Positions 1-42,698 of a DNA stretch of 42,698 nt are shown here, in pieces. The notes beneath the pieces are model-generated. The model was not told the DNA's origin. It worked only from the letters and a program-made list of their open reading frames with translations, and made no database searches. Every line of letters starts with the position of its first letter. Position 1 is the stretch's first letter. Location of the stretch: assembly GCF_016862555.1 (NCBI RefSeq), contig NZ_BONE01000066.1, positions 1-42,698 on the forward strand, written 5' to 3'. The DNA comes from Asanoa siamensis (GTDB taxonomy: Bacteria; Actinomycetota; Actinomycetes; Mycobacteriales; Micromonosporaceae). Made by a program: the position numbers and the translations under genes.

Positions 1-2569
1 CGGACGACCCGGACTCTGCCACAGGTATCGACTGATCAACCGGCGTCGGACCCGGCTTGCGGTCCGACCACAACTCCGTCCCCGACGACCCAGACTCTGC
101 CGCAGGCATCGACTGATCACCCGACGTCGGACCGGGCTTGCGCTGCGACCACAAATCGGTCGCCGAGGACCGCGATTCCGCCGCAGGCGGCGACGGATCG
201 CCTGCCGCCGCATGCTCCAGTTCCGACGCCGACAACCGCGACTCCACCGGGGCTGCTGACTGATCACCAAGCGCTGGGCCGGGCTTGCGGTCCGACCACA
301 AGTCCGTCGCAGACGACCGCGATTCCGGCCTGGCCGCCGGCTGATCAGCCGCCGTCGGACTGGGCTTGCGGTCCGACCACAGATCGGTCGCCGACGAACC
401 CCGCTCGGCCACAGCAGGCGCATCGTCGGCCGTCGGGGAGGGCTTGCGCTCCGAGAACAGGTCGGTCGGTGGGGCCGCATCGGCCGTGGGCCGCGGGTTG
501 CCCGGGCTGCTCTGCCCGGGTTGACGCCTGGTCCACAGGTCCGTCGCCGATGAGCCAGGCCGCGCGACGCCCCGGCTGCCCGCAGCCGGGGTTTGCTCGT
601 CGGGCCGGGTTCCGGCGGTGGTCGGCGTCGCCACGGTCGCTTGCGGGTCGGTGGCCGCGGATCCGGCCCGCGCTGCCGGCCCCGCACCCTCGCTAGGGGC
701 GTGCGGCGGTGCCGGCTGGGACGGGGCACCGGCGGTCGGCGGTTGGCCCGTCCAGGTCTGCGCGCCCGCGGGGTTCGCCGGCGACTGACCCGCCCAGGAC
801 TGCGCTGTGGGCAACGCGCCCTGGCCGCCTGGCTCGCCGCCGGCGGGCGCCGGGCGACGGGCCGGCATGGACTGCGCGCTTCCGGACTGCGAGGAGCCGG
901 CTTCCGGCGTCTCGGGACGCGCGTAGGGTGCACCGCCCGGACTCTGGTCGGGCCACTGCTGGGCTGCCGGTGCTTCGCCCGGTCGGGCAGGCCAGCGCTG
1001 CGTTCCGTCCGTACCACCGGAAGGCATCGCAGAGCCGGGCCAAAGCTGCCCGGCCGTCTGCGGCGAATTGGCCGGTGCCGTCGTCGGCGGGGCGGACGCG
1101 GCGGGCGACGGCCATGCCGGCGCCGGCCGTGCCGGGCCTCCGCCGTCTGGCCAACCCGGCGCCGGGGTCTGCGGGTCGGTACCCCGGGTCGTGCCCGCAG
1201 CGCTGTCTGGCCAACCCGGCGCAGGGCTAGGCGCGTCCGTGGGACGCGTCGAACCCACGCTGTCGGCCCACCCCGATGGCGGGCCCTGCGCGTCCGTGGG
1301 CCGCGTCGGGCCCGCACTGTCTGGCCAGGGGCCCTGCGTTTCGGTGGGCCGGGTCGGGAGCGCACCGTCGGGCCAGCCGGACGCGGTGCCAGGCACCCGG
1401 CCGCTCGCCGGGCCGGGCGGGGTCGCCCGGTCGGGCGTACCCGGGGCGGGTCTGCCCTCAGTCGAGCCGTTGGTGGGCGACCAGGCCGCGGGGCGCGAGT
1501 CGTCATGAACCGGCCGGCGGCCTGGGCCGGCCTGCTCCGAGTCGGATCCGCCGAATAAGCCGCCGCCGGAGGTGGGTCTGGACGGCGGGCGAGGAGCCGG
1601 TGGCGGCGTGCTGAAGCGGCCGGGCGGGCTGAGCCGCGCCGGATCGTCGCGGAACGGCGAGCGGGGTCGCATCTGCGGCGCCGGGCGGTCGGTGACCTCG
1701 CGCGGGGGGTCGGCCCCGGGGCCTAGGGAGCGCGGCGGCGGCTGGTCGCCGTGCACCACCGGTGGCGGCCACGCCGTGCTGTCGCCGTTGGTCGCGGGTG
1801 CGGGCTGGCGGCCGTACCCGTTGTCGTCGGGCCGTTGCTGGTAGGGCGTGGCGTCCGTGACCTGCGGCGGCGGCAGCGGCTGGAACGGCGGTGGCGCCGC
1901 GGGCGACGACGGGGTGGCATCAGTGGGGGCAACCCCGCCCCGGCGCCGGCCGGAGGCGATCGGCGAGTCGAAGCCGGGCGGCCTGGTCGGCCGGTTGCGG
2001 CGCGGCGGCTCGATGCTGTCGGGTTCGAGGACCGGCCCGGTCACCGCGGCGGCGCGGTCGACGAAGGGGGGTTCGATGATCTCGCCCTGGACGACCTGCC
2101 CGGGTACGGAGGCCCGCGCGCGGGCCCGCGCCGCCGTCTCCGCTCGGTCGAGGCGGGCGCGGGCGCCCATGGTGCGGCCCGGGAGCCGCACGTCGCCGCG
2201 GGCGAGTTGGGACACGAACCAGGCCGGTAGGTAGCCCTCGATGGGTAGGCCCGGGTTGACCGCCAGCCACCACTCCAGGTTGGGCCAGCTGGAGGCGAGG
2301 TCGTGGTAAGGCATGCGCCGGGCCGACCCGGCGTTGTCCGCCAGGCATATGCGCAGAGCGTCACCGGATGTGAAGGCGAGGACGTGCGTACGGCCGTTGG
2401 TCGTCCAGGTGCCCCAACCGACCGGCGCGCGTCCGGCGAGTGCGTCCGCCGAGACGGGGAGCAGCAGCTCGGAGCGGGCCAGGATGCGGAAGTAGAGTTC
2501 CTGATCGCCGGCGCGGAGCGCGTCCCGCATCGCCGCCTCGACCTCGGTGGCCGGTTCCCAATCGGTCAC
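1..2569 (-). CDS. SseB-domain T7SS-associated protein, repetitive C-terminus (3' end off window)
   Basis: The reading frame is open from a GTG at 2569 to the left edge (856 codons seen, no stop). I chose GTG 2569 over GTG 2575 because AGGAAGG lies at usable spacing only for the former. Residues 1 to about 130 look like an SseB N-terminal domain as found in actinobacterial proteins next to WXG100 genes: an acidic helical start, then a Trp-rich core (WGTWTT, WPNLEWWLAVNPGLPIEGYLP). From about residue 170 the chain becomes Pro/Gly/Ser/Arg-rich and looks disordered. It carries two tandem-repeat families, one of 19 residues and one of 27 residues. The gene follows the eccB-WXG100-WXG100 genes on the same strand after a hairpin and a 480-bp gap. 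A role as a T7SS accessory or scaffold protein is inferred from context; its biochemical function is unknown. A stop codon and further domains may lie outside the window. Confidence 0.8.
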   Translation of the reverse strand, partial: MTDWEPATEVEAAMRDALRAGDQELYFRILARSELLLPVSADALAGRAPVGWGTWTTNGRTHVLAFTSGDALRICLADNAGSARRMPYHDLASSWPNLEWWLAVNPGLPIEGYLPAWFVSQLARGDVRLPGRTMGARARLDRAETAARARARASVPGQVVQGEIIEPPFVDRAAAVTGPVLEPDSIEPPRRNRPTRPPGFDSPIASGRRRGGVAPTDATPSSPAAPPPFQPLPPPQVTDATPYQQRPDDNGYGRQPAPATNGDSTAWPPPVVHGDQPPPRSLGPGADPPREVTDRPAPQMRPRSPFRDDPARLSPPGRFSTPPPAPRPPSRPTSGGGLFGGSDSEQAGPGRRPVHDDSRPAAWSPTNGSTEGRPAPGTPDRATPPGPASGRVPGTASGWPDGALPTRPTETQGPWPDSAGPTRPTDAQGPPSGWADSVGSTRPTDAPSPAPGWPDSAAGTTRGTDPQTPAPGWPDGGGPARPAPAWPSPAASAPPTTAPANSPQTAGQLWPGSAMPSGGTDGTQRWPARPGEAPAAQQWPDQSPGGAPYARPETPEAGSSQSGSAQSMPARRPAPAGGEPGGQGALPTAQSWAGQSPANPAGAQTWTGQPPTAGAPSQPAPPHAPSEGAGPAARAGSAATDPQATVATPTTAGTRPDEQTPAAGSRGVARPGSSATDLWTRRQPGQSSPGNPRPTADAAPPTDLFSERKPSPTADDAPAVAERGSSATDLWSDRKPSPTAADQPAARPESRSSATDLWSDRKPGPALGDQSAAPVESRLSASELEHAAAGDPSPPAAESRSSATDLWSQRKPGPTSGDQSMPAAESGSSGTELWSDRKPGPTPVDQSIPVAESGSS
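2..500 (-). repeat. 27-residue (81-bp) tandem repeats inside the SseB-domain gene
   Basis: On the minus strand the frame reads a repeated unit of the form SSATDLWSDRKPxPTxxDQ followed by a variable xxAAESR. Equivalent codons recur every 81 bp (near 63, 144, 290, 371 and 452). One unit between 144 and 290 is shortened and diverged. The array appears to continue past the left edge. Substitutions are scattered but the spacing stays in frame, so this is a protein-level repeat and not a DNA element. Confidence 0.85.
1140..1400 (-). repeat. 19-residue (57-bp) tandem repeats inside the SseB-domain gene
   Basis: A second, unrelated repeat lies in the same reading frame. The unit is TRPTDAxxPxPGWPDSxGx. 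Equivalent bases occur at 1203, 1260 and 1317 (period 57), followed by a shortened 48-bp unit near 1365. Diverged Trp-Pro-Asp units continue on either side. Confidence 0.8.
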
Positions 2570-2576
2570 GGCCACC

Positions 2577-3049
2577 CCCTTCCTGGACAGGCCAGACGCA
2601 TCGCGTACAACCTACAAGGTGTCAGCTAGATCACGATGTAGGGACGTCACTGGCTGTATCACCCGCACCGCTCGTCGATACCGTCGCGATCCGAACCCGC
2701 GGGTGGACCCGAAAGGTGCTCGACGACCGCCGGTTGCGCACCCCGTCCCTTCGCGACCGTAGTCGCCGCCGCCTTCTCCCTGCCAATCGTCATCTTGCCA
2801 GTTGCACCAGGTTCCGTCATCGCCCAGCGGACCCGTGCGGGCGCGCTCCCGACCGGGCGCCGACAGCCGCGATCCGCCGCCGTGGCGGCCGACCCGCGAC
2901 CGCCCACGTACTGACCTGGCAACCAACACCGGCGTGACGCTAGCGGTAGTCGACCTCCATGTGGAGACGGATGACCCGCAACTCCGCGACCGGGTGACAA
3001 TCGGCACGCACTTTCTGGACATCGGACAGGGCAACCAACCTCGCCTCCT
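2577..3049. other. Intergenic region between WXG100 genes and SseB-domain gene
   Basis: About 470 bp without a convincing gene. It begins after the hairpin that follows the second WXG100 gene and ends at the ribosome-binding site (AGGAAGG) of the SseB-domain gene, so it should contain that gene's promoter. I could not identify a clear -35/-10 pair. Short open frames exist on both strands, but none has a ribosome-binding site or a recognisable product. Confidence 0.5.
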
Positions 3050-3084
3050 GGGCGCCGCCGGCAAGGGTGGTGCCGGCGGCGCCC
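3050..3084 (-). terminator. 14-bp perfect GC-rich hairpin after the second WXG100 gene
   Basis: GGGCGCCGCCGGCA pairs perfectly with its complement across a 7-nt loop, starting 13 nt after the stop codon of the WXG100 gene on the minus strand. There is no U-tract, as is common for actinobacterial hairpin terminators. It probably ends or attenuates the eccB-WXG100 transcript before the SseB-domain gene. Confidence 0.65.
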
Positions 3085-3097
3085 CGCTCCGCCCACC

Positions 3098-3391
3098 TCA
3101 CTGGAAGAGGTTGGTGTTCTTCTTCTCGGTGCTGAGGTAGTCGGTCGCCGAGTCGTCCAACGCCCGCTTGATGTCGCGGAGCATCGCCTGTAGGTCGGCC
3201 GAGGCGGCGCGCCAGCGGCTCTGCCGTTGGTCGTAGGCCGCTCTGGCCTCGCCGTCCCATGTGGCCACCAACGGTGCCGCGTCGCGCTCGAGCTGGCCTA
3301 GCTGCGTGTCGAGGGTGTTGAGGGCCTTCTGGATGTCGGCGCCGGCCTGCTGCAGGGCGGGAAAGTTGACGACCAGGATGTCGTCGCGCAT
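3098..3391 (-). CDS. WXG100-family T7SS protein (second of pair)
   Basis: The product has 97 residues, the standard length for the EsxA/EsxB family of small helical-hairpin proteins exported by type VII secretion. The WXG turn is W45-D-G47, between two predicted amphipathic helices. The C-terminal export motif YxxxE is present as Y85-L-S-T-E89. The ATG start is preceded by GAGGAG at 7-nt spacing. It lies 12 nt downstream of the other WXG100 gene, so the two are probably co-transcribed and form a heterodimer, as EsxA/EsxB-type pairs do. Its export by the EccB/EccE-containing machine encoded next door is inference from proximity. Confidence 0.92.
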   Translation of the reverse strand: MRDDILVVNFPALQQAGADIQKALNTLDTQLGQLERDAAPLVATWDGEARAAYDQRQSRWRAASADLQAMLRDIKRALDDSATDYLSTEKKNTNLFQ

Positions 3392-3403
3392 CGCGGGTCT
3401 CCT

Positions 3404-3721
3404 CTACAACGGCAGCTGGATGCCTCGGTTGGTGGTGGCGATCCGGCTGGCGGCCTCGCTGTCGGTTGCTTCGTATTGCCGTCCGGCGGTGCGGATCGCG
3501 CCCGCCGTCTCGCGTAGGGCGCGCTGCATGGCGGCCTGATCCTGGCCCCATTGCTGTTTGACCTGCTCGAAGGAGCGGCCGCCGGCACCGCGCCAGGCGG
3601 TCTGCAGGACGGCCAGCTCCGCCATCAGGTTGGTCAGCATGCTCTGTAGGGACTGGTCGACCTGCTCGAACCTGGCCGCGGTCTGCTGCATCACCGCGGC
3701 CTGTGCCTGCGTCTGGGACAC
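3404..3721 (-). CDS. WXG100-family T7SS protein (first of pair)
   Basis: The product has 105 residues, is Gln/Ala-rich and strongly helical. The WXG turn is W43-R-G45. A YxxxD export-type motif is present as Y83-E-A-T-D87. If the pair forms one heterodimer, only one partner's tail is usually needed for export, so it is notable that both members carry a YxxxD/E motif. The start is taken as GTG at 3721; the upstream sequence has only a weak GGGGTGA ribosome-binding site. It lies 133 bp downstream of eccB on the same strand and just upstream of the second WXG100 gene. Confidence 0.9.
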   Translation of the reverse strand: MSQTQAQAAVMQQTAARFEQVDQSLQSMLTNLMAELAVLQTAWRGAGGRSFEQVKQQWGQDQAAMQRALRETAGAIRTAGRQYEATDSEAASRIATTNRGIQLPL

Positions 3722-3814
3722 CCGGACGTCACCCCGCTCTCACGTCGAAGTTCGCGAATGTCTCGCATGCCGACGCTGACGCTAGTCCTTCGCGGCACAC
3801 GTTCGGTAGCCCCG

Positions 3815-3852
3815 ACAGCACCTGCTGTGGACAACCTCCCGCCTGTGGATAA
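3815..3852. promoter_or_regulatory. Two DnaA-box nonamers plus ACAGCA-CC-TGCTGT palindrome
   Basis: Read on the minus strand, TTATCCACA (3844-3852) and TTGTCCACA (3826-3834) lie 18 bp apart in the same orientation. The first is the classic E. coli-type DnaA box and the second the form common in high-GC actinobacteria. They sit in the 133-bp gap right after the eccB stop codon. A 14-bp inverted repeat, ACAGCA-CC-TGCTGT (3815-3828), overlaps the second box. The sequence match is exact; binding by DnaA is inference. Confidence 0.45.
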
Positions 3853-3854
3853 CC

Positions 3855-5198
3855 TCAGACCGGCTCCCGCGCCCGGGCAGGATCGAGGGATGCATCAGCC
3901 TCCACCAGCGCCACCACCGCCGCCGGCAGGCGCACCGGCCGCACACCGCCATATCCGAGCATCGCCAACGTGTCGGCGCCGACAACCGGGTGCCGGCGGC
4001 CCAGGTCCGTGACGATGCTGACCGTGCCGCCGGTCGCGCCGGGCGCCGGAACCGCCTCGACCAGGGCCGCTCGGCCCGGCGGCACGGACACAGAGGCGGC
4101 GTCGTCCGCGCCACGCGATCTGGCGACATCCGCAACATCGGGCACGGCGGCGCCGGCCACCACCTCGGCGACGCCGCGTTCGTCGCGCACCACGGCACAC
4201 AGCGCACCCCCGAACGACTCGACCAGCGAGGGAGTCACCGTGGGCACCAGACCGTCGGGCACCAGATCCGGCACCTTCGGGATGGCCGCGAACCGCCCCT
4301 GGCCGAGGTCGACCGGCCGGTCCTGCCGGTTGGCCGTCAGCAGGAGGTCGGCCTGCACCTGGGTGATGCCGGCGAGGCCGTCGCGCAGCGCCACCGAGAA
4401 CTGCCGGCCACCACCCTGGCTGGTCACCACGAACACCTCACCGATCCGCGCCGACGGCACGGCGTCCGAGCGTTCGCCCGTCCCGGCGATCCGCGGCACG
4501 GTCAGGTCCGCGCCGGCCGGCAGGGCGCTCAGCAACGCCTGCCCGGCCGGAAACGGACGCGCGGTGGTCCAGCCGAGGGCGGTCAACGCCAGGGCCGGAT
4601 CGCGTACGCGGTAGCGGTGGCTTTGCCACACCAGATGAAGGGAGCCGTCCGGATGAGTTGCCAGCACCGCGCGGTCTCCGAGTGCAGTGCCGCCCGAGCT
4701 CGTCGCGCCGACGAGCACCACCGATGCGGGCCCCGGCACGGTGCAGACGGTCCAGGGTGGACCGAGCAGGCGACCCGAGGCCGGCAGCGACTCCGGTGCG
4801 TCGGCGATGCCCAGCGTGCCGCCCCGGGGCACCCCTTCGATGGAACGGCGCGACACGAGCACGGTCTTCGGCTGGGGCGCTCCGACTGCGAGCAGCGCCG
4901 ACGCGTAGTTGGCCGCGAGGTGCAGCTTGCCGTCGCGGTAGACATAGCGGGCACCGGACTCCCGTTCGACGATGACGGCGGAGCTGTCCCGCCACCGCGT
5001 GCCGCCGCCGTCGACGAGGGCGCCATAAACGACGAATCCGGCCAACGCCAGCACAGCGACCAAAACCCCGGCCAGCACGGCACCGGCGGCGTGCCGAAAC
5101 GGCGGCTGCGCCGGGTCGGTCTCGTGGGTGACCAGCGCGGACACCACCCGCTGCACCATGAACTGGTGGGAGTGCAGCTGATCTTGCCGGGACGGCAT
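3855..5198 (-). CDS. eccB: Type VII secretion protein EccB
   Basis: The product has 447 residues, slightly short for the family (about 460-500). EccB is a core membrane component of the ESX/T7SS complex, with a short cytosolic N-terminus, one transmembrane helix and a large extracytoplasmic domain. Here the N-terminus matches the family (PSRQDQLHSHQFMVQRVVSA), the single helix is at about residues 37-60, and the remainder contains the family's repeated beta-rich R-domain pattern (for example GAPQPKTVLVSRRSIEGVPRG). The ATG is preceded by AGGGAG at 5-nt spacing. It is transcribed divergently from eccE, 77 bp away, and probably heads the transcript with the two WXG100 genes. The genes for EccC, EccD and MycP are not visible here. 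Confidence 0.93.
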   Translation of the reverse strand: MPSRQDQLHSHQFMVQRVVSALVTHETDPAQPPFRHAAGAVLAGVLVAVLALAGFVVYGALVDGGGTRWRDSSAVIVERESGARYVYRDGKLHLAANYASALLAVGAPQPKTVLVSRRSIEGVPRGGTLGIADAPESLPASGRLLGPPWTVCTVPGPASVVLVGATSSGGTALGDRAVLATHPDGSLHLVWQSHRYRVRDPALALTALGWTTARPFPAGQALLSALPAGADLTVPRIAGTGERSDAVPSARIGEVFVVTSQGGGRQFSVALRDGLAGITQVQADLLLTANRQDRPVDLGQGRFAAIPKVPDLVPDGLVPTVTPSLVESFGGALCAVVRDERGVAEVVAGAAVPDVADVARSRGADDAASVSVPPGRAALVEAVPAPGATGGTVSIVTDLGRRHPVVGADTLAMLGYGGVRPVRLPAAVVALVEADASLDPARAREPV

Positions 5199-5275
5199 CG
5201 AGGCTCCCTTGTGGGCACTGACGGTCTTAGGATGCGGCGAGTAACCGCGCCGAATACGGAGGGGAGGCTACCCCG

Positions 5276-7729
5276 ATGGCATCGATGACGGTGGACCCCT
5301 CACGGAAGATGGTGCACTCGCCTCCACAATGGATCCGCGTGCGCCTCGGCCAGATCCTGGTCGCCCAGGTGGCGCTCGCCGGCGTTTTGGCCGCGAGCGG
5401 CCGTGGACCCATGCTCCTGGCCACCGCGCTGGCTGCCGCGGTCGCGGTAGCGGTCGTCGCTTTTGCCCGTGTGCGCGGCCGATGGTTGTTCGCCTGGTTG
5501 GCGACATGCGTCCGGTACGCGACACGCCGCCACGTCCTGCCGGCTCAGGCCACCCCGGCGGGCTTGGCTGCCTTCCTGGCTCCGGACCTGGCCACGACTG
5601 ACGAGGGCGCCTTCGTCGACGCGGACGGCATGGTCGTGGTCTTCGAGCTCGAAGAGCCGATCGCGGGTCCGGGAAGCGCGCTACCCGACGTCGAAGTTTT
5701 GCTCGATGGCCTCCGTGCCCACGACATACCCGCGAGCGCCGCACACGACGGCAGGGAGACGGTCCTGCGTGATGGCCTCGAGGCCGCCATTTCGGGCCAT
5801 GGTGCGGAGGCTGGCGGCAGGCTCAGCGCCCGAGGAACACCGGTCGTCTGCATCGAGCTGCTGGTGACGGTCGCCCGGGCGCCGACGGCTCGGCAGGAGG
5901 GCACTGCGGCGGCGGCGTCGTACCGCCGGCTGACCGGCGATCGGGTGCTGACGCTGCGGCGGACGTTCGTCGTGCTGCGGGTTGGGCGGCCGGTCGGTCG
6001 GTCCGACGGCGATCTACGGCCGACGGTGGCCCGCGTCGCCCGGCGGGTTGGCAAGCGGCTTGGTCCGCATCGCCGTCTTGGCAGCGACGACGCGCTAGCC
6101 ACGGTCGCGGAGCTGGTCCATCACGACGGCAGGTCCGCGGTTGACGAGCGCTGGGCGCACATCACGATCGGTGGGCTGTGTCAGGCCGGCTATCGGTTGA
6201 GAACGGCGGATGGCGACCGTCTCGTGCGGGAGGTGCTAGCCCTGCCCGCGGCGGCGACGACCGTCGTGGTGGGCAAGGCCGACGGACTGGCGATCCGCCT
6301 GGCCGCGGAGTCGCCGAGGCATCTGGCCCAGGCCGATCGCGCGCTGCGGCACTTGGCAGCCGTCGAGGGGGCCACTCTCGAACGGCGGGACGGCGACCAC
6401 CGCTTCGCGATGGCCGAGACCTTGCCGTTCGCCGGGCATTCGCGCTCACTCGGGCTCGGTTCGATCGTGGCGCGGGCGGGTGCCTGGTCGAGCCCGCGCC
6501 CTGCCGAGACACCGTCGGCGTCGGGCAGAGCAGGCGGATTGAGCGCAGCAGAGGCGCCAACACCGTCGGCGCCCGGCAGGGCCGGCGGATTGAGCTCAGC
6601 AGAGGCGCCGACGCCGTCGGCGCCGGGCAGGAATGGCGGAAGGAGCGCAGCAGAAGCGGCTCGGGTTCGTGAACCGGCACCTCTGCCGGGACAGGTGCAG
6701 CCCGGTCGGCCCAGGCCGAGACCTCGACCACCGCGCAGGCACCCCGTGGCCCCGAACTCACGGGACACCTTAGTGAGCCAGCCACTCCCCTCGGCCGGCA
6801 TGGTGCTCGGTTACGACCGGCATGGGGCGCCGATTGTGGTCCGACTACACCGGGTGGGCGGGACGCGGATCGTCGTGGTGGCTGGGCTGGCGACCGCGCA
6901 GGTCCTGGCCCTACGCGGGCTGGCGTTGGGGGCGCGCCTCGACGTTCGGACCCGCAGGTGGGCGGCCTGGCACGGCTTCGCCGAGGAGGCGGCCGGCGCC
7001 GTCGACACCGTTACGGTCACGCCCGACGCCGCACCGCTGCAGCACTGGCCGGCGCCCGGCAATGCTTCGGCTTACGCGGCTCGGCCGCACGGGACGGCCA
7101 GCGGGCCAGCCGAAGGAGCGACCCCGATGCACCCGCGCCTGACAGTCCTCGACGTCTCCACGCGCCGACGAACGCCGGGCTCACCAAATGTCGCGGTGTG
7201 CGACGCTCCGACCGCGTCTCCGTTCGGCACCAACGCCGCCGCGGCAACGGCTAGCGCGGTGATGAGCGCCAACGCGACGGCGGCTCGCTCGACGGCCGGC
7301 GCAATTCCGGCCCGAGGTCACCCTCCAGCCGGCGTCGGCGGGGTGGCGGTGTCTCGGCGGAGAGCAGGCAGGCGGCACATTCTCGAGTTGGATGGGCCGG
7401 ACGACTACGGGCACGACCCGCCCGCCACGGACGACGAGCGGCCCGAGCCGGTGGGCGAACGGTGGCACACCGTGGTGGCGGTCCGGGACGAGCTGGTGGA
7501 GGGCGACGCACAGCTACTAGCGGAAGCGGACCTCGTCATCATGCGGACGACCTTGAGCCCCGACGAGGCCGCTCTCGCCGCCGACGCACTCCGAATCCAC
7601 GACGCCGCCGACTGGTTGGTGCGGGGACGCGGCGACGTGGTCGCCGTCGTCAGTGCCGGCGCCGTCCGGTGGGCCGCCGTGCGGACCACGCCGATCGAAC
7701 GTGCACTCACCGAAACCCGGAACCGCTGA
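5276..7729 (+). CDS. eccE: Type VII secretion protein EccE, long variant
   Basis: The product has 817 residues, far longer than typical EccE (about 300-550). Residues 15-70 hold the paired N-terminal transmembrane helices expected for EccE, followed by the conserved cytosolic region up to about residue 410. A linker then carries three 17-residue repeats (GRAGGLSAAEAPTPSAP). A second folded segment begins near residue 500 (VLGYDRHGAPIVVRLHR), resembling the C-terminal part of actinobacterial EccE proteins. A low-complexity Ala/Thr/Arg stretch and an acidic tail complete the chain. The ATG has GGAGGGGAGG upstream. EccE forms the periphery of the T7SS membrane complex. The gene diverges from eccB over a 77-bp region that must hold both promoters. 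Confidence 0.8.
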   Translation: MASMTVDPSRKMVHSPPQWIRVRLGQILVAQVALAGVLAASGRGPMLLATALAAAVAVAVVAFARVRGRWLFAWLATCVRYATRRHVLPAQATPAGLAAFLAPDLATTDEGAFVDADGMVVVFELEEPIAGPGSALPDVEVLLDGLRAHDIPASAAHDGRETVLRDGLEAAISGHGAEAGGRLSARGTPVVCIELLVTVARAPTARQEGTAAAASYRRLTGDRVLTLRRTFVVLRVGRPVGRSDGDLRPTVARVARRVGKRLGPHRRLGSDDALATVAELVHHDGRSAVDERWAHITIGGLCQAGYRLRTADGDRLVREVLALPAAATTVVVGKADGLAIRLAAESPRHLAQADRALRHLAAVEGATLERRDGDHRFAMAETLPFAGHSRSLGLGSIVARAGAWSSPRPAETPSASGRAGGLSAAEAPTPSAPGRAGGLSSAEAPTPSAPGRNGGRSAAEAARVREPAPLPGQVQPGRPRPRPRPPRRHPVAPNSRDTLVSQPLPSAGMVLGYDRHGAPIVVRLHRVGGTRIVVVAGLATAQVLALRGLALGARLDVRTRRWAAWHGFAEEAAGAVDTVTVTPDAAPLQHWPAPGNASAYAARPHGTASGPAEGATPMHPRLTVLDVSTRRRTPGSPNVAVCDAPTASPFGTNAAAATASAVMSANATAARSTAGAIPARGHPPAGVGGVAVSRRRAGRRHILELDGPDDYGHDPPATDDERPEPVGERWHTVVAVRDELVEGDAQLLAEADLVIMRTTLSPDEAALAADALRIHDAADWLVRGRGDVVAVVSAGAVRWAAVRTTPIERALTETRNR
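6524..6660 (+). repeat. 17-residue (51-bp) tandem repeats within eccE
   Basis: Three in-frame units begin at 6524, 6575 and 6626. The first two are nearly identical (GRAGGLS-A/S-AEAPTPSAP) and the third is diverged and truncated. They form a Gly/Ala/Pro linker between two conserved parts of the protein. Confidence 0.85.
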
Positions 7730-7821
7730 GACAACACCGAGTGGCGTCGATGGGTTGCGGGCCGTGAGCAGCGCGGGAAAGTGCCGGTCAGGGGGCGACT
7801 CCGGGCGATCTCCGTGGCACT

Positions 7822-8217
7822 ATGCCGCCCATGGGTTTCATGAAAGGTGTTCTTGTCAGGCTGTTGGCCACCGCGTTCGCGTTCTGGTTGGCCACCCTGA
7901 TCATTCCCGGCATCAACCTGGACACCGACTCCACCGGCGAGGTCGTGCTGACCGTCGTGTTGGTCGCGGTGATCTTCGGTGTCGTGAACGCCGTGCTTCA
8001 GCCGATCATCAAGACGCTGGGGTGTGGGCTCTACATTCTGACGCTCGGGTTGATCGCGATCGTGGTCAACGCGTTGCTCTTCATGCTGACCGGGTGGATC
8101 GCCGAGCAGGTCGATCTTCCGTTCGAGGTCGAGGGGTTCTGGCCCGCGGCCGTACTCGGCGCGCTGTTCGTGAGCCTCGTCACCTGGGTGCTCGGCCTGA
8201 TCTTCGATCGCGACTGA
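7822..8217 (+). CDS. Phage-holin-4 / YvlD-like small membrane protein
   Basis: The product has up to 131 residues and is almost entirely hydrophobic, with four transmembrane segments: about residues 8-28, 38-60, 66-92 and 108-128. The pattern (WLATLIIPGINL, GVVNAVLQPIIKTLGC, LGLIAIVVNALLFMLTGWI) is that of the conserved bacterial family often called phage holin family 4 or YvlD. Despite the name it is chromosomal and widespread, and no other phage genes are near. In-frame ATGs at 7822, 7831 and 7840 all lack a convincing ribosome-binding site, so the start is uncertain. The physiological role is not known. Confidence 0.8.
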   Translation: MPPMGFMKGVLVRLLATAFAFWLATLIIPGINLDTDSTGEVVLTVVLVAVIFGVVNAVLQPIIKTLGCGLYILTLGLIAIVVNALLFMLTGWIAEQVDLPFEVEGFWPAAVLGALFVSLVTWVLGLIFDRD

Positions 8218-8274
8218 TCCCGCCCGCAAAACGGCGGAAAGCGGCCCCGCCACGGGCCGCCGGGACGGCATTGG

Positions 8275-8299
8275 CCCGCGACCGCGCACCGGTCGCGGG
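8275..8299. terminator. 10-bp hairpin between the holin-like and GNAT genes
   Basis: CCCGCGACCG pairs perfectly with CGGTCGCGGG across the 5-nt loop CGCAC. It lies 57 nt after the holin-like stop codon and 15 nt before the GNAT start. It could be a U-less terminator of the upstream gene or structure in the 5' leader of the downstream one. Confidence 0.4.
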
Positions 8300-8313
8300 C
8301 TAACGTCGCCTGC

Positions 8314-8811
8314 GTGGATATGACCACACGGCACGGTTTCGCGCGCCCGACTCCCGACCAGCCCACCGACGCGACGATCTGGACCGCGACGCGGGACGGG
8401 TACGAGCTCTCCAGCGATCCCGGCCGCATCGACGTCGACCGGGTCCACCACTGGTTGGCGACCGACAGCTACTGGGCCGCCAACCGCCCCCGCGACATCG
8501 TCGACCGCTCGCTGGCCAACTCCATCCCGCTCGGGATCTACAGGAGCAACACCCAGGTCGCCTTCGCCCGGATCGTCACCGACCACGCCACCTTCGGCTG
8601 GCTGTGCGACGTCTACGTCGACCCGGCCGAGCGTGGCCACGGCCTCGGCACCTGGCTCGCCGAAGCCGCCCGGGACCTGCTCGCCGAGCGCGGCGTCCTG
8701 CGCATCATCCTCGCCACCTGGGACGCCCACGGCGTCTACGCGAAGGCCGGCTTCGTGCCCGTCGCCCGGCCGGACCGCTGGATGGAGATCGACCGGCGGA
8801 ACACCCCATGA
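8314..8811 (+). CDS. GNAT-family N-acetyltransferase
   Basis: The product has 165 residues (GTG start at 8314; an ATG at 8320 is equally possible). The fold signature is clear: a beta strand with conserved residues (AFARIVTDHATFGWLCDVYVDP), then the acetyl-CoA pyrophosphate-binding loop ERGHGLGTWL in the pattern R/Q-x-x-G-x-G/A at about residues 110-116, then the C-terminal strands (YAKAGFVPV). The early part (YELSSDPGRIDVDRVHHWL) matches a common bacterial subgroup. The substrate cannot be deduced. Its stop codon overlaps the start of the next gene (ATGA), so the two are probably translationally coupled. Confidence 0.88.
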   Translation: MDMTTRHGFARPTPDQPTDATIWTATRDGYELSSDPGRIDVDRVHHWLATDSYWAANRPRDIVDRSLANSIPLGIYRSNTQVAFARIVTDHATFGWLCDVYVDPAERGHGLGTWLAEAARDLLAERGVLRIILATWDAHGVYAKAGFVPVARPDRWMEIDRRNTP

Positions 8812-9731
8812 CGGAGCTGCGCAAGGGCTACCTGTTCGGGCTCGGCGCGTACCTCCTCTGGGGGTTCATGCCGATCTACATCAAGCAGCTCCACGAGGCC
8901 GGCTCCGTCGAGATCCTCGCCCACCGCGTCGTCTGGTCCGTCGTCCTCGTGGCGCTCCTGCTGCTCGCTCTGCGCCGCGGCAAGCAACTCCTGGCCCTGC
9001 TCAAGCGCCCCAAGGCCCTCGCCGCGATCGCGCTCGCCGCCGCCCTGCTCGCCGCCAACTGGTGGATGTACATCTACGGCGTCAACAGCGACCGCGTCGT
9101 CGAGACCGCGCTCGGCTACTTCATCAACCCGCTGGTCACCGTCGTCCTCGGCGTGACGGTCCTGCGTGAGCGGCTGCGGCCCGCGCAGTGGGCCGCCGTC
9201 GGCATCGGCGCCGCCGCCGTCGCGGTGCTCACGATCGACTACGGGCGGCTGCCCTACATCGCGCTGACGCTGGCGGTCACCTTCGGCGGGTACGGCCTCG
9301 TCAAGAAGCGCCTCCGCCTCGCCGCCGCCGAGGGCCTGCTCGTCGAGTCCGGCGTGCTCGCGCTGCCGTCGCTCGCCTACCTGATCTGGCTGACCAGCAC
9401 GCCCGACAGCACGTTCGGCGACGAGCCGCACCTGACGATCCTGCTCGTCCTCGCGGGCGCCGTCACCGCCGTGCCACTGCTCTTCTTCGCCGGCGCGGCC
9501 AACCGGATCCCGCTGACCGCGCTCGGCATCCTGCAGTACCTCACGCCGACCCTGCAGCTCGCCCTCGGCGTCTTCCTCTACCACGAGCCGATGCCGCCGG
9601 CCCGCCTCGCCGGGTTCGCCCTCGTCTGGGTCGCCCTCGTCGTCTTCACCGTCGACGGCTTCCGCACCGCCCAACGCACCGCCCGGGCCGCCCGAGCCAA
9701 GAACACCGAAGCAGCGCTGGCCACCAACTAA
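8808..9731 (+). CDS. rarD: EamA-family transporter RarD
   Basis: The product has 307 residues with about ten transmembrane helices, as expected of RarD-type members of the drug/metabolite transporter superfamily. The N-terminus (KGYLFGLGAYLLWGFMPIYIK), the central motif (LAANWWMYIYGVNSDRVVETALGYFINPLVTV) and the later segment (NRIPLTALGILQYLTPTLQL) are typical. The ATG at 8808 overlaps the stop codon of the acetyltransferase gene by four bases (ATGA). The transported substrate is unknown for most family members. The gene runs toward the anti-sigma gene, leaving only 57 bp between the two converging stop codons. Confidence 0.9.
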   Translation: MTELRKGYLFGLGAYLLWGFMPIYIKQLHEAGSVEILAHRVVWSVVLVALLLLALRRGKQLLALLKRPKALAAIALAAALLAANWWMYIYGVNSDRVVETALGYFINPLVTVVLGVTVLRERLRPAQWAAVGIGAAAVAVLTIDYGRLPYIALTLAVTFGGYGLVKKRLRLAAAEGLLVESGVLALPSLAYLIWLTSTPDSTFGDEPHLTILLVLAGAVTAVPLLFFAGAANRIPLTALGILQYLTPTLQLALGVFLYHEPMPPARLAGFALVWVALVVFTVDGFRTAQRTARAARAKNTEAALATN

Positions 9732-9788
9732 AGACCCGCCGGGCCAAACCAAGGCCTGCCGGCCAAAACCACCGACAAAGGCCACCAC

Positions 9789-10514
9789 CTACGGCACGTC
9801 GTACGCCAGCAGCGCCGTCCCGTCGTATCGCGTCAGCTCCAACCGCACCAGCTCACGCCCGGTGAACCGGGTCGCCCCGTTCATCTCGACCGTCTCCCCC
9901 GCCGCCGCCATCCACGAGCCCACCTGTTCCTTGGCCCCGTCGGCGCCGTGCGCCACCAGCCGGAACGTCCACGCCTTCTTGCTGTCGCCGCCGGCCTTGT
10001 ACGTGCACCGCATGCTGATCTCGGTGCCCCACTTGGTCCCGTTGAGCCCGACCTCCGCCGTCACCGGCACCGTGCCGCCGACCGGCTCCATGGGAACCAG
10101 CTTCACGTTGATCTGCGTGCCCCGGCCGGCGATCTGACCTGCCCCCGACCCGCCACCGAACCAACCGGCATCGACCCCGGCCACCCCGACCCCGACGACG
10201 GCCGCGAGCCCGGCGGCGACCAGCGCCGCCCCGGCGTACCGCCGCCGCCGCGACCGCCGGATCCGGCGCCGCTCGGCACCGACGGCGGTCAGCAGCGCGG
10301 GCATCCGGTCGGGCAGCGGCGTCGACGGCGACAGGTCCAGGCTGTCGGGATCGGTGAGCCGCCCCAGCAGACCGGGCAGCACGGCGATCTCCGCGACCGC
10401 CTCGCGGCAGGCCGGGCACCCGGCCAGGTGCCGCTCGTACTCGGCGCGTTCGCTCGGCGACAGGGCGCCCAGCACGTAGGCACCGTCATCGAGCGCGTGC
10501 GGGCAGTGCGTCAC
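9789..10514 (-). CDS. Zinc-binding membrane anti-sigma factor
   Basis: The product has 241 residues. The N-terminal cytosolic domain has the zf-HC2 (ZAS) motif H29-x3-C33-x2-C36, which grips the cognate sigma factor. A basic stretch (RIRRSRRRR) precedes one transmembrane helix at about residues 93-116. The extracytoplasmic part (about 120 residues, beta-rich, one Cys) should be the sensor domain; I do not recognise its ligand. The GTG start at 10514 overlaps the sigma-factor stop (GTGA), a coupling arrangement typical of sigma/anti-sigma pairs. Open sequence extends upstream of this GTG but is the shadow of the sigma gene. Confidence 0.88.
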   Translation of the reverse strand: MTHCPHALDDGAYVLGALSPSERAEYERHLAGCPACREAVAEIAVLPGLLGRLTDPDSLDLSPSTPLPDRMPALLTAVGAERRRIRRSRRRRYAGAALVAAGLAAVVGVGVAGVDAGWFGGGSGAGQIAGRGTQINVKLVPMEPVGGTVPVTAEVGLNGTKWGTEISMRCTYKAGGDSKKAWTFRLVAHGADGAKEQVGSWMAAAGETVEMNGATRFTGRELVRLELTRYDGTALLAYDVP

Positions 10515-11026
10515 TGGGTCACCCCCATCTCCTCCAACACAAGTCGCAACGAGCGCAGCGCGTAGTGCGTGCGCGATTTCACCGTGCCTGGCGGCACGCC
10601 CAGCCGGACGGCCGCCTCCGCGACCGAGCGGCCCTGGTAGAAGCACTCGACCAGCACGTCGCGGTGCGCCGGCGAGAGGCGGGCCAGCGCTTCCGCGACC
10701 GTCCAGGCCTCGACCGCCCGGTCGGCCTCGTCGACCTCGGGCGGTGGTTCGGGCAAGTCGTCGGTCACCACCTCGCCGACCCGCGACGCCCGTCGGCGCC
10801 ACGCGTCGATCGCGAGGTGTCGTGCGGTCGTGAACAACCACGCCCGCACGGAGCCACGCTGTGGGTCGAGCGCCTCCGGATGGCGCCAGGCCCGCAGCAG
10901 CGTCTCCTGGACCAGGTCTTCGGCCCGCTGCCGGTCGCCACTCACCAACCGCAGCGCGTGCGCGAAGAGTGCGTCACCGTGCTCCTCGTTGAGTGCGCGC
11001 AGCAGCTCAGCGTCGTCGTCGGCCAA
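10511..11026 (-). CDS. ECF-type RNA polymerase sigma factor
   Basis: The product has about 171 residues from a TTG at 11026, chosen because GGGGAGG lies nine bases upstream. A GTG further upstream (near 11060) would add about a dozen residues and has no clear ribosome-binding site. Region 2 is evident (ALRLVSGDRQRAEDLVQETL followed by LRAWRHPEAL), as is the region 2.4-like RAWLFTTARHLAIDAWRRR. Region 4 is a helix-turn-helix (RSVAEAAVRLGVPPGTVKSR). The cognate anti-sigma factor follows with overlapping codons. The gene lies 59 bp after the iclR-type gene on the same strand, so read-through or a promoter within the end of that gene is likely. Confidence 0.9.
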   Translation of the reverse strand: MADDDAELLRALNEEHGDALFAHALRLVSGDRQRAEDLVQETLLRAWRHPEALDPQRGSVRAWLFTTARHLAIDAWRRRASRVGEVVTDDLPEPPPEVDEADRAVEAWTVAEALARLSPAHRDVLVECFYQGRSVAEAAVRLGVPPGTVKSRTHYALRSLRLVLEEMGVTQ

Positions 11027-11085
11027 GCTCTCGGGCCTCCCCTGATCTGTGTCAACCCAACGCACGCACGGTTGGCGGCAGTGGT

Positions 11086-11880
11086 TCAGCCGTTTCCGTT
11101 GTCGGGTGCACCCAATGCGTCGGAGACCGAACGCGCCACGGTGAGTAACTTCGCCCGCACGACGCGCGCGGACGTCATCATCTCGGCGGCGGGTAGCGAA
11201 CAGGCCAGCACGACCCGGCGCTCCATGTCGCGATCGGGCGTGACGATCACGGCCGCGCACGCGACGCCAGGTCGATATTGCCCCATCTCGAGGTGCATGC
11301 CGCGGCGCTCACCGGCGGCCAGGTCGCTCTCGAACGCCTCCGTCGAGGTCAGCGTCTGCGGCGTGAACGGCCGCATCCCGTATTCCCGGAGGTAGCGGAA
11401 CCGCTGATCGGGCGTCAGCGTGGCCAGCAGGGCCTTGCCGAGCGCCGTCGCGTGCGCACCCTCGTCGAAGCCGGGAACCATCTCCTCCAGGTACGGCGAC
11501 CGCGGGCCCTCCGCTGCCGCGGTGACCGCCACCTGACCGCCGACGAATCGGCCGAGGTAATGGCTGTAGCCGGTGTCGCCGGCCGCCTTGCGCAGCGCGT
11601 CGCCGACGGCGGGCGGGCCGCGGAACGCCGCGACCAACTCCCGGTAGCGGTCGGCGACCTCGAGCCCGACGATGTAGGTGCCGTCCTCCCGACGGATGAC
11701 GTAGCCCTCGTAGGCCAGCGTCCGCACGAGGTGATAGGTCGTCGCCACGGTCAGCTCGCAGCGTCGGGCGACCTGTTTGACGGTCAGACCCTTCGGGGCC
11801 CGACCCACGGCTTCCAACACCCGCAGGGCGCGGGACACGCTGCGAATCAGGTCCGAGGGTTCTGCCAGAGGGTCGCGCAC
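11086..11880 (-). CDS. IclR-family transcriptional regulator
   Basis: The product has 264 residues, normal for IclR regulators. The N-terminal winged helix-turn-helix covers about residues 12-70 (SRALRVLEAVGRAPKGLTVK, then VARRCELTVATTYHLVRTL). The C-terminal effector-binding domain covers about 80-255, with the typical ATALGKALLA segment. The GTG at 11880 is preferred to the GTG at 11886 because GGAGG lies six bases upstream of the former and overlaps the latter. Its target genes cannot be named. The paa genes are far away, so no link to phenylacetate regulation is claimed. An inverted repeat upstream may be its own operator. Confidence 0.9.
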   Translation of the reverse strand: MRDPLAEPSDLIRSVSRALRVLEAVGRAPKGLTVKQVARRCELTVATTYHLVRTLAYEGYVIRREDGTYIVGLEVADRYRELVAAFRGPPAVGDALRKAAGDTGYSHYLGRFVGGQVAVTAAAEGPRSPYLEEMVPGFDEGAHATALGKALLATLTPDQRFRYLREYGMRPFTPQTLTSTEAFESDLAAGERRGMHLEMGQYRPGVACAAVIVTPDRDMERRVVLACSLPAAEMMTSARVVRAKLLTVARSVSDALGAPDNGNG

Positions 11881-11947
11881 ACCCACCTCCGGGGGCCGGG
11901 GCTTACACCATATGAAAAAGCGCCCGTCCGCGAAATGCCTGTTGGTA

Positions 11948-11969
11948 TCGAGAACGCCAAATTTCTCGA
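11948..11969. promoter_or_regulatory. Inverted repeat TCGAGAA-N8-TTCTCGA, candidate operator
   Basis: Two perfect 7-bp arms are separated by 8 bp, with symmetry extending outward (GT.TCGAGAA ... TTCTCGA.AC). It lies about 70-90 bp upstream of the iclR-type start codon. Autoregulation through a palindrome upstream of the gene is common in the IclR family; binding here is inference. Confidence 0.4.
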
Positions 11970-12062
11970 CACGGAGCGTCGATGCGTCCGATACGCGGAG
12001 TTCATCCGCCCCGCAGTGTCGGAGACCTGACCAAGGCGAGCAAGATCAATATAAAGCGGTCC

Positions 12063-12081
12063 CGGGTCCGCCGGGGACCCG
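12063..12081. terminator. 7-bp hairpin downstream of polyprenyl synthase
   Basis: CGGGTCC pairs with GGACCCG across a 5-nt loop, about 75 nt after the polyprenyl synthase stop codon (minus strand). There is no U-tract. It is a weak terminator candidate. Confidence 0.25.
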
Positions 12082-12155
12082 ACCGTCGCTCCCGCCGGTG
12101 ACCGCTCGCTGACGCTTCGCTGCCACGCTCGCGCCGGGTCGCGCACCCGAAACTG

Positions 12156-13184
12156 TCAGCCGGTCCGGTCGGCGATGAAGTCGCACAGCGACTCGAACGC
12201 GGCCCGCGTCGAGTTCTCCGGCAGCGGGGCGAGCCGCTCCCGCGCCTCCTCGGCGTAGGAGCGCACCGTCTCCCGCGCCCGCTTCATCGCGGCCGACTCA
12301 CGCAGCAGGCAGAGCGCCTCGGCGTGCAGGTCGTCGTCGGTCACCGGCCCGGCGGACAGGATCTCGCGCAACCGGGTGGCCGACACGTCGGTGTCGTCGG
12401 AAGCCAGCGCGTAGAGCACCGGCAGGGTCGGCACGCCCTCGCGCAGGTCGGTGCCGGGCGTCTTGCCGCTCTGCGCCGACTCCGACGCGATGTCGATCAG
12501 GTCGTCGGAGAGTTGGAACGCGATACCCATCTTCTCGCCGTACCGGGCCAGCGCCTCGGTCTGATCCTGCGTCGCTCCGCCGAACATGCCGCCGAACCGG
12601 GCCGACGTGGCGATCAGCGAGCCGGTCTTCTCGGCGAGGACGTCGAGGTAGTGCGCGACCGGGTCCACACCGGACCGCGGGCCGACCGTCTCGGCGATCT
12701 GACCGTGCACCAGCCGGGCGAACGTGCGCGCCTGCAGGCGGACGGCCTCGGTGCCGAGATCGGCGGCGATGTCGGCGGCCCGGGCGAACAGGTAGTCGCC
12801 GACCAGGATGGCCACCGAGTTGGTCCACCGGGAGTTGGCGCTGCGGACGCCCCGGCGCACGGGCGCCTCGTCCATCACGTCGTCGTGGTAGAGCGTCGCG
12901 AGGTGGGTCAGTTCCATCACCACCGCGGCCTGCACCACCTGCGGCGCGGTCGGGTCGCCGAACTGCGCGCCCAGTGCCACCAGCAACGGCCGGAACCGCT
13001 TGCCGCCCGCCTCGACGAGATGCCGCGCCGCTTCCGTGACCATCGGGTCGGCACTCGCCACACAACTGTGCAACTCGTCTTCGACCGATGCCAGGACCGC
13101 ACGCACGGACGCCTCGACCGCCGGATCGACGAAGTCGAGCCCGATCGAGGTCAGCTCCTCAGCCCCCCTCACCACGTAACCCAC
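12156..13184 (-). CDS. Long-chain polyprenyl diphosphate synthase
   Basis: The product has 342 residues. It is a trans-isoprenyl diphosphate synthase that condenses isopentenyl diphosphate onto an allylic diphosphate to make the prenyl tail of menaquinone. The first aspartate-rich motif is D101-D-V-M-D105 and the second D227-D-L-I-D231, with the basic patch GGKRFRPLL near residues 60-68. The residues just before the first motif are small (A96, T97), which in this family allows a long product, fitting a menaquinone tail. The start is uncertain: GTG 13184 has no good ribosome-binding site. The gene follows the nuo operon terminator and probably has its own promoter. It corresponds to grcC/ispB-type genes. 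Confidence 0.9.
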   Translation of the reverse strand: MGYVVRGAEELTSIGLDFVDPAVEASVRAVLASVEDELHSCVASADPMVTEAARHLVEAGGKRFRPLLVALGAQFGDPTAPQVVQAAVVMELTHLATLYHDDVMDEAPVRRGVRSANSRWTNSVAILVGDYLFARAADIAADLGTEAVRLQARTFARLVHGQIAETVGPRSGVDPVAHYLDVLAEKTGSLIATSARFGGMFGGATQDQTEALARYGEKMGIAFQLSDDLIDIASESAQSGKTPGTDLREGVPTLPVLYALASDDTDVSATRLREILSAGPVTDDDLHAEALCLLRESAAMKRARETVRSYAEEARERLAPLPENSTRAAFESLCDFIADRTG

Positions 13185-13245
13185 GATGCCACACCGCGAA
13201 ATCGACTCAGCGCGCGGACCGGCCGTACGAGCACCCGAAATGCCA

Positions 13246-13271
13246 GAAAGGGGGCCGCAATAGCGACCCCC
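13246..13271 (-). terminator. Intrinsic terminator of the nuo operon
   Basis: On the minus strand GGGGGUCGC pairs with GCGGCCCCC (one G-U pair) across the loop UAUU and is followed by UUUCU. It begins 16 nt after the nuoN stop codon, the expected place for the end of the nuoA-N transcript. Confidence 0.75.
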
Positions 13272-13286
13272 TCCGGCAAACGAGAG

Positions 13287-14849
13287 TTATCGGATGAACT
13301 GCCCCGCCGTGTCGGAGAGGTTGAGCAGCGGTGCGGGCGCCACACCGAGCACGAGCGTCGCTGCCACCCCGATCACCAGGGCCGCGGCGGTCAGCGCACC
13401 CGGCACGGCGATCGTCGGGGTGCTCTCACCAGGCTCCGACAGCCACATCATGACCACCACCCGCAGGTACGGGAACGCGAGCACCATGCTGGTGATCACA
13501 CCCGCGATGACGAGCCAGGTCTGCCCACCGTCCAGCGCCGCCCCGAACACCGCGAACTTGCTGATGAAGCCGCTGGTGAGCGGAATGCCGGCGAACGCCA
13601 GCAGGATGAACGTGAAGACGCCCGCGAACACCGGCGACCGCCGGCCCAGGCCCGCCCAGCGGGACAGATGCGTGGCCTCCCCGTCGGCGTCCCGCACCAG
13701 CGTCACCACCGCGAACGCGGCGATCACCGTGAAGCCGTACGCGACCAGGTAGAACATCGTGCTGGAGATGCCCTCGCGGACCCCCGCGAGCACGCCGACG
13801 AGCAGGTAGCCGGCGTTGGCGATCGACGAGTAGGCGAGCAGCCGCTTGAGGTCGGTCTGCGTCACCGAGAGCACCGCGCCGACCAGCATCGTCAGGATCG
13901 CGATCGCGCCGAGCACCGGCGTGAAGTCCCAGCGGGCGCCGTCGAACGCGACGTACAGCACCCGCAGCAGGGCGCCGAACGCGGCGACCTTGGTGCAGGC
14001 CGCCATGAAGCCGGTGACCGCCGTCGGCGCGCCCTGGTAGACGTCGGGCGTCCACACGTGGAACGGCGCCGCGGCCGCCTTGAACAGCAGGCCGATCGCG
14101 ATCATCGCGAGACCGCCGAAGAGCAGCGCCCGGTTGGCCGGCGACTGGGTCGCGGCCGCGTGGATCGTCGCGAAGTCGACGCCACCGGCCATCCGGCCCG
14201 GCGCCGCCTGCACCGACGCGGTGAAGCCGTAGACGAGCGCCACACCGAACAGGAAGAACGCCGACGCGTACGCGCCCAGCATGAAGTACTTGAGTGCCGC
14301 CTCCTGGCTGACCAGCCGCCGCCGGCGAGCCAGCGCGCACATCAGGTAGAGCGGCAGCGAGAGCACCTCGAGCGCGATGAACATCGTCAGCAGGTCGTTC
14401 GCCGAGACGAACAGCATCATGCCGAAGATGGCGAACGTGGCCAGCGGGTAGACCTCGGTGGCGCCGTCGGCCCGGGCCGCCTGGCGGCGGTCGTCCTCGG
14501 AGCCCACCGTGATCGCGGCCTGGGCGACGAACGGGCCGCCCTTCTCCAGTGACCGCTCACCGATCAGCAGCACGGCCATGATGGCCAGCACGATGATCGA
14601 GCCCTGCAGGAACAGCGCCGGGCCGTCGACCGCGATCGCGCCGCCCGCCGTCACCACCCGGGTCTCGGCCTGCGTCACCAGCACGACCAGCGCCGCGACC
14701 AGACCGGCCAGCGCCAGCACGAGCTGGGTCAGGTGGCGCGCGCGCTTGGGCACGAACGCCTCGACGAGGACACCGAGCGCCGCCACGCCGAACATGATGA
14801 GCAGCGGCGCGATCGCGGCGTAGTCGATGTCAGGGAACTTGATCGTCAT
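13287..14849 (-). CDS. nuoN: NADH-quinone oxidoreductase subunit N
   Basis: The product has 520 residues with about fourteen transmembrane helices. It is one of the three antiporter-like proton-pumping subunits of the complex I membrane arm. The conserved segments are present: LFVSANDLLTMFIALEVLSL, the lysine-bearing LLFKAAAAPFHVWTPDVYQGAP, and LKRLLAYSSIANAGY. It is the last gene of the nuo operon, with an ATG start that overlaps the nuoM stop codon (ATGA). An insertion of about 20 polar residues (GSEDDRRQAARADGATE) lies in a loop after the third helix, probably a lineage feature. A terminator follows. Confidence 0.97.
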   Translation of the reverse strand: MTIKFPDIDYAAIAPLLIMFGVAALGVLVEAFVPKRARHLTQLVLALAGLVAALVVLVTQAETRVVTAGGAIAVDGPALFLQGSIIVLAIMAVLLIGERSLEKGGPFVAQAAITVGSEDDRRQAARADGATEVYPLATFAIFGMMLFVSANDLLTMFIALEVLSLPLYLMCALARRRRLVSQEAALKYFMLGAYASAFFLFGVALVYGFTASVQAAPGRMAGGVDFATIHAAATQSPANRALLFGGLAMIAIGLLFKAAAAPFHVWTPDVYQGAPTAVTGFMAACTKVAAFGALLRVLYVAFDGARWDFTPVLGAIAILTMLVGAVLSVTQTDLKRLLAYSSIANAGYLLVGVLAGVREGISSTMFYLVAYGFTVIAAFAVVTLVRDADGEATHLSRWAGLGRRSPVFAGVFTFILLAFAGIPLTSGFISKFAVFGAALDGGQTWLVIAGVITSMVLAFPYLRVVVMMWLSEPGESTPTIAVPGALTAAALVIGVAATLVLGVAPAPLLNLSDTAGQFIR

Positions 14850-16381
14850 TTGACTGCTGCCTCCGTGGTGGTGCCGGAGATGGGGGCCGGATCCGACTTG
14901 CCCACGTCTTGCATGGTGGCCTGCACGGCCGGGTTGATCACGTCCGTCACCGGCTTCGGGTAGAAGCCGAGGAACAGGATCAGCAGGATCAGCGGCGCGA
15001 CCACGACCTTCTCCCGCACCGAGAGGTCGCGGCGCATCCGCGGCTCCTCGAGCAGCGCCGGGTTGAGGTTGCCCTGCGTCGTCCGCTGCACCATCCAGAG
15101 CACGTACGCCGCCGCCAGGATGATGCCGACCGTCGCGATGACCGCGACCGGCTTGTTGACCGTGAACGTGCCGACGAGCACCAGGAACTCGGAGACGAAC
15201 GGCGCCGTGCCGGGCAGGGCCAGCGAGGCCAGGCCGGCGAAGAAGAGCACGCCCGCCAGCACCGGCACCAGCTTGCCGGCGCCGCCGAAGTCACGGATGT
15301 TGGCCGAGTCGCGGCGGGCGACCAGCATGCCGACCACGAGGAACAGCAGGCCGGTGGCCAGGCCGTGGTTGAGCATGTAGAGCACCGCGCCGGTGCCGGC
15401 CTGGGTGGTGAACGCGAAGATGCCGACGCCGATGAAGCCGAAGTGCGCGATCGACGTGTAGGAGACCAGCCGCTTGAGGTCGTTCTGGCCGATCGCCAGC
15501 AGCGCCGCGTAGATGATGCCGATCAGCGCCAGCGCGATCGCCCAGGGCGCGAACCAGCGCGACGCCTCCGGGAACAGCGGGAGGCAGTAGCGCAGGATGC
15601 CGAACGTGCCGACCTTGTCGAGCACGCCCACGAGCAGCGCGGCGGCACCGGCCGGTGCGGCACCACCGGCGTCCGGCAGCCAGGTGTGGAACGGGAAGAA
15701 CGGCGCCTTGATCGCGAAGGCGATGAAGAACCCGAGGAACAGCCAGCGGCCCGTGTTCGTCGCGAACTCGCTGGACGTCAGCGCCTGCCAGTCGAAGGTG
15801 TGCCCACCGACGACCCAGAGGCCGATCACCGCGGCCAGCATGAACAGGCCGCCGACCAGCGAGTAGAGGAAGAACTTGACCGCCGCGTACTGGCGCTGGT
15901 GTCCGCCGAAGCTGCCGATGAGGAAGTACATCGGCACGAGCATGACCTCGAAGAACACGTAGAACAGGAAGACGTCGGCGGCCGCGAAGACGCCGATCAT
16001 CGTGCATTCGAGGACCAGCAGCAGCGCGAAGTAGGTCGGAATGCTCCGCCGGCTCTTGTCGGCGTCGTGCCAGGAGGCGACGATCACGATCGGCACCAGC
16101 ACGGTGACCAGCAACAGCATGACGAGCGCGATGCCGTCCGCCGCGAACGTGAACCGGGCGTCCCAGGTCGGGATCCACTGGTACGACTCACGCAGTTGGA
16201 ACCGGTCGCCCCCGGCGTCGAAGGCGATCCACATGACCACCGACAGCACGAAGACCAGCAGCGACCAGGCCAGCGCCACGATCTTGGCCGTTTCCGGCCG
16301 CGACTTCGGCAGGCACCAGACGACGATCGCGCCGAGAAGCGGCAACCCCGTCAGGACCGTGAGATACGGGAAGTCCTGCAT
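14846..16381 (-). CDS. nuoM: NADH-quinone oxidoreductase subunit M
   Basis: The product has 511 residues from ATG 16381 (MQDFPYLTVL). An alternative ATG at 16396 would add MAELA and overlap nuoL by 13 bases. It is an antiporter-like proton-pumping subunit with about fourteen helices. Characteristic stretches are FYVFFEVMLVPMYFLIG, with the key Glu, the lysine segment AFAIKAPFFPFHTWLPDA, and LKRLVSYTSIAHFGFI. It lies between nuoL and nuoN, overlapping nuoN by four bases. Downstream of the last helix is a short polar tail (KSDPAPISGTTTEAAVK). Confidence 0.97.
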   Translation of the reverse strand: MQDFPYLTVLTGLPLLGAIVVWCLPKSRPETAKIVALAWSLLVFVLSVVMWIAFDAGGDRFQLRESYQWIPTWDARFTFAADGIALVMLLLVTVLVPIVIVASWHDADKSRRSIPTYFALLLVLECTMIGVFAAADVFLFYVFFEVMLVPMYFLIGSFGGHQRQYAAVKFFLYSLVGGLFMLAAVIGLWVVGGHTFDWQALTSSEFATNTGRWLFLGFFIAFAIKAPFFPFHTWLPDAGGAAPAGAAALLVGVLDKVGTFGILRYCLPLFPEASRWFAPWAIALALIGIIYAALLAIGQNDLKRLVSYTSIAHFGFIGVGIFAFTTQAGTGAVLYMLNHGLATGLLFLVVGMLVARRDSANIRDFGGAGKLVPVLAGVLFFAGLASLALPGTAPFVSEFLVLVGTFTVNKPVAVIATVGIILAAAYVLWMVQRTTQGNLNPALLEEPRMRRDLSVREKVVVAPLILLILFLGFYPKPVTDVINPAVQATMQDVGKSDPAPISGTTTEAAVK

Positions 16382-16383
16382 CG

Positions 16384-18303
16384 CTAGCTCAGCCATCCCA
16401 TCTGCACTGCGACGAACGCGGCGACCACGACCAGGGCGCCGGCCATCATGGACATCGCATACGACCGGACGAAGCCGGTCTGCAGCCGGCGCAACCGGCC
16501 GGAGCCGCCGCCGACCGCGGCCGCGAGGCCGTTGACCGCACCGTCGATGCCCCGGTTGTCCAGGAACACCAGCGCGCGGGTCAGGAAGATGCCGGGCTTC
16601 TCGAAGACGATCTCGTTGAAGGCGTCGGCGTAGAGGTTGCGGCGGGCGGCCGTGACGACCACGCCGGCCGGCTGCTCGACCAGCGCGGTGCCGCGGCGGA
16701 AGAGCAGGTATGCCAGGCCGATGCCGGCGAACGTGAGCACCAGCGACAGCGTGGTGATCACCCCGTGCGACATCACCGGCTCCGGATGACCAGCTTCGTG
16801 CGGCAGCGGCGGCTCCAGCCACTTCGCGACCGGGCTGGCCATCAGGCCACCGGCGATCGCCGAACCGATCGCGAGCAGCACCAGCGGCCCGACCATGATC
16901 GGTGGTGACTCGTGCGGGTGCTCGATGTCCTCGGTCCAGCGCTTCGGGCCGAGGAAGGTGAGCACCCAGAGCCGGGTCATGTAGAAGGCGGTGAGCCCGG
17001 CGCCGAGCAGCGCGGCCCAGCCGTACAGCCAGGCGGTCCAGCCCTCACGCTCGAAGGCCGCGACGATGATCGGCTCCTTGGTGAAGAAGCCGGAGAAGCC
17101 CGGGAAGCCGACGATCGCCAGCCAGCCGGCGGTGAACGTGCCGAACGTCCACGGCATCAGCTTCCACAGCCCGCCGAACCGCCGGATGTCGACCTGGTCC
17201 TTCATGCCGTGCATGACGGAGCCGGCACCGAGGAACATGTTGGCCTTGAAGAAGCCGTGCGCGAGCAGGTGGATGATCGCCAGCGCGTACGCGCCGCCGC
17301 CGAGGCCGACGCCCAGGAACATGTAGCCGATCTGGGAGACCGTCGACCAGGCCAGCACGCGCTTGATGTCGTCCTTGGCCGCGCCGATGATGCAGCCGAT
17401 CAGCAGCGTCAGCGCGCCGACGCTGACCACGACCGTCTGCAGCACCTCGTTGGCCGAGAAGATCGCGTTGGACCGGGCGATCAGGTAGACGCCCGCGGTG
17501 ACCATCGTGGCCGCGTGGATGAGGGCGGAGACCGGCGTCGGGCCCTCCATCGCGTCGGGCAACCAGGCCTGCAGCGGGAACTGGCCGGACTTGCCGGTCG
17601 CGCCGAGCAGGAGCAGCAGGCCCATCAGCAGCACGACGGTCGACGACAGCCCGCCGACGCCGTTGAAGACGTCCGCGTAGTTCGTCGAGCCGAGGTAGGC
17701 GAACATCGTGAAGATCGCGATGACCAGGCCGGCGTCGCCGACGCGGTTCATCAGGAACGCCTTCTTGCCCGCGGTGGCCGCCGAGGGCCGGGTGTACCAG
17801 AACGAGATCAGCAGGTACGACGCCAGGCCGACGCCTTCCCAGCCGAGGTAGAGCATCACGTAGTTGTTGCCGAGGACCAGCAGCAACATCGCGGCGGCGA
17901 AGAGGTTGAAGTAGCCGAAGAAGGTGTGCCGGCGCTCGTCGTGCGCCATGTAGCCGACCGCGTACAGGTGGATCAGGAAACCCACACCCGTGATCAGCAG
18001 GCAGAAGACGGCGGACAGCGGGTCGAACAGCAGACCGATGTCAACCTTCAGGTTGCCGACCGAGATGAACTCCCACAGGTTGCGCTCCACCGCCCGGTTG
18101 GGCTGGTCGCGCAACGAGAAGAAGTAGATCAGGGTCAGCACGAAGCCGGCGCCGATAGCCGCTGTGCCCAGCCAGTGCGCGAACTTCGCGCTCCGGCGCC
18201 CGAGCAGCAGGATGACCGCCGAACTCACCAGCGGGATGGCGATGAGCAGCCACACGCTGCCCAGTACGCCCGTCGCGTGGGCGTACTCGATCGTCTGTTC
18301 CAC
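16384..18303 (-). CDS. nuoL: NADH-quinone oxidoreductase subunit L
   Basis: The product has 639 residues, GTG start. It is the largest antiporter-like subunit of complex I and should carry the long lateral helix at its C-terminus. Landmarks are the N-terminal helices with FYLHLYAVGYM-like sequence (LIHLYAVGYMAHDERRHTFF), LGWEGVGLASYLLISFW, the lysine region KSGQFPLQAWLPDAMEGPTP, SALIHAATMVTAGVYLI, and HALANNMLF-type HGFFKANMFLGAGSVMH. The C-terminal 100 residues continue with two more helices. It is separated from nuoK by only 13 bp. Confidence 0.97.
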   Translation of the reverse strand: MEQTIEYAHATGVLGSVWLLIAIPLVSSAVILLLGRRSAKFAHWLGTAAIGAGFVLTLIYFFSLRDQPNRAVERNLWEFISVGNLKVDIGLLFDPLSAVFCLLITGVGFLIHLYAVGYMAHDERRHTFFGYFNLFAAAMLLLVLGNNYVMLYLGWEGVGLASYLLISFWYTRPSAATAGKKAFLMNRVGDAGLVIAIFTMFAYLGSTNYADVFNGVGGLSSTVVLLMGLLLLLGATGKSGQFPLQAWLPDAMEGPTPVSALIHAATMVTAGVYLIARSNAIFSANEVLQTVVVSVGALTLLIGCIIGAAKDDIKRVLAWSTVSQIGYMFLGVGLGGGAYALAIIHLLAHGFFKANMFLGAGSVMHGMKDQVDIRRFGGLWKLMPWTFGTFTAGWLAIVGFPGFSGFFTKEPIIVAAFEREGWTAWLYGWAALLGAGLTAFYMTRLWVLTFLGPKRWTEDIEHPHESPPIMVGPLVLLAIGSAIAGGLMASPVAKWLEPPLPHEAGHPEPVMSHGVITTLSLVLTFAGIGLAYLLFRRGTALVEQPAGVVVTAARRNLYADAFNEIVFEKPGIFLTRALVFLDNRGIDGAVNGLAAAVGGGSGRLRRLQTGFVRSYAMSMMAGALVVVAAFVAVQMGWLS

Positions 18304-18316
18304 GAATGCGGCCCCT

Positions 18317-18616
18317 CTAGTACTTCAGCAGGTTCGCGTCGTCGACGCTCGCCGAGCGTCGCGTCCGGAAGATCGTCATGATGATCGCGAGACCGACCAC
18401 GACCTCCGCGGCAGCGACGACCATGACGAAGAACGCGATGATCTGGCCGTTGAGGTTGCCGATGATCCGACTGAACGTGACCAGCGTCAGGTTGGCCGAG
18501 TTGAGCATCAACTCGATGCACATGAAGAGCACGATCGCGTTGCGGCGGATCAACACGCCGACGGCCCCGATCGTGAACAGGATGCCGGCCAGCACCAGGT
18601 AGTAGCTCGGGTTCAT
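18317..18616 (-). CDS. nuoK: NADH-quinone oxidoreductase subunit K
   Basis: The product has 99 residues and three transmembrane helices, the usual size. NuoK sits in the proton path near the quinone site. The glutamates in helix 2 ([15 protein letters not shown]) and helix 3 ([12 protein letters not shown]) needed for proton transfer are present. The ATG overlaps the nuoJ stop codon (ATGA). Confidence 0.97.
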
Positions 18617-19374
18617 TTCTCGGTGCCCTTCGGGGCGGTCTCGCGCGGGCTGAGCTCACGCGTCGGGAGGATCTCGGGGACGCTGCGCTGGGTGAGCGTG
18701 CCGTCCGGCAGCCGCCCCGGCGTGGCGACCGAGTCTGAGGTGGCGTAGACGCCCGGGCCCGGCTTCGGCGCCGGGTAGTTGCCCGGCCGGAAGCGCAGCC
18801 GCATCGTCTCGGGCTGGCCCAGCCGCTCGCTCTTCGGCTTGTGGATGTGCGCCAGCACCATCGCGCCGACCGCCGCCGTGATGAGCAGCGCCGACGTCGC
18901 CTCGAACGCGAACACGTAGTTCGTGAAGAGCAGCGCCGCGATGCCCTGGACGTTGCCGTTCTGGTTGGCGGCCTCGAGGCCGACCGCGGTGGTGTCGCCG
19001 ACCGCCCGCGCGACCAGCGTGCCGACCAGGCCGGCGAAGCCGAGGCCGACGAGCACCGCGGCGACCCGCTGCCCGCGCAACGTCTCGATCAGCGAGTCGG
19101 ACGCGTCCCGGCCGACCAGCATCAGCACGAACAGGAACAGCATCATGATGGCGCCGGTGTAGACGATGATCTGTACCATGCCGATGAACGGACCGGCCTG
19201 CACGACGTAGAACACGCCGAGGCAGAGCATGGTCAGCACCAGCCAGAGCGCCGAGTGCACGGCGTTGCGGGCCACCACCATGCCGATCGCGCCGAGCAGC
19301 GCGAGCGGGGCGAGGATCCAGAACGTGACCGCCTCGCCGGTGGTGACGGTGGCCGCGAGCGCGATGTTGGTCAT
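18613..19374 (-). CDS. nuoJ: NADH-quinone oxidoreductase subunit J with extended tail
   Basis: The product has 253 residues from ATG 19374, which overlaps the nuoI stop. Sequence upstream in the same frame is the shadow of nuoI. Five transmembrane helices occupy residues 1-165, including the conserved [19 protein letters not shown] segment. The last 85 residues form a Pro/Arg/Thr-rich cytosolic tail (for example [20 protein letters not shown]) absent from the short proteobacterial form but common in actinobacteria. It is a membrane-arm subunit next to NuoK and NuoA. Confidence 0.96.
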
Positions 19375-19952
19375 GACGCTTCTCCCGTCGCGTCTTTGGT
19401 CCCGGTCTCGGACCACGGAGCCCGCTCGGCCCCGGCGGAGGTGCCCGGGTTGGTGAGCGCGCCCACGTAGTAGTCCTTCTCGGTCTCACCCAGCCGCATC
19501 GGGTGCGGCGGCTGCTCCATGCCGGGCAGCAGCGGGGCCAGGAGCTGTTCCTTGGTGAAGATCAGGTCCTGGCGGTTGTCGCGGGCGAGCTCGTACTCGT
19601 TGCTCATCGTCAGCGAACGGGTCGGGCACGCCTCGATGCACAGTCCGCAGAAGATGCACCGGGCATAGTTGATCTGGTAGATGCTGGCGTACCGCTCGCC
19701 CGGCGAGAACCGCTGCTCGTCGGTGTTGTCGCCACCCTCGACGTAGATCGCGTCGGCGGGACAGGCCCAGGCGCACAGCTCGCACCCGATGCACTTCTCC
19801 AACCCGTCCGGGTGCCGGTTGAGGATGTGCCGGCCGTGGTAGCGCGGTGCCGCCGGAGCCGGCTCGAACGGGTAGTCCGTCGTCACGATCTTGCGGAACA
19901 TGTGCGAGAACGTGACGCCGAAGCCCTTGAACGTGCCCGTGATGGCGCCCAT
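19371..19952 (-). CDS. nuoI: NADH-quinone oxidoreductase subunit I, 2x[4Fe-4S] ferredoxin-like
   Basis: The product has 193 residues from ATG 19952 ([15 protein letters not shown]). Two ferredoxin motifs bind clusters N6a and N6b: C54-x2-C57-x2-C60-x3-C64 and C99-x2-C102-x2-C105-x3-C109. They pass electrons from NuoG toward NuoB. An acidic, Gly-rich tail of about 40 residues follows the conserved core. The gene begins one base after the nuoH stop codon and overlaps nuoJ by four bases. Confidence 0.97.
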
Positions 19953-19953
19953 C

Positions 19954-21345
19954 TCAGTCTTCCTTCTCTTCGGTCGAGGTGGTGTCGACGACGTCCGGTG
20001 CGCCACCGCCCACGTTGGCCGGTTGCCGCTGCGCCACCCCGCGCCGGGCCCGCGGGCTCGGCGGGACCACGAGGTCCATCGGCGGCAGCGGGAAGCTGCC
20101 CTGCGGCCGCGCGTTGACCTGCTCCTGCAGCGGTCGCGGCGGCTGCTTGCGGCGGTCCGGCCAGGCCAGGGTGATCAGCAGGATGACCAGCAGGGCGCCG
20201 CCGATGATGCCCCAGCGGACCGCGTCGCTGTTCTCCTTCTGCAGCACCCGGATGCCGGCCAGCGCCAGGATCCAGACCAGGTTGATCGGCAGCAGGACGC
20301 GCCAGCCGAGCCGCATGAACTGGTCGTAGCGCAGCCGGGGCAGCGTGCCACGGAGCCAGACGAAGACGAAGACCAGCAGGATGACCTTGGCGAAGAACCA
20401 GATCAGGCCGAACCAACCCGAGTTGGCACCGTCCCAGATGCTGATCGGCCAGGGCGCCCGCCAGCCGCCGAGGAACAGCGTCGTGGCGACCGCGGAGACG
20501 GTCACCATGTTGACGTATTCGGCGAGCATGAAGAGCGCGAACTTCAGCGAGCTGTATTCGGTCATGAAGCCCGCGACGAGCTCGGACTCCGCCTCGGGCA
20601 GATCGAACGGCGCCCGGTTGGTCTCACCGACCGCGGAGATGAAGTAGATGATGAAGCTCGGCAGCAGCAGGATCGCGTACCAGCCGGGTGCGAAGAACTC
20701 GAACCCGCCGAGCGAGGCGCTGCGGTCGCTGCCGGCCTGCGCGGCGACGATCCCGCTGGTCGACATCGTGCCGGCGGTCATGAACACCGCGACGATCGAG
20801 AGACCCATGGCGACCTCGTACGAGATCATCTGGGCGCTCGACCGCAGGCCGCCGAGGAGCGGGTAGGTCGAGCCGGAGGCCCAGCCGCCGAGCACGATGC
20901 CGTAGATGCCCATCGAGGACGCGGCCAGGATCACCAGCACCGCCACCGACACGTCGGTGACCTGCAGCGGCGTCTGGTGGCCGAACATGCTCACCATCGG
21001 GCCGAACGGGATCACCGCGAGCGCCGTGACCGCGCAGATCACCGAGATGGTCGGCGCGAAGAAGTAGACGACCTTGTCGGCGCCCTTCGGCAGGATGTCT
21101 TCCTTGAAGGCCATCTTCAGGCCGTCGGCCAGCGTCTGCAGCAGGCCGAACGGGCCGACCTGGTTGGGACCGGGCCGCACCTGCATGAAGCCCACGACGC
21201 GCCGCTCGAACCAGACGCCCAGCAGCGTGGCGAGCACCGCGAAGACGAACGCGGCGACGACCTTGATGAGCGAGATCCACCAGGGATCGTGCCCGAAGTC
21301 GGCCAGCGTCGGGTCCTGCGCGAGGTAGACCGCGGGGGTCGTCAT
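19954..21345 (-). CDS. nuoH: NADH-quinone oxidoreductase subunit H
   Basis: The product has 463 residues from ATG 21345, which overlaps the nuoG stop codon (ATGA). It is the membrane subunit that forms the quinone-binding chamber together with NuoB and NuoD. Family motifs are [21 protein letters not shown], the acidic-loop region [20 protein letters not shown], and [17 protein letters not shown]. After the last helix there is a cytosolic tail of about 60 residues, rich in Pro and Arg (from about residue 405), longer than in E. coli NuoH (325 residues) and typical of actinobacteria. Confidence 0.97.
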
Positions 21346-23780
21346 CGGGCTCCTCCAGCCGAGATCGAGACGACCGCGCCGGAGGTGACGCCCAGCGTCC
21401 GCCGGGTGGTCGATCCGGGCGAGTTGGTCGGCAGCCAGACCACACCGGCCGGCATCTCCGTGATCATCGCCGGCAGCGTGACCGCGCCGCGGCCGGTGCC
21501 GACCGTGACCGCCTCGCCGTCGGCGACGCCGATCGCCTCGGCGGTCGCCTTGTCGAGCCGGACCACCGGCGGGCGGGCCGTGCCGGCCAGCTCCTGGTCG
21601 CCGTCGAGCAGGCTGCCGAGGTCGATGAGCTGGTGCCAGGTCGCCAGCACCGCCTCGCCGGTGCCGGGCTCGGCCGCCTCGGCCGGCTCGTGCAGCGGCG
21701 CGTGCGGGCGGTCGGCCCGGGTGACCGGCAGGCCGCCCAGCTCGCGGCGGACCGTGTTGACGTCGCCGGTGCCGAGCGTGACGCCGAGCGCGGCGGCGAG
21801 GGCGTCGAGCACCCGGCCGTCGTTCATCGCGTCGGTCGGCAGCACCGTCTCGAAGGTCCGCAGCCGGCCCTCCCAGTCGAGGAAGCTGCCGGACTTCTCG
21901 GCCACCGGGGCGACCGGGAAGACCACGTCGGCGCGGCGGCTCACCGCGCTGCGCCGCACCTCGAGGCTGACCAGGAACGGCACCGCGTCGAGCGCCTGCT
22001 CGGCGAGCTTCGGGTCGGTGAGGTCGGCCGGGTCGACGCCGGCGACGACCAGCGCACCGAGCCGACCGCCGGCGGCCGCCACGACCATCGCGTCGGTGTC
22101 GCGGCCCGGCGTGCTCGGGATGACCCCGGCCGCCAGGTCCCAGGCACCGGCGAGCTCGGCCCGGCCGGCCGCGTCGGAGACCAGCCGGCCACCGGGCAGC
22201 AGGTTGGGCAGGCAGCCCGCGTCGACCGCGCCGCGGTCGCCCGCGCGCCGGGGCACCCAGGCGAGCTTCGCGCCGGTGCGCTCGGCCAGCGCCGCCGCGG
22301 CGGACAGGCCGCCGGGCACCGAGGCGAGCCGCTCGCCGACGATCAGCAGCGCGCCGGGGGCCTTGAGCGCCTCGGCGACCACGTCGTGCTCGGCCAGCAC
22401 GCGCGCCTCCTCGCCCGGGATGATCCGGGCGACCTTGGCGCCGAGCTTCTCCAGGCCGCGGGTCACGTACGGCGAGAGCGCGTAGATCGGCAGCTTGCGC
22501 TTGGTGAACTGCTTGCGCAGGCGGAGGAAGAGGATCGGCGACTCCTCTTCCGGCTCCAGGCCGACGATGACGACGGCCGGTGCCGCGTCGACGTCGGCGT
22601 AGGTGACGTCGGTCGTGCCGACCACGGAGGAGGCCAGGAACTCGGTTTCCTCGGTCGACAGCGGCCGCGACCGGAAGTCGATGTCGTTGGTGTGCAGGGC
22701 GACCCGCGCGAACTTGGCGTACGCGTAGGCGTCCTCGACGGTCAGCCGGCCGCCGGTCAGCACGCCGACGCCGTGCGCGCCCTCGCGGGCCGTGCGCAGC
22801 CCGTCGGCCGCGACCTGCAGCGCTTCGCTCCAGGAGGCCGACCGCAGCTCGCCGGTCGCCGCGTCGCGGACGAGCGGGGTGGTGAGCCGGTCGGTGGCGG
22901 TCGCATAGCGGAAGCCCCAGCGACCCTTGTCGCAGTTCCACTCCTCGTTGACCGCCGCGTCGTCGCCGGCCAGCCGGCGCAGCACCTTGCCACGCCGGTG
23001 GTCGGTGCGCATGCTGCAGCCCGAGGCGCAGTGCTCACAGGTCGACGGCGAGGACACCAGGTCGAACGGCCGCGACCGGAACCGGTACTGCGCACCGGTC
23101 AGCGCGCCCACCGGGCAGATCTGCACGGTGTTGCCGGAGAAGTAGGAGTTGAAGGGAACGTCGCCCTCCGCCTCCTCGCCCGCCGCGGCGTCGTACACCT
23201 CGTCGCGGTAGACGTTGATCTCCTCGGCGCTGCTGCGGTTCATCAGGTCGATGAACTTGTCGCCCGCGATCTCCTCGGAGAACCGGGTGCAGCGCTGGCA
23301 GAGCACGCACCGCTCGCGGTCGAGCAGCACCTGCGAGGAGATGTTGATCGGCTTCGGGTATTCGCGCTTGTGCTCGTGGAACCGCGAGTCGGCCCGGCCG
23401 GTCGACATCGCCTGGTTCTGCAGCGGGCACTCGCCGCCCTTGTCGCACATCGGGCAGTCGAGCGGGTGGTTGATCAGGAGCAGCTCCATGATGCCCTCCT
23501 GCGCCTTCTTGGCGACCGGAGAGCTGAGCTGGGTCTTGACCACCATGCCGTCGGCGACCGGCTGGGTGCACGAGGCGACCGGCTTGCGCTGACCCTCGAC
23601 CTCGACCAGGCACTGCCGGCAGGCACCCGCGGGCGCCAGCAGCGGGTGGTCGCAGAACCGCGGGATCGCGATGCCGAGCTGCTCGGCAACCCGGATCAGC
23701 AGCGTGCCCTTCGGCGCGGTCACCTCGACGCCGTCGATGGTCAGGGTGACCTCGTCGGCCTTCTTGGCTACATCCGTCAT
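21342..23780 (-). CDS. nuoG: NADH-quinone oxidoreductase subunit G
   Basis: The product has 812 residues. The N-terminal iron-sulfur region has the ligands for the [2Fe-2S] cluster (C43, C54, C57, C71), the His-ligated [4Fe-4S] cluster (H105, C109, C112, C118), and a second [4Fe-4S] cluster (C158, C161, C164, C222). C248-x2-C251-x3-C255 with C283 matches the extra N7 cluster found only in some bacteria. The rest is a molybdopterin-oxidoreductase-like fold that has lost its cofactor role in complex I. The C-terminus ends in an aspartate-decarboxylase-like barrel. The ATG overlaps the nuoF stop codon by one base (TGATG). Confidence 0.97.
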
Positions 23781-25099
23781 CAGTGCGCCCCCACGAGAGC
23801 CTTCTCGGACAGCCGGGGAGCCGTCCGGCCCTCGATGTAGTCGAGGTAGTCCTGCTTGAAGTACTGCAACGAGGACGTCACCGGGCTCGTCGCGCCGTCG
23901 CCCAGACCGCAGAACGAGCGGCCCAGGATGTTGTCACAGGTGTCGAGCAGCGTGTCCAGGTCCTCGTGGGTGCCCTGGCCGGAGAGGATCCGCTGGTAGA
24001 CCCGGACCATCCAGTAGTTGCCCTCGCGGCACGGGGTGCACTTGCCGCACGACTCGTGGTGGTAGAACTCCAGCCACCGGTAGGTCGCGTAGACCGGGCA
24101 GTCCTGGTCCGAGAAGATCTGCGTCGCCGTCGTGCCGAGGATGCTGCCGGCACCGGCCACGCCCTCGAAGTCCAGCGGCACGTCGAGGTGGTCCGCGGTG
24201 AGCAGCGGGGTCGACGAGCCGCCCGGGGTCCAGAACCGGAGCTGGTGGCCCGGCTGCATGCCGCCGGCCAGCTCGATCAGCTCGCGCAGCGTGATGCCCA
24301 TCGAGCACTCGTACTGGCCCGGGTTGTTGATCCGCCCGGAGAGCGAGTAGATCATCGGGCCCGACGACTTCTCGGTGCCCATCGTCTTCCACCAGTCGGC
24401 GCCGCCCAGCACGATGTAGGGCACGCTGGCGATGGTGCCGACGTTGTTGACCACCGTCGGCGAGGCGTAGAGGCCGTGCGTCGCGGGGAACGGCGGGCGC
24501 AGCCGGGGCTGGCCGCGGAAGCCCTCCAGCGAGTCGAGCAGGGCCGTCTCCTCGCCGCAGATGTAGGCACCCGCGCCGCTGTGCACGACGACCTCGAGGT
24601 CGTACCCGGAACCGAGGATGTTGCGACCGATGTAGCCCTTGTCGTAGGCCTCGAGCACCGCGTTGCGCAGCCGCCGCGCGGCGTGCACCGCCTCGCCGCG
24701 GATGTAGATGTAGGCCCGCTCGGCGCGGATCGCGTAGCTGGCGATGATCACGCCCTCGATCAGCGAGTGCGGGTCGTGGGTCATCAGGGGCAGGTCCTTG
24801 CAGGTGCCCGGCTCGCCCTCGTCGGCGTTGACGACGAGGTAGTGCGGCTTGCCGTCGCCCTGCGGGATGAAGCCCCACTTGAGCCCGGTCGGGAACCCGG
24901 CACCGCCGCGCCCGCGCAGGCCCGAGTCCTTGACGAGCTGGATCAGGTCGTCGGGGTGCGCCTTGAGCGCCTTCTTCAGCGCCTGGTAGCCGTCGAGCTG
25001 CTCGTAGGTCCGGACGCTCCAGGCGTTGGGCGACAGCCAGCGCTTGGTCAGGACGGGGGTGAGCTTCTCGAGGACTTCCCGCCGCGGAGAGGTGGTCAC
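23780..25099 (-). CDS. nuoF: NADH-quinone oxidoreductase subunit F (NADH/FMN site)
   Basis: The product has 439 residues from GTG 25099, which overlaps the nuoE stop (GTGA). It is the NADH dehydrogenase subunit holding FMN and cluster N3. The glycine-rich NADH/FMN region is [16 protein letters not shown] (about 63-77), followed by [12 protein letters not shown] (91-102). The [4Fe-4S] ligands are C351, C354, C357 ([12 protein letters not shown]) and C397. The open frame extends further upstream but that part is the shadow of nuoE. It works with NuoE and NuoG as the electron-input module. Confidence 0.98.
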
Positions 25100-25812
25100 T
25101 TCTTGTCCTCCTTGGCGCCGGCCTTCTTGATCGGGGTGTCCGGGTTGAACCCCGCGACCGCGATGCCGTGCTGCTGTGCGAGTTGCAGGCCACGCAGGGT
25201 CGGCTCGCCCGGCACGCCGTCGGCGACCGCCTCGTCCCGCGTGTCCGGGAAACCGGCGAGCTGCAGCGACATCTCCTTGAGCGTGCAGAGCCGGGCGCCG
25301 CGGCTGGGCTGCGGCCGTTCGCCGCGCCGCAGGTCGTCGACCAGGTCGGTCGCCGAGCCGGGGGTGACGTTGTCGAAGAAGTCGTAGTTGACCGTCATGA
25401 CCGGGCCGTAGTCGCACGCGGCCAGGCACTCGGCGTGCTCCAGCGTGATCGTGCCGTCGGCGGTGGTCTCGTCGTGGCCGACACCGAGGTGCTCGCTGAG
25501 CGTGTCGTAGACCTCCTGGCCACCGAGCACGTTGCACATCGTGTTGGTGCAGACGCTGACCAGGTAGTCACCGGTCGGGCGGCGCTTGTACATCGTGTAG
25601 AACGACGCGACCGCACCGACCTGGGCCTTGTTGATGCCGAGCACCTCGGCGCAGAACTCGACGCCCGCCGGGGAGACGTGACCCTCCACCGACTGCACGA
25701 GGTGCAGCAGCGGCAGCAGGGCCGACCGCGTGCGGTCGGCGGGGTAGCGGGCCAGGATCTCCCGGGCCCGCTGCCGGATCTCCTCGTCGAAGACGGTCGT
25801 TGGCGCTGTCAT
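25096..25812 (-). CDS. nuoE: NADH-quinone oxidoreductase subunit E, [2Fe-2S]
   Basis: The product has 238 residues. A thioredoxin-like ferredoxin domain carries the [2Fe-2S] ligands C88, C93, C129 and C133 (CTNTMC and CLAAC). An N-terminal helical bundle (residues 8-80) precedes it. After the conserved core there are about 80 extra residues, including [20 protein letters not shown], ending in a Lys-rich tail. Such extensions are usual in actinobacterial NuoE. The start codon overlaps the nuoD stop by four bases. Confidence 0.97.
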
Positions 25813-27137
25813 CGGTCACACCCACCCATCACCGGGTCCAGCGAGGCGCCGCCGGCGATGACGTCGGCGATCAGGCCGCCCTCGGCCATCGCGGGAAGCG
25901 CTTGCAGGTTCACGAAGCTGGGCTCGCGGAAGTGCACCCGGTAGGGGCGGGTGCCGCCGTCGGACACCGCGTGGGCGCCCAGCTCTCCGCGCGGGCCCTC
26001 GATCGCCACGTAGACCTGGCCGGGCGGCACCCGGAAGCCCTCGGTGACGAGCTTGAAGTGGTGGATCAGCGACTCCATCGACTGACCCATGATCTTGGCG
26101 ACGTGCTCCAGCGAGTTGCCGAGGCCGTCGACGCCGAGCGCGAGCTGCGCCGGCCAGGCGATCTTCTTGTCGGCGACCATGATCGGGCCGGGCCGGAGCC
26201 GGTCGACCGCCTGCTCGACGAGCTTGAGCGACTCGCGCATCTCGGCGAGCCGCACCTGGTAGCGGCCCCAGACGTCGCCGTCGTTGGAGGTCGGCACGTC
26301 GAACTCGTAGGTCTCGTAGCCGCAGTACGGCATGGTCTTGCGCAGGTCCCACGGCAGGCCGGCGGAGCGCAGCACCGGGCCGGTGACACCGAGCGCGACG
26401 CAGCCGGTCACGTCGAGCACCGCGACGTTCTGCGTGCGCTCGATCCAGATCGGCTGGCCCGAGAGCAGGTCCTCGTATTCCTTGAGGCGCTTGGGCATCA
26501 CCTTGAGGAACTCGCGGATCTTCGCGATCGCGCTGTCCGGCACGTCCTGCGCGACGCCGCCCGGGCGCACGTAGGCCATGTTCATCCGCAGGCCGGAGAT
26601 CATCTCGAAGATCTCGAGGATGTACTCGCGCTCGCGGAAGCCGTACAACATGATCGAGATGGCGCCCAGCTCCATGCCGGTGGTGGCCAGCCAGACCAGG
26701 TGCGACGAGATCCGGTTGAGCTCCATCATCAGCACGCGGATGGTGGTGGCCCGCTCGGTGATCTCGTCCTCGATGCCGAGGAGCTTCTCGACCGCCAGGC
26801 TGTAGGCGGTCTCGTTGAAGATCGGCGCGAGGTAGTCCATCCGGGTCACGAACGTCGTGCCCTGCGTCCAGTTGCGGTACTCGAGGTTCTTCTCGATGCC
26901 GGTGTGCAGGTAGCCGACGACGGAACGCATCTCGCGGACCGTCTCGCCCTCGAGCTCGAGGATCAGCCGCAGCACGCCGTGGGTCGACGGGTGCTGCGGG
27001 CCCATGTTGACGATGAGCCGTTCCTCGTTGACCGGGTCGGTGCCGCTGACGACGGTGTCCCAGTCGCCGCCGGTAACGGTGAAGACCTTGCCCTCGGACG
27101 TCTCGCGCTCAGGGGCGTAACTCGGATTGGTGGTCAC
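25809..27137 (-). CDS. nuoD: NADH-quinone oxidoreductase subunit D (49-kDa type)
   Basis: The product has 442 residues. It is the quinone-site subunit related to the large subunit of [NiFe] hydrogenases. Characteristic segments are [20 protein letters not shown] (the quinone-site His lies in this HPSTHG loop), [14 protein letters not shown], and the C-terminal [20 protein letters not shown]. Separate nuoC and nuoD genes are present, unlike the fused form of E. coli. The ATG overlaps the nuoC stop codon by four bases. Confidence 0.98.
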
Positions 27138-27985
27138 TGGTAGCTCCTCCGCCGGTCCGGCGGTGGGATCTCGGCGCCCTTGTATTCGACCGGGACCCCG
27201 CCGAGCGGGTAGTCCTTGCGTTGCGGGTGGCCTTCCCAGTCGTCCGGCATGAGGATCCGGGTGAGGCCGGGGTGGCCGTCGAAGACGACCCCGAACATGT
27301 CGTAGGTCTCCCGCTCCTGCCAGTCGGCGGTCGGGTAGACCGAGGTCACCGACGGCACGTGCGGGTGGTCGGTGCCGACCGCGACCTCGAGTCGCACCCG
27401 GCGTCGGTAGGTCATAGACGCCAGGTGGTAGGTCACGTGCAGCCGGCGCTCGTCGGAACCGAGATAGTCCACACCGGACACCGAGGAGCAGAGCTCGAAG
27501 CGCAGCGACTCGTCGTCGCGCATCGTGCGGGCGACCTCGACGATCCGCTCGGCCTTGACGTGCAGCGTCAGCTCGCCGCGGTCGACGACCACCTTCTCGA
27601 TGGCCTCGTCGAGGCCCGGGAAGGCCTCTTCGAGCGAGTCGTAGACCTCGTCGAAGTAGCTGCCGTACGGGCGCTCGGTGCCGCCGGCGCCGACCCGGCG
27701 GCGCACCAGGCCGCCGAAGCCGGAGGTGTCACCGGAACCCTGGATGCCGAACATGCCGCGACCGGCCACAGAGGACGGCGGCAGCTCCGCGGGCGCACCG
27801 GTGTGCGCGCCGACCGGGGCCGCCTGCACGGGCACGCCGCCACCGGGCTTGGCGCTCGGCGGCGTCGGGTCCTGGTTGGTCGGGTTGGCCGACTCGTCCG
27901 GCGGCGGAGTGCGCTGGGCGTGTTCCTTCGGATCGGCCACCGGGTCCTTGTCGGCAACCGGGTCCTTGCCGGGTGTCGTGGTCAC
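27134..27985 (-). CDS. nuoC: NADH-quinone oxidoreductase subunit C with Pro-rich N-terminus
   Basis: The product has 283 residues from GTG 27985, which overlaps the nuoB stop (GTGA); a GTG one codon earlier is also possible, with GGAGG upstream of both. The conserved 30-kDa domain occupies about residues 115-270 ([44 protein letters not shown]). It is preceded by about 95 residues that are rich in Pro, Asp, Thr and Lys and look disordered ([18 protein letters not shown]). Many NuoC proteins lack this extension. It forms part of the peripheral arm next to NuoB and NuoD. Confidence 0.95.
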
Positions 27986-28656
27986 CACCGTCCACCTCCC
28001 TGGAGGTGTCGTTCCTGCTTCATCCAGTTCTCGATCCGCAACTGCTCCTCGCGGCCCTCGCGGACCGCCTGGGTCCACTCGGCGCGGCGGGCCTTGTCGT
28101 TGCGATAGGAGGAGGGCATCGAGCCGTACGGCACGACCGGCACGTCACCGCGCTCCTTGCGCTGCTCGAGCATGCGCCGGCCGTTGGGGCCCAGCGGCTC
28201 GTGGTTGATCTTCTCGCGCAGCTTGAGGATCGCGTCGATCAGCATCTCGGGCCGCGGCGGGCAGCCGGGCAGATACATGTCGACGGGCACGACGTGGTCG
28301 ACGCCCTGGACGATCGCGTAGTTGTTGAACATGCCGCCGCTGCTCGCGCAGACGCCCATGGAGAGCACCCAGCGGGGCTCCGCCATCTGGTCGTAGATCT
28401 GCCGGAGCACGGGCGCCATCTTCTGCGACACCCGGCCGGCGACGATCATCAGGTCGGCCTGGCGGGGCGAAGCACGGAACACCTCCATGCCCCAGCGGCC
28501 CATGTCGTAGTGCGGGCCACCGGCCGCCATCATCTCGATCGCGCAGCAGGCGAGGCCGAACGTGGCGCCCCAGACCGACGACTTGCGGGACCAGTTGACC
28601 AGTTTCTCCACGGAGGTGAGCAGGACGCCCGCGGGGAGTTTCTCTTCGATGCCCAT
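27982..28656 (-). CDS. nuoB: NADH-quinone oxidoreductase subunit B, cluster N2
   Basis: The product has 224 residues. NuoB holds the terminal [4Fe-4S] cluster N2 that reduces quinone. The ligands C37-C38 (tandem cysteines in [10 protein letters not shown]), C103 and C132 (LPGCPPRPE) are all present. A C-terminal tail of about 50 residues after the core is charged and helical. It is separated from nuoA by 16 bp and overlaps nuoC by four bases. Confidence 0.98.
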
Positions 28657-28672
28657 GCTGGCGCGCCTCCCT

Positions 28673-29038
28673 TCAGTCCCAGTCCAGGCCGCCGCGTCGC
28701 CAGACGTAGGCGTAGGCGATGAACACGGTGCCGATGAACATGACCATCTCGACGAACCCGAAGAGCCCGAGCTGGTCGAAGCTCACGGCCCACGGGTAGA
28801 GGAAGATGATTTCGATGTCGAAGACGATGAAGAGCATCGCCGTCAGGTAGAACTTGATGGGGAACCGGCCGCCGCCCACCGGCTGCGGGCTCGGTTCGAT
28901 GCCGCACTCGTAAGCGTCGAGCTTGGCGCGGTTGTAGCGGCGTGGGCCGGCGATCCGCGCCGACGCCACGGAGAACAGCGCGAAGAAGGCAGCGAGGGCG
29001 AAGAGCCCAACGATCGGTGCGTACGGAGAGAGCGTCAT
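28673..29038 (-). CDS. nuoA: NADH-quinone oxidoreductase subunit A
   Basis: The product has 121 residues with three transmembrane helices. The loop after helix 1 has the conserved YECGIEP sequence, whose Cys lies near the quinone channel. Helix 2 has [20 protein letters not shown] with its conserved acidic residues. It is the first gene of the nuo operon; the start is preceded by AGGGGAAG. The gene for the menaquinone reductase ends 105 bp upstream on the same strand. Confidence 0.97.
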
Positions 29039-29143
29039 GGTCTTCCCCTGCTCGTCCTTCCCTGCCCTCTATCGAGAACCAGCGTCTGAGTATTCACCGT
29101 TGTGCAGGCCTTCGCCCGGCGGGGTCAGGCCGTTGTATCGCAC
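29039..29143. promoter_or_regulatory. Short region upstream of nuoA, probable nuo operon promoter
   Basis: These 105 bp lie between the menaquinone reductase stop codon and nuoA. A ribosome-binding site AGGGGAAG precedes the ATG. I cannot define -35 and -10 elements with confidence. Without a terminator here, read-through from menJ into nuo is also possible. Confidence 0.35.
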
Positions 29144-30433
29144 TCACACGGCCGGCACGACCTTCGTCATCGCGTTGATGACGCGGTCCATCGCGTCGCC
29201 ACCGCGCGGATCCGTCAGGTTGGCCAGCAGTTTGAGAACGAACCGCATCAGCGTCGGGTGCGGCATGCCGTGCTTGGTTGCTATCCGCATGATCTGCGGG
29301 TTGCCGATCATCTTCACGAAGACGTTGCCGAGGCGGTAGTACCCGCCGTAACGCGCCTTCAACGCGGCCGGGTAGGCGGCCAGCGCGCGCTCGCGGTCGG
29401 CGCCGGTGCGGGCGAGCGCCTGCGCGACCACCTCGGCCGCGAGCTCGCCCGACTCCATCGCGTACGCGATGCCCTCGCCGTTGAACGGGTTCACCATGCC
29501 GCCGGAGTCGCCGACCAGCAGCACGCCGCGGGTGTAGTGCGGCACGCGGTTGAAGCCCATCGGCAGCGCGGCGCCGAGGATCGGGCCGTCGGCGTTGGCC
29601 TCGTCGTTCATGCCCCACTCGGGCGGCGTGGCGCCGAGCCACTCGGTGAGCATCCGGCGGTAGTTCGTCTTGCCGAACGCGGCCGAGGAGTTGAGCACGC
29701 CGAGGCCGACGTTGACCCGGCCGTCGCCCATGCCGAAGATCCAGCCGTAGCCGGGGAGCAGCTTGTCGCCGCCCTCCTTGCTGCGCAGCTCCAACCAGGA
29801 CTCGAGGTAGTCGTCGTCGTGCTTGGCCGGCGAGTGGTAGTAGCGGCGGACCGCGACGCCGATCGGCCGGTCCTCGCGCTTGGCCAGGCCCATCGAGAGC
29901 GGGAAGCGGCCGGAGACGCCGTCGGCGGAGATGACCAGCGGCGCGTGGAACGTGAGCTGCTCGCCGCCCTCGGCCTCGGCGGTCACGCCGATGACGCGGC
30001 CGGTGCCGGCCTCGTCGCGGACGGGGCCGGTGACCGTGACGCCGGTGCGCAACTCGGCGCCGGCCTTGACGGCCTGCTTCGCGAGCAGGTCGTCGAAGTC
30101 GAAGCGGGTGCGCACGAGGCCGTAGTTGGGGAAGCTCGCGAGGTCGGGCCAGTCCAGCTCGAGGCGGACGCCGCCACCGATCACCCGCAGGCCCTTGTTG
30201 GGCAGCCAGCCCTGCTCCTCGAAGGAGCCGCCGGCGGTAATGCCCAGCTTGATGAGCTGCTTGACCGCGCGCGGCGTCAGGCCGTCGCCGCACACCTTCT
30301 CGCGCGGGAACTGCGACTTCTCGAGCACGAGCACGCGGATGCCGTGCCGCGCCAGGTGGTAGGCCGTCGTGGATCCACCCGGCCCGGCGCCGACGACGAT
30401 GACGTCGGCGTCGTTCTCCCTGCTGGCGGCCAC
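29144..30433 (-). CDS. menJ: Geranylgeranyl-reductase-family flavoprotein, probable menaquinone reductase
   Basis: The product has 429 residues, GTG start, with GAGGGGGAA upstream. The N-terminus has a Rossmann FAD site (VIVVGAGPGGSTTAYHLARH, about 11-30), then the EKSQFPREKVCGDGL motif of the family and the second FAD motif VGDSGGMVNPFNGEGI. Family members hydrogenate isoprenoid double bonds. Because this gene sits between menG and the nuo operon, the likely substrate is the menaquinone side chain, as for mycobacterial MenJ. Reduction of geranylgeranyl diphosphate or archaeal-type lipids is the alternative. The upstream region has an iron-box-like sequence and two palindromes. Confidence 0.8.
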   Translation of the reverse strand: MAASRENDADVIVVGAGPGGSTTAYHLARHGIRVLVLEKSQFPREKVCGDGLTPRAVKQLIKLGITAGGSFEEQGWLPNKGLRVIGGGVRLELDWPDLASFPNYGLVRTRFDFDDLLAKQAVKAGAELRTGVTVTGPVRDEAGTGRVIGVTAEAEGGEQLTFHAPLVISADGVSGRFPLSMGLAKREDRPIGVAVRRYYHSPAKHDDDYLESWLELRSKEGGDKLLPGYGWIFGMGDGRVNVGLGVLNSSAAFGKTNYRRMLTEWLGATPPEWGMNDEANADGPILGAALPMGFNRVPHYTRGVLLVGDSGGMVNPFNGEGIAYAMESGELAAEVVAQALARTGADRERALAAYPAALKARYGGYYRLGNVFVKMIGNPQIMRIATKHGMPHPTLMRFVLKLLANLTDPRGGDAMDRVINAMTKVVPAV

Positions 30434-30477
30434 TGCGATTCCCCCTCGGCTGCTGGCGTCCCGCTCCTCCAGTGCTC

Positions 30478-30491
30478 GTGAAATGCTTCAC
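30478..30491. promoter_or_regulatory. Small inverted repeat GTGAA-N4-TTCAC upstream of menJ
   Basis: Perfect 5-bp arms lie about 45-58 bp upstream of the menJ GTG. It could be an operator or leader hairpin. It is short enough that chance cannot be excluded. Confidence 0.25.
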
Positions 30492-30538
30492 AAGCTCGTT
30501 GGGGCGAGTCTAGAACCGGGGATACTGCGGGCGCCCGG

Positions 30539-30557
30539 TTAGGTATGCCTAACTCCC
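30539..30557. promoter_or_regulatory. Candidate IdeR/DtxR iron box upstream of menJ
   Basis: The sequence TTAGGTATGCCTAACTCCC agrees with the published iron-box consensus TWAGGTWAGSCTWACCTWA at 15 of 19 positions, including 14 of the first 15, and is itself symmetric (TTAGG-N4-CCTAA). It lies about 105 bp upstream of the menJ start and 60 bp after the menG stop. Binding by an IdeR/DtxR/DmdR-type regulator is inference. Confidence 0.4.
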
Positions 30558-30583
30558 GAGGCGAAACCGAGTTGTCGATCGAT

Positions 30584-30603
30584 GTCCGTTTCGCGAACCG
30601 GAC
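30584..30603. terminator. 20-bp near-perfect palindrome after menG
   Basis: GTCCG-T-TTCGCGAA-C-CGGAC is symmetric except for one base pair. It begins 15 nt after the menG stop codon on the minus strand and could act as a hairpin terminator or as an operator for menJ. The run of T residues lies before, not after, the stem, so an intrinsic terminator is only possible, not clear. Confidence 0.35.
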
Positions 30604-30618
30604 ATTTACGAAAAAGGC

Positions 30619-31311
30619 TCACATGCGGGTGGCGCGATGCAGCGCCACGATTCCGGCAGACAGGTTGCGCCACCCCACAGCACCCCATCCGGCCTGCTGA
30701 ATGCGGGTCGCGAGATCTCGCTGGTTAGGCCACATCTGGATCGACTCGGCGAGGTAGACGTAGGCGTCGGGGTTGCTGGAGACCCGCCGGGCGACTGCGG
30801 GGAGTGACCGCATCAGATACGAAAGGTAGATGGTGCGGAACGTGAAGTTGGTCGGGTGGCTGAACTCACAGACCACCAGGCGGCCGCCGGGCCGCGTCAC
30901 TCTGGCCAACTCCCGTAACGCGGCGCCGGTGTCGACGACGTTGCGCAGGGCGAACGAGATGGTCACCGCGTCGAAGGTCGCGTCGGGGAACGGCAGGGCC
31001 AGCGCGTCGCCCGCGAGCAGCGGCACGGTTGGCCGGGTGTGCCGGCCGGCGCGGAGCATGCCGGTCGAGAGGTCCGCGCCCACGGCGTAGGCCCCGGAGC
31101 GGCCCAACTCCTCGGTGGACACGCCCGTGCCGGCGCCGACGTCGAGCACCCTCTCGCCGGGCTCGAGGTCGAGCGCCGCGCGGGTCGCCCGCCGCCAGCC
31201 ACGATCCTGCCCGAAGGAGAGGACGGTGTTGGTCAGGTCGTACCGCTGCGCCACTCCGTCGAACATCTCGGCGACCTCGTGCGGCTGCTTGTCCAGGTTG
31301 GCTCGCGTCAC
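30619..31311 (-). CDS. menG: Demethylmenaquinone methyltransferase (MenG/UbiE)
   Basis: The product has 230 residues, GTG start. It methylates demethylmenaquinone with S-adenosylmethionine in the last step of menaquinone synthesis. The SAM motif I is VLDVGAGTG (about 55-63). The family signatures are [12 protein letters not shown] near the N-terminus, SFALRNVVD in the middle, and VCEFSHPTN. It is followed by the reductase gene and the nuo operon on the same strand, and preceded by the LPVTG protein gene after a hairpin terminator. Confidence 0.95.
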
Positions 31312-31328
31312 CCGGCCACTCTATGGTT

Positions 31329-31357
31329 CGGCCCGCCCCCGGGTCGGGAGCGGGCCG
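31329..31357 (-). terminator. Hairpin terminator after the LPVTG protein gene
   Basis: CGGCCCGC pairs with GCGGGCCG around a 13-nt loop, 18 nt after the stop codon of the surface protein gene on the minus strand and just before menG. There is no U-tract. Confidence 0.5.
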
Positions 31358-31374
31358 ATTCGACGTTGGTTTGG

Positions 31375-32538
31375 TTACTCGGCCGTGAAGGTGCGGCGGC
31401 GGCGCAGGACCAGCACCAGCACCAGGCCCGCGGCGAGGATGGCCGCGCCGACGCCGGCGATCAGCGCCGTCTGCGTGCCGGTGACCGGCAGGCCGTCACC
31501 GCCACCGCCGCCACCCGGGACGTCGGGGTTCGGGCTCGCCGGCGGGCTCGACGGCGCGGTCCCGACGACCGCGACGAACTGCACGTCGTTGTCGCCCTCG
31601 TCGGCCTCGGTGATCTCCTTCTTCTGCGACTGCGTCGCCATCCGGGCCTCGTCGCCCGCGCGCTCGGCGTCGTCGCCGTCGGGCGTGATCGCCTGGGCGT
31701 GCAGGACGCCGCCGGGAATGACGCCGGCCGGGGCGTCGGCGGCCACCTTGACCGTGATGGCCGGCAGCAGCACCTCACCCGGCTTGAGCACGACGTCGGC
31801 GTTCTCGCAGAACAGGGCAAAACCGGGGACGTCGGCCGCCTCGCAGTCGGCCGGTGCCGACGCGACCTCGACGTGGTCGGGAAGCTTGAGGGTGTAGGTC
31901 ACGCCGACCACGCGCTTGCTGCCGTGGTTGAAGATCGCCGAGTCGAACGGCGCCGTGTCGCCCGGGGTCACCGGGGTGCGCGTCTCCTCGCCGACCTCGT
32001 CGCCGTCGGCGACGACCCCGGCGTAGACGTCCTGCGCCCACACGGTGAAGTCGTAGGTCTTCTTCTTGACCGTGATGTCGGCTTCGACGACGTTGTTGGC
32101 GAGGTTGGTGTCGCCGGCGACGGTCGCGGTGACCTTGAAGAAGCCGCCCGAGCCCCGGAAGGCGTCGATGCTGAACAGCGGGACGCCGAACTCGTAGTCC
32201 TGACCGGGCAGGATGTCGCCGATCGCGCAGGTGTAGGCCAGCCGGCCCGCCTTCTCACAACCCTCGGGCCGCTTCCAGCCGACGCCGCCGTCCAGGTTGT
32301 CGAGTTCGACCTTGACGACCACGTCGGCGGCGACCGCGTTGCCGAGGTTGTCGAGTTCGACCACGAACGGCTTGGCCTTGGCCCGCTTCACGCCTTCGGC
32401 GATGCTCAGGCTCTTCGGGGTGACGGCCACGTCCGGGCCATCGGCCGCGTACGCCGGCCCGGCCGGCCCGGCGACGACCACGAAGCCGATCGCGAGGGCC
32501 GCGGCGGCACCGGCGCGGAGCAGCGTGCGCGTGTTCAT
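31375..32538 (-). CDS. Sortase-anchored (LPVTG) surface protein
   Basis: The product has 387 residues. A signal peptide covers residues 1-31 (basic N-terminus, hydrophobic core, cleavage after AYA). The C-terminus is a classic sorting signal: LPVTG at 350-354, a hydrophobic helix, then RRRR. A Pro/Gly-rich wall-spanning linker (PPASPNPDVPGGGGGGDG) precedes it. The mature part looks like repeated beta-sandwich domains (NLGNAVAADVVVKVELDNL; TNLANNVVEADITV), similar to the CARDB-like or DUF11-like modules of adhesins, with four Cys in two pairs. The ATG has AGAGGA upstream. Sortase substrates are not usually linked to menaquinone genes, so the location may be incidental. The specific function is unknown. 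Confidence 0.85.
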   Translation of the reverse strand: MNTRTLLRAGAAAALAIGFVVVAGPAGPAYAADGPDVAVTPKSLSIAEGVKRAKAKPFVVELDNLGNAVAADVVVKVELDNLDGGVGWKRPEGCEKAGRLAYTCAIGDILPGQDYEFGVPLFSIDAFRGSGGFFKVTATVAGDTNLANNVVEADITVKKKTYDFTVWAQDVYAGVVADGDEVGEETRTPVTPGDTAPFDSAIFNHGSKRVVGVTYTLKLPDHVEVASAPADCEAADVPGFALFCENADVVLKPGEVLLPAITVKVAADAPAGVIPGGVLHAQAITPDGDDAERAGDEARMATQSQKKEITEADEGDNDVQFVAVVGTAPSSPPASPNPDVPGGGGGGDGLPVTGTQTALIAGVGAAILAAGLVLVLVLRRRRTFTAE

Positions 32539-32857
32539 CTGATCCTCTGGGGGCTGAGAGGCTATTGATGCCTGTGTGACAGGTGGGAATGGGAACAGCG
32601 CACGGTAACCGCCGGAACCGACGCACCGCTAGACGGAGATCGGATAGAAAAACGCCGAGGCGGGATGGTTTCCCATCCCGCCTCGGCTCTATATGTACGA
32701 CCGCCCGAGCGGTCGGCGTCTCATTGGCGCGCATCCGGTCGCATGCCTCGCGACGTCACGGACGCTATCGACCCGCGAAAAGCAGCCGCTAGCAGGCGGC
32801 ACGATTCGTGTGCTGACCGTTGCCGAAATGTTGCCGAAGGCCCCGCTGAAACGTTTT
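32539..32857. other. Intergenic region between mqnC and the surface protein gene
   Basis: About 320 bp. From high to low coordinates it holds a small hairpin that includes the mqnC stop codon, a strong intrinsic terminator (32648-32687), and then about 110 bp that should contain the surface protein promoter and its ribosome-binding site. No gene was seen. Confidence 0.5.
32648..32687 (-). terminator. Intrinsic terminator downstream of mqnC
   Basis: GCCGAGGCGGGATGG pairs perfectly over 15 bp with its complement, around a 4-nt loop, and on the minus strand is followed by GUUUUUC. It is the strongest terminator in the window and lies about 170 nt after the mqnC stop codon. Confidence 0.88.
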
Positions 32858-32863
32858 TCAGCG
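32844..32863 (-). other. 8-bp hairpin spanning the mqnC stop codon
   Basis: CGCTGAAA pairs with TTTCAGCG around a 4-nt loop, and the UGA stop codon lies in one arm. It might affect termination or RNA stability. No U-tract follows. Confidence 0.3.
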
Positions 32864-34048
32864 CGTCTCGACGAGCGGCAACGGCGTGCCGACCCCGCCA
32901 CCCGGCAGCGCGATCGACGAGAAGTGCGAGACCACGCGGTCGTCGGTCGGGTCGTCGGCCGGCGTGTGATGCACCCTCAGGTGGTTGTAGAGGGTGTCGC
33001 GCTGCGCCGGGATCCGGCCCGCGGAACGGATCATCCAGATCAGTTCGTGCAAGTTGGACCGATGCCGCGCACCGGCGGAAGAGATGACGTTCTCCTCCAA
33101 CATGATCGAACCGAGGTCGTCGACGCCCATGTGCAACGCGAGCTGTCCGACGTCCTTGCCCGTCGTCAGCCAGGAGGCCTGCAGATGCGGGACGGTCTCG
33201 AAGAACAACCGGGCCACCGCGATCAGCCGCAGGTATTCGAGTGTGGTCGCCTGGGTGCGGCCCTTGAGGTGGTTGTTCTCGGGCTGGTAGGTCCACGGGA
33301 TGAAGGCCCGGAAACCGCGGGTGCGGTCCTGCACGTCGCGGATCATCCGCAGGTGCTCGATGCGCTCCGCGTTGGTCTCGCCGGTGCCCATCATCATCGT
33401 CGCGGTGCTCTCCAGGCCGAGCGTGTGCGCGATCTCCATGACCTCGAGCCAGCGCGCGCCGGACTCCTTGAGCGGCGCGATCGCCTTGCGCGGCCGGTCG
33501 GGCAGCATCTCCGCGCCGGCGCCGGCGATCGAGTCGAGCCCGGCCACCTTGATCCGGGAGATCGCCTCCTCGAGGCTGACCCCCGACACCTTGGCCATGT
33601 GCAGGATCTCGGACGGCCCGATCGAGTGGATGACGAGCTGCGGGTACGCGCCCTTGACCGCGCTGAACAGTTCCTCGTAGTACTCGACGCCGTACTCCGG
33701 GTGGTGCCCGCCCTGCAGCATCACCTGCGTCGCGCCGAGCTCGACCGCCTCACCGCACCGCCGCAGGATCTCCTCGGTCGGGTGGGTCCAGCCCTCGGCG
33801 TGCTTCGGCGCGCGGAAGAAGGCGCAGAACTTGCAGGCCGTCACGCACACGTTGGTGTAGTTGATGTTGCGATCGATCAGGTACGTGACGATGCCGTCCG
33901 GATAGCGGCGGCGGCGCACCGCGTCGGCCGCCTCGCCCAGCGCGTGCAACGGCGCCTCGGTGTAGAGCAGCAACGCCTCCTCGGGGGTGATCCGCCCACC
34001 GTCGGCGCCACGCTGCAGAACGTCGTCGATCTCCCGCGCGTTATCCAC
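32858..34048 (-). CDS. mqnC: Cyclic dehypoxanthinyl futalosine synthase (MqnC), radical SAM
   Basis: The product has 396 residues, GTG start. It catalyses the radical cyclisation of dehypoxanthine futalosine in the futalosine route to menaquinone. The radical SAM cluster motif is C68-x3-C72-x2-C75 (NVCVTACKFCAFFR). Other family segments are MLQGGHHPEYGVEYYEE, AGLDSIAGAGAEML, TATMMMGTGET, and FIPWTYQPENNHL. The HHP and AGAGAE stretches favour MqnC over MqnE. The rest of the futalosine genes (mqnA, mqnB, mqnD, mqnE) are not in the window. It diverges from the helicase gene with 85 bp between start codons. Confidence 0.93.
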   Translation of the reverse strand: MDNAREIDDVLQRGADGGRITPEEALLLYTEAPLHALGEAADAVRRRRYPDGIVTYLIDRNINYTNVCVTACKFCAFFRAPKHAEGWTHPTEEILRRCGEAVELGATQVMLQGGHHPEYGVEYYEELFSAVKGAYPQLVIHSIGPSEILHMAKVSGVSLEEAISRIKVAGLDSIAGAGAEMLPDRPRKAIAPLKESGARWLEVMEIAHTLGLESTATMMMGTGETNAERIEHLRMIRDVQDRTRGFRAFIPWTYQPENNHLKGRTQATTLEYLRLIAVARLFFETVPHLQASWLTTGKDVGQLALHMGVDDLGSIMLEENVISSAGARHRSNLHELIWMIRSAGRIPAQRDTLYNHLRVHHTPADDPTDDRVVSHFSSIALPGGGVGTPLPLVETR

Positions 34049-34133
34049 GGACCGAGCCTAGCTCCGCGCCGGACGGGCAGCTCGGCGGACCGCGCGGGTA
34101 GTGTCGAGCGTCGCGTAGAAGGGAAATGTCAGG

Positions 34134-37100
34134 GTGCGGGTGGTACACGGGGTCTGGACCGGTGCGGCGCTGGGCCTGTGGGGCGAGGCCGGGCTACCGG
34201 ACCTGCCCGGCGAGCCGGTCACGCTGACGCTCACGCTGCCGACCGTCGACGGCCGCCCCGTGCCCGCGGCCGACGAACCGCCCGCCGGAGCGACGCTGGT
34301 CGCACAGCCCGTCGAGGCCCGCCTGCTCGATCCGGCGACCGCGCTCGACCTGCTGGAGAGCCTCGACGCGACCGACGATCCGGACTGGACACCCGGTGGT
34401 GACCTGCGTTACCTCGCGGTCGTCGCCGCGTACGCCCAGGGTCTGTTCCGGCGGGGCCGGCTGCTCCCCCGGCTGGTCACCGCCGACGGGGCGCACGCCG
34501 CCCGCTGGCGCCCGGTGCTCACCGGCCGCGACGCGGTGGCCTTCCGTGACCTGGCCGCGGCGATGCCGGGCGCGGTCCGGGCACTGGGCGCACCGCCGCC
34601 CGGCGAGGTGCTGCACGGGCTGCTCGACGCGTTCACGGACGCCGCCGCCCGGCGCGCGCTGCCCGAGCGCCTGCTGCTCGGCCACCGCCCCGGCCCGAAG
34701 GCCCCGGTAGCCGACCGGTGGATGCTCGCGCTGACCGCCGCCGACCCGACCGTCACGGTGACCACCCCGCAGCGCCCGGAGCTGCTGGCGCTGCGGACGG
34801 CGCTGGACGCCTGGCACCGCGCCGCGCACCAGGCCAACGAGCCGGTCCGGGTCTCGTTCCGGCTGGTCGAGCCGCTGCCCACCACGGACCGGTGGGACCT
34901 CGAGTTCGCCCTGCAGTCGGTGGACGACCCGTCGCTGTACGTGCCGGCCGCGGTGATCTGGGCCGGGCAGCGGGTGCCGGGCCTGCCGGCGCGGCCCGAC
35001 GAGACCCTGCTGGCGGGCCTCGGCCGCGCGGTGCGGCTGTTCCCGCCGCTGGACGCGGCGCTGCGCGAGTCGCAGCCGACGGAGGCGCTGCTCGACACCG
35101 CGGCCGCGTACACCTTCCTGCGCCAGGCCGCGCCCCTGCTGCAGGCGGCGGGCTACGGCGTGCAGCTGCCGGCGTGGGCGGGCCGCAAGAGCCTGGGCCT
35201 GAAGCTCACCACAAGGTCCAAGACCGCGGCCGGCGGCAAGGCGCTGGCGGCGCAGGGCGTCGGCAAGGACCAGCTGGTCGACTTCACGATCGACCTGATG
35301 GCGGGCGACGAGGAGATCAGCGCCGCGGACCTGCACGACCTGGCCCGCCTGAAGGTGCCACTGCTGCGGGTGAAGGGCCGCTGGGTCGAGTTCGACGACC
35401 GGCAGCTCACGGCCGCGATCCGGGCGGTGGAGCAGCACCGCACGGGCGAGATGACGATCGCCGAGGTGCTGTCGACGGTCGCGGCGGGCGGCGACGAGGA
35501 CCTGCCACTGGTCGCGGTGGACGCCGACGGCTGGCTGGACGACCTGCTCTCGGGCGACGCGGACCACCGCCTCCGCCCGACCCCGACGCCGCCGTCCTTC
35601 CAGGGCACGCTACGCCCGTACCAGGAACGCGGCCTGTCCTGGTTGGACTTCCTCACGCGCCTGGGCATCGGCGGCATCCTCGCCGACGACATGGGCCTCG
35701 GCAAGTGCCTCGGCCCGGACTCGCCGGTCTTCCTCAACGGCACTCTGGTGAGTGCGGCGGACGCATGGCAGCGGTACGGCGATGAGCGCAGCGAGACCCA
35801 CGACGGCGAGGGCACATGGCGCACGCCGGCCGCACCGCTCGTGACCAATGCGCTCGACTCGGACGGCCGGATGGTGACAGCGCCGGTCACCCGGATCTAT
35901 CGCCAGCGGATCGCCGAGCCCGTACGCCAGGTGACACTTGACGACGGCAGCCGCCTCCTGCTGACTCGACGTCACCGCCTCCGCGGAATCGAGGGATGGA
36001 CCCGGGATTTCGCGGTCGGCGATGTCCTCGCCGTACCGGGCCGGCTCGAATGGACCGGAGCTCCGGTCAGTCACGACCTCGTCCGGCTGCTCGCCTGGCA
36101 GATCAGCGAAGGAGACGAGTCACGCGGCGGCACGCTCCGAATCACTCAAAAGAACCCCGCGATCCTCCAAGAGCTGGTTGATCACATACGTGCGGTCGGC
36201 GACTCGTTCCAGCTCCGCGTGAACTCGCCGCGGGTCTTCGCCGATCGCAACTGTCACGTGTTGCGGTTCGACAGCACGGCTTACGCGAGGTTCCTCGGGA
36301 GCCATGGCTATGTCTGGGGCCGGCGTTCCGCGCAGAAACGCATCCCCGACCTCGTCATGACGGGCGATCTTGCCTCGGTTCGACTCTTCCTCCGCGAGTT
36401 CTTCAGCGCGGAGGGATCGGTCAACGCCCGTATGCGGATGGTGGAGATCGCTTCAGCGTCCGGCTGGTTGATGGACCAACTCGTGACGCTGTTACGCCGC
36501 TTCGGGATCTGGATGCGGGTCACGACGAAGCACAAGGCCGCCTCGAACGGTTCTCGAACGACCCGCCCGTATCGAGTCGGTGTCATCGGCGGCGACAGCC
36601 TGCGCCGGTTCTACACGCTGGTCGGCTTCGGCGACCCCGCCAAGCACGCGAAGCTGGCGGGGATCTGCATGACCAAGGCCAATACCAATGTGGAGGGCGT
36701 CCCCGGACACGATCTGCTCGTTGCCGCCCGTACGCTGACCAACTTGCCGCAACGTCATTTCGGTGTGGGAACCGTCTATTTCGCCGGCACCCAGGAACTC
36801 TCCCGCACGAGTGCCGCAGCGGCGGTCGCCGCCCTCGACCGGATCTTGACTGGCGAGGCCGAACATGCCTACCTGGCGTTGCCCGGCAGCAAATGGACCG
36901 CGCGCACCCGCGCCGCGTATGCGGGGGTGGACCGCGCCGGACTCACCGCGATTCGCGACCGGCTGGATCGCCGGACGAACCAGGACGTCTTCTACGCGCG
37001 CGTGATCAGCGTCGAAGATCTCGACTATGACGGCTACGTCTACGACTTCGAGGTGGCGGAGCACCACAACTTCGTCGCCGGCGGAATGCTCTGCCACAAC

Positions 37101-38414
37101 ACCGCGCAGACGTTGTCTTTGTTGGTTTCCGAGCGGGAGCGCGGTGGGGAGGTCGGGCCGACGTTGCTCGTCTGTCCTATGTCGCTCGTCAGCAACTGGC
37201 GCAAGGAAGCCGAGAAGTTCGCGCCCTCCCTCGACGTCTACGTGCATCACGGTGCCACCCGGGACGTCGAGCGGCTCTCCGGCGCCGATCTCGTGATCAC
37301 CACCTACGGCACCGCCCTGCGGGATCTGGGGGCCCTGCAAGGGGTCGAGTGGGGGCGGGTCGTCTGTGACGAGGCGCAGGCCATCAAGAACTCCGGCACC
37401 CGGCAGTCGCAGGCCGTGCGGGCGATTCCGGCTCGTACGCGGCTCGCCCTGACCGGCACGCCCGTCGAGAACCATCTCGCCGAGCTGTGGTCCATCATGG
37501 ACTTCGCCAATCCCGGGCTGCTCGGCCCGGCGAAGACCTTCCGGCGCCGCTACCAGGAGCCGATCGAGGTGCGGCAGGACGACGACGCCGCGGCCGCATT
37601 GAAGCGGGCCACCGGGCCGTTCGTGTTGCGGCGGCTGAAGACCGACAAGTCGATCATCTCCGACCTGCCGGAGAAGCTGGAGATGAAGGTCTGGTGCCCG
37701 CTCACCCCCGAGCAGGCCGCGCTCTACCAGGCCGTCGTCGACGACATGCTCAACAAGATCGGGTCCAGCTCCGGCATCGAGCGCCGGGGCAACGTGCTGG
37801 CCGCGATGACCCGGCTCAAGCAGGTCTGCAACCACCCGGCCCACCTGTTGCGCGACGGGTCCAAGCTCGCCGGGCGGTCCGGCAAGCTCGCCCGGCTGCA
37901 GGAACTGGCCGAGGAGATCGTCGAGGAGGGCGACAAGGCGCTGGTCTTCACCCAGTACGCCGAGTTCGGCGCGCTGCTGCAGCCCTACCTCGCGGCCCAC
38001 CTGGACCGGCCGGTGCTCTGGCTGCACGGTGGGCTGTCCAAGCAGCGCCGGGACGAGCTGGTCACCCGCTTCCAGACCGACGCCGAGCCGATGATCTTCC
38101 TGTTGTCGCTCAAGGCGGCCGGCACCGGGCTCAACCTGACGGCCGCCAACCATGTCATCCACGTCGACCGGTGGTGGAACCCGGCGGTGGAGGACCAGGC
38201 CACCGACCGCGCGTACCGGATCGGGCAGGCCCGCAACGTGCAGGTCCGCAAGTTCATCTGCACCGGCACCATCGAGGAGCGGGTCGACGAGATGATCGAG
38301 CGGAAGAAGGCGCTGGCCGACCGGGTCGTGGGCACCGGCGAGGAGTGGCTGACGGAGCTGTCCACCGACGAGTTGCGCGACCTGTTCGCGCTCGACCCGA
38401 AGGCGGTGGGCTGA
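34134..38414 (+). CDS. HelZ-like SNF2 helicase precursor containing an intein
   Basis: The precursor has 1426 residues, or 961 after removal of a 465-residue intein (residues 525-989). Residues 1 to about 480 are the SNF2-associated N-terminal region typical of bacterial SNF2 proteins (VDFTIDLMAGDEEISAADLH; LRPYQERGLSWLDFLTRLG). The ATPase core has Walker A (ADDMGLGK joined to T990AQTL after splicing), the DEAQ box near residue 1079, ALTGTPVENHL near 1104, and the C-terminal helicase domain with GTGLNLTAANHVIHVDRWWN and DRAYRIGQ near 1358. The GTG start at 34134 gives the VVHGVWTG N-terminus common in relatives. It resembles mycobacterial HelZ. Without splicing the ATP site would be broken. 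Its stop overlaps the start of the SWIM gene (TGATG). Confidence 0.93.
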   Translation: MRVVHGVWTGAALGLWGEAGLPDLPGEPVTLTLTLPTVDGRPVPAADEPPAGATLVAQPVEARLLDPATALDLLESLDATDDPDWTPGGDLRYLAVVAAYAQGLFRRGRLLPRLVTADGAHAARWRPVLTGRDAVAFRDLAAAMPGAVRALGAPPPGEVLHGLLDAFTDAAARRALPERLLLGHRPGPKAPVADRWMLALTAADPTVTVTTPQRPELLALRTALDAWHRAAHQANEPVRVSFRLVEPLPTTDRWDLEFALQSVDDPSLYVPAAVIWAGQRVPGLPARPDETLLAGLGRAVRLFPPLDAALRESQPTEALLDTAAAYTFLRQAAPLLQAAGYGVQLPAWAGRKSLGLKLTTRSKTAAGGKALAAQGVGKDQLVDFTIDLMAGDEEISAADLHDLARLKVPLLRVKGRWVEFDDRQLTAAIRAVEQHRTGEMTIAEVLSTVAAGGDEDLPLVAVDADGWLDDLLSGDADHRLRPTPTPPSFQGTLRPYQERGLSWLDFLTRLGIGGILADDMGLGKCLGPDSPVFLNGTLVSAADAWQRYGDERSETHDGEGTWRTPAAPLVTNALDSDGRMVTAPVTRIYRQRIAEPVRQVTLDDGSRLLLTRRHRLRGIEGWTRDFAVGDVLAVPGRLEWTGAPVSHDLVRLLAWQISEGDESRGGTLRITQKNPAILQELVDHIRAVGDSFQLRVNSPRVFADRNCHVLRFDSTAYARFLGSHGYVWGRRSAQKRIPDLVMTGDLASVRLFLREFFSAEGSVNARMRMVEIASASGWLMDQLVTLLRRFGIWMRVTTKHKAASNGSRTTRPYRVGVIGGDSLRRFYTLVGFGDPAKHAKLAGICMTKANTNVEGVPGHDLLVAARTLTNLPQRHFGVGTVYFAGTQELSRTSAAAAVAALDRILTGEAEHAYLALPGSKWTARTRAAYAGVDRAGLTAIRDRLDRRTNQDVFYARVISVEDLDYDGYVYDFEVAEHHNFVAGGMLCHNTAQTLSLLVSERERGGEVGPTLLVCPMSLVSNWRKEAEKFAPSLDVYVHHGATRDVERLSGADLVITTYGTALRDLGALQGVEWGRVVCDEAQAIKNSGTRQSQAVRAIPARTRLALTGTPVENHLAELWSIMDFANPGLLGPAKTFRRRYQEPIEVRQDDDAAAALKRATGPFVLRRLKTDKSIISDLPEKLEMKVWCPLTPEQAALYQAVVDDMLNKIGSSSGIERRGNVLAAMTRLKQVCNHPAHLLRDGSKLAGRSGKLARLQELAEEIVEEGDKALVFTQYAEFGALLQPYLAAHLDRPVLWLHGGLSKQRRDELVTRFQTDAEPMIFLLSLKAAGTGLNLTAANHVIHVDRWWNPAVEDQATDRAYRIGQARNVQVRKFICTGTIEERVDEMIERKKALADRVVGTGEEWLTELSTDELRDLFALDPKAVG
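35706..37100 (+). mobile_element. Intein with LAGLIDADG-type endonuclease core in the helicase Walker A loop
   Basis: The in-frame insert encodes 465 residues. It starts with Cys (CLGPDSPVFLNG, block A) and ends with LCHN, followed by extein Thr. The splicing block B shows T-x2-H in LLLTRRHRLRG. Blocks F and G are VYDFEVAEHHNFVAGGMLCHN-like, with the penultimate His and terminal Asn. The middle contains two LAGLIDADG-like segments, LLAWQISEGD and FLREFFSAEGS, both with an acidic residue at the catalytic position. Codons here are more A/T-rich than in the flanking exteins. The site, between GLGK and T of Walker A, is a common type of intein target. Splicing and nuclease activity are predicted, not shown. 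Confidence 0.93.
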
Positions 38415-39232
38415 TGCCGGTGGGTCCCGACGGCTGGTTCGAGGGCGGCAAGGCGATCAAGGTCGAGGGCGGCATCAAGGCCCGCTCGCGACGCGGCCGG
38501 ATCGGCGAGGAGTGGTGGTCGCGCCGGTTCATCGACATCCTCGAGGGCATCTGCGACAAGGGCCGCCTGGAGCGCGGCCGCCGCTACGCCCGGGCCGGCC
38601 AGGTGCTCGACCTCGACCTCGAGCCCGGCTCGGTGCACTCGCGGGTCCAGGGCTCGCGCACCGCGCCCTATCAGGTCAAGATCACCATCCCGGTGTACGA
38701 CGACGCGGCCTGGCAACGGGTCGAGGAGGCCCTCGCACACCAGGCGGTGTTCAGGGCCAAGCTGCTCGCCGGCGAGATGCCGATCGAGATCGTCGCGGTC
38801 TTCGACGACCTCGGCCTGCCGCTGTTCCCCACCGACCTGGACATGAGCTGCACCTGCCCGGACTGGGGCTTCCCGTGCAAGCACCTCTCCGCGGTGCTCT
38901 ACCTGCTCGCGGAGGCGTTCGACGAGGACCCGTTCCTGGTGCTCGCCTGGCGGGGCCGGGCGCGCGACGAGCTCCTGGGCGCGCTGCGCGGCCCGGCCGC
39001 CGACGAGCCTCCGGCCGACCCGCTGGAGGTGCCGGACCGGCCGCTGGCCGTGACCGACTTCTACGCGCCCGCCCAGTCGCTGGCGAAGCTCAAGGAGCTG
39101 CCCGGCGGTGCGGCCGCGCCACCGGAGCTGCTGCTGCGGGTGCTCGACCCGCCGCCGGTCAAGGTGCGGCACATCCCGCTGGTCGACCTGCTCCGCCCCG
39201 TCTATCGAAGCCTGAACGATCAGCCGTCGTAG
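38414..39232 (+). CDS. SWIM zinc-finger protein coupled to the SNF2 helicase
   Basis: The product has 272 residues. The SWIM motif is C146-x-C148-x6-C155-x-H157 (CTCPDWGFPCKH), a zinc site that binds DNA or protein. The N-terminal part is basic and aromatic (ARSRRGRIGEEWWSRRFIDIL), with a beta-rich region before the finger. The C-terminal 100 residues are Pro/Ala-rich and helical. The ATG overlaps the helicase stop codon (TGATG), so the two are translationally coupled and probably act together. SWIM proteins next to SNF2 helicases occur in other actinobacteria. The biochemical role is not known; nucleic-acid repair or remodelling is an inference. The 3' end overlaps that of paaE. Confidence 0.88.
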   Translation: MPVGPDGWFEGGKAIKVEGGIKARSRRGRIGEEWWSRRFIDILEGICDKGRLERGRRYARAGQVLDLDLEPGSVHSRVQGSRTAPYQVKITIPVYDDAAWQRVEEALAHQAVFRAKLLAGEMPIEIVAVFDDLGLPLFPTDLDMSCTCPDWGFPCKHLSAVLYLLAEAFDEDPFLVLAWRGRARDELLGALRGPAADEPPADPLEVPDRPLAVTDFYAPAQSLAKLKELPGGAAAPPELLLRVLDPPPVKVRHIPLVDLLRPVYRSLNDQPS

Positions 39233-40326
39233 TCGACGACCAGCTTGTCGGTGACCGGGCTGCTCTGGCAGGTCAGCACGTAGCCGCGGGCGACCTCGTC
39301 CGGCTCGAGCGCGTAGTTGCGGGCCATCGTGACCTCGCCCTCGACGATCCGGGCCCGGCAGGTCGAGCAGACGCCGCCCTTGCAGGCGAACGGCAGCTCG
39401 GAGCGCACCCGCAGCGCGGCGTCGAGGACCCGCTCGTCGCGGTGCATCCGCAGGGTGGAGACCCGGCCGTCGAGCAGCACCGAGACCTCGACCGGGCCGG
39501 CCTCGCCGGTGCCGCCGGCGCGCCGCGGCGGCTCGGGCACGTCGTCGACGTGGAACAGCTCGGTGTGTACGGCGCCCGGTGCGACGCCGCGGCCGGCGAG
39601 CACGTTGCGGGCGTCGGTGACCATCCCGTACGGCCCGCACAGGAACCACTCGTCGACAGCGTCCGCCGGGATCACCAGGTCGAGCAGCCGGGCCAGCCGG
39701 TCGGCGTCGATCCGGCCGGAGAGCAGCTCGGACTCGCCGGGTTCCTGCGAGAGCACGTGCACCAGGTGCAGCCGGGCGGCGTACCGGTCCTTCAGGTCAC
39801 CCAGCTCGTCGGCGAACATCACGCTGCGGGCGTACCGGTTGCCGTAGAGCAGGGTGAACCGGCTGTCGGGCTCGACCGCGAGGGCGGTGGCGACCAGCGA
39901 CAGCACGGGCGTGATCCCCGAGCCCGCGGCGATCGCGCCGTAGTGCCGCCGCCGGCCCGCGTCGAACGCCGAGGTGAACTTGCCCAGCGGCGGCATCACG
40001 TCGATCGCGTCGCCGCGCCGCAGCGCGCCGGCCGCGTAGGTGGAGAAGACGCCGCCGGGGATCTCCTTGACGCCGATCCGGAGCAGGCCGGTGGCGGCCA
40101 GGTCGGCCGGCGTGGAGCAGATCGAGTACGACCGGCGGGCGTCGCCGTCGTCGGTCTTGCGCACGGTCAGGTGCTGGCCGGCCCGGAAGTCGAACTGGTC
40201 GCGCAGCTCCACGGGCACGGCGAAGGTGATCGCGACCGCGTCGTCGGTCAGCCGGTCGATCGCGGCGACGGGCAGCGGGTGGAACACCGGGCGCCGGCGG
40301 GTCGGCCGGCTGATCGTCACGCTCAT
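39220..40326 (-). CDS. paaE: Phenylacetyl-CoA epoxidase subunit E (reductase)
   Basis: The product has 368 residues. PaaE passes electrons from NADPH to the PaaA diiron site. The N-terminal ferredoxin-reductase part has the FAD motif RRSYSICST and the NAD(P)-binding GSGITPVLSL. The C-terminal plant-type ferredoxin has the [2Fe-2S] ligands C315, C320, C323 and C353. It is the last gene of the paaABCDE operon, beginning 3 bp after paaD. Its last 13 bp overlap the 3' end of the SWIM gene on the opposite strand. Confidence 0.95.
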   Translation of the reverse strand: MSVTISRPTRRRPVFHPLPVAAIDRLTDDAVAITFAVPVELRDQFDFRAGQHLTVRKTDDGDARRSYSICSTPADLAATGLLRIGVKEIPGGVFSTYAAGALRRGDAIDVMPPLGKFTSAFDAGRRRHYGAIAAGSGITPVLSLVATALAVEPDSRFTLLYGNRYARSVMFADELGDLKDRYAARLHLVHVLSQEPGESELLSGRIDADRLARLLDLVIPADAVDEWFLCGPYGMVTDARNVLAGRGVAPGAVHTELFHVDDVPEPPRRAGGTGEAGPVEVSVLLDGRVSTLRMHRDERVLDAALRVRSELPFACKGGVCSTCRARIVEGEVTMARNYALEPDEVARGYVLTCQSSPVTDKLVVDYDG

Positions 40327-40329
40327 GGG

Positions 40330-40794
40330 TCAGTACGCCTTCATCGCGTCGAACGGCTCGCCACAGGCGCGGCAGCGCCAGAGCGCCTTGCAGGCGGTCG
40401 AGCCGAAGCGGCTGAGCTGCTCGGTGTCGGGTGAGCCGCAGTGGGTGCAGCGCACGCCGATCGACAGCGCCACGGGCCCACCGCTCGGCCCGGGCGGCGC
40501 GACGCCGGCCGCGGCGAGCTTGTCGCGGCCGCCGGCGGAGATCCAGTCCGTGGTCCAGGCGGGCGCGAAGATCGTCCGCACCTCGTGGTCGCCGTGCCCG
40601 GCGGCGCGCAGGGCGGCGCCGATGTCGGCGCGGATCACGTCCATCGCCGGGCAGCCGGTGTAGGTCGGGGTGATCGTGACGGTGACGTGGCCGTGCTCGT
40701 CGGTCTCGACGTCACGCAGGATGCCGAGCTCGTCGATGGTGACCACGCGCAGCTCCGGGTCCACGACCGCGGCCACCGCCTCCCGTGGGGTCAC
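40330..40794 (-). CDS. paaD: Phenylacetate degradation protein PaaD
   Basis: The product has 154 residues, GTG start overlapping the paaC stop codon. The N-terminal MIP18/DUF59 domain has VVDPELRVVTIDELGILRDV and the conserved TYTGCPAM. The C-terminal zinc ribbon has C-x2-C (CTHC) and C-x2-C (CRAC). PaaD is thought to assist iron-sulfur or metal assembly for the epoxidase complex. It sits between paaC and paaE, as in other paa operons. Confidence 0.94.
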   Translation of the reverse strand: MTPREAVAAVVDPELRVVTIDELGILRDVETDEHGHVTVTITPTYTGCPAMDVIRADIGAALRAAGHGDHEVRTIFAPAWTTDWISAGGRDKLAAAGVAPPGPSGGPVALSIGVRCTHCGSPDTEQLSRFGSTACKALWRCRACGEPFDAMKAY

Positions 40795-41495
40795 CAGCGG
40801 GCCCCCGGATGGGCACGGTGCAGCTCCTGCATCTCGGCCAGCAGCTCGACCAGGTGCGGGCGCTCCCCGGCCGGCTCGGCGACGGGGGCCGGCACGCTCA
40901 GCGTCGCCCGCTTGAGCACGTCTTCCACAGTGGACGTCCAGGCCGGGCGGATCGCGGCGGGGGCGACCGGGCCGCCCTCGCCTGAGAACAGGCCGTCGAC
41001 GAACGGCCAGAGCGCGTCGATCGCGGCCTGCATGCGCTCGTGCGACTCGTCGGTGCCGTCACCGAGCCGCAGTGTCCACAGTGTGCTGTGGTCGAGGTGG
41101 TAGGCGGACTCCTTGCGGGCCTTCCCACCGATCGCGGCCAGCCGCTCGTCGGCGCCGGCGGCCAGCGCCTCGTAGAGCGGGAGCTGGAACGCGGAGAGCA
41201 GCAGCAGCTTGGCGATCACCGCGGCGAAGTCGGGCTCCGGCTGCTCGACCAGGCGGCAGTTGCGGAACGCGGCGGCGTCCCGCTGGTAGGCCAGGGCGTC
41301 CTCGTCGCGGCCCGCGCCCTCCCGCTCGCCGGCGTAGGTCAGCAGCAGCCGGGCGGCGCCGAGTTGGTCGAGGGCGATGTTCGCCAGCGCGACGTCTTCT
41401 TCCATCTCGGGGCCGGCCGCGTACCAGGCGCCGAGGCGCTGGGCGGTGATCAGCGCGTCATCGCCCAGCCGGAGAACGTAGTCGACCGTCGTCAC
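40791..41495 (-). CDS. paaC: Phenylacetyl-CoA epoxidase subunit C
   Basis: The product has 234 residues. PaaC is the structural ferritin-like partner of PaaA in the epoxidase core. Typical segments are LGDDALITAQRLGAWYAAGP, EEDVALANIALDQLGAARLL, and the GKARKESAYHLDHS region. The ATG overlaps the paaB stop by four bases. It is shorter in the C-terminal tail than E. coli PaaC (248 residues). Confidence 0.95.
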   Translation of the reverse strand: MTTVDYVLRLGDDALITAQRLGAWYAAGPEMEEDVALANIALDQLGAARLLLTYAGEREGAGRDEDALAYQRDAAAFRNCRLVEQPEPDFAAVIAKLLLLSAFQLPLYEALAAGADERLAAIGGKARKESAYHLDHSTLWTLRLGDGTDESHERMQAAIDALWPFVDGLFSGEGGPVAPAAIRPAWTSTVEDVLKRATLSVPAPVAEPAGERPHLVELLAEMQELHRAHPGARW

Positions 41496-41773
41496 AGGTG
41501 CTGCGCTCCGTCAGGGACGTCGTAGAAGGTGGGGTGCCGGTAGACCTTGTCGGCCGCCGGGTCGAAGAACGCGTCCTTCTCGTCGGGGCTCGACGCGGTG
41601 ATCGCGGTGGCGGGCACGACCCAGATGGACACGCCCTCCTCGCGCCGGGTGTAGACGTCGCGGGCGTTGCGCAGCGCCATCGCGGCGTCGGGCGCGTGCA
41701 GGCTGCCGACGTGGGTGTGTGACAACCCACGCCGCGGCCGCACGAACACCTCGTACAAGGGTTCACCGCTCAT
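41492..41773 (-). CDS. paaB: Phenylacetyl-CoA epoxidase subunit B
   Basis: The product has 93 residues from ATG 41773, which overlaps the paaA stop codon (ATGA). The family sequence is clear: [36 protein letters not shown], and [11 protein letters not shown]. PaaB is a small subunit that bridges catalytic PaaA-PaaC heterodimers. The open frame continues upstream of the ATG only as a shadow of paaA. Confidence 0.95.
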
Positions 41774-42698
41774 ACGGTCACCGCCTCCCTCTGCTTCTCG
41801 GCGTAGGCCGCGGCCGCTTCGCGGACCCAGGCGCCGTCGGAATGGGCCCGACGGCGGTGCGCCATCCGCTCGGCGTTGCACGGACCGTCGCCCTTGATGA
41901 CCCGCATCAACTCGTCGAAGTCGGGCGCGGTGTAGTCGTGCGCCTGACGGTCGGGGTTCCAGCGCAGGTCGGGGTCGGGGATCCGCAGACCGAGGACGCC
42001 GGCCTGCTGCACGCACATGTCGACGAACCGCTGGCGCAGGTCGTCGTTGGAGAACCGCTTGATCTTCCAGGCCATCGACTGGGCGGAGTGCGTGGAGTCG
42101 GTGTCGGGCGGGCCGAACATCGCCAGCGACGGGTACCACCAGCGGTCGACCGCGTCCTGGGCCATCTCGTGCTGCGCGGGCGTGCCCTGCGCGAGCGTGT
42201 GCAGGATCTCGTAGCCCTGCCGCTGATGGAAGGACTCTTCCTTGCAGATCCTGATCATCGCGCGCGCGTAGGGCCCGTAGGAGCAGCGGCACAGCGGCAC
42301 CTGGTTGACGATCGCGGCGCCGTCGACGAGCCAGCCGATCGCGCCGATGTCGGCCCAGGTCAGCGTCGGGTAGTTGAAGATCGAGCTGTATTTCTGGCGG
42401 CCGTCGAGGAGCATGTCGACGAGTTCCGCGCGGCTGACCCCCAGCGTCTCCGCGGCCGCGTAGAGGTAGAGGCCGTGTCCCGCCTCGTCCTGGACCTTGG
42501 CCAGCAGGATCGCCTTGCGCTTGAGCGACGGCGCGCGGGCGATCCAACTGCCCTCGGGCTGCATGCCGATGATCTCGGAATGGGCGTGCTGGGCGATCTG
42601 CCGGACCAAACCGCGGCGGTACGCGTCGGGCATCCAGTCACGCGGCTCGATCTTCTGGTCGGCCGCGATCACCGCGTCGAAATAGTCCTGCAGAGCCG
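41770..42698 (-). CDS. paaA: Phenylacetyl-CoA epoxidase subunit A (5' end off window)
   Basis: The frame is open to the right edge: codons upstream of the first internal GTG (42672) still read PaaA sequence ([20 protein letters not shown]). The true start is therefore outside the window, and about 309 codons are seen. PaaA is the diiron oxygenase subunit that epoxidises phenylacetyl-CoA. Metal-ligand regions [14 protein letters not shown] and [13 protein letters not shown], with their ExxH patterns, are present. The gene heads paaABCDE, whose start/stop overlaps suggest tight coupling. The promoter and any regulator are beyond the edge. Confidence 0.95.

Follow-up and report, generated by a model that had tools for sequence, protein, structure and literature searches.

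Introduction

In its passages on TerL1-a of mycobacteriophages, PMC5050341 describes insertion between the invariant lysine and threonine of the Walker A motif as a 'classic' P-loop insertion, and an excerpt of PMC10643990 places the MCM-a and VMA-b inteins directly after the Walker A lysine. All three occupy the same place in the nucleotide-binding loop as the element described here, with a +1 residue that serves both splicing and the ATPase, but in different host proteins. According to sections of PMC6195587, the P-loop serine of mycobacterial DnaB is both a splice residue and a Mg ligand, and a P-loop intein of RadA disrupts ATPase function. DnaBi1 likewise lies in a helicase P-loop and has a Mg-coordinating +1 residue, but the same sections describe it as a class 3 mini-intein that has no nuclease. 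Rad54/SWI-SNF2 proteins are among the intein hosts listed in an extract of PMC5874633, and splicing of the Deinococcus radiodurans Snf2 intein has been shown, as stated in parts of PMC3196547 and PMC11219805. The latter shares an SNF2-family host with our element but is given there as class 3, whereas ours has Cys1 and no block F cysteine.

We have analyzed an in-frame insert in a helicase gene of Asanoa siamensis, within a stretch of 42,698 nucleotides (contig NZ_BONE01000066.1) that we call the window. The kind is well known, given that the P-loop lysine/threonine site is in print and that SNF2 inteins have been described; the Asanoa intein is a new, clear but ordinary example. As a class 1 P-loop intein, it would use the Walker A threonine for both jobs. 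A literature search combining intein with SNF2, Walker A, Actinoplanes or Micromonospora gave no description of it in titles or the beginnings of abstracts, a weak result with subscription papers mostly outside its scope. The locus would offer a well-resolved case for the long-term survival of a functional homing endonuclease, with one site that is filled in some sister species and empty in others, two more patchy sites in dnaB, and damaged or nuclease-free forms in wider relatives.

A helicase gene interrupted in its Walker A loop

The gene lies at positions 34134..38414 of the window on the forward strand, and encodes a precursor of 1426 amino acids from a GTG start. Pfam profiles match SNF2-rel_dom (E = 1.4e-61), DUF3670 (2.5e-33) and Helicase_C (1.9e-20). 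The N-extein (34134..35705, forward, 524 aa) ends in the GLGK of Walker A, and the C-extein (37101..38414, forward, 437 aa and the stop codon) begins with the Walker A threonine, which is also the +1 splice residue. Between them, at ADDMGLGK/TAQTLSLL, the loop is interrupted with the reading frame kept by an insert of 465 residues (35706..37100, forward; precursor residues 525-989), exactly where the first-pass annotation of this DNA had put it. Without the insert the helicase has 961 aa.

The whole protein has a single match in its own genome. The closest equivalog in NCBIfam, NF058637 (SCO1167/SCO6262 family helicase), scores 710.8 bits with the intein and 745.9 bits for the intein-free orthologue of the congener G003, below its cut-off of 1200, and NF058636 (sll1366 family intein-prone helicase) scores 271.4 and 278.5 bits, below its cut-off of 550. 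We therefore name the host only as a DUF3670/SNF2 helicase; HelZ (Rv2101) may be a name that applies to it. Among named helicases, those of Amorphoplanes (79%) and Paractinoplanes (78%) are nearest in best-segment identity.

The insert as a class 1 intein with a LAGLIDADG endonuclease

Every residue associated with splicing is there: C1, T87-R-R-H90 as block B, H464-N465 and Thr+1, together with a VYDFEV sequence. The initial cysteine, the T-x2-H of block B and the final His-Asn that had been reported from the bare sequence are thus accounted for. The N-terminal splicing region (35706..36050, forward; about residues 1-115, the boundary being approximate) contains C1 and block B. The C-terminal splicing region (36966..37100, forward) contains VYDFEVAEHHNFVAGG and MLCHN, and is matched at protein residues 968-990 by TIGR01443 (intein_Cterm) at 20 bits (cut-off 15.6). 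Searched alone in Pfam, the insert matches Intein_splicing with E = 2.8e-18 (PF14890, 66.6 bits, cut-off 35.8) and, over residues 225-307, LAGLIDADG_3 with E = 9.4e-13, over its cut-off; Hom_end falls under its own. Since these profiles match and the helicase is uninterrupted in three of six congeneric genomes, the insert is not a product of chance.

The endonuclease core (36063..36635, forward; about residues 120-310, again with approximate boundaries) has two motif helices of the LAGLIDADG (DOD) type, LLAWQISEG and LFLREFFSAEG, each with an acid (E135 and E236), and the sequence KRIPD. We take these to be blocks C, E and D respectively. The earlier reading of two LAGLIDADG-like motifs that keep their acids is borne out by this. 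The usual acid of block C is aspartate, and the glutamate found here counts against a live nuclease. The core is followed by an accessory region (36636..36965, forward; about residues 311-420) that is helical in an AlphaFold model; that it binds DNA is a guess.

The model of the insert, built from five sequences, has a mean pLDDT of 82 and a pTM of 0.68. Its five best PDB matches in Foldseek, with E values from 3e-23, are the TliVMA and PhoVMA inteins (7qss, 7qsu and 7qst), PI-PfuI (1dq3) and PI-PkoII (2cw7), from hosts that we take to be archaeal. Identity in these structural matches is 15-18%. All five were also found by profile, and in the profile alignment E135 and E236 line up with the aspartates of the TliVMA motifs ADG and CDG. 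The nuclease core resembles that of I-DmoI (TMt about 0.7), which is intron-encoded (title of 1b24) and no intein. Whole-insert matches have low query-length TM-scores (0.28-0.37), which leaves it uncertain how the domains are placed relative to one another.

The insert thus interrupts a conserved host motif, is absent from orthologues, and has C1, TRRH, HN and T+1 in a HINT domain recognized by both profile and fold. We assign it to class 1 because it starts with Cys1 and has no cysteine across residues 444-459, the block F stretch in which we take the column of block F4 to lie; D447 is found in 13 of 13 aligned inteins. A class 3 intein would instead lack a nucleophile at position 1 and have a Trp-Cys-Thr triplet with its cysteine in block F. 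With a probability of about 90%, we regard the insert as a class 1 intein of full length whose LAGLIDADG homing endonuclease is apparently intact.

Occupied and empty sites

The helicase is present in all six genomes of the genus. The intein is found in three (A. siamensis itself, G000, with G002 and G005), while G001, G003 and G004 have an empty site reading GLGKTAQTLSLL; the comparison of close relatives that the first-pass annotation proposed therefore does separate presence from absence. Of 354 genomes in the family, 341 have a helicase match at E 1e-100, a count that may include paralogues, and six have an intein match at 1e-20, a threshold at which mini-inteins could be missed. An even draw of 394 genomes from the class gave two intein matches, one being A. 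siamensis and the other G369. Among the best 80 of at least 586 helicase relatives in genome_contigs, a same-site insert is present in four loci (Spongiactinospora, Actinoallomurus iriomotensis, Actinomadura roseirufa and Actinomadura sp. DC4) and the site is uninterrupted in 75, with GLGK followed by T or S in 74 and GMGKS in L089; L038 begins past the insertion site.

For a tree we picked 42 helicases by hand and left out one with an empty site (L044), in which the second motif is missing. On the resulting tree of 41, including 12 carriers, the presence of the intein needs at least 10 changes, and a carrier is paired with an empty site both for G000 and G003 and for G002 and G004. The suggestion that the element may still be mobile fits this patchy distribution. 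In the carrier G320 (locus L106) the reading frame of the C-extein is broken, through a sequencing error or because the gene is a pseudogene; the frame of its intein is open.

The dnaB gene of A. siamensis (L122:4156-8367, minus strand, G000:C3) carries two inteins of its own. One, of 508 aa, lies in the P-loop (GLGK/S), starts with alanine, is a candidate for class 3 or 2, and occurs within the genus in G000 and G002. The second, of 427 aa, lies at DLRESG/S, starts with cysteine and occurs in G000, G001 and G005. Neither is present in G003 or G004.

States of the same-site inteins

Thirteen same-site inteins were aligned. C1 and HN are found in all, block B T-x2-H in 12 (DC4 has serine for threonine) and both nuclease acids, together with block D, in 10, the A. 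siamensis intein among them. In the 339-aa intein of G080 block C ends after its acid and AAA replaces AEG, and AGA replaces AEG in L115, a locus discussed below. The accessory region is partly deleted in G005 and G320, with the nuclease core retained, and the Actinomadura DC4 element is a mini-intein of 169 aa that has no nuclease. Such a spread of full-length, damaged and nuclease-free states is what the homing-cycle model leads one to expect, as laid out in a portion of PMC1654191.

Cys463 (window 37092-37094), just before the terminal His-Asn, is kept in 12 of the 13; in the Spongiactinospora intein position 463 is alanine. C1 and C463 are the sole cysteines of the DC4 mini-intein.

Selection, divergence and age

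We calculated dN/dS by the Nei-Gojobori method for the three pairs among G000, G002 and G005, in which the silent sites of the intein are near saturation. The values are 0.14, 0.18 and 0.18 for the nuclease core, 0.22, 0.25 and 0.17 for the N-terminal splicing part, and 0.21-0.34 for the C-terminal splicing part. These ratios point to purifying selection on the nuclease core.

The inteins of these congeners are nevertheless more diverged than their hosts. Amino acid identity is 71-77% for the inteins and 86-91% for the exteins. At fourfold sites the composition-corrected distance is 1.1-1.6 in the inteins and 0.54-0.60 in the exteins, about a two-fold difference in silent divergence, and the bootstrap intervals are disjoint; for an mqnC-like neighbour the distance is 0.26-0.32. 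The same excess of silent divergence is seen in the DnaB inteins of the genus. We looked among G000, G002 and G005 for the low intein silent divergence that recent homing would leave, and for co-converted flanks, and found neither. The higher divergence indicates that the three inteins have not been exchanged recently, and the absence of visible recent exchange counts against the mobility part of our explanation. The congeneric inteins are old alleles that were kept, or separate arrivals from diverged donors, or have a faster silent rate with weaker codon bias, which could itself raise the silent divergence.

In trees built from 11 carriers, without DC4 and L115, three well-supported intein groups are also groups of the extein tree, namely G000/G002/G005, G132/G320 and Actinoallomurus/Actinomadura; elsewhere the intein tree is poorly supported or unresolved. 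Within the genus the model-corrected ratio of intein to extein distance is 2.2-3.1. When the G000 group is compared with G132/G320 the ratio is about 0.7, the intein being less diverged there than the helicase that holds it. The extein distances of G320 are inflated by its out-of-frame C-extein tail, but G132 is free of this fault and gives the same ratio. The low ratio between deep groups hints at transfer of the intein between helicase clades, though saturation may be another cause.

These trees also bear on the possibility that the intein splices but its endonuclease no longer works, the element being inherited, sometimes lost with the gene, and never homing. The agreement of intein groups with host-gene groups would be expected of it, as would the genus without a sign of recent exchange and the damage seen in relatives, i.e., block C and AAA in G080 and the accessory region in G005 and G320. 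It sits less well with the acids and block D kept in A. siamensis, with the acids kept in most of the aligned inteins, and with core dN/dS values set against those of the N-terminal splicing part. We consider this quite possible, but on the whole doubtful. For the reading that we prefer, in which the endonuclease is intact, we propose that in the lineage of A. siamensis the intein is an old element, repeatedly lost or regained, and not a newcomer.

Splicing, homing and possible regulation

In a class 1 mechanism, Cys1 would begin the N-terminal acyl transfer, aided by T87 and H90, the Walker A threonine would act as the +1 nucleophile, and Asn465 would cyclise with the assistance of His464. 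The joined exteins would form the 961-aa helicase with its GLGKT loop restored. In the unspliced precursor the loop is split, so no ATP hydrolysis is expected and the protein is probably inactive until spliced. It is accordingly a reasonable suggestion that splicing may control helicase activity, as was proposed in the first-pass annotation. From the nuclease core and the patchy distribution we infer homing, in which the nuclease would cleave uninterrupted helicase alleles at the corresponding codons and repair would then insert a copy of the intein.

Splicing might go further and switch the helicase in response to redox state or stress through Cys463, with the intein kept for that purpose. 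The near-constancy of Cys463 and the cysteine pair of DC4 are consistent with such a role, and the mycobacterial P-loop DnaB intein is described as an oxidative-stress sensor in a section of PMC6195587. The alanine of Spongiactinospora and the three congeners that live without the intein argue against it, and we hold it to be unlikely. Still bolder, the genus might contain a homing system that is still running, with empty, occupied and partly decayed alleles at the helicase site and the two dnaB sites, joined to C1/C463 redox-gated splicing, so that the element would be selfish and regulatory at once; this combination seems to us distinctly improbable.

Composition and origin

The insert's codons are more A/T-rich than those of its host, as had been reported, with a GC3 of 0.817 compared with 0.958 and 0.950 in the exteins. 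This might suggest that the intein came in recently from a distant donor richer in A/T, and the first-pass annotation took it as pointing to a recent arrival. That reading is not supported. Intein GC3 is below that of both exteins in eight of nine carriers measured (N-exteins being taken from the upstream stop codon), and equally low values occur in 26 of 119 open reading frames taken from the window and from ten stretches of the A. siamensis genome, a rough count that probably includes some spurious frames. The silent divergence and the concordant groups described above weigh against it too. The nearest relatives found are the congeners' inteins (77 and 71%), and phages, plasmids and a scan of IMG/VR gave no closer match. 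A recent arrival is thus very improbable.

A viral origin was considered and rejected. The three best of eight IMG/VR hits (L113, L114 and L115) are contigs of 4-5 kb with the same type of helicase; they are probably not viral and look like bacterial chromosome. Each of these helicases has a same-site intein, that of L115 lying in a longer SNF2 protein and having a damaged nuclease. A match at G000:C17 (E = 0.0058) was judged to be chance. An uncultured 485-kb phage record (LR745208.1:298940-300187) has 28% identity over 88% of the intein query.

That the intein is dead, with no splicing and the helicase lost, is scarcely credible, given that every splice residue is retained and that the exteins are intact and constrained (dN 0.025-0.130, dS 0.31-0.58 in the three congeneric carriers).

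Neighbouring genes

The intein-free orthologue matches ZorD, DpdE and further SNF2-type defence models in PADLOC (best E = 1.9e-140). A reading of the helicase as a defence gene was dropped, with 307 bits for NCBIfam ZorD against a cut-off of 1500 and no support from the neighbours; the PADLOC matches are taken as shared SNF2 homology. The downstream gene (38414..39232, forward, 272 aa) has a start that overlaps the helicase stop codon (TGATG). A Pfam search of its product at 1e-5 gave no match; by eye, the protein has a SWIM-like CxC...CxH motif. Elsewhere in the window, positions 21342-23780 hold a NuoG-like gene (NADH-quinone oxidoreductase), recognized by its Pfam domains.
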